DNA from: a virus
Virus record (IMG/VR): IMGVR_UViG_3300044729_003417
Location: 1-26,519 of that record
DNA length: 26,519 nt
Reading direction: 5' to 3' (one strand)
In this document: in pieces, positions 1 through 26,519 of the stretch
Position numbering within the stretch: position 1 is the first letter of the stretch
Layout: the number at the start of each line of letters is the position of its first letter
Made by a program: the position numbers and the translations under genes
Notes under the pieces: model-generated
The model's input: only the letters and a program-made list of their open reading frames with translations
Database searches by the model: none
What the model was told of the DNA's origin: nothing

Positions 1-1772
1 TTCAAATCATATACATACTGAGAATATCCCAATGCTGTGTTATATAAATTAACTAATTCAAAACGAGCTACGGTTTGTACACCACGCACTTTATCCAATT
101 CAGACATGATATTAGGTATTATAATAGGTGCATTGATCTGCATCCGGTCAACATTGAATAGTTCTTTCAATCGTTGAACGACCCTTAATATCACTTCTTG
201 ACTATTGCTATTTGGCGTCGGAATGATATCAACTTCAATTCCGATGTTAACAATATATGCAGTTTTTATATTTATCGCATCTGTTAACATACGAAATTGT
301 GATAGATAAGTACGTAAATTTTCTTTCAATGCTTGATTAAGTGATACTAATTGTTTTCTATCATTAAAAGCTAATGTATATAAATTTAAAGCTAATGGAT
401 TTGATATCGTTTCTCGTGGATAACTTACATCGGCGGTGTTTTGCTGCGAGTCGCCTATCACATATGCTTTTGCAATACTACCAAATTTAGCTGGCATGAT
501 ATAACAACGGGCAATGTAATCTTCACGAGTAATCATACGATTTTGTGTTGCAAAATGTGCCATGGCATTTTGACGTATGCTTTCAATATCTTCTTTAGTT
601 TTACCACCCGCCGCCGGTTCTGGATTATTTACAGCAACAGTCGTTTTAACAAAATCAAAATTTACTTCGGAAGTATTTTCGCTATTATAATTGATAGTTG
701 AAATAATAGTCAATGTATTAGCTTGAACATTTTCAGCAATACTACCTCCGACGGTGTATCGTACAGTTAATGTTTCATTATTTGGCGCTAAACCATATGT
801 ACTAGTTCTTAAGAAATTTGTTGGATCTATATCAACAGCAGTCGTACGAGAAAGATATTCTAATCCCATACCTACGTTTTTTGGATTTGGAATTAATTCT
901 TCATCAGAATCTGAACTAACACCAGCGCCAAATTGAATATCTATTTTTTGATCATTTCTTACTCGAGTAACAAAACGTCTAGGAGTTCGTTTAAGTTTTA
1001 ATATATATGGTACCGTACTACGATGCTCTGCTAATTCTGCATCGTTAAATGGTACATTTGCAATTGCTTCAAATATTGTATCCTGTGCTAGATAATCTAC
1101 TTGATGCCATTCATCGCCCGATGAACTAAAAATATCTAGTACATCTAATACATTTGTTTCTGGTAATGTAATTTTATCATAAGGCTTAGGAGCACTAAAA
1201 GGAAACGTCCTTGTTTTAATTTCACCAGATTTAGCAGGTACTTGTTTACGTAATAAAAAGAATTGTATATTACCACTTGTATCTGTAGAATATACAGTTA
1301 CCTCGCGAGGATCTGTACCTGTATCAACTGCAAAATCAACTGGCTGAGTTGTTACAAAGTTAGTACCATCAACCGTTTGAATCTGAGCATTTTCTTGTAT
1401 TGACAATGTATAATTGAAATCTGGTTCAGCCGAGTTACCAGTACCTTTCGCCGGTACTAATTGAAATATATCTAATACAACTGTCGCCGGTGTATTTAAT
1501 TTTGCTTGGTATCCAAATAACTGTGCTAATTGTAATATATTAGCCGATTCTTTTGCATTTGCTAATACAGATTCTTGAAATGACTGGTCAGTATAATATG
1601 ATAACACATCTCCAACATATGAAGCCATTTCAACAAATAACATACCAGGTGATGATTCATTGAAATCGTTATATGTATTTGGAAAATACTGACGTGTAAA
1701 ATTAATTAGATTTGCCCTAAACTGAGCAAAATCTTTATTAAGATATTTAACGTCCTTTTTAATTAATTCCAT
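1..1772 (-). CDS. Baseplate wedge protein, gp6/baseplate J-like (C-terminus cut by window edge)
   Basis: The frame is open from an ATG at 1772 to the left edge, about 590 codons with no stop, so the C-terminus lies outside the window. The N-terminus reads MELIKKDVKYLNKDF and is followed within 50 residues by an ESSPGMLFVEMASYVGD-type segment, which is characteristic of T4 gp6/baseplate J-like proteins. Near the C-terminus of the visible part is a QNRMITREDYIARC segment, typical of the J-like core. In T4-like phages this protein forms the wedge ring that surrounds the hub and triggers sheath contraction. AAGGAAAA lies just upstream as a ribosome site. It directly follows the gp25-like gene, the usual gp25-gp6 order. 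The family call is firm; equivalence to T4 gp6 rather than a generic J protein is inferred from this neighbour. Confidence 0.88.
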   Translation of the reverse strand, partial: MELIKKDVKYLNKDFAQFRANLINFTRQYFPNTYNDFNESSPGMLFVEMASYVGDVLSYYTDQSFQESVLANAKESANILQLAQLFGYQAKLNTPATVVLDIFQLVPAKGTGNSAEPDFNYTLSIQENAQIQTVDGTNFVTTQPVDFAVDTGTDPREVTVYSTDTSGNIQFFLLRKQVPAKSGEIKTRTFPFSAPKPYDKITLPETNVLDVLDIFSSSGDEWHQVDYLAQDTIFEAIANVPFNDAELAEHRSTVPYILKLKRTPRRFVTRVRNDQKIDIQFGAGVSSDSDEELIPNPKNVGMGLEYLSRTTAVDIDPTNFLRTSTYGLAPNNETLTVRYTVGGSIAENVQANTLTIISTINYNSENTSEVNFDFVKTTVAVNNPEPAAGGKTKEDIESIRQNAMAHFATQNRMITREDYIARCYIMPAKFGSIAKAYVIGDSQQNTADVSYPRETISNPLALNLYTLAFNDRKQLVSLNQALKENLRTYLSQFRMLTDAINIKTAYIVNIGIEVDIIPTPNSNSQEVILRVVQRLKELFNVDRMQINAPIIIPNIMSELDKVRGVQTVARFELVNLYNTALGYSQYVYDL

Positions 1773-1780
1773 TGTTTTCC

Positions 1781-2308
1781 TTAAAATAATCCTACCTGAG
1801 CTAATCTGCTAGGAATACCATCAATTTCTGATAATAAAAGTTCATTTTCATTTGCCAATACAATTATCACACGCTCGGCATTTGAATTTTGTACTTTATA
1901 ACGTATACGTATAGATAATGTATAATTATCAATGTCACCAACGACATCAATTGCATTTAATTGAATGTACGGTAACCAAAATGCAATATCATCTTCAAGC
2001 GATTGCTGTAAATTTTCTCGTACAATTTCTGTATTAGGTTCAAATAATGTTGCATAAATATCTGTACCAAATTCGGGTTGCATATATCGTTCACCCTTTC
2101 GAGTCAACAATAAATTTTTTAAATTTGAAATTGACTGTTCTTCGGTGGTATATGATAAATTAAATACACCACCACCGCCTACAGAACCGGATGCATAATT
2201 TTGTGATATCAATCTACCATCAACTGGTTTGTTAAATGGCAGTGTTATTCCAACCGCGCGATCTGGATTGAAGTTATCTACTTGATATTGATATATTGGT
2301 CTTGACAT
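1781..2308 (-). CDS. Baseplate wedge subunit, gp25-like
   Basis: This 175-residue protein carries the GPW/gp25 signature at residues about 66-90: LLLTRKGERYMQPEFG followed by a LFEP motif. Gp25-family proteins are small baseplate wedge parts that connect to the first sheath ring and start sheath assembly; relatives occur in type VI secretion. The first 50 residues form a Gly-rich, probably extended arm before the globular domain. The start ATG overlaps the stop of the upstream gene as TAATG, which indicates translational coupling, and the gp6-like gene follows within 8 bases. The family assignment is strong. Confidence 0.92.
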   Translation of the reverse strand: MSRPIYQYQVDNFNPDRAVGITLPFNKPVDGRLISQNYASGSVGGGGVFNLSYTTEEQSISNLKNLLLTRKGERYMQPEFGTDIYATLFEPNTEIVRENLQQSLEDDIAFWLPYIQLNAIDVVGDIDNYTLSIRIRYKVQNSNAERVIIVLANENELLLSEIDGIPSRLAQVGLF

Positions 2309-2814
2309 TATTTAGTAACACCTTTTTTCTTATCAATTGCTTTCATTAATGCTGAATAATCACGTGTCATTGCATCTACAGTAGCAGCGACAGCCGGATT
2401 ACTCATATTAACTGGTCGCTGATCCAAATCAACTGCCGGAGCTACATGAGGAACATCATCAACATATCCACCGCCGCCCATTCCAAACGCTTGAGCCATT
2501 TCAGATCTGAAATCCATTGTCGGCCAATCTTGTTCAACCGGTTGAGATGACATTGCCGTTTCATTTAATAAATCATTCAGCATCGAATCTTTAACAAACT
2601 GTCTCGGTTTTGCGACCTTTGATGTTTTAGCTGAATATGTTACATCATACGGATTTTTTTCGACCATACGATGTAATTGTGAACCATGTTGTATAACCTG
2701 TTTATGGTTAGTTTTCTGTTCATTTAATAAGGTTTTCATTTCTGCTCGAACCGCAGACCTAACCTCTTCTCTTATAATCTTACGAAGTAAAGATGTAAAT
2801 GATTTTGTATCCAT
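2308..2814 (-). CDS. Structural-region protein with amphipathic N-terminal leader
   Basis: I chose the ATG at 2814 (168 residues). The longer frame to 2871 would need a TTG start and overlaps the upstream gene, whereas 2814 has GGAAAAAT in front. The N-terminus, SLLRKIIREEVRSAVRAEM, is a charged amphipathic helix that recurs in other genes of this window (16730, 19567). It ends in LLNE, a possible prohead-protease site by analogy with T4. The rest is low in aromatic residues, with a Gly-rich patch (GMGGGG) and an Ala/Val-rich tail. I recognise no named family. Its place between baseplate genes suggests a virion or assembly role. TAATG couples it to gp25-like. Confidence 0.75.
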   Translation of the reverse strand: MDTKSFTSLLRKIIREEVRSAVRAEMKTLLNEQKTNHKQVIQHGSQLHRMVEKNPYDVTYSAKTSKVAKPRQFVKDSMLNDLLNETAMSSQPVEQDWPTMDFRSEMAQAFGMGGGGYVDDVPHVAPAVDLDQRPVNMSNPAVAATVDAMTRDYSALMKAIDKKKGVTK

Positions 2815-2828
2815 ATTTTTCCAATTTA

Positions 2829-2838
2829 ATATAAATAT
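2829..2838 (-). promoter_or_regulatory. AT-rich ATATTTATAT box upstream of the leader-protein gene
   Basis: Read on the minus strand, ATATTTATAT lies about 15 bases before the ATG at 2814 and is followed by TTAAATTGGAAAAAT. Near-identical boxes precede the genes starting at 19567 and 19928, and a shorter form precedes 22780, all of which carry the same kind of leader peptide. It may be a late promoter read by the gp55-like sigma factor. This rests only on recurrence and position; the genome is AT-rich, so chance is possible. Confidence 0.35.
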
Positions 2839-2858
2839 GATACAGTTGTAAATCCGGT

Positions 2859-5012
2859 TTATGGCCCCCAATTTATAGTTTCAGAATTAGGTAAAAATGG
2901 TTTAGCTGGCGGTGTAAAGAATGGAAAGAAAATTTGCTTACTTGCATCAAAATATGTCATACCGCCTTTGGCTGTGCCTTTGACTTTCTGATCTAATGTT
3001 GGATCAACACCTAATTGTCCATCATTTATATGTTTACCTATAGTATTTACGGTTTTTGCATTATTAGTATTTTTATCTGGTAAATTTTTAACTATTTCGG
3101 CCGGTGTTTCTTTATTAACTTTTGACCTAAACGGATCACCATCTCCGCGACTAACTTTTCCGCCATTTAATAACACATCATTATTCTTCCATGTAAATGA
3201 AAAAGTACTACCAGATTCTTTAATTTTTAAAGGAGGTATTGGACCAGAAATAACAACTGTACCACCTTTTATTACGACAGTAGCGGCATCTGGCATTCCT
3301 GGAGGTTGAGAACCTTTTATTGCTTGATTTACTGCATCGGCATCTGATGTAGCATCTGGAAATGCTTCTCGTAAACGGAATCCCCAATACATTTTGTTCA
3401 TTACTGGTAAACATTTTTGACCATTGATACGAGCCCCTGGCTGATCAGCTTCTGTAAGCGCTGAATCATCTGCCGCTGCTTTTGCAGTTGCTAATCCTGT
3501 AGGTACAAGATGTTTATATCTGCGAGCTTTATCGCTTTCTCGTTTATATTCTTCCCATGGACCCCATGTACGTGGATCTGAATAACTTAAATCTTTTTCG
3601 CCCATTTCACCGGCTGTCGGTGATATTGATTTTAACGTTGATTGATAATTTTGTACTTCTTCTTCGCGTGCTTTACTATTTCCATATGAACGATTTAACG
3701 GCGTACCTCCCCATTCAGTACCTTTATCACCACGCCCAATAATCGCATTACCGTTTTGGTCGACCCAATCACCGATAGCAGGTTCATCGCTAAAATTCGG
3801 TACACCGTATGATGGATCTTCAATTGGATTACCTTTATTATCATTTAATAATTGGCCTCCAGGAGTTTGCTTACCAGATGTATTTAATCCTTTAGCCTGT
3901 AATATAGTAGGAGGTTCTCCCTCAGCACCTGGTACTTCAATATTTTTACCTCCGTTGATAGGTAAATCTGTAGGGCCTTCGCCAAAAACATCTTTTTTAC
4001 CTCTTAAAAAAGCAGCATAATTTAATTTACTTTTAATCAACTCTTGATTTTTTTCTGAATCGATTATATATGTATCTTTATCAATAGGAGCACCGACTAA
4101 TTTATATTTTGGAACCGTATATGATTGCGGCCCATCTTTTATTGTAACTGTACTTCCTGCAATTTCTTCGACTTGAATTTGTCGATCAAAAGGCCCGATT
4201 ACAAAACCAGGACCGCCTTCTCTCTGGGCTGGCTCTGTTTCTGTAGCAGGTGTAGATGTATTTCCGCCATCTGCTCCGGCAGATTCTTCCGAGTCAAAAT
4301 CTTTTTGAGGAGCTAATTGTGGAAAGAATTTTGGCGGAGGGTTTGATGGTTTTGGTACTAAAATTTCCGGTAATGGTATTGTAGCTGTAAAAGTTGCACT
4401 TTTCCAATATTCATGCCATGCTGTTTCTAATTTAGAAACAGCATTTGTATTTGTAGGTACTGTATCAATTTCAGTAAAACTTTTCGATTTCCCGTTACGG
4501 CCGATCAAATCTGGACTAAAAGTCGTAGCTTTTCCTTTTTTAACTGCATCTTTATAGTTTTCTTCAAACCAAGCAATCATTGCTTTTTGAATAGCTTCTG
4601 CTTTAGTTTTTTTAACAACTGCTAATGCTTCACCACCTACACCAGCCGGTACCGGGCTAGCTGCAATCTGAGTTACCGTTGGTACTGGTTTAAATTGTGC
4701 CTGTGCATCGCTGCGGTTTTTCGGTATAGCGGTTTGGTCACGGTCTGAATGAAAATTGTTTACAAGCTGTGTTGCTATAGATGTCCAAACATCTTGAGCT
4801 GTCTTTGGAGCTTTTTTACCATCTTCATTTGTACGATCAGTTTCTGACACTCCATATGTAGTATCTGGATAATACATTGACATTTTTAACATAAAATCCA
4901 TTAATGTAGGAGAATCGGCAATTTTAGGAAATTCAGGAGCTGTAGGAGCATCTGGCGAACCATTACCCTCGCAGAATTTTTTTAAAGAAGGACCGACCGA
5001 TTGAACTGGCAT
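2859..5012 (-). CDS. Large orphan virion/baseplate-associated protein (717 aa)
   Basis: I do not recognise a family. The N-terminal 100 residues are predicted helical (PTLMDFMLKMSMYYPDTTYG). A Pro-rich stretch around residues 215-235 and a low-complexity Gly/Thr/Glu segment around 245-265 separate the N-terminal part from a beta-rich middle (QIQVEEIAGSTVTIKDGPQ). The C-terminal third holds many short Gly/Asn-rich and beta-type segments. The ATG at 5012 lies a single base from the end of the upstream gene at 5014, in a TAA-to-ATG tandem with a ribosome site in the upstream coding end. Its place between the hub-like protein and gp25/gp6 makes a tail-tip, baseplate or cell-wall-contact role likely, but this is inferred from position only. 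Confidence 0.8.
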   Translation of the reverse strand: MPVQSVGPSLKKFCEGNGSPDAPTAPEFPKIADSPTLMDFMLKMSMYYPDTTYGVSETDRTNEDGKKAPKTAQDVWTSIATQLVNNFHSDRDQTAIPKNRSDAQAQFKPVPTVTQIAASPVPAGVGGEALAVVKKTKAEAIQKAMIAWFEENYKDAVKKGKATTFSPDLIGRNGKSKSFTEIDTVPTNTNAVSKLETAWHEYWKSATFTATIPLPEILVPKPSNPPPKFFPQLAPQKDFDSEESAGADGGNTSTPATETEPAQREGGPGFVIGPFDRQIQVEEIAGSTVTIKDGPQSYTVPKYKLVGAPIDKDTYIIDSEKNQELIKSKLNYAAFLRGKKDVFGEGPTDLPINGGKNIEVPGAEGEPPTILQAKGLNTSGKQTPGGQLLNDNKGNPIEDPSYGVPNFSDEPAIGDWVDQNGNAIIGRGDKGTEWGGTPLNRSYGNSKAREEEVQNYQSTLKSISPTAGEMGEKDLSYSDPRTWGPWEEYKRESDKARRYKHLVPTGLATAKAAADDSALTEADQPGARINGQKCLPVMNKMYWGFRLREAFPDATSDADAVNQAIKGSQPPGMPDAATVVIKGGTVVISGPIPPLKIKESGSTFSFTWKNNDVLLNGGKVSRGDGDPFRSKVNKETPAEIVKNLPDKNTNNAKTVNTIGKHINDGQLGVDPTLDQKVKGTAKGGMTYFDASKQIFFPFFTPPAKPFLPNSETINWGP

Positions 5013-5013
5013 A

Positions 5014-6498
5014 TTATTTTCCTTTAGCTTTTAATTCACTTTCATTCTTTTGTTTTTCTTCTTGACTACGTTTTTGTTTACCAAATTCTCTATACAATTT
5101 TTGAAATTGTACACCTCGTTCTAAAAATCTACCAAATGTAGTTTTATCATATGTTTTAGAATTTCCTACTTCTTTTTGTAATTCTTTAATTGCAGTATCG
5201 TAAATAGCTAAAGTCGGACCGGTAGGTCCTACACCTGTTGGAAATTGCATATTACGAGTTACTTCCATATGGTGATAAACAATATCTGTAAGTTCTTGGC
5301 AATGCATTGATAATATAATAACTTGATTCATTAGTTCTTCGATGATTGTCATCGTAGGATCTAATTCAGGTTTCCAATTTTTAGTACCAAATTTCACATC
5401 TTTCATACCAGTGATAATGACATTATCCAAACGAGCATCTATTAAAACACGATGAGACCTCATGAAAATTTGACTATTAGCTGCTGTATTAGCAACAGTT
5501 ACTGCTCCAGCTCCTGGTAAAGGATATTGATTAGGCATTGGAAAATCTTTATCATGACACGGATTTTCAAACAGTGTTGATTTTTCTAATATCTTACCAG
5601 ATTTTGTAATAGGATCTTCCGGTTCTTTTGTATTTGGATTGACATTACGAGAACCTAAATCATTTGTCAATTCTAGTTCTTTAGATACCGGCTGCATTCC
5701 TTGTTTACGATTAAAAGGTAACGATACGGTAAAATCTAAACGCTGATCTGATGTAAAATACATGATAGACGCATCCGCACCTGGTTGTTCAACCATCGTA
5801 GCAGTTTTACCGAATTTACCAATTTTACCAGCAATACCTTTACTTTTAAGTCCTGGCGCTCCTACAGATATAACCATAATAGGATTACCCGCTGCTAATG
5901 GTGACCAGATAGCACCAAACCTTGTACGAGGTCGTCCCGTTTTCCATGCAAATTCTGCTAAGTTTTCTGGACTTAAAATTTTAAATGATGGCCATGGCGT
6001 AGATGACATTCGGATTGATGATCCATTTCTATCTTGTATGATAGTATCACCTACCAACGGTTGTAATGGCGGAACATCTTTATTTGCAAAATTTGGCGGA
6101 ATAGGTTTAGGTATTAACGGTACACTTTGCGTTGAACGAGCAAATACACCGGCCGCTTGATTAGCATTTCGATCTGCATTGATATTGATTGGCCCGATGT
6201 AATAATATGATTCTGCGATTATACCTAGTATGTTACCTGGATTAGGTGCAGATACAATTAATACATATTCACCTTCGAAAGGAATTTGTTGGAATCCAGG
6301 TAACAATGGAGCAGCAAATCCACTCACCGATCCTAATAAACCATCACCACCGGTACGCCATTCAATTGTACCAATAGCAATTTTTGCATTTGGATTACCC
6401 GATGCTATTTTTGTTATTGTATTTCCTACTGTTGTTAAAGCCGATCCACCGTATGCTAATGCATCACCTATCACTTCCGCTACGAACACTTGTGCCAT
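5014..6498 (-). CDS. Baseplate hub/OB-fold-like virion structural protein
   Basis: The 494-residue protein has an N-terminal beta-rich domain with FEGEYVLIVSAP and YYIGPIN, then GDTIIQDRNGSSIRMSST and later GNPIMVISVG. I associate the pattern of GDxI, a Gly/Arg/Asn-Ser-Ile-Arg segment and a PIxxI segment with virion structural proteins of T4-like marine phages that carry an OB fold like the N-terminus of T4 gp5. The C-terminal 130 residues are helical and Lys/Glu-rich (EEKQKNESELKAKGK). The ATG at 6498 has AAGGAT 6 bases upstream and starts 35 bases inside the upstream gene. A TATAAATA box lies 25 bases upstream. No lysozyme domain is visible. The structural call is good; hub identity is tentative. 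Confidence 0.6.
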   Translation of the reverse strand: MAQVFVAEVIGDALAYGGSALTTVGNTITKIASGNPNAKIAIGTIEWRTGGDGLLGSVSGFAAPLLPGFQQIPFEGEYVLIVSAPNPGNILGIIAESYYYIGPININADRNANQAAGVFARSTQSVPLIPKPIPPNFANKDVPPLQPLVGDTIIQDRNGSSIRMSSTPWPSFKILSPENLAEFAWKTGRPRTRFGAIWSPLAAGNPIMVISVGAPGLKSKGIAGKIGKFGKTATMVEQPGADASIMYFTSDQRLDFTVSLPFNRKQGMQPVSKELELTNDLGSRNVNPNTKEPEDPITKSGKILEKSTLFENPCHDKDFPMPNQYPLPGAGAVTVANTAANSQIFMRSHRVLIDARLDNVIITGMKDVKFGTKNWKPELDPTMTIIEELMNQVIILSMHCQELTDIVYHHMEVTRNMQFPTGVGPTGPTLAIYDTAIKELQKEVGNSKTYDKTTFGRFLERGVQFQKLYREFGKQKRSQEEKQKNESELKAKGK

Positions 6499-6886
6499 CT
6501 ATATCCTTATTTTCATTAACTGTATTTATAGGGTTAGATGATTTCTGTATAGATTTAATTTCTTGTTCCGCTTCTTCAAGCAAACGTCTACGTTCATCAT
6601 CCGATATTCCAAATTCATTACCATCATCATCTTTACTTGATACAGATACCAACCGTTGAACGATGGCGGCTAGTTTAACTAACGCATCATCATTTTTTAC
6701 TGATACCTCGAGGTAGTCTTTAATTAAAGGAACAATGACTGTAGCATCGCCTATGTTTTTAACTAACGGTTGTAACTCTTGTATTAACGTATCTATTTGA
6801 CGAGACTTCTTTTTCGAGTTGTGATATACATCACGCATCAAATCTGAAAACGTAGTACCTTTGAATAGTTCAAATTCATTATTCAT
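6464..6886 (-). CDS. Conserved-looking helical phage protein, unknown function
   Basis: This 140-residue, mostly helical, charged protein reads FKGTTFSDLMRDVYHNSKKKSRQIDTL in two consecutive segments at its N-terminus, and its middle has a VPLIKDYLEVSVKNDDALVK helix. The C-terminal 60 residues are acidic and look disordered (SSKDDDGNEFG, later Asn/Asp-rich). A strong ribosome site, AAAGGG, lies 5 bases before the ATG at 6886. Its last 35 bases overlap the start of the hub-like gene, and a late-promoter-like box lies inside it. I recall similar proteins beside baseplate and sigma genes of marine myoviruses but no function. It may be an assembly chaperone; that is a guess from position. Confidence 0.75.
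   Translation of the reverse strand: MNNEFELFKGTTFSDLMRDVYHNSKKKSRQIDTLIQELQPLVKNIGDATVIVPLIKDYLEVSVKNDDALVKLAAIVQRLVSVSSKDDDGNEFGISDDERRRLLEEAEQEIKSIQKSSNPINTVNENKDIDGTSVRSGSDR
6523..6530 (-). promoter_or_regulatory. T4-type late promoter box TATAAATA
   Basis: On the minus strand the exact T4 late-promoter core TATAAATA is followed by CAGTTAATGAAAATAAGG and the ATG at 6498, so the box lies 25 bases upstream of the ATG. T4 gp55 recognises this core. A gp55-like sigma gene lies just upstream at 6924-7682, and the target is a structural gene. The box is embedded in the coding end of the overlapping gene. Confidence 0.5.
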
Positions 6887-6923
6887 AGTAACCCTTTATT
6901 AATAAATATTGGGCGTTATGATT

Positions 6924-7682
6924 TTAGTAGACTATATGACCGCTTTCTAAATATGTCTTAAACATTCGTTCAAAATCTGAACGCAATACGTTTAATACTT
7001 TAGTTATATTCTGAGTTTTTAGATTAGTACGTTCTCTAATTAGAATATAAATTGCTTTCTTGTTAAAATTTTCAATTGAATCGACGGTACGAAATAATTC
7101 TAGTATAGTATCTGCAACTAAAATATCACGCTTGTTAGTGAATACTCGATTCAAATTCTCATCATAAAAATCACACCATTGTTTTATAAAATCTCGCAAC
7201 GATTCCTGATAACTATTTAAACTGATTTCATTAAGAAGATCTCGAGTCTCATCAATCTCTGTTGTTTCAGCTCTACGTTTTAATTTATTATAGTTGGTAT
7301 TGTTTTGTATGATAAGATAATTCTTTGCAATAATAGAAAAATATGAAAAGGCTTTACCTTTGCCTTCAGTAAATTTATCAATTTTTTCGTTAAGAAACGC
7401 AACTACTTCACATTTAATATCTTCATATGGCACGTCAAAATAACTAAATTTAAACGTATGATAGATATTTTCAACGAGTTTATTAAATGGATAATCGATA
7501 TGATCTCTGTAAATACGATTACGTAGATTTGGATTATCTTCTTTATTATATGCAATAATCGCTTTTTCGGTTATGTATGTGAAATATTGCCTATCGTTTG
7601 GTTTACGGCCGCGGCGCTTTGTTGACTGTGTAGCATCGACTTCTTGGTTGTACCATTCATAAAACTCTTTAACTGATGACAT
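6924..7682 (-). CDS. RNA polymerase sigma factor for late transcription, gp55-like
   Basis: Residues about 70-125 hold a sigma region-2 type segment: EDIKCEVVAFLNEKIDKF, then GKGKAFSYFSIIAKNYLI. The KGKAFSYFxxIAKNYLI motif is the hallmark of T4 gp55-like late sigma factors, which redirect host RNA polymerase to TATAAATA-type late promoters and are activated by the sliding clamp. A basic patch (TKRRGRKPND, residues 21-30) near the N-terminus may contact DNA or polymerase. No region 4 is evident. The C-terminal end (FERMFKTYLESG) would be the place to look for clamp contact. TAATG couples it to the upstream membrane protein. Confidence in the family is high. Confidence 0.9.
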   Translation of the reverse strand: MSSVKEFYEWYNQEVDATQSTKRRGRKPNDRQYFTYITEKAIIAYNKEDNPNLRNRIYRDHIDYPFNKLVENIYHTFKFSYFDVPYEDIKCEVVAFLNEKIDKFTEGKGKAFSYFSIIAKNYLIIQNNTNYNKLKRRAETTEIDETRDLLNEISLNSYQESLRDFIKQWCDFYDENLNRVFTNKRDILVADTILELFRTVDSIENFNKKAIYILIRERTNLKTQNITKVLNVLRSDFERMFKTYLESGHIVY

Positions 7683-7966
7683 TAGAATCCTTCATTTAAT
7701 TTTTCAATAACCGATTTAATTTCATTAAAAATTGTTCCGGTTTCATCATCCGCTTGGAATGATCCTAATCGATCGATATTTTTTATATGTGAATACATTC
7801 CATTAACTCGTTGTTTGAGTACGGTAAAAAATTCATCATAACTAGCATTTGAAGCTTCTAGCTCTTCCGTATACGATTCTAATCCTTCTACTTTACGTAA
7901 TAGATTATAAATTATAAATCCAGATGTAATCAGTAATGCTGCTAAAATTGATATTATGATAATCAT
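7682..7966 (-). CDS. Small membrane-anchored coiled-coil protein
   Basis: The 94-residue protein begins with one strong membrane segment (about residues 2-23, MIIIISILAALLITSGFIIY) followed by a charged helix (KVEGLESYTEELEASN) with heptad-like spacing. The topology suggests a short N-terminal anchor and a soluble helical C-terminal domain. A GGAGAATAAT ribosome site lies just before the ATG in the end of the HD-domain gene. It lies directly upstream of, and is translationally coupled to, the late sigma gene. Function unknown. Confidence 0.75.
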   Translation of the reverse strand: MIIIISILAALLITSGFIIYNLLRKVEGLESYTEELEASNASYDEFFTVLKQRVNGMYSHIKNIDRLGSFQADDETGTIFNEIKSVIEKLNEGF

Positions 7967-7967
7967 A

Positions 7968-8726
7968 TTATTCTCCGAATAAATCTTTAAATAAACGGCT
8001 AGTATCTAATCCTTGAGATGATGTACTAACTGCCTTTTTTGGTGTAGCTGGTTTAGATTTAGTTACGGTCGTTGGCCCATTATTTCTCCACTTTTCAAAT
8101 TCAATTCGAGCTGCCATTAAATCTGCTTGATGCATTACATATGGTAAATTAGTACGCAATTTTGAATCTTTAGTTCGAGAAATAAAATATGGTTTATTAG
8201 CTTCATCATATAGCCCATCGGTACATTTAATACCTAACATTTCATTGAATGAAACTGTAATTCCGTAGTATTGCAATAACCAAAGAGACATATCATTAAC
8301 TAAGGCAAATGGATTATTTTCATTATGTTTAAAGATTTTACCTTGATTTTTAATATGCCATTCCGAATCATTTGGAATATATACTTCGCCATCCTTACCT
8401 GGAAAACCTAGTTTACCTAAGTCATGGTGTAAGGCAACAAATACCAATTCTTCTTCAGTATAACCTGACATGTCAGCACCATTATCTTTCCATAACTGAT
8501 ATACTTGCTTAGCACAATGAGTAACTCGTAGTACATGGTCGATATAACCGCCGATAAAGGCGTTATGATAATGGTCAACTGATGATGCTGGCGATGTATT
8601 AACTCGTTCTCCTAAATCATCATACATAGCTAAAATCTTTTTAGCTCGTTCTTCTGGAAAATGTGATTCAATTACTTCAACGAAATCTTCCCAATTTTTT
8701 GCAATTTGTTCTGCTGTTAAACTCAT
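7968..8726 (-). CDS. HD-domain phosphohydrolase
   Basis: The metal ligands of an HD domain are visible: His64 (GYIDH), His101-Asp102 (ALHHDLGKLG) and Asp202 (VMHQADLMAARIEFEKW). HD proteins hydrolyse phosphate esters of nucleotides, cyclic nucleotides or nucleic acid ends; the substrate cannot be told from sequence. Residues 108-140 insert a beta-type segment (GKDGEVYIPNDSEWHIKNQG) between the HD and the last Asp. The C-terminal 40 residues are Ser/Thr/Lys-rich and probably disordered. Proteins of this kind are common near gp55 in T4-like marine phages. AAAGAAT precedes the ATG. It may tune nucleotide pools or signalling during infection. Confidence 0.85.
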   Translation of the reverse strand: MSLTAEQIAKNWEDFVEVIESHFPEERAKKILAMYDDLGERVNTSPASSVDHYHNAFIGGYIDHVLRVTHCAKQVYQLWKDNGADMSGYTEEELVFVALHHDLGKLGFPGKDGEVYIPNDSEWHIKNQGKIFKHNENNPFALVNDMSLWLLQYYGITVSFNEMLGIKCTDGLYDEANKPYFISRTKDSKLRTNLPYVMHQADLMAARIEFEKWRNNGPTTVTKSKPATPKKAVSTSSQGLDTSRLFKDLFGE

Positions 8727-8731
8727 ATTCT

Positions 8732-9349
8732 TTAAATTATTACGTCAATAACACCGTATTCTAATAGTTGTTCGGCCGTAAGAAATAAATCAGATTTCAT
8801 TTGTTCTTTCCACCAAATTGCATCTTTGTTAGTTCGTTGCGACAATATATTATGTACGGTTGATTCTAAATGTTTTACATATTCTAAATACGATGCCAAG
8901 TCACTCATTTTACCATCTAAAAAACTAGACGATTGATGAAACATAACAACTGATCGTTTACTCATCATACGAGTACCAGTACCTAAAGCTAATATAACAG
9001 CGGCGGCTGACATTGCTTGGCCTCGACATATAGTATTAACTTTTACAGATAATGATTCGAAATAATCAATGATTCCAAACATTTCAAAAAAGTTACCACC
9101 TGGTGAATTAATAACAATGTTAATCGGTTCATCAGCTTTTTCTTCTGGTCGATTTTTTAGTATAGCTCTTATACGGATCATTAAATCAGTTAATGTAGTT
9201 TCATCAATTTCAGTTGTTAAATAAATAACTGAATCATCAAAATCCATTAACGTTGCCATCTGCTCAGATACTGTCTCATATAGTGATGGCTCTTCTTTTT
9301 CGGTTGGTTGGCCTTTGGCGTTGGAAGGCCTTTCATCATATAAACTCAT
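8732..9349 (-). CDS. ClpP-like serine protease (peptidase S14)
   Basis: The 205-residue protein has all three ClpP catalytic residues in context: Ser114 in CRGQAMSAAAVIL, His138 in VVMFHQSS and Asp187 in MKSDLFLTAEQLLEYGVID. INSPGGNFFEMFGIIDYF at residues 79-96 matches the oxyanion-loop/helix segment. Residues 1-35 form an extra charged N-terminal tail. ClpP forms barrel-shaped proteases that act with a AAA+ unfoldase; none is seen here, so it may use the host's ClpX. Some phages use S14 enzymes for prohead maturation, but the neighbours here are regulatory (HD, sigma), not capsid genes. It ends in DVII with no typical ClpP C-terminal extension. Confidence 0.92.
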   Translation of the reverse strand: MSLYDERPSNAKGQPTEKEEPSLYETVSEQMATLMDFDDSVIYLTTEIDETTLTDLMIRIRAILKNRPEEKADEPINIVINSPGGNFFEMFGIIDYFESLSVKVNTICRGQAMSAAAVILALGTGTRMMSKRSVVMFHQSSSFLDGKMSDLASYLEYVKHLESTVHNILSQRTNKDAIWWKEQMKSDLFLTAEQLLEYGVIDVII

Positions 9350-9387
9350 ACGACTAATATATAAAATTGTTTACTATTTACCAAATA

Positions 9388-9876
9388 TTAATTAAGCTTT
9401 TTCAACTGTCTTTCAATTTTCTTTAGTTGACTTTTACTTGTATTAATATCTCTTTTAAGTTTAGCATTAGCCAATTGCCCTCGTGTAAAAACCAATTGTT
9501 GTAACAACTGATCTTTTAGCTCTTGTTTTTCTTTTCTAGAAAGTTTTGGTTTTGATTTTGTTTCAATTTGCGACGGTTCTTTAGTTCCTTTAAGATCTGG
9601 CTGTTCTTTGCCTTTAAAATAAACTGTACCATCTGTATGAACAAATTCGGACATGAACTGCCATCCTCGAGGAAATCCTTTAGTTTTATACCCACCACTA
9701 TATTCAGGTGGTTCGGTTAAACTCATTGTACATTTATAACATAAAATGGCAGTGGCATTCTTTCCTACTTTACACCATCGATCACATGTATGTCCATTAT
9801 AATATTTGTCTAATGGACTACTAGCTCGGCAAATCATATATCGTTCGCCTTGAATTGTTTTTGTCTTAAAACTCAT
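9388..9876 (-). CDS. Cys-rich putative zinc-binding protein with coiled-coil C-terminus
   Basis: Cysteines at residues 16, 31, 35, 46 and 49 (MICRASS, HTCDRWC, LCYKCT) and His29 suggest a zinc-ribbon-like N-terminal domain. Residues 64-90 (GFPRGWQFMSEFVHTDGTVY) are a conserved-looking beta segment I associate with hypothetical proteins of marine phages. The C-terminal 60 residues are a Lys/Leu/Gln-rich helix (LSRKEKQELKDQLLQQLVFT) likely to form a coiled coil. Function unknown; nucleic-acid binding is plausible. Confidence 0.75.
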   Translation of the reverse strand: MSFKTKTIQGERYMICRASSPLDKYYNGHTCDRWCKVGKNATAILCYKCTMSLTEPPEYSGGYKTKGFPRGWQFMSEFVHTDGTVYFKGKEQPDLKGTKEPSQIETKSKPKLSRKEKQELKDQLLQQLVFTRGQLANAKLKRDINTSKSQLKKIERQLKKLN

Positions 9877-9891
9877 AAATTAAAATTAAGA

Positions 9892-10899
9892 TTACCAATA
9901 AATAGGTTTACCTTTACCTCTACGCTTCTTAGGTTTTTCATCGTAAATGTCTTCGGGCGGAGGCACTGCGATGGAAGGCTCTTCTGATTTAATTTCATTC
10001 ACTGTCACCGTTGATACGTTTGGTGTTATTATAACTTCTGATGGTGGTTCACTTTTAATAGCCACATCATTATATTGTACCGTAGGCATTGTATCATCTG
10101 GGTCATCTCGTTTTGTTATTTTATTAAGTACAATGACCAAAGCAACTGCCAATGGATCGAATATAAGTATAAGTAAAATAGTAAACCAGTTAACAACACT
10201 ATTCATCGATGCACCGGTAAGATTTGAAACAAACCGTAACGGACCTACTTCAGCAGCAACATCAGAATTAGCATTTTTTTCTAAAATGTTTTTTTCCAAA
10301 TTTGCAATGCTATCATTTAACGATGTGATATTAGCATTTAATGAATCAACTTCAATGGTTAATGTATTAATCTGTCTATCAGCATCTGCTATCAACTTTT
10401 CTGTACGTTTAGCAGCACCGGTAGATTTAGAATCATATAAAGTCTGCAATCGCGTCTCCTGTTGCGACCGTACGGTTGATAATGTTGTTATTCGATTATT
10501 CTTGCTATCAATTTGAGATTGGAGTCGTTTTATGTTATCTTGGAATGCCGTTTTCTTATTTTCAATTATTCCTACCTCGCCATCTAACAATTCTACCTTC
10601 GATGCAGTCTCTTGATATGCATTTGTCAGGAAGCCATAGATACCTGCACTGGTAATAATCATCGAAAGTACAATAGCCAAAGTTAAATAGATTTTAATTG
10701 GCCAACTTAAGACTTTATGATATTGATGCAGTACTGATGTTGCAATTATTTTAGAAGCTTCGATAGCAATACCCATAATAATTACAGCGGTAGCCGCTCC
10801 TGCATAGAATTTAGATAATCCAAAAATTGAATAATATGCAGCGGAGCCAGCCAATGCCACGGCGGCAATGGCAATTAAATACGGTAAGATACGTTTCAT
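9892..10899 (-). CDS. Polytopic membrane protein with large coiled coil
   Basis: Three membrane segments lie in residues about 5-93 (including AGAATAVIIMGIAIEASKII and LAIVLSMIITSAGIYGFL). A long coiled coil follows at about 97-212, then a fourth membrane segment at about 235-259 (ILLILIFDPLAVALVIVLN) and a Pro/Glu-rich cytoplasmic tail ending in KKRRGKGKPIYW. I recognise this as a family widespread in T4-like marine phages: an AAYYSIFGL-type start and the IFDPLAVAL segment. No function is known to me; candidates are superinfection exclusion, lysis control or membrane anchoring of replication. It starts 12 bases before the end of a small coupled gene. Confidence 0.8.
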   Translation of the reverse strand: MKRILPYLIAIAAVALAGSAAYYSIFGLSKFYAGAATAVIIMGIAIEASKIIATSVLHQYHKVLSWPIKIYLTLAIVLSMIITSAGIYGFLTNAYQETASKVELLDGEVGIIENKKTAFQDNIKRLQSQIDSKNNRITTLSTVRSQQETRLQTLYDSKSTGAAKRTEKLIADADRQINTLTIEVDSLNANITSLNDSIANLEKNILEKNANSDVAAEVGPLRFVSNLTGASMNSVVNWFTILLILIFDPLAVALVIVLNKITKRDDPDDTMPTVQYNDVAIKSEPPSEVIITPNVSTVTVNEIKSEEPSIAVPPPEDIYDEKPKKRRGKGKPIYW

Positions 10900-10910
10900 G
10901 ATTAGCTTGA

Positions 10911-11081
10911 TTAACTGATAACAACTCTCTCGTTAACAAATTGTAATTTAGATCTAATTTCATTTAAACGAATAACAGCTTCGTTAGTGTCAATGGCTTG
11001 TTTTTTTGCAAGTTCAATGAGTACTGCTAACATGTTATCCGCATCGTCAATTACTCTTAATACATTGTCTTTGTCTTTCAT
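10911..11081 (-). CDS. Small 56-residue helical protein coupled to uvsE
   Basis: The frame from ATG 11081 to TAA 10911 gives MKDKDNVLRVIDDADNMLAV and a helical, charged C-terminal half ending in FVNERVVIS. The ATG overlaps the UvsE stop codon as ATGA, and AAAAGG lies 7 bases upstream, so the gene is very probably translated. It fills what would otherwise be a 180-base gap. Function unknown; it could be a short coiled-coil partner. Confidence 0.75.
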   Translation of the reverse strand: MKDKDNVLRVIDDADNMLAVLIELAKKQAIDTNEAVIRLNEIRSKLQFVNERVVIS

Positions 11082-12130
11082 AATAAAACCTTTTTATCTT
11101 GTTTATATACATAAATATCGCGATAACGTAAAACCGCTAACTCTTTAGCTTTGGCTTCGACGACTATGTCTAATGTCTTACCGTACGTGTTAATCTCATC
11201 TTGAATATAATCGGAATGAGCTTGTGGTCGCGTTTTCGCAATTTCTTTTGCTATAGCATTTATAGTTGGCCATCGTTCTAAATCGTCATATGTTATGTTA
11301 TTACGTTCCATGATGGAATCTAACATAAGCTGTTGTTCAGCTTTACGACCTTCGGAATAATGACAACATTGTATTACATTATCAGGCCAAGTCGAGCTAG
11401 CCATATCTAACGCTTCATGTTGAGTTAATTCATCCGGATGAAAAATATGATGATGATAGTCAAAGGTAATAGGAATACCGGCCGGAAGATAGAACAAATC
11501 GAACAATTGCCGTACTGAAAACATCGACGATTTATCATCATTCTCGAGTACTAAACGAGCTCGTAAACGATCGGATAAACGATGATAATTCTTAAGCCAG
11601 CGCTGAGCCGTAGTATGTCTATCACCATAACAACCGCCGACATGAATATTGATCTTATTCTCGAAGGAAGGTTCATATCCCATGAGGTCAAACATCTCAG
11701 AATGTCGTTCTAAACCAATAATAGATTTTTCAACAACTGCTTCATGAGGAGAACCTAACACATGGAACGGACCAGGATGAGTAGTTACTCGATGACCATG
11801 TGCACGAGCATACTCACCACATTCAAACAACTTAGCTGCTATCTCATCGTACTGAGGTAAGTCACGTAATTCATAATGATCATGCCATGGAAACAGTTCA
11901 GATCCAATACGAAACAAACGAATTTTATTCTCTTCGTTCCATTTAAGATAATGAAGTAAATCATTGGCATTAGCTAACGCCTTCTCACCGACGAGGAATA
12001 AATTCCAATTAGGTTGCCAAGTATCTTTACGTAAGGTTCGCGATGTCGTCACAGGACCACCTAACTTACGAGGTCGGCTAGTTAGCGTCATATTGACGCA
12101 TGCATAACCTAAACGTACATTTTCGTTCAT
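11078..12130 (-). CDS. uvsE: UV-damage endonuclease UvsE/UVDE
   Basis: The 350-residue protein matches UVDE from end to end: RLGYACVNMTL at 6-16, FRIGSELFPWHDHYEL at 73-88, RVTTHPGPF at 114-122, NIHVGGCYGD at 161-170, LVLENDD at 193-199 and FDYHHH at 223-228. These supply the His, Glu and Asp metal ligands of a TIM-barrel nuclease that nicks DNA 5' of pyrimidine dimers and abasic sites. This starts an excision pathway independent of UvrABC. A phage-borne copy suits virions exposed to sunlight. It lies 4 bases after the stop of an upstream small gene and overlaps a 56-residue gene downstream. Confidence 0.96.
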   Translation of the reverse strand: MNENVRLGYACVNMTLTSRPRKLGGPVTTSRTLRKDTWQPNWNLFLVGEKALANANDLLHYLKWNEENKIRLFRIGSELFPWHDHYELRDLPQYDEIAAKLFECGEYARAHGHRVTTHPGPFHVLGSPHEAVVEKSIIGLERHSEMFDLMGYEPSFENKINIHVGGCYGDRHTTAQRWLKNYHRLSDRLRARLVLENDDKSSMFSVRQLFDLFYLPAGIPITFDYHHHIFHPDELTQHEALDMASSTWPDNVIQCCHYSEGRKAEQQLMLDSIMERNNITYDDLERWPTINAIAKEIAKTRPQAHSDYIQDEINTYGKTLDIVVEAKAKELAVLRYRDIYVYKQDKKVLL

Positions 12131-12134
12131 ATAT

Positions 12135-12344
12135 TTAATTGTTTGCCGTTTCTTGTTTTAATACTCGATTTCTATAAATCTCATTCAATTCAGATTCTTC
12201 TACTTGCACTGACGTATCTGGAAATAACATAACTAACCACTTAACAAATTGAATTCGACGATTGGCTTGTTCTGGATCGAAACTCATTTCAATCGCGGCA
12301 TCACTTAAGTGACTTTGAATTACTAAACCTACTCTAATTGTCAT
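12135..12344 (-). CDS. Small conserved-looking hypothetical protein (69 aa)
   Basis: The protein begins TIRVGLVIQSHLSDAAIEM (beta strand then helix) and has a hydrophobic segment FVKWLVMLFPD and an acidic middle. I recall similar short proteins in T4-like phages but no function. It follows the shared upstream module described at 12345-12427 and is 4 bases from uvsE, so both may be expressed from that module. Confidence 0.7.
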   Translation of the reverse strand: MTIRVGLVIQSHLSDAAIEMSFDPEQANRRIQFVKWLVMLFPDTSVQVEESELNEIYRNRVLKQETANN

Positions 12345-12427
12345 ATCTCTTATTTTTTATTATACTTAAATTTAATGAAAATAATAACGCGATCCAAATC
12401 TTTTAGCAACTTTTTCTAGCTTTTTTA
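12345..12427 (-). promoter_or_regulatory. Shared upstream module, copy A
   Basis: On the minus strand: AAAAAAGCT, then AAAAGATTTGG, TCGCGTT, a variable AT stretch, TTTAAGTATAAT, and AATAAGAGATATG ending in the ATG at 12344. The GG of the first box is 31 bases upstream of TATAAT. Copies B, D and E have the same spacing. The left part overlaps the 3' end of the upstream gene. It probably acts as a promoter with an activator site. Confidence 0.65.
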
Positions 12428-12711
12428 TCTAAAGCTTCTAACTCATCTGCATATGCATTTAATTTATCAGCATACTTACGTTCTGCTTCTTCATTTGGAA
12501 TAAAACTAAAATTGTAGTCTGAATTAGGATTGACAATGTACTTAACCGGTTTGCCTATTTCATTGATACATTCAACTTCTAGGAAGCATGCATCAACAAC
12601 TTGTTTAACTTGACCGAAAAGGATCTTATTGCCTTTAAAGAAGTTGTTAATAATCATTTTACCATCAAAGCTTTCGCGGTACATTTGCGGATTGGTGAAT
12701 TTTACTTTCAT
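12403..12711 (-). CDS. Hypothetical protein (102 aa)
   Basis: I do not recognise a family. The N-terminal two thirds are beta-rich and aromatic (MKVKFTNPQMYRESFDG, CFLEVECINEIGKPVKYIV), and the last 30 residues form a charged helix (EEAERKYADKLNAYADELEAL). Its coding end contains the first box of the next shared module (copy A), and it is itself preceded by copy B, so it looks like a separately regulated single gene. Confidence 0.75.
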   Translation of the reverse strand: MKVKFTNPQMYRESFDGKMIINNFFKGNKILFGQVKQVVDACFLEVECINEIGKPVKYIVNPNSDYNFSFIPNEEAERKYADKLNAYADELEALDKKARKSC

Positions 12712-12781
12712 ATCTCTTATTAATTATTATACTTAAAGATAAGAAATAAAGTAACGCGAACCTAATCTTTTTCAGAAAAAG
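12712..12781 (-). promoter_or_regulatory. Shared upstream module, copy B
   Basis: On the minus strand: TGAAAAAGATTAGG, TTCGCGTT, CTTATCTTTAAGTATAAT and AATAAGAGATATG ending in the ATG at 12711. The GG-to-TATAAT spacing is 31 bases, as in copies A, D and E. The first box overlaps the stop codon (TAG) of the upstream gene. Confidence 0.65.
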
Positions 12782-12974
12782 TTTCAATTATTTTTACATC
12801 TTGTATTGTTTCACAAAGGTATAGAAATCCATCTTTACGTAACGCCATATCGGCAATTGCCCATTGTTTTAAGACTTCTAAATCATAATCTGGACGAAGA
12901 TGATTTTCACGTACTCGGCGTTTGATAATAAGAAAATTGCCATTGAAATTAATGACTTGACGATTAAAGCTCAT
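12762..12974 (-). CDS. Hypothetical protein (70 aa)
   Basis: This small protein has a beta-type N-terminus (FNRQVINFNGNFLIIKRRV) and a helical middle (LEVLKQWAIADMALRK). No family is recognised. The ATG at 12974 directly abuts one arm of the inverted repeat that brackets the hsp20 gene; no ribosome site is visible between them. It is probably transcribed with hsp20. Confidence 0.65.
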   Translation of the reverse strand: MSFNRQVINFNGNFLIIKRRVRENHLRPDYDLEVLKQWAIADMALRKDGFLYLCETIQDVKIIETFSEKD

Positions 12975-12995
12975 AATTGATTAACTGCGGGTTTT
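12975..12995. repeat. Inverted repeat, arm 1, flanking hsp20
   Basis: The plus strand reads AATTGATTAACTGCGGGTTT plus one T. The second arm at 13466-13487 is its reverse complement with one extra base. The arm lies between the hsp20 stop and the start codon of the next gene, which it touches. Confidence 0.8.
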
Positions 12996-13005
12996 TTGTA
13001 ACTTA

Positions 13006-13434
13006 TTACTTAATCGTAACTTTTTTTGGTTTGCTTTCAGTTGTTATTGGCATATGTAATTGCAGTAAGCCGTTTTCTAATTTAGCATCTAATTTACCTA
13101 AATCATATCGACGACTAATTCTCCAACCCATATTAAATGCACGTCGTGCAATGCCTTTTTGGATGTAATCGATTTTTGTATCTTCTTCAGTAGAATCCTT
13201 TTTATACTCTACTCGTAAGATATCACCTTCGATTTTAATGTCTAGATCTTTTTTATCAACACCTACGCATGCGATATCAATGTTCATACCTTCTTCGGTA
13301 GTATAGATATCAACAGGGTAGTTGAAGCGAATTTGATTGAATGGTGCAAATTCTGTTTCGGTTTCGAAGAAATTTTTAAATAGTATGTCAAATGCTGACG
13401 TACCGGGGAATTTGAATGGTGTTAACTCTTTCAT
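13006..13434 (-). CDS. hsp20: Small heat-shock protein, Hsp20/alpha-crystallin family
   Basis: The 142-residue protein is a standard-length Hsp20. The alpha-crystallin domain spans about residues 38-130: YPVDIYTTEEGMNIDIA, KDLDIKIEGDILRVEYKK, then GIARRAFNMGW and KLENGLLQLHMP, which is the conserved A-x-x-x-n-G-v-L motif. The C-terminal tail reads ESKPKKVTIK; the partly conserved V-x-I motif would dock in a neighbour subunit. Hsp20 holds unfolding proteins in an ATP-independent way, and T4-like cyanophages also carry one. TAGGAG lies 6 bases before the ATG. The gene is bracketed by a 21/22-base inverted repeat. Confidence 0.95.
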   Translation of the reverse strand: MKELTPFKFPGTSAFDILFKNFFETETEFAPFNQIRFNYPVDIYTTEEGMNIDIACVGVDKKDLDIKIEGDILRVEYKKDSTEEDTKIDYIQKGIARRAFNMGWRISRRYDLGKLDAKLENGLLQLHMPITTESKPKKVTIK

Positions 13435-13465
13435 TTTAATCTCCTAAAATAATTAATTTGTAATG

Positions 13466-13487
13466 AAAACCCGCAGTGTAATCAATT
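13466..13487. repeat. Inverted repeat, arm 2, flanking hsp20
   Basis: The plus strand reads AAAACCCGCAGTGTAATCAA plus TT, the reverse complement of arm 1 at 12975-12995 with one inserted base. It lies in the 5' leader of hsp20, 32 bases upstream of the start codon. An imperfect palindrome, GTAATCAATTAC, overlaps its outer end. Confidence 0.8.
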
Positions 13488-13500
13488 ACATTAATAAATA

Positions 13501-13914
13501 TTAATTTTCACAAATCGGCAAGCCGGTTTTATATATGTTATAGGCTTTAAAATACCTGTAAATATCGTAATCTTTATCTTTTTTAATCTCGTTTGTACGA
13601 ACTAAAATATAACCATCACGGAAAAACTTACGTACAAATATACGTATAACACGTAAATTATCCGAATTTAATGTTAAAATATCATCAAATACTGATATAC
13701 ATAATCGGTGAGGACCGACTGACATATCTTCGGAAGATGATGATTTTACGTTTAATCCAGAACTTGGTTTTGGTTTACAAATCTGTTTTAAAATAGATTC
13801 GCTAACCCCAATTGATAAAGCATCGAATAAAAATTCGATTTTTTCGGAATCAGATAACATCCAGAATAGATCATATTCATCAGATAATATCTCGAGATCT
13901 GTTAAGTTTTTCAT
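13501..13914 (-). CDS. Hypothetical acidic protein (137 aa)
   Basis: No family recognised. Residues 1-45 are acidic and helical (LEILSDEYDLFWMLSDSEK). A Ser-rich linker (SGLNVKSSSSEDMS) precedes a beta/alpha part with IRIFVRKFFRDGYILVRT near the C-terminus. The start lies 35 bases inside the upstream gene. The AATATTTATTAA box at its 3' end may belong to hsp20 transcription. Confidence 0.7.
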   Translation of the reverse strand: MKNLTDLEILSDEYDLFWMLSDSEKIEFLFDALSIGVSESILKQICKPKPSSGLNVKSSSSEDMSVGPHRLCISVFDDILTLNSDNLRVIRIFVRKFFRDGYILVRTNEIKKDKDYDIYRYFKAYNIYKTGLPICEN

Positions 13915-14302
13915 GATGCTCCTTTAATATTTGCGATGCTAAATATGTATATTCAATTCCATACGCACCAAGTTCATCTTTAAATTGGGATAAGTATTGC
14001 TTAAGCTTAATTAATTTTTCGTCCCTAGAGTACGTATTATCAGCTAATATAACAGCTACATTTTCTTGTTGTGCCTCTGTTAACATACATGTCCCTTTCG
14101 TATAAATATCATCATAAATTGTTTTTTCAATGCGTAACCAACAAACTAGTTCTGCATTTGACATGTCAATAAACGTCGATGCTAATCCTTGTTCGCACAT
14201 AAATGCGTCGGCTGTTAATAAACCTTTTAAAGAATCAATACCACCGTTGATATAACAATATCGAACTAGTTTGTCGGTAATCCGCCTTTTATGGAAGCCC
14301 AT
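13880..14302 (-). CDS. Hypothetical protein (140 aa)
   Basis: No family recognised. The protein is mainly helical with several Cys (residues 16, 35, 54 and about 72). Segments such as AELVCWLRIEKTIYDDIY and the C-terminal LASQILKEHHEKLNRSRDII indicate a folded helical domain. It starts one base after the stop region of the gene above and overlaps the next gene by 35 bases, so it is part of one operon. Confidence 0.7.
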   Translation of the reverse strand: MGFHKRRITDKLVRYCYINGGIDSLKGLLTADAFMCEQGLASTFIDMSNAELVCWLRIEKTIYDDIYTKGTCMLTEAQQENVAVILADNTYSRDEKLIKLKQYLSQFKDELGAYGIEYTYLASQILKEHHEKLNRSRDII

Positions 14303-14303
14303 T

Positions 14304-14567
14304 TTAGTGCATTAAACCTAACCGGTATGCTTGGCGTAATGCCGATTGAGCTTCTTTCGCTGTTTGCTCAATCTTTTCCAATTCCTTAATAGTTACTGGA
14401 ATTTGTTGATTTCCGATAACAAAACGACCTACAGGCATATAATCGCCTTTTGTGAAGTATTCTTCCGCATTAATATTTTCTTTCATATCGAAATCAATAC
14501 TGCTGTAGTTTTTACCAAATCGTTTTACTCGGTTTTCATCGATACCAAATCTGTTGTTGATACTCAT
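14304..14567 (-). CDS. Hypothetical protein (87 aa)
   Basis: No family recognised. The first 55 residues are polar with a beta-type segment (YMPVGRFVIGNQQIPVTI). The C-terminal 30 residues form a clean helix (KELEKIEQTAKEAQSALRQA). It starts 4 bases after the methyltransferase gene and is followed after one base by the next gene, so these are co-transcribed. Confidence 0.7.
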   Translation of the reverse strand: MSINNRFGIDENRVKRFGKNYSSIDFDMKENINAEEYFTKGDYMPVGRFVIGNQQIPVTIKELEKIEQTAKEAQSALRQAYRLGLMH

Positions 14568-14571
14568 TTTT

Positions 14572-15396
14572 TTACTTATAAATTATTAAACAAAATACAT
14601 CGTCACCCATTGAATGGTCGAGTGCGACGTTACTAAATTCTAGTTGAGCCCAATTAAGTAAGGAACCTGGATTGTAATTTATCAGGCCATCAGGATTACC
14701 AGAAATATCAGATGCTAACATTATTACCAATCCTTTTGTACAATGAGCATACATTTTCTTTATCGTATTCTGAGTATATTCAATATCATCAGTTGTAATA
14801 TCCGTATCATAACGAAGATTACATGAACCGATATTTACAGCCCAATCACGTTGTATTGACTCATCTAAATTAAACCAATCAGTTTGAATAATATTAATAC
14901 CAGGATATATCTGTAAACCTGCTTCTACTAATGGTAAATTCGAATCAATTCCTACGTAATCCAATGGTTCTTGTTCCGGATATTCGGATTGATAAAATGC
15001 TTGAAAGTCGCCGCGCGCACAACCAAAATCGATTACACTATTACTATCAATATATGAACAAATTGCTCTATATGCATTCCATTGAATTTCTCGGTTACCG
15101 AATCCGACAACTTCTGATGAATACTGCATATAACCTTCGTCATATTCCGCATCCATTTCTTCTTTTTCAATCGAATCAATATACGTTTCTTCCATTTCAG
15201 AAAACTCGATAGTATTATCAGTATCATCCGTTTCTATATCCGATTGTTCATCAATTGTTTCATCTTCTATTACCATATCATCGGCTTGAATTTGTTCTAA
15301 TATCTCCTCTGGAATTTGATTTTTTGATGGTTCCATTGTAACATCTGGCAGATTTAAACTTCGTCTTATACGATTAAATGCATTAAGTATTTTCAT
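14572..15396 (-). CDS. Class I SAM-dependent methyltransferase with acidic N-terminal extension
   Basis: The Rossmann motif I, VIDFGCARGDF, lies at residues 121-131 and the motif II acidic residue is Asp151 in YVGIDSN. Later strands (AVNIGSCNLRYD, GLVIMLASD) fit a complete class I fold. Residues 30-90 are extremely rich in Asp and Glu and probably disordered, unlike typical family members. The target (DNA, RNA, protein or small molecule) cannot be told; no DNA methylase motif such as NPPY or DPPY is present. The ATG overlaps the upstream stop as ATGA, with GAGGAAAAAA as ribosome site. Confidence 0.8.
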   Translation of the reverse strand: MKILNAFNRIRRSLNLPDVTMEPSKNQIPEEILEQIQADDMVIEDETIDEQSDIETDDTDNTIEFSEMEETYIDSIEKEEMDAEYDEGYMQYSSEVVGFGNREIQWNAYRAICSYIDSNSVIDFGCARGDFQAFYQSEYPEQEPLDYVGIDSNLPLVEAGLQIYPGINIIQTDWFNLDESIQRDWAVNIGSCNLRYDTDITTDDIEYTQNTIKKMYAHCTKGLVIMLASDISGNPDGLINYNPGSLLNWAQLEFSNVALDHSMGDDVFCLIIYK

Positions 15397-15671
15397 TTTT
15401 TTCCTCGTGTTTTACGTTTTTCCATTCGTATTAATTTATCTTCAATATTCGTTAAATCCATTCTTAATGGATGAGTTCGATTGAAGTTCTGAGTCGTTTT
15501 ACATGCCAATGCAGCGTTAGCCCATGCTGTAATAGTATCTAGTGCTGGCGGCAAATAATATTCTTCGGCTAATATAATATCATCTACAATTATAATGAAA
15601 TGTCCATTGTCGTCGATAGTACATTTTGCTTTTGGATATTCTTTTAAAACGCGTTTTTGTTCTCGTGTCAT
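15393..15671 (-). CDS. Small hypothetical protein (92 aa)
   Basis: I chose the ATG at 15671; an upstream TTG at 15701 would overlap the previous gene. The protein starts TREQKRVLKEYPKAKC, has a short beta hairpin (GHFIIIVDDIILAEEYYLPP) and ends in a basic tail (RMEKRKTRGKK). No family is recognised. ATGA overlap couples it to the methyltransferase gene. Confidence 0.65.
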   Translation of the reverse strand: MTREQKRVLKEYPKAKCTIDDNGHFIIIVDDIILAEEYYLPPALDTITAWANAALACKTTQNFNRTHPLRMDLTNIEDKLIRMEKRKTRGKK

Positions 15672-15681
15672 AACTAAAATT

Positions 15682-16044
15682 TTACCATGAACGCTCACCA
15701 ACTACTGGAAAAGAAAAATCATTGCATTTTTCATAATGACGATCCGGATCGATCTCCTTTCGTACTAGTTCACCATAATTTGCACGTGTATGGCCGATAT
15801 GTCGATTGAATGCAAGATTAGTAGGAGTATCAGTATTCTGTTTCCATACTTCGGTTAACGTTGAATTAATGGAATATAGATCTTTTGGTTTATCAACAGA
15901 TACGACTAGATATGCACTACCTTTTTCAGATCGCACATCATAGCCTGTAATTGTATTCTTTTTTCTATGAACGTTAGTAACAATAGCTACTTGATGGATG
16001 TCCTCTGTACGGACAACAACAATATCTCCCGGATTATACATCAT
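15682..16044 (-). CDS. SH3-like beta-barrel hypothetical protein (120 aa)
   Basis: The N-terminus, MYNPGDIVVVRTEDIHQVAI, followed by a turn and further strands, looks like a small SH3/KOW-type barrel. The C-terminal half contains ANYGELVRKEIDPDRHYEKC and ends in GERSW. There are two candidate ATGs at the start (MM), and either may be used. I recall similar proteins in phages without a function. It lies 2 bases before the DUF4494-like gene upstream. Confidence 0.65.
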   Translation of the reverse strand: MMYNPGDIVVVRTEDIHQVAIVTNVHRKKNTITGYDVRSEKGSAYLVVSVDKPKDLYSINSTLTEVWKQNTDTPTNLAFNRHIGHTRANYGELVRKEIDPDRHYEKCNDFSFPVVGERSW

Positions 16045-16046
16045 TA

Positions 16047-16256
16047 TTAATTATTTAGTGGATTAATAATTTTGCAGATCTGGCTCGCTGTTACTGATTT
16101 AACTTCAAAGTCAATTCCAGAATCTTGGAAGTCTTTGTTGATTAGAGCTTCTGCATGTGTAACAGATGCTGCATTTAAGAGATAAGTCTCGGTTACTTTT
16201 TTTACTCCTTTTGGAGTATCGGTTGCTACTTTAACTTTTGCAATGTAATAACTCAT
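16047..16256 (-). CDS. DUF4494-like protein
   Basis: The 69-residue sequence shows YYIAKVKVATDTPKGVKKVT, then ETYLLNAASVTHAEALINKD and DFEVKSVTASQICKII. This is the pattern I know as DUF4494, a small beta-alpha family found mainly in Bacteroidetes and their phages, with no known function. It is useful here as a host marker. It is preceded by a divergent copy of the shared upstream module. Confidence 0.75.
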   Translation of the reverse strand: MSYYIAKVKVATDTPKGVKKVTETYLLNAASVTHAEALINKDFQDSGIDFEVKSVTASQICKIINPLNN

Positions 16257-16334
16257 TTTTTTGATTTTTAATTAAACATACATAAATATATAAACTTTGA
16301 ATCAAAGATCCAAATCTTTTTGTAGCTTTTTTTA
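16257..16334 (-). promoter_or_regulatory. Shared upstream module, divergent copy C
   Basis: On the minus strand it begins right after the upstream stop with AAAAAGCTACAAAAAGATTT and GGATC, as in copy A. The second half differs: there is no TATAAT or AATAAGAGAT, only TATATATTTATG and a poly-A run before the ATG at 16256. The first box is kept and the second is lost or replaced. Confidence 0.45.
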
Positions 16335-16730
16335 AAATTGTTTTGGTATCGGTGTAGCACGTCGTCCACCTTTTTTACGGCGGTCTTCTAACTCTTCGGC
16401 TACTTCTATCTCAGCATTAATCATCAATGTTAAAACACTTTTATCATTCATGTCATTAGCTAAATTAGAATATTTACGGAATGATCCAGCACCACCGGCA
16501 GCTGCTTCTTTAGCAGTTTTTGCTAATCCTTCGATACGGCGAGCAATCTCTCTACGTAATGCAGAACGAGTCAATGTACCCCAGCCGACGATGTGTATTT
16601 CAGGATCGATAGGATCAAAATTATTTGGATCTAAAAGACCTCCATACTTATATGATCGTTCAGTCAATACAGACTTAATTTCCTCTTGGATAATCTGATT
16701 TAATTTAGTACGGAGATCTTTGTTATCCAT
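16332..16730 (-). CDS. Leader-bearing phage protein, probable virion component (132 aa)
   Basis: The N-terminus, DLRTKLNQIIQEEIKSVLTE, has the same IIxEEI amphipathic leader as the proteins starting at 2814 and 19567. The leader ends in LTE, a possible prohead-protease site. The body reads GGLLDPNNFDPIDPEIHIVG, then a helical segment with RREIARRIEGLAKTAKEAA, and ends in a basic GGRRATPIPKQF. I recall this family in marine myoviruses without a function. It is followed by the shared module (copy C) and preceded by the histone-like gene. Confidence 0.75.
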   Translation of the reverse strand: MDNKDLRTKLNQIIQEEIKSVLTERSYKYGGLLDPNNFDPIDPEIHIVGWGTLTRSALRREIARRIEGLAKTAKEAAAGGAGSFRKYSNLANDMNDKSVLTLMINAEIEVAEELEDRRKKGGRRATPIPKQF

Positions 16731-16734
16731 TTTG

Positions 16735-16920
16735 TTATCCTTTTTTAGATTCGGTCACTGATTGTTTTCTATATTCAGTTACCAATTTTTTTAGTTCACC
16801 TACAGCTTTTCTAGCTCTTGTAGCAGCGGCACGGTTTCCTTTGTCAACGAACTTTTCATGATTTTCTGAAAATTCTGTCCATTGTTCTTGCATTTGTGTA
16901 AATAACTCTTGCGATGTCAT
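16735..16920 (-). CDS. Histone H1-like protein, Hc1 family
   Basis: I chose the ATG at 16920, which has AAGGAAA upstream; the longer frame overlaps the upstream gene. The 61-residue protein has HEKFVDKGNRAAATRARKAV followed by GELKKLV. This is the core of the short histone H1-like (Hc1) proteins of Bacteroidetes, where an E-K-F-x-x-K-G-N-x-A-A-x-T-R-x-R-K-A motif is typical. These proteins bind DNA or nucleic acid and help condense the chromosome. The basic tail is short here (RKQSVTESKKG). It may compact phage or host DNA, or travel in the virion. Confidence 0.8.
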   Translation of the reverse strand: MTSQELFTQMQEQWTEFSENHEKFVDKGNRAAATRARKAVGELKKLVTEYRKQSVTESKKG

Positions 16921-16933
16921 AAATGTTTCCTTT

Positions 16934-17176
16934 TTAATTCCATTCATCAAAACCATAAGGATCTGCATCCTCATTTTCTTCTTCGAAATTTTCTTCTATT
17001 ATATATTCTTTCGAGAATTCAATTTCTAATTGGTCCTCGTCAACGGTGTCCATAGATTGATAAATTAAATCACCATCTAAATAAACCTCGCCGATAAGAG
17101 TGCTATCATCAACGAAAAATTCCAGTTCTTCGCCGACTAAAAATTCACCTGTCGATATATTTTCAAGCCTTACCAT
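16934..17176 (-). CDS. Small acidic hypothetical protein (80 aa)
   Basis: I chose the ATG at 17176 (MVRLEN), which has GAAAAG upstream and overlaps the holin end by 14 bases; an earlier start at 17203 is possible. The protein is very acidic, with beta-type segments (FLVGEELEFFVDDSTLIGEV, DGDLIY) and an acidic tail (IIEENFEEENEDADPYG). No family recognised. Confidence 0.6.
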   Translation of the reverse strand: MVRLENISTGEFLVGEELEFFVDDSTLIGEVYLDGDLIYQSMDTVDEDQLEIEFSKEYIIEENFEEENEDADPYGFDEWN

Positions 17177-17339
17177 TCTTTTCAACAATTGACCAAATTG
17201 CACCAGTTAATGTCATGACACCACCGATAACTTCAGTGACTGTCGCTTCATCAGTTAATCCTTTCATAACCACGATACCACCGGCAAACGTTAATGCATG
17301 ACGGATAATACCTAAAATCTGCTCTTTACTCAGTTTCAT
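17163..17339 (-). CDS. Putative holin (two membrane segments)
   Basis: I chose the ATG at 17339, which has a strong AAAAGGAG 5 bases upstream, rather than the frame start at 17360. The 58-residue protein has two hydrophobic segments: about 8-25 (ILGIIRHALTFAGGIVVM) and about 34-52 (TEVIGGVMTLTGAIWSIV), with a short charged turn between. The R-H-x-L-T-F-x-G-G and G-x-x-W-S pattern matches the small phage holins I know as Pam3-gp28-like. Holins form membrane lesions that set the time of lysis. No endolysin is obvious nearby, so the call rests on topology and motif. Confidence 0.75.
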   Translation of the reverse strand: MKLSKEQILGIIRHALTFAGGIVVMKGLTDEATVTEVIGGVMTLTGAIWSIVEKNGKA

Positions 17340-17628
17340 ATTTTCTCCTTTTAATTTCATATAAATATCCGGTAGAAACCTTTTTACTACCTATTACACG
17401 GAATCGTTCTAATTTACATCCGGCATATGTCCATGATAATCGGTGCTTTAATTCGGATATAGCTTTAGAACTACGCGGATCTGCATAATCACAATGCATT
17501 ACATAATCAATGTCTTTTGATCCGTGTTTACTGCTAAAATGGCAGCAATATCGGTGCTGATAAGGAAATGGTTTAACCTTATTTTTTGGCTCTTCCTCGG
17601 ATAAAATCTTTTTGCTTTTTGATGGCAT
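17326..17628 (-). CDS. Basic hypothetical protein (100 aa)
   Basis: A basic N-terminus (PSKSKKILSEEEPKNKVKPF) is followed by an HRYCCHFSSKHGSKDIDYV segment rich in Cys and His, and a C-terminal beta part (RFRVIGSKKVSTGYLYEIKR). It overlaps the upstream gene by 50 bases and the holin start by 14 bases. The holin's ribosome site lies in its coding end. No family recognised; the Cys/His cluster may bind metal. Confidence 0.65.
   Translation of the reverse strand: MPSKSKKILSEEEPKNKVKPFPYQHRYCCHFSSKHGSKDIDYVMHCDYADPRSSKAISELKHRLSWTYAGCKLERFRVIGSKKVSTGYLYEIKRRKYETE
17359..17368 (-). promoter_or_regulatory. ATATTTATAT box upstream of the holin
   Basis: On the minus strand ATATTTATAT lies 20 bases before the holin ATG, the same arrangement as at 2829, 19586 and 19945. 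It is inside the coding end of the previous gene, so it may be a coincidence of Tyr/Leu codons. Confidence 0.25.
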
Positions 17629-17911
17629 CTTTAAGTTCTTTTTTATCTAAAGTGTCTTTCGGAATATCAGAATTCACATCTGTCTTATTGAGTTCAGTAC
17701 AACCAACGTATTCATGAATATGCCATGGTTTTGCGGCATGTTTTTTATCGGTTGGATCATACCATTCTGACTTTGGAAGTATGGTGCCTCTATCTAATTT
17801 GACCTTATATTGGCCAGGAGCAGTAATCTCAGTTACTGTACCTATATCTTTAGCGCCGAGGAACCGGCATATTACCCGGTCCCCGACTTTAAGTTTTTTT
17901 GGTTTTGCCAT
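17579..17911 (-). CDS. KOW/SH3-like basic protein (110 aa)
   Basis: The N-terminus, KLKVGDRVICRFLGAKDIGT, followed by YKVKLDRGTILP, is a typical SH3/KOW-like barrel start (KVGDxV ... GTVTxI). The C-terminal 50 residues are charged and helical (KDTLDKKELKDAIKKQKDFI) and end in a basic RGRAKK. KOW-like domains often bind RNA or DNA. TAATG couples it to the upstream gene. The function is unknown. Confidence 0.65.
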   Translation of the reverse strand: MAKPKKLKVGDRVICRFLGAKDIGTVTEITAPGQYKVKLDRGTILPKSEWYDPTDKKHAAKPWHIHEYVGCTELNKTDVNSDIPKDTLDKKELKDAIKKQKDFIRGRAKK

Positions 17912-18093
17912 TATTTAATGATTCTAGGTGTCATTTGTGCTGCCATTTTTGCCTGGTATTCAGCCTTTTTACGACCTAACTCTAAACAACGAGCAACGGT
18001 AGAATTTTCAATTTTTGATAAACGGTCTCTACGGAATTGACCCATAACTGCATCTTGACGATTGAAACCTGAATTTTTTGTTACTTTTGCCAT
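17911..18093 (-). CDS. Short basic protein (60 aa)
   Basis: The protein reads MAKVTKNSGFNRQDAVMGQF, then a basic helix with GRKKAEYQAKMAAQ, ending in MTPRIIK. It is rich in Arg and Lys and may bind nucleic acid. No family recognised. It follows copy F of the shared upstream module with a very short distance to the ATG at 18093, and overlaps the next gene as TAATG. Confidence 0.65.
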   Translation of the reverse strand: MAKVTKNSGFNRQDAVMGQFRRDRLSKIENSTVARCLELGRKKAEYQAKMAAQMTPRIIK

Positions 18094-18170
18094 ATCTCTT
18101 ATTTTTTATTTATATAATAAAGATAAGAAGAATATGGCAAAGTACCAAATTTTTTTGAAGCTTTTTTTAA
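18094..18170 (-). promoter_or_regulatory. Shared upstream module, copy F
   Basis: On the minus strand: AAAAAAAGCTTCAAAAAAAT then TTGG, a variable stretch, CTTATCTTTATTATATAAAT and AATAAGAGATATG ending in the ATG at 18093. The GG-to-TATAAA spacing is 32 bases, one more than in copies A, B, D and E. The second box here is TATAAATA, which matches the T4 late core. Confidence 0.6.
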
Positions 18171-18176
18171 AAAAGT

Positions 18177-18542
18177 TTACTTAAGAAATCGTAATTTATA
18201 TACGGTTGAATTGATAAGTTCATTGATAGTATCCAATTGATTCTGGATGTATGTATCTTTTACTTTACCATGTATATCTTCAACCTTTTTAGATAATGCT
18301 TTAAAATATGTTATGAGTTGAGAATTACTTGAATAGTTATCTAAACTGTAATTTTTATATGATTTAATGATGTCATATTTGCCTTGGTATGCTTCTGCTA
18401 ATCCATCTATCAAACCTACGATACCGTCATAATATCCACCCAATGCCATATGCTCAGCAAATGATTTAGTTTGTAGGTGATAGATATGTGTTTGCGTTCT
18501 TGAATGCAGTAACTGTGATATCAACTCTTCTAACTCTTTCAT
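18177..18542 (-). CDS. Dps/ferritin-like four-helix protein
   Basis: The 121-residue helical protein aligns with Dps near its N-terminus. His19, His31, Asp46 and Glu50 (in THIYHLQTKSFAEHMALG and LIDGLAEAY) have the same spacings, 12, 15 and 4, as the ferroxidase residues His51, His63, Asp78 and Glu82 of E. coli Dps. The Asp67 ligand is replaced by Gly35. Dps stores iron and shields DNA from oxidants. The protein is shorter than Dps (about 167 residues) and lacks a basic DNA-binding tail. I believe such phage proteins are listed as a DUF (possibly DUF5856). TAATG couples it to the leader-bearing gene upstream. Confidence 0.65.
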   Translation of the reverse strand: MKELEELISQLLHSRTQTHIYHLQTKSFAEHMALGGYYDGIVGLIDGLAEAYQGKYDIIKSYKNYSLDNYSSNSQLITYFKALSKKVEDIHGKVKDTYIQNQLDTINELINSTVYKLRFLK

Positions 18543-19567
18543 TATACTTTACCTGCTTTTAATGAGTTAACAATCTGTTTAACTTCTAATGCATAACCAC
18601 GAATTGATGATGCTCTATAGCTATCAACCGCGGACGATCCATAACGTTTTTTCTCTTCTTCCGCTTGATTAACAGCTGATACATACTGCTCATATTTTTG
18701 AAACAAACGATTCATTACATATGAAAGATCTGAAATTTTAATGTCTTTGCCATTAACGCTAGCAACTGGATATCCCCATTGGTCTGTACGTACAACGCTC
18801 ATTCCTTCGACGATAGCGTCATTGATAATTTGCATACCTTCTTTTACAACGCTATCTAATGCATCTTTACCAGCTACTCGAGTAGCTAAGATTTTTTTGT
18901 ATCGATCTAAATTGGCATTTTTATATCGTTTAGGATCGGTAAACATTTCAGTACCAACTTTCATTTCAGCTCTTTTAGCTTTCATTGCAGTAGTTCCGCC
19001 GCGGAATGATTCCAAATCAAAACGATACATTTTATCAGCTAACTCAACCAATTTTTTAAGTTGCATTGTACCACGAATTCCTTGACCCAACGGTGATGAT
19101 GTACTACGGCCTTTATCAGTTGTTACGCCTTGAACCGCGGACGTTTTATATCGTTGTTTGTCACCTCTAAAAGGATCTGCTGGCGGCATGCCGTACCGGT
19201 AAGGAGCTGACCCGCCATAATATAATGTTTTACCATCCAATGTCACTGCTAATAGACCAGGATTAATCGTCTGATCATATCCACCACCAACTCTTTCACG
19301 TCGTTCTGACATGTAAAATACCAAACCAGTTTTGGCCAATCGGCTATCGCCTGTAATATCTTGGAATGATCCGGCTGGTACCTTATCCCATGCGATATCA
19401 TATTTTCTTGCAATTGCATTGAATATTTTTTTCTGTTCGCTTGGTGTTGTACCAATGTTTTTATGAATTTCACGTGCAATCGGATCTGCAAAATCTTCAT
19501 TGATTTGACCACGTAATGCCGCTATAATTTCTTCTTTTATAATTCGTTTGATGTCTGATCGTTTCAT
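18542..19567 (-). CDS. Leader-bearing protein, possible virion/injected protein (341 aa)
   Basis: I chose the ATG at 19567, with AAGGTGA upstream; the frame to 19576 needs a GTG start. The first 22 residues, MKRSDIKRIIKEEIIAALRG, followed by QINED, form the same amphipathic leader seen at 2814 and 16730. INE could be a prohead-protease site. The body has Gly-rich strands (GLLAVTLDGKTLYYGGSAPY), a basic segment (SSPLGQGIRGTMQLKKLVEL) and helical C-terminal parts. No family recognised. TAATG couples it to the Dps-like gene. Confidence 0.75.
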   Translation of the reverse strand: MKRSDIKRIIKEEIIAALRGQINEDFADPIAREIHKNIGTTPSEQKKIFNAIARKYDIAWDKVPAGSFQDITGDSRLAKTGLVFYMSERRERVGGGYDQTINPGLLAVTLDGKTLYYGGSAPYRYGMPPADPFRGDKQRYKTSAVQGVTTDKGRSTSSPLGQGIRGTMQLKKLVELADKMYRFDLESFRGGTTAMKAKRAEMKVGTEMFTDPKRYKNANLDRYKKILATRVAGKDALDSVVKEGMQIINDAIVEGMSVVRTDQWGYPVASVNGKDIKISDLSYVMNRLFQKYEQYVSAVNQAEEEKKRYGSSAVDSYRASSIRGYALEVKQIVNSLKAGKV

Positions 19568-19585
19568 TGTTATCACCTTATTTTA

Positions 19586-19595
19586 ATATAAATAT
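19586..19595 (-). promoter_or_regulatory. ATATTTATAT box upstream of leader-bearing gene
   Basis: On the minus strand ATATTTATATTAAAATAAGG precedes the ATG at 19567 by 18 bases (box to ATG). The same box and the following TAAA/CAAA occur before the genes at 2814 and 19928. Confidence 0.35.
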
Positions 19596-19604
19596 TGCTT
19601 TTAC

Positions 19605-19928
19605 TTATATTTCTTCGACTTGAATTTTATTGATGTTTATTTGGTTTGGATTTCGCGGGCTACCGTATTCATCCATAAAATCATCAGTACTGATCATCTC
19701 AGTTTCAAAATCATCTGGATCTATGTCCATCATCACTTTTGATATTATATCTGCTAACTCACCCTTTGGAATATCTAAGTTGACTTCTTTGTCAGAAGTA
19801 AATGCCATGAGTAAATTCGGCCGGGCGCCGCCTTTCGCATCCCAAATAAGAAGCATGTATTTTTTAATAGTTTTTGCCGGAGCTTCGTTTATTATATGTT
19901 CGTGCAATAATGATTTTAATTTTATCAT
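19605..19928 (-). CDS. Small leader-bearing protein (107 aa)
   Basis: The N-terminus, MIKLKSLLHEHIINEAPAK, resembles T4 capsid-targeting peptides (MKTYQEFI-x-EA); INE-A would be a natural prohead-protease site. The remainder is a short alpha/beta domain (KYMLLIWDAKGGARPNLLMA, PKGELADIISKVMMDID) with an acidic C-terminus. No family recognised. It is the first gene of the minus-strand run, next to the divergent plus-strand operon, with an ATATTTATAT box 16 bases upstream of its ATG. Confidence 0.7.
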   Translation of the reverse strand: MIKLKSLLHEHIINEAPAKTIKKYMLLIWDAKGGARPNLLMAFTSDKEVNLDIPKGELADIISKVMMDIDPDDFETEMISTDDFMDEYGSPRNPNQININKIQVEEI

Positions 19929-20008
19929 GCTAATATCCTATTTGATATAAATATCGATCTAAATTAAAAACAATAATATTAATTAGTTTAATATTTATTA
20001 TAAATAGT
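19929..20008. promoter_or_regulatory. Divergent intergenic promoter region
   Basis: This 80-base AT-rich gap separates the minus-strand gene at 19928 from the plus-strand operon at 20009. On the minus strand ATATTTATAT lies at 19945-19954. On the plus strand AATATTTATTATAAATAG lies at 19990-20007, ending 1 base before the ATG at 20009. The plus-strand gene has no visible ribosome site, which is common in Bacteroidetes. Both directions are probably started here. Confidence 0.5.
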
Positions 20009-20605
20009 ATGAAAAGAGTTATTACATTAATATCATTTTTAAGTTGGTTTTTTTATGCCAATTCGCAATGTACCGGAACGCAATCTTTTACATTGACACC
20101 ACCACCTGTCGGAGGACAATATTTACCTGGACAAACCGTAACGATGTGTTATACAATGAACGGCTACAACCAGTTAGGTTCCAATTGGATTGAAGGATTT
20201 GATCTCACATTAGGACCGGGATGGGCATCCGTAACTCCACAATCTGCTCCGGCTAATTGTGGTGGAAATGGATCAGGAGGTCAATGGGTTTGGATGACAT
20301 CTGTAACATCAACTACTACGCCTATAACAACGGTAGGACCTGGTTATTTTTTCGATTTAACTATAGACGGTAATCCTGGAAATGACTTTGGTGATATGGG
20401 GTCATGTGTATGGACTTTCTGTGTAAATTTAACCGTTGCTAATGTATGTACACCTCAGAGTCTTTTACTTCAAGTTAGTGCTGGATCGGATGGCGTATGG
20501 GGTAGTTATACTAGTACATCATGTGATGTGATCACACCATTCACCGTATTTAACGGAACTATAAACGCAACTACACCAGTGGTAGGACCTATATCTCATA
20601 ATTAA
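20009..20605 (+). CDS. Exported Ig/PKD-like surface protein, first of a three-gene cassette
   Basis: A signal peptide covers residues 1-19 (MKRVITLISFLSWFFYANS), with cleavage predicted before Gln20, as in most Bacteroidetes Sec substrates. The mature part is a beta-rich, Cys-, Gly- and Thr-rich domain (QCTGTQSFTLTPPPVGG, CYTMNGYNQLGSNWIEGFDL, GSCVWTFCVNLTVANVC). I associate this kind of domain with secreted adhesin-like proteins of marine flavobacteria. The C-terminus ends in GPISHN, almost the same as the next protein. The lone Cys at residue 21 is not in a lipobox. No T9SS sorting domain of its own is visible. It is on the opposite strand to all neighbours. Confidence 0.85.
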   Translation: MKRVITLISFLSWFFYANSQCTGTQSFTLTPPPVGGQYLPGQTVTMCYTMNGYNQLGSNWIEGFDLTLGPGWASVTPQSAPANCGGNGSGGQWVWMTSVTSTTTPITTVGPGYFFDLTIDGNPGNDFGDMGSCVWTFCVNLTVANVCTPQSLLLQVSAGSDGVWGSYTSTSCDVITPFTVFNGTINATTPVVGPISHN

Positions 20606-20613
20606 GGAAACAT

Positions 20614-21174
20614 ATGAAAAAGTTTTTAACAGCAATTGCTTTAGTATTCGCCGGAACGGCATTTTCGCAATTAACAACATTAAACCCAGATACAGTTTGT
20701 TATCAAACAAATGGCTCAATTTATCAGGTCACGAATACCCCAGGATACGCATATACTTGGACAGTCGCCGCACCTGGTGTGATTACCTCAGGCCAAGGTA
20801 CAAATCAGATTGGAGTCAATTGGTCAGCAGCTGCGCCTGGACTAATTCCTAACGGCGTTACAGTTACAGCAACCGCCGGATCTTGTACATCTACACCGGT
20901 TACATTAAACGTGTTTATACTGCAAATTGTACCGACAATAACAGCTATTGGACCTTATTGTTCAACCGATCCATGTGTGAATTTAACAGGTACACCGGTG
21001 GGTGGAACATGGTCTGGAACAGGGGTTGTTGGTAATCAATTTTGCCCTGGTACGGCGGGTGCAGGAACGCATACTATTACATATACTATAACTCAAAATG
21101 GATGTACATTTACTGCAACTACAACAGTTACAGTAGGAGCTCAACCAGTATTAACACCTATATCTCATAACTAA
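20614..21174 (+). CDS. Exported PKD/Ig-like repeat protein, second of cassette
   Basis: A signal peptide spans residues 1-18 (ALVFAGTAFS, then Gln19). Residues about 22-102 form a PKD/Ig-like domain with the pattern AYTWTVAAPGVITSGQGTNQ and VTVTATAGSCTSTPVTL, typical of Bacteroidetes gliding and adhesin proteins. A second beta domain at about 105-180 has ITAIGPYCSTDPCVNLTGTP, GTWSGTGV and THTITYTITQNGCTFTATT. The protein ends in TPISHN, the same tail as the first protein. AAGGAAA lies 6 bases before the ATG, and TAATG couples it to the third gene. Confidence 0.88.
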   Translation: MKKFLTAIALVFAGTAFSQLTTLNPDTVCYQTNGSIYQVTNTPGYAYTWTVAAPGVITSGQGTNQIGVNWSAAAPGLIPNGVTVTATAGSCTSTPVTLNVFILQIVPTITAIGPYCSTDPCVNLTGTPVGGTWSGTGVVGNQFCPGTAGAGTHTITYTITQNGCTFTATTTVTVGAQPVLTPISHN

Positions 21175-21740
21175 TGAAACGCTTGTTTTACATATTATTT
21201 TTACCGTTGACAATGTTTGCACAACAGAACATTGAGATATGTGATAATACTCCTACATTTACATATTCTACGGAAATGAATGGCCCAGGTACAATTGAAT
21301 GGACAGTAAATAATACAGTTGCCGGTACCGGTAATGACATTAGTTTAACCTTCGATGAAGAAGGTATATACGAGATAACAGCAGTTGGTTATAATGATAT
21401 AGGATGTGCATCGGAACCTGTAAATTATACTGTTGTTATTACAAGTTGCGATCCACTTATTTATTGGGTTCCTAATTGTTTTACGCCCGATGGTAATGAA
21501 TATAATCAGGTATGGGGACCTATATTTACATCTGGTTATTCAGTAGATCATTTTCAATTATACGTTCTTAACAGGTGGGGAAATGTTGTTTGGGAATCCT
21601 TAGATCCAGCCGCAACATGGGATGGTACATATGATGGTAAAACAGTACCGGATGGCGTATATACTTGGTTAATTAGATTTGATCTTTTGAATACAGATGA
21701 GAAGCGTGAGATACATGGACATGTAACAATTGTACGTTAA
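21174..21740 (+). CDS. Exported protein with T9SS type-B sorting domain (gliding-motility-associated C-terminal domain)
   Basis: Residues 1-16 are a signal peptide (LFLPLTMFA, then Gln17). Residues 20-92 form one Ig/PKD-like domain with Cys23, Cys78 and Cys92. Residues about 97-188 match the CHU_C/T9SS type-B domain: WVPNCFTPDGNEYNQVWGP, LYVLNRWGNVVWES, TWDGTYDGKTVPDGVYTW and a terminal HGHVTIVR. Such domains carry cargo through the type IX secretion system and are common on gliding-bacterium surface proteins. A phage copy is unusual. The ATG overlaps the previous stop (TAATG), and its 3' end overlaps the thioesterase gene by 4 bases tail to tail. Confidence 0.9.
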   Translation: MKRLFYILFLPLTMFAQQNIEICDNTPTFTYSTEMNGPGTIEWTVNNTVAGTGNDISLTFDEEGIYEITAVGYNDIGCASEPVNYTVVITSCDPLIYWVPNCFTPDGNEYNQVWGPIFTSGYSVDHFQLYVLNRWGNVVWESLDPAATWDGTYDGKTVPDGVYTWLIRFDLLNTDEKREIHGHVTIVR

Positions 21741-22144
21741 CTAGCCGCATTTTCTAATAAATTCTTTACACGTATACGTGCTTTTTCGCCTAATGGAATT
21801 GGATGTCCTTCTTCATCTATATGTACAAATTTAATATGCGTTTTAAGTACAACAACTTGATTACCAGTGTATACATTATGGGCTCGCGCCTCCATATATA
21901 AATTGATAGATGAGTTGCCTATCGCTTGAGGATATCCGTATATTTTAACTAATTGTCCTTCTCGAGCCGGTTTTTCAAAATTACATTTATCAATACTAAC
22001 TGTTACCATTCTAGGTGTATCACATAACTGCATTGCATAACCAGCCGCGGATGCATCAATCCATGCTAAAAGCTTACCACCAAATAAGTTGCCATGAAAT
22101 CCTAAATCAGATTTCTTAATAGGATGTGAGTTTAAAAATTCCAT
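21737..22144 (-). CDS. Acyl-CoA thioesterase, hotdog fold
   Basis: The 135-residue protein has the hotdog thioesterase motif LGFHGNLFGGKLLAWIDASA at residues 14-33, with the active-site-type Asn19 and Asp30. It continues with RMVTVSIDKCNFEKPAREGQ and VVVLKTHIKFVHID, the strands of the fold. The closest pattern is the YciA/BFIT-like acyl-CoA thioesterases, which split acyl-CoA into fatty acid and CoA in the cytosol. It is unusual in a phage. It may change lipid metabolism or membrane composition during infection. It runs towards the surface-protein operon and overlaps its last 4 bases. Confidence 0.9.
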   Translation of the reverse strand: MEFLNSHPIKKSDLGFHGNLFGGKLLAWIDASAAGYAMQLCDTPRMVTVSIDKCNFEKPAREGQLVKIYGYPQAIGNSSINLYMEARAHNVYTGNQVVVLKTHIKFVHIDEEGHPIPLGEKARIRVKNLLENAAS

Positions 22145-22146
22145 GT

Positions 22147-22284
22147 CTAAAATTCAAATACCAACTGATAATTTAACCATCCTATAATAAATTCACGGCT
22201 ACCGTTTAACCATTTATCATGTGTAATTTTAATGTATGGCAAAACATATATTTGGCATAACACTTGGTCTAATTTTATTTTCAT
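22147..22284 (-). CDS. Short conserved-looking protein (45 aa)
   Basis: The frame from ATG 22284 to TAG 22147 gives MKIKLDQVLCQIYVLPYIKI, then THDKWLNGSREFIIGWLNYQ and LVFEF. The alternating hydrophobic strand pattern and GWLN motif resemble short proteins I recall from T4-like phages. It fills the gap between the peptidase gene and the thioesterase gene and ends 3 bases before the thioesterase ATG. No strong ribosome site. Confidence 0.6.
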   Translation of the reverse strand: MKIKLDQVLCQIYVLPYIKITHDKWLNGSREFIIGWLNYQLVFEF

Positions 22285-22306
22285 AACTCAATTATTTAAT
22301 GTTAGT

Positions 22307-22780
22307 TTATTTGTCAGATGTATCTGTTAATGAATATCTATCTTTATTTAGATCCTTAGCTAATTTAGTTTTAACAAACTGTTCATGACCTATCGCATCA
22401 TATATATTGCCTCGTGAATCCTGTACCCAATAATGTGGAATAAACTTCCACTGTTCAGCATATTTGCTATTCTCGATCCACTGCTTTCTCTCATTAGCAT
22501 TATTCCAATTCCCGCCATCCGAAATAAACTCTTGTTTCATTTCTTTGGTGAAGTCAGCTTTATCGTATACAACTGAGTCTGCCTTGAAGTATCCTTCTAT
22601 ACGCTTCAATCCTTGCACACCTTGCTTTGTTAAGAATTGCATAAAACTCAACGCTGCAGGGCCACAATTATCTCTTTTGCAGAAGTACTTTAGCTCTGAA
22701 GGACTTACAGTTTGTTTCCATCGAGTAATAAGACTCTCCGGTGATGCTGTTTCTTTCAGTAAATCTTTTAATCGTATCAT
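22307..22780 (-). CDS. Putative cysteine peptidase (C39/papain-like) with N-terminal leader
   Basis: The 157-residue protein starts MIRLKDLLKETASPES, a short leader like that of the gene at 19928; LKE could be a prohead-protease site. A Cys39 in RDNCGPAALSFMQFL begins a helix, and His116 in FIPHYWVQDSRGNIYDAIG, with Asp121 or Asp128, completes a Cys-His-Asp arrangement typical of C39, papain-like and transglutaminase folds. The substrate is unknown. If packaged, it could act on host or capsid proteins after injection. The predicted nucleophile and histidine are seen directly; the fold is inferred. Confidence 0.65.
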   Translation of the reverse strand: MIRLKDLLKETASPESLITRWKQTVSPSELKYFCKRDNCGPAALSFMQFLTKQGVQGLKRIEGYFKADSVVYDKADFTKEMKQEFISDGGNWNNANERKQWIENSKYAEQWKFIPHYWVQDSRGNIYDAIGHEQFVKTKLAKDLNKDRYSLTDTSDK

Positions 22781-22781
22781 A

Positions 22782-22792
22782 TTAATAAATAT
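22782..22792 (-). promoter_or_regulatory. AT-rich box upstream of peptidase gene
   Basis: On the minus strand ATATTTATTAA lies 1-2 bases before the ATG at 22780, giving ATATTTATTAATATG. It resembles the box before the other leader-bearing genes but is too close to the ATG for a usual promoter unless the transcript is leaderless. Confidence 0.2.
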
Positions 22793-22818
22793 GAATTAAT
22801 CCGATAATGGTGCTTTAA

Positions 22819-23439
22819 TTAAAAGTTAAAAGCTTTTATAGTTTCTTTAAATGGATTACCTTCGATATTTTTAACTAAATCTAACATTTTTTGAGCTAAT
22901 TCTCTGACCTCGACTTGGGCGTGTTCTGAATTTCTTAACTCAAGAAAATGTGCAAAACTTCTCCAATTAAACATAATGTCCATTGTGATTTGCGAGTTAA
23001 ATGTTTTGAAAAATCTTGCAGATTCTTTAGCTCGTTTACGGCCTAGCAAAGGTGTCAATTCTTCTAAACAATCATGGTAAAGTGCATTGGCTTCGGCTGT
23101 AAAATTACGCAATGCAATATCCCACCTTTCAGGCCAATCCTTAGGATAATAACTCTTATCTTCTTTCAGTTCTTTATAGCGAGCACTTTCCCCATTAATT
23201 GAGACCCCTATGCGGTGTTTTAATAGGTGTATATGAGTTGCTTGATCCACTGTTACCAGAAAATGCAATGATGATTTTTCAAAGGGAGTATGGTGCCCTT
23301 CCGAAGCTAACATTGTTAATAATTTACCTACACGTTCTATTTTTTCTGATGTAAGTTCTCGTGAAGTACTTGTCCAAGCCGAACATGCATGAGTTAAATC
23401 ATCGCCGTAATGTCCTAATAATTCTACTTCGTTATTCAT
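22819..23439 (-). CDS. thyX: FAD-dependent thymidylate synthase ThyX
   Basis: The 206-residue protein has the ThyX signature HRIGVSINGESARY at residues 75-88 (usual RHRxxSxNExSxRY), GHHTPFEKS at 48-56 and the C-terminal NWRSFAHFLELRNSEHAQVE with EVRELA. ThyX makes dTMP from dUMP with FAD, NADPH and methylene-tetrahydrofolate, and is often carried by phages to supply replication. The Arg of RHR is Lys here (LKHR) and the Asn-Glu of the motif is Asn-Gly-Glu, both within the known variation. The ATG at 23439 begins MNNEVELL. Confidence 0.96.
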   Translation of the reverse strand: MNNEVELLGHYGDDLTHACSAWTSTSRELTSEKIERVGKLLTMLASEGHHTPFEKSSLHFLVTVDQATHIHLLKHRIGVSINGESARYKELKEDKSYYPKDWPERWDIALRNFTAEANALYHDCLEELTPLLGRKRAKESARFFKTFNSQITMDIMFNWRSFAHFLELRNSEHAQVEVRELAQKMLDLVKNIEGNPFKETIKAFNF

Positions 23440-23547
23440 TATGAACTGTATTTAATACTGTATAACATTGCATCATATGCTAATAATCTCGTGCAATATT
23501 GCATGACCATTTTCCGTACCAATGAATTATAATTTGCCTGTTCCATT
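23440..23547. promoter_or_regulatory. Gap upstream of thyX with a 12-base palindrome
   Basis: This 108-base gap contains the perfect palindrome TGCAATATTGCA at 23492-23503 and an imperfect GTATTTAATAC near 23450. Both are candidate operator sites for thyX, which starts at 23439 on the minus strand. A 23-codon frame on the minus strand is too short to call. No other gene is visible. Confidence 0.3.
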
Positions 23548-23748
23548 TTATTTTTTGTTATTATGTTCAAATACCGCCACTGCCGCTGCAATTACTGCAA
23601 TTGCACTTACTATTGCCAACGGAATCCATAGCGGTGCTGTTACCCACCACCAACTCCAATCAATATTATCAGTTAATTTTAATATAAGAAAGATTAGGAA
23701 CAATAATGTCCCTAATCCTATTCCATTTGATTGATTTTTCTCTGCCAT
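23548..23748 (-). CDS. Small two-helix membrane protein (66 aa)
   Basis: I chose the ATG at 23748 (MAEKNQ), because the longer frame starts with TTG inside the DUF932 gene. Two membrane segments are visible, GLGTLLFLIFLILKLT and TAPLWIPLAIVSAIAVIAA, joined by NIDWSWWWV. The pattern of LFLIFLILKLT, IDWSWWWVTAPLWIPL matches a small phage membrane protein family I recall from many environmental phages. Function unknown. Confidence 0.75.
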   Translation of the reverse strand: MAEKNQSNGIGLGTLLFLIFLILKLTDNIDWSWWWVTAPLWIPLAIVSAIAVIAAAVAVFEHNNKK

Positions 23749-23752
23749 CTTA

Positions 23753-24505
23753 TTATGCAAATACGGTTGCTAATTCGGTTAATCCTTTGTTCAATTCAAT
23801 ATCAGCATACGGATTAATAATGTCATGCGTTAAATTTTCTTGAACTCTATTGTATACGGACCACATGTCATTTCCGGCATCCTCTGGCCTATGTACGGCT
23901 AACAAATCATCAATATTAATATCACTCAACTCAGCCTCTCTATAACGCAATTTTGCAGCTTCGGTTGCAAATGTTTTAATTTGAGCTGGAGTCAAATCCT
24001 TCTGCTTAAGCTTATTAAATTCTTGCAAAATAATCTCGGCATGACGATTGAGTCTAGACATTGCATCTTCTAAATTAAAGCCACTTCCTATACTATGTTC
24101 AATTGACTCCGTAGCATATCTATCATGTGCAATTAATCCGTTAGAACAAACTAACCGATAAGTACCTAACGATGCTTCCAAAGGTCTATTACCAGTACTA
24201 CTATTAGTAATTGTCATAGATGCAACTGACTCGGTATTGCCTTTGGCATTTCGCAAAGCAAAATCCGGATGCCTCATTTGCAATGCATGCGATAATGTCT
24301 TACGAGTTTTACGGTCTTTTTGCTCTTGCACTCCATGCAATTGCCAACCTTCTTTTTGCAATGCTCTAACGGCATCTAAGGACTCTACATATCCTTCTCG
24401 TTGAGATTGTCTTTGTACTTGGCGAATAAAATCGCTGTCTAAAGAATTGGCAAACGCGGTTGCCCTTTTTAAGTCATTTCCGACCGAATAAAATTTGTTT
24501 TGCAT
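23753..24505 (-). CDS. DUF932 phage/plasmid-like protein
   Basis: The 250-residue protein has the DUF932-type core: RHPDFALRNAKGNTESVASM (compare M-R-H-P), TNSSTGNRPLEASLGTYRLV and CSNGLIAHD, followed by a helical part with IKTFATEAAKLRYRE. DUF932 proteins occur in phages and plasmids; their role is unknown. The N-terminus (FYSVGNDLKRATAFANSLDS) differs from well-known members, so this is a divergent copy. A partial copy of the shared upstream module lies before its ATG at 24505. Confidence 0.75.
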   Translation of the reverse strand: MQNKFYSVGNDLKRATAFANSLDSDFIRQVQRQSQREGYVESLDAVRALQKEGWQLHGVQEQKDRKTRKTLSHALQMRHPDFALRNAKGNTESVASMTITNSSTGNRPLEASLGTYRLVCSNGLIAHDRYATESIEHSIGSGFNLEDAMSRLNRHAEIILQEFNKLKQKDLTPAQIKTFATEAAKLRYREAELSDINIDDLLAVHRPEDAGNDMWSVYNRVQENLTHDIINPYADIELNKGLTELATVFA

Positions 24506-24561
24506 ATTTTTTTAATTTATATAAAGATAAAAACTATTTCTCAATTAAACAACCTTTTAGG
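24506..24561 (-). promoter_or_regulatory. Shared upstream module, partial copy G
   Basis: On the minus strand: AAAAGGTTG, a variable stretch, TTTTTATCTTTATATAAATT and a run of A before the ATG at 24505. It keeps the ATCTTTA/TATAAA part but lacks the AAGAGAT tail and has a longer gap between boxes. I count it as a divergent copy. Confidence 0.35.
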
Positions 24562-24592
24562 TAAAAAAGTTACCCCCGGAGGGGTACTTTTC
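24562..24592 (-). terminator. Rho-independent terminator after the RadA-like gene
   Basis: On the minus strand AAAAGTACCCC, TCC, GGGGGTAACTTTTTT forms a GC-rich hairpin followed by a T run. It begins immediately after the stop codon of the RadA-like gene and lies upstream of the DUF932 gene, so it separates the two units. The stem is palindromic enough to act from the other side too. Confidence 0.85.
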
Positions 24593-25423
24593 TTATGCCT
24601 GCTCTTTATCCATCTCAAAGGAATAAAATACGTCATCTTTCCAAATTGAGAAATACATCTTAAAGTCCTTATCACAGTCACGGTTTTTACTAAAGAAGAT
24701 GCTACGCTCTAAACCATCTTTAGATCTCTCAATATGCGCCATCGCATCCGTCATATGTTTTATACGGTTAGAACCGGCAAACTCACCACCTTTTGTTACT
24801 TGCTGGATGTTAACAAATGACGTATAATACTTCTTTTTGTTCTCACCTTTTTTCATTTTATCTTGCAAGTTAAGGAACCAAAACTCTGCAGCGGATTCGG
24901 TAGTTCTATACGCATCTCTATACATCTCAATAACCTCAGCAATTGAGTCAACTACAATAACGTCATAGCCTTCGTTAAATACATATTCTAATACCTCTTT
25001 CGGATTATCGGCATAATTCTTAAGGAACAATGTTTGTACACAACTTAATCTTGGCATACGTTTACAATATTTGTAATGCGCAATCTCATCCATCTCAGCT
25101 GATACATATAAACACTTAAACCCTTTATGAGTTAAAGATGCAATCCAGTCAAGTGCAACGGTTGTCTTACCTGAACCTGGACCACCTACTAATACCATAT
25201 TTGTACCTGGCATCAATCCTCCTTCGGTTGATAAAATGGTGTCAATTTCACGGCCGGTAGCCATCGGTTGAAAAATAGAATCATTAAATGCTAAGTCATT
25301 ACCACGGAACAATTTAATTGACGATGGACGGAACGGCTTAACGGCTTTAACAACTCGGTTTGTAACTTTTTTTGCAGGTGTTTTTGCAACTTTCTTAACT
25401 GGCTTTTTTGCGGTTTTTAACAT
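24593..25423 (-). CDS. RadA/RecA-like ATPase with histone-H1-like N-terminal tail
   Basis: Walker A is GGPGSGKT at residues 80-87 and Walker B is VIVVDS at 155-160, with the catalytic-type Glu110 in YVSAEM. KGGEFAGSNRIKHMTDAMAH at 211-230 and KNRD at 246-249 match the RadA/Sms signature, so I prefer RadA over UvsX or DnaB. RadA-type ATPases process recombination intermediates. Unlike RadA it has no N-terminal zinc ribbon and no Lon-like C-terminal domain. Instead residues 1-30 are a Lys/Ala/Pro/Val tail (KTAKKPVKKVAKTPAKKV), like a histone H1 tail. The module before its ATG is copy D, and a terminator follows the stop. Confidence 0.85.
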   Translation of the reverse strand: MLKTAKKPVKKVAKTPAKKVTNRVVKAVKPFRPSSIKLFRGNDLAFNDSIFQPMATGREIDTILSTEGGLMPGTNMVLVGGPGSGKTTVALDWIASLTHKGFKCLYVSAEMDEIAHYKYCKRMPRLSCVQTLFLKNYADNPKEVLEYVFNEGYDVIVVDSIAEVIEMYRDAYRTTESAAEFWFLNLQDKMKKGENKKKYYTSFVNIQQVTKGGEFAGSNRIKHMTDAMAHIERSKDGLERSIFFSKNRDCDKDFKMYFSIWKDDVFYSFEMDKEQA

Positions 25424-25500
25424 ATCTCTTATTTTTTATTATACTTAAATTTAATAACTAATTCTCAATCTACCAAATCTTTTTGAAGCTTTTTTTACTT
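25424..25500 (-). promoter_or_regulatory. Shared upstream module, copy D
   Basis: On the minus strand: AAAAAAAGCTTCAAAAAGAT and TTGG, a variable stretch, ATTTAAGTATAAT and AATAAGAGATATG ending in the ATG at 25423. The GG-to-TATAAT spacing is 31 bases, as in copies A, B and E. It also ends 3 bases before the stop of the upstream small gene. Confidence 0.65.
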
Positions 25501-25503
25501 TTT

Positions 25504-25668
25504 TTATCTAAAAAAACCTCCAGCTATTAAGATCCATATAAGTACTCCTACATCTAATAATGCAAAAAAGATATTATATTTATCGGTTCTAGGTTGGCCA
25601 TGTTTATTCGCTGTAATTAACAATCGAAGTCCTATTAGGACTAATAAAATGATTTGAGGTGTTCCCAT
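25504..25668 (-). CDS. Small two-helix membrane protein (54 aa)
   Basis: The frame from ATG 25668 to TAA 25504 gives MGTPQIILLVLIGLRLLITA, NKHGQPRTDKYNIFFALLD and VGVLIWILIAGGFFR. Two membrane segments are separated by a KHGxPR turn. I recognise the MGTPQIILLVL start and K-H-G-x-P-R from a common small phage membrane protein of unknown function. Its stop lies next to copy D of the upstream module. Confidence 0.8.
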   Translation of the reverse strand: MGTPQIILLVLIGLRLLITANKHGQPRTDKYNIFFALLDVGVLIWILIAGGFFR

Positions 25669-25680
25669 TTTGTATCGTAT

Positions 25681-25905
25681 TTATTTAGTATAAACATTTT
25701 CGTAAAACGATCTTAGCATTTTACCGTGCTTGGTACGCACATAATCTCTTCGTAACTTAAACAAATATTGTAAACATCTGTTATAAGTCCAAAATTTCTC
25801 TACTGACTTATTGGTAGGAGTGTTATAAAAGCCTTTAGGATTTTCGCCATACTCGGCTTGGAGCGCTTCTACGATCTCCAATTTGCTGTTAAATACATTT
25901 TTCAT
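25681..25905 (-). CDS. Small basic hypothetical protein (74 aa)
   Basis: I chose the ATG at 25905; the longer frame to 25944 runs through the shared module. The protein reads MKNVFNSKLEIVEALQAEYG, then a basic, aromatic helical part (NRCLQYLFKLRRDYVRTKHG). No family recognised. Copy E of the module precedes the ATG at 25905. Confidence 0.65.
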   Translation of the reverse strand: MKNVFNSKLEIVEALQAEYGENPKGFYNTPTNKSVEKFWTYNRCLQYLFKLRRDYVRTKHGKMLRSFYENVYTK

Positions 25906-25976
25906 ATCTCTTATTTTAATACTTAAAGATAAGAAAAAAATCAACGCGAACCAACCTTTTTGTTAGCTTTTTTTAT
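25906..25976 (-). promoter_or_regulatory. Shared upstream module, copy E
   Basis: On the minus strand, starting at the upstream stop codon: AAAAAGCTAACAAAAAGGTT, GGTTCGCGTT, CTTATCTTTAAGTATTAAAA and TAAGAGATATG ending in the ATG at 25905. The GG-to-TATTAA spacing is 31 bases. The second box is TATTAA instead of TATAAT. Confidence 0.65.
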
Positions 25977-26519
25977 ACATAAAGAGTTTTTGTTATCATA
26001 GACCATGGAATACGGCCTTTATAACCAAATTGCGATGTTCCTCGAATAGAACGAATATAAGATTTAGGATCAACTTCCTTACCAGTTTGCATTGCAGCTA
26101 ACAGTTGAATCATACTCATATTTGATTGAAAATCATCATCAGCAACTATACGATCTGTAGGTAAATTATCTATTTGCAATACTACAGGTTTAGTATCGAT
26201 GCCGCGATCGTGATAGGCTACCGCGGCATGATCTGCATAATATTGTGCGCGATCAAAATCAGTTGACAAATACACTTTATCGGGAGAATCTTCTGTATAA
26301 AACTTATCCCATTTTAGTATTTCATGTTCATGTTTACTAGGAGGAACAATGCCTAAACGTTTAATTGTTTTCAAGTCATATGCTGTTGTTCCATGAAAAG
26401 CTCTCGGTATTACATTGGCATAACTGGCATCATAATTTAAGAATGTTTTAACGTCAGCTTTACCTAAAATAGCTTTAGCATCTGACATTCCAATTTCAAT
26501 TTTAAACGTGGGTTTTATC
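25973..26519 (-). CDS. ADP-ribosyltransferase-like protein (N-terminus probably cut by window edge)
   Basis: The frame is open from the stop at 25973 to the right edge, and sequence before the ATG at 26488 (KPTFKIEIG) reads like protein, so the real start may lie outside the window. The core resembles ADP-ribosyltransferase folds: RAFHGTTAYDLKTIKRLGI, then KVYLSTDFDRAQYYADHAA, KPVVLQIDNLP and a late GYKGRIPWSMI. The pattern of F/Y-H-G-T, V-Y-L-S and V-x-x-Q-I is typical of phage and toxin ARTs (H-Y-E type), although the catalytic Glu is not certain. T4 uses ARTs (Alt, ModA, ModB) to modify host RNA polymerase and ribosomal proteins. Function here is inferred. Confidence 0.6.
   Translation of the reverse strand, partial: IKPTFKIEIGMSDAKAILGKADVKTFLNYDASYANVIPRAFHGTTAYDLKTIKRLGIVPPSKHEHEILKWDKFYTEDSPDKVYLSTDFDRAQYYADHAAVAYHDRGIDTKPVVLQIDNLPTDRIVADDDFQSNMSMIQLLAAMQTGKEVDPKSYIRSIRGTSQFGYKGRIPWSMITKTLYV

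Follow-up and report, generated by a model that had tools for sequence, protein, structure and literature searches.

The window considered here is the whole of a 26,519-base IMG/VR virus record, a fragment of the genome of a T4-like phage. It contains a cassette of three genes, p1, p2 and p3, for which the coordinates, frames and strand given in the first-pass annotation are exact: an eight-base gap separates p1 from p2, and p2 and p3 overlap by one base within TAATG. They are also, as stated there, the only plus-strand genes of the window, all of the remaining convincing genes being on the minus strand. The cassette comprises the following features.

19992-19998, plus strand: TATTTAT box, a putative phage late promoter element upstream of p1 (recurrence in relatives).
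20009-20605, plus strand: p1 (slot 1), an exported Ig-like beta-sandwich protein of 198 amino acids and putative adhesin head (41 orthologues, AlphaFold2 model, dN/dS of 0.14).
20009-20065, plus strand: p1 signal peptide, residues 1-19, exposing the invariant Gln20 in accordance with the Q-rule (Gln20 invariant in alignments A1 and A4; sequence reading).
20588-20602, plus strand: C-terminal tail P-I-S-H-N of p1, with H and N invariant (alignments; synonymous codon variation).
20614-21174, plus strand: p2, an exported PKD-like protein of 186 amino acids and proposed adaptor (encoded by every split cassette identified).
20614-20667, plus strand: p2 signal peptide, residues 1-18, exposing the invariant Gln19 (alignment).
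20683-20913, plus strand: PKD_6 domain (PF19408) in p2 (7.4e-10).
21157-21171, plus strand: C-terminal tail P-I-S-H-N of p2 (63 of 63 distinct p2 proteins end in PI[QSGE]H[ND]).
21174-21740, plus strand: p3, a type B substrate of the type IX secretion system (T9SS), 188 amino acids, proposed carrier and anchor of the complex (CHU_C, TIGR04131).
21174-21221, plus strand: p3 signal peptide, residues 1-16, exposing the invariant Gln17 (17 aligned p3 proteins, Gln after a hydrophobic stretch; sequence reading).
21468-21731, plus strand: CHU_C/T9SS type B sorting domain of p3 (profile matches).

The phage context that had been proposed is borne out by the surrounding minus-strand genes, which encode baseplate wedge proteins of the gp6 and gp25 families, a UV-damage endonuclease-type protein, Hsp20 and a ClpP-like protease, together with ThyX and a recombinase/helicase-type ATPase. 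In comparisons of the baseplate, the nearest named records are Microcystis phage Mel-JY01, at 51% identity, and the immuto phages of Flavobacterium, which are in culture and whose baseplate gene is about 40% identical to that of the window. A thioesterase-like gene (phrog_18230; 21737-22144, minus strand) overlaps the end of p3 convergently, and a 94%-identical copy of it lies directly upstream of p1 in the relative L042. Many otherwise unrelated proteins of the window and its relatives share an N-terminal tag, for example MKKIIKLTESDLTRIVKRVIKEE or MDTKSFTSLLRKIIREEVRSAV. In the window it is found at 2308-2871, 16332-16730, 18542-19576, 19605-19928 and 22307-22780 (all minus strand), and it is found in dozens of ORFs in L176-L187. 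The tag is reminiscent of the T4 capsid-targeting sequence that is cut by the prohead protease, and it might label an extensive group of internal-head proteins destined for injection. A relative (G007, 81-116 kb; L180 and L181) has long stretches of glycosyltransferase-, sugar-epimerase- and methyltransferase-like genes, the predicted products of which suggest extensive phage-made glycan synthesis.

All three cassette proteins have the signal peptides previously ascribed to them: a hydrophobic stretch is followed by a Gln that is invariant in alignments of 16-41 relatives. Such a Gln directly after the signal peptide is what the Q-rule describes for substrates of signal peptidase I in Bacteroidetes (PMC5837995), and its presence in p1-p3 points to a Bacteroidota host. 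The HMM search that had been suggested for the C terminus of p3 identifies a complete CHU_C domain (PF13585; 1.4e-13, 51.2 bits against a 27-bit cut-off), and the TIGR04131 profile also matches (1.1e-11, 44.7 bits, cut-off 35). CHU_C is likewise above the cut-off in 15 of 15 large relative contigs. Predicted use of the T9SS by p3 is thus well supported by homology. In profile searches, no T9SS sorting domain was found in p1 or p2, both of which end in PI.HN instead. The original claim that the cassette appears to use the host T9SS is consequently supported for p3, with its type B domain, but p1 and p2 lack a T9SS signal and are not simply T9SS proteins.

Type B substrates act as adhesins and need five CTD motifs; they are both picked up and anchored by PorP/SprF-like shuttles (PMC12618676, PMC9143113). 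A cognate SprF-like shuttle is usually needed (PMC12618676). There is no SprF-like gene downstream of p3 in the window, and a PorP/SprF-like shuttle gene was not matched in 15 phage contigs by a search whose control also gave no match. On the result of this weak search, p3 would need a host shuttle, which is possible because crosstalk between similar CTDs has been documented (PMC12618676).

The assignment of PKD/Ig-like domains to all three proteins holds for p2 (PKD_6, 7.4e-10), is weak for the N-terminal PKD domain of p3 (0.025) and applies to p1 at the level of the fold only. Although p1 has no Pfam, NCBIfam or PHROG match, its AlphaFold2 model is a confident beta-sandwich (pLDDT of 83, pTM of 0.77). 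Foldseek matches of this model in the PDB are weak (best E of 1e-3, query-length TM below 0.5), and the one good fold match is to a GEVED-domain protein of Virus NIOZ-UU157 (2.5e-10, 35% identity). An apparent PDB match of p1 to iota-carbonic anhydrase (1.5e-5) was rejected as a repeat-sum artefact, the best single repeat scoring 0.18.

Searches of IMG/VR returned 39 contigs for p1 (68-84% identity) and 143 for p2. The three-gene order of the cassette is found again, as p1-p2-p3 or with another slot-1 gene, tightly spaced and between differing flanks, in nearly all relatives that are long enough; p1 is one to two kilobases further upstream in L112, L113 and L116. Contigs of 127 to 436 kb are among the carriers, and two of the relatives have T4-type terminase, portal, prohead protease and major head protein genes. 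The dN/dS values are 0.14 for p1, 0.21 for p2 and 0.29 for p3, and the p2 and p3 distances correlate at 0.84. The recurrent order and spacing, together with these dN/dS values, place the observation far beyond chance. No cellular relative of p1 or p2 was found in 84,980 bacterial and archaeal genomes using two short alignment-derived peptide patterns per scan, a sensitivity at which distant host relatives could escape, and p2 has no relative in the plasmid collection.

The key feature of the cassette, absent from the first-pass annotation, is a conserved C-terminal P-I-x-H-N tail on p1 and p2. In 49 distinct complete triads the last four residues of p1 are I-x-H-N (with one V), H and N never varying, behind a linker that is variable; p2 ends in P-I-x-H-N in the same triads, with a single D for N. 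More widely, 63 of 63 distinct p2 proteins end in PI[QSGE]H[ND] (two of them in HD), and 59 of the 60 proteins encoded directly upstream of p2 end in [IV].HN. The sole exception is a spacer ORF, with a tailed p1 one gene further upstream. The C-terminal residue of p3 is R or K, and p3 never ends in HN. The codons for I, H and N in the tail show synonymous variation, which indicates selection on the protein. Among 978 other distinct ORFs of at least 100 amino acids in these loci, only nine end in HN: eight of these encode exported proteins and accompany the cassette, and the last is an unrelated ORF on the minus strand. When all of IMG/VR was searched for the DNA pattern of the tail with the overlapping start codon, 48 of the 49 matches were p2 followed by p3. 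A natural in-frame p1-p2-p3 read-through (L002) was modelled with AlphaFold2, with TAA read as Q to serve as an artificial linker, as a means of showing tail docking; the model is poor (pLDDT of 60, pTM of 0.40) and the p2 tail is not resolved.

The tail is retained when the first gene is exchanged. Slot 1 is occupied by an unrelated glycine-rich ALK/LTK-type domain protein in L082, L098 and L106, by unrelated SprB-repeat proteins in L097 and L107 and by an unrelated 322-residue protein in L088, all of them tailed. In L004 and L117 the p1-type protein is longer, carrying an extra N-terminal domain together with an SprB-like repeat, and additional tailed proteins are present in L064 (propeller-like) and L109 (PKD). 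All of these modules resemble the cargo of host T9SS adhesins.

Fused versions of the cassette occur in other phages. The 634-kb phage LR745206 encodes a single 732-residue protein (P0001) consisting of an SprB-like repeat, p2 and p3, and the 642-kb phage LR756502 encodes a 1670-residue protein with a p1-type N-terminal part, SprB repeats, PKD and CHU_C. A further 15 distinct IMG/VR proteins are p2-p3 fusions. These CHU_C proteins share with the cassette the same p2-p3 (or p1 and CHU_C) modules, and the order of the modules is the gene order of the split cassettes; they differ in being one polypeptide with one signal peptide and no HN tail, the tail being present at the p2-p3 junction in none of the 16 fusions formed by P0001 and the 15 others. 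In a tree of p2 and p3, from which a further, divergent fusion match in L109 was left out, the split and fused forms fall on opposite sides of one well supported branch. The contrast between tail and fusion therefore represents a single evolutionary change, beside which the tails behind unrelated slot-1 proteins are independent support. Some phage contigs with a split cassette encode a second CHU_C protein, a long one, at another site (G001, L106 and L253; G006, L082), suggesting more than one surface complex per phage; in G001 the second protein is a p2-p3 fusion.

In most of the relatives, a TATTTAT box starts roughly 10-22 nucleotides upstream of the start codon of the slot-1 gene. In the relative G009 it is at -12 for p1, at -21 for the terminase, the prohead protease and another head-operon gene, and at -36 for the portal. 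The box also precedes other operon heads in the window and is common before genes without a known role, so that it marks a promoter class and does not prove timing. From these positions, the cassette appears to belong to a late class shared with packaging and head genes. TATTTAT is a better candidate for the late promoter than TATAAATA, which was rejected as a T4-type late promoter since it occurs at chance level in the window (eight found against 6.8 expected). The minus-strand gene starts 12344, 12711, 18093 and 25423 have a different conserved leader, TTTAAGTATAATAAAAAATAAGAGAT-ATG or a close variant of it, which heads operons including that of the RecA/helicase-type ATPase and probably represents a promoter class other than that of TATTTAT, either early or middle. 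Many relatives (L053-L061 and similar, L039 and L041) also have a conserved stretch, GGAGCTTTT.TTTT.(C)TTTGG, upstream of p1, which may represent a terminator or the last part of an adjacent gene.

The HN tail common to p1 and p2, the exchangeability of the first gene and the fused forms in other phages all point to a single complex of several subunits whose carrier is p3. We propose, with a probability of about 0.55, that the cassette encodes a late-made, adhesin-like surface complex that p3 carries through the host T9SS, with p1 and p2 joined by their PI.HN tails. The three proteins would cross the inner membrane by Sec and be cut before the glutamine, after which p3, with its type B signal, would take the complex through the host SprA translocon to a PorP/SprF-type anchor on the host surface. 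In this complex p1 would be the exchangeable head and p2 the adaptor, each held to the next subunit by its C-terminal tail, such that the tails would stand in for the covalent peptide bond of the one-polypeptide phages and p1 and p2 would hitchhike out with p3. The purpose may be to cover or fill sites on the surface of the dying cell, keeping rivals off it and progeny from binding to it or to debris, or alternatively to stick infected cells to their neighbours. The genes, their signals, the conservation, the fusions and the tail are observed; we infer the late timing, the hitchhiking, the binding by the tails, the surface location and the purpose from the comparisons described above; a tail-joined surface complex would be the simplest model to account for split genes, collinear fusions, tails on the non-carrier proteins only and swappable heads. 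Flavobacterium columnare T9SS and gliding mutants become phage resistant (PMC9233685), which implies that phages of such hosts depend on a T9SS-dependent surface.

The PI.HN tail might itself be a minimal secretion or sorting tag that is read by a host machine, in which case p1, p2 and p3 would be exported independently and no complex would be needed. Like sorting signals, it lies at the very end of the protein, and it follows several domains that are not homologous to one another; some additional tailed proteins are also encoded at a distance from p2-p3 (L064, 2270-3424). We nevertheless consider this unlikely, as the p2-type tail with the overlapping gene is nearly confined to p2-p3 cassettes in IMG/VR, the tail is missing from p2-p3 fusions and, among the loci collected for CHU_C, no tailed exported protein occurs without a nearby CHU_C gene.

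Action in the periplasm or at the translocon has a rather small probability. Here, p3 would occupy SprA or SprF-like shuttles and choke the T9SS, stripping the cell of T9SS-dependent receptors and adhesins and so excluding other phages. The resistance of the F. columnare mutants agrees with such an effect, as do the report that overproduced type B substrates outrun their shuttles (PMC12618676) and the lack of a shuttle match in the 15 phage contigs, given the silent control of that search. It would, however, leave unexplained the exchangeable adhesin-like slot 1, the shared tails and the long multi-domain fusions with SprB repeats. Moreover, the late expression suggested by the TATTTAT box fits less well with early superinfection exclusion.

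The first-pass annotation had offered virion-associated adhesins as its alternative, with p1-p3 as decoration or fibre proteins of the particle. Ig-like folds are frequent on virions and the TATTTAT box is common to structural genes, but Q-rule Sec signals and a T9SS domain would lead the proteins away from cytoplasmic assembly, the cassette lies apart from the baseplate and head operons, and none of the three matches a structural PHROG (p1 and p2 match no PHROG at all, and p3 has only a weak match to a PHROG of unknown function, 0.039), making this reading very improbable. That the cassette is host DNA misassembled onto a phage contig, or a passing cargo gene without function, might be suggested by its strand, opposite to that of its neighbours, and its slightly higher G+C, but is already refuted by its recurrence between differing flanks in dozens of phage assemblies that are independent of one another (one of them beside the 94%-identical thioesterase in L042). 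The dN/dS values well below 1, indicating purifying selection, and the lack of a cellular relative of p1 or p2 in the 84,980 genomes at the sensitivity used also speak against it, and the description as a phage cassette is upheld.

The proposed tail-joined surface complex has partial counterparts among known systems. Phage T5 Llp is a single lipoprotein that is exported to the cell surface and blocks it; the cassette would similarly place at the cell surface a phage protein that could mask a receptor, but as a putative T9SS-exported multi-subunit adhesin with no lipobox. Type B T9SS substrates such as SprB, Fjoh_3952 and PG1035 (PF13585, TIGR04131) are adhesins anchored by PorP/SprF-like proteins and, like p3, have a Sec signal peptide, Ig/PKD modules and a C-terminal type B domain. 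In contrast to these, the cassette is phage-encoded, its carrier has only 188 residues, p1 and p2 have PI.HN in place of a CTD and no SprF-like gene follows. The CHU_C region of p3 matches the C terminus of grappling hook protein A (GhpA) of Aureispira (PDB entry 9flp; 1.5e-8), which is a 5898-residue bacterial surface protein, whereas the cassette consists of three small phage proteins. Porphyromonas gingivalis phages also encode proteins without an assigned function that have Bacteroidetes-type signal peptides, but the paper describing them makes no mention of T9SS, a type B domain or an HN tail (PMC10367356). No report of phage-encoded T9SS cargo or of the HN tail was found among the open papers searched, and the literature searched gave no precedent for T9SS hitchhiking. 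The type of cargo is therefore known, while its use by a phage and the tag appear to be new.

More tentatively, and at somewhat less than even odds, PI.HN may be a general hitchhiking code that allows a small type B carrier to take proteins lacking a T9SS signal of their own through the T9SS, forming a plug-in surface-display platform with exchangeable heads that phages evolved or exploited. The tail-joined model lends itself to testing through its tail, its exchangeable slot 1 and the fused forms. Many Bacteroidota have the T9SS as their main machine for surface display; if the model is correct, phages would remodel the exterior of the infected cell through it, non-covalent co-export through the T9SS would exist, and a short tag could be used to display other proteins on Bacteroidota.
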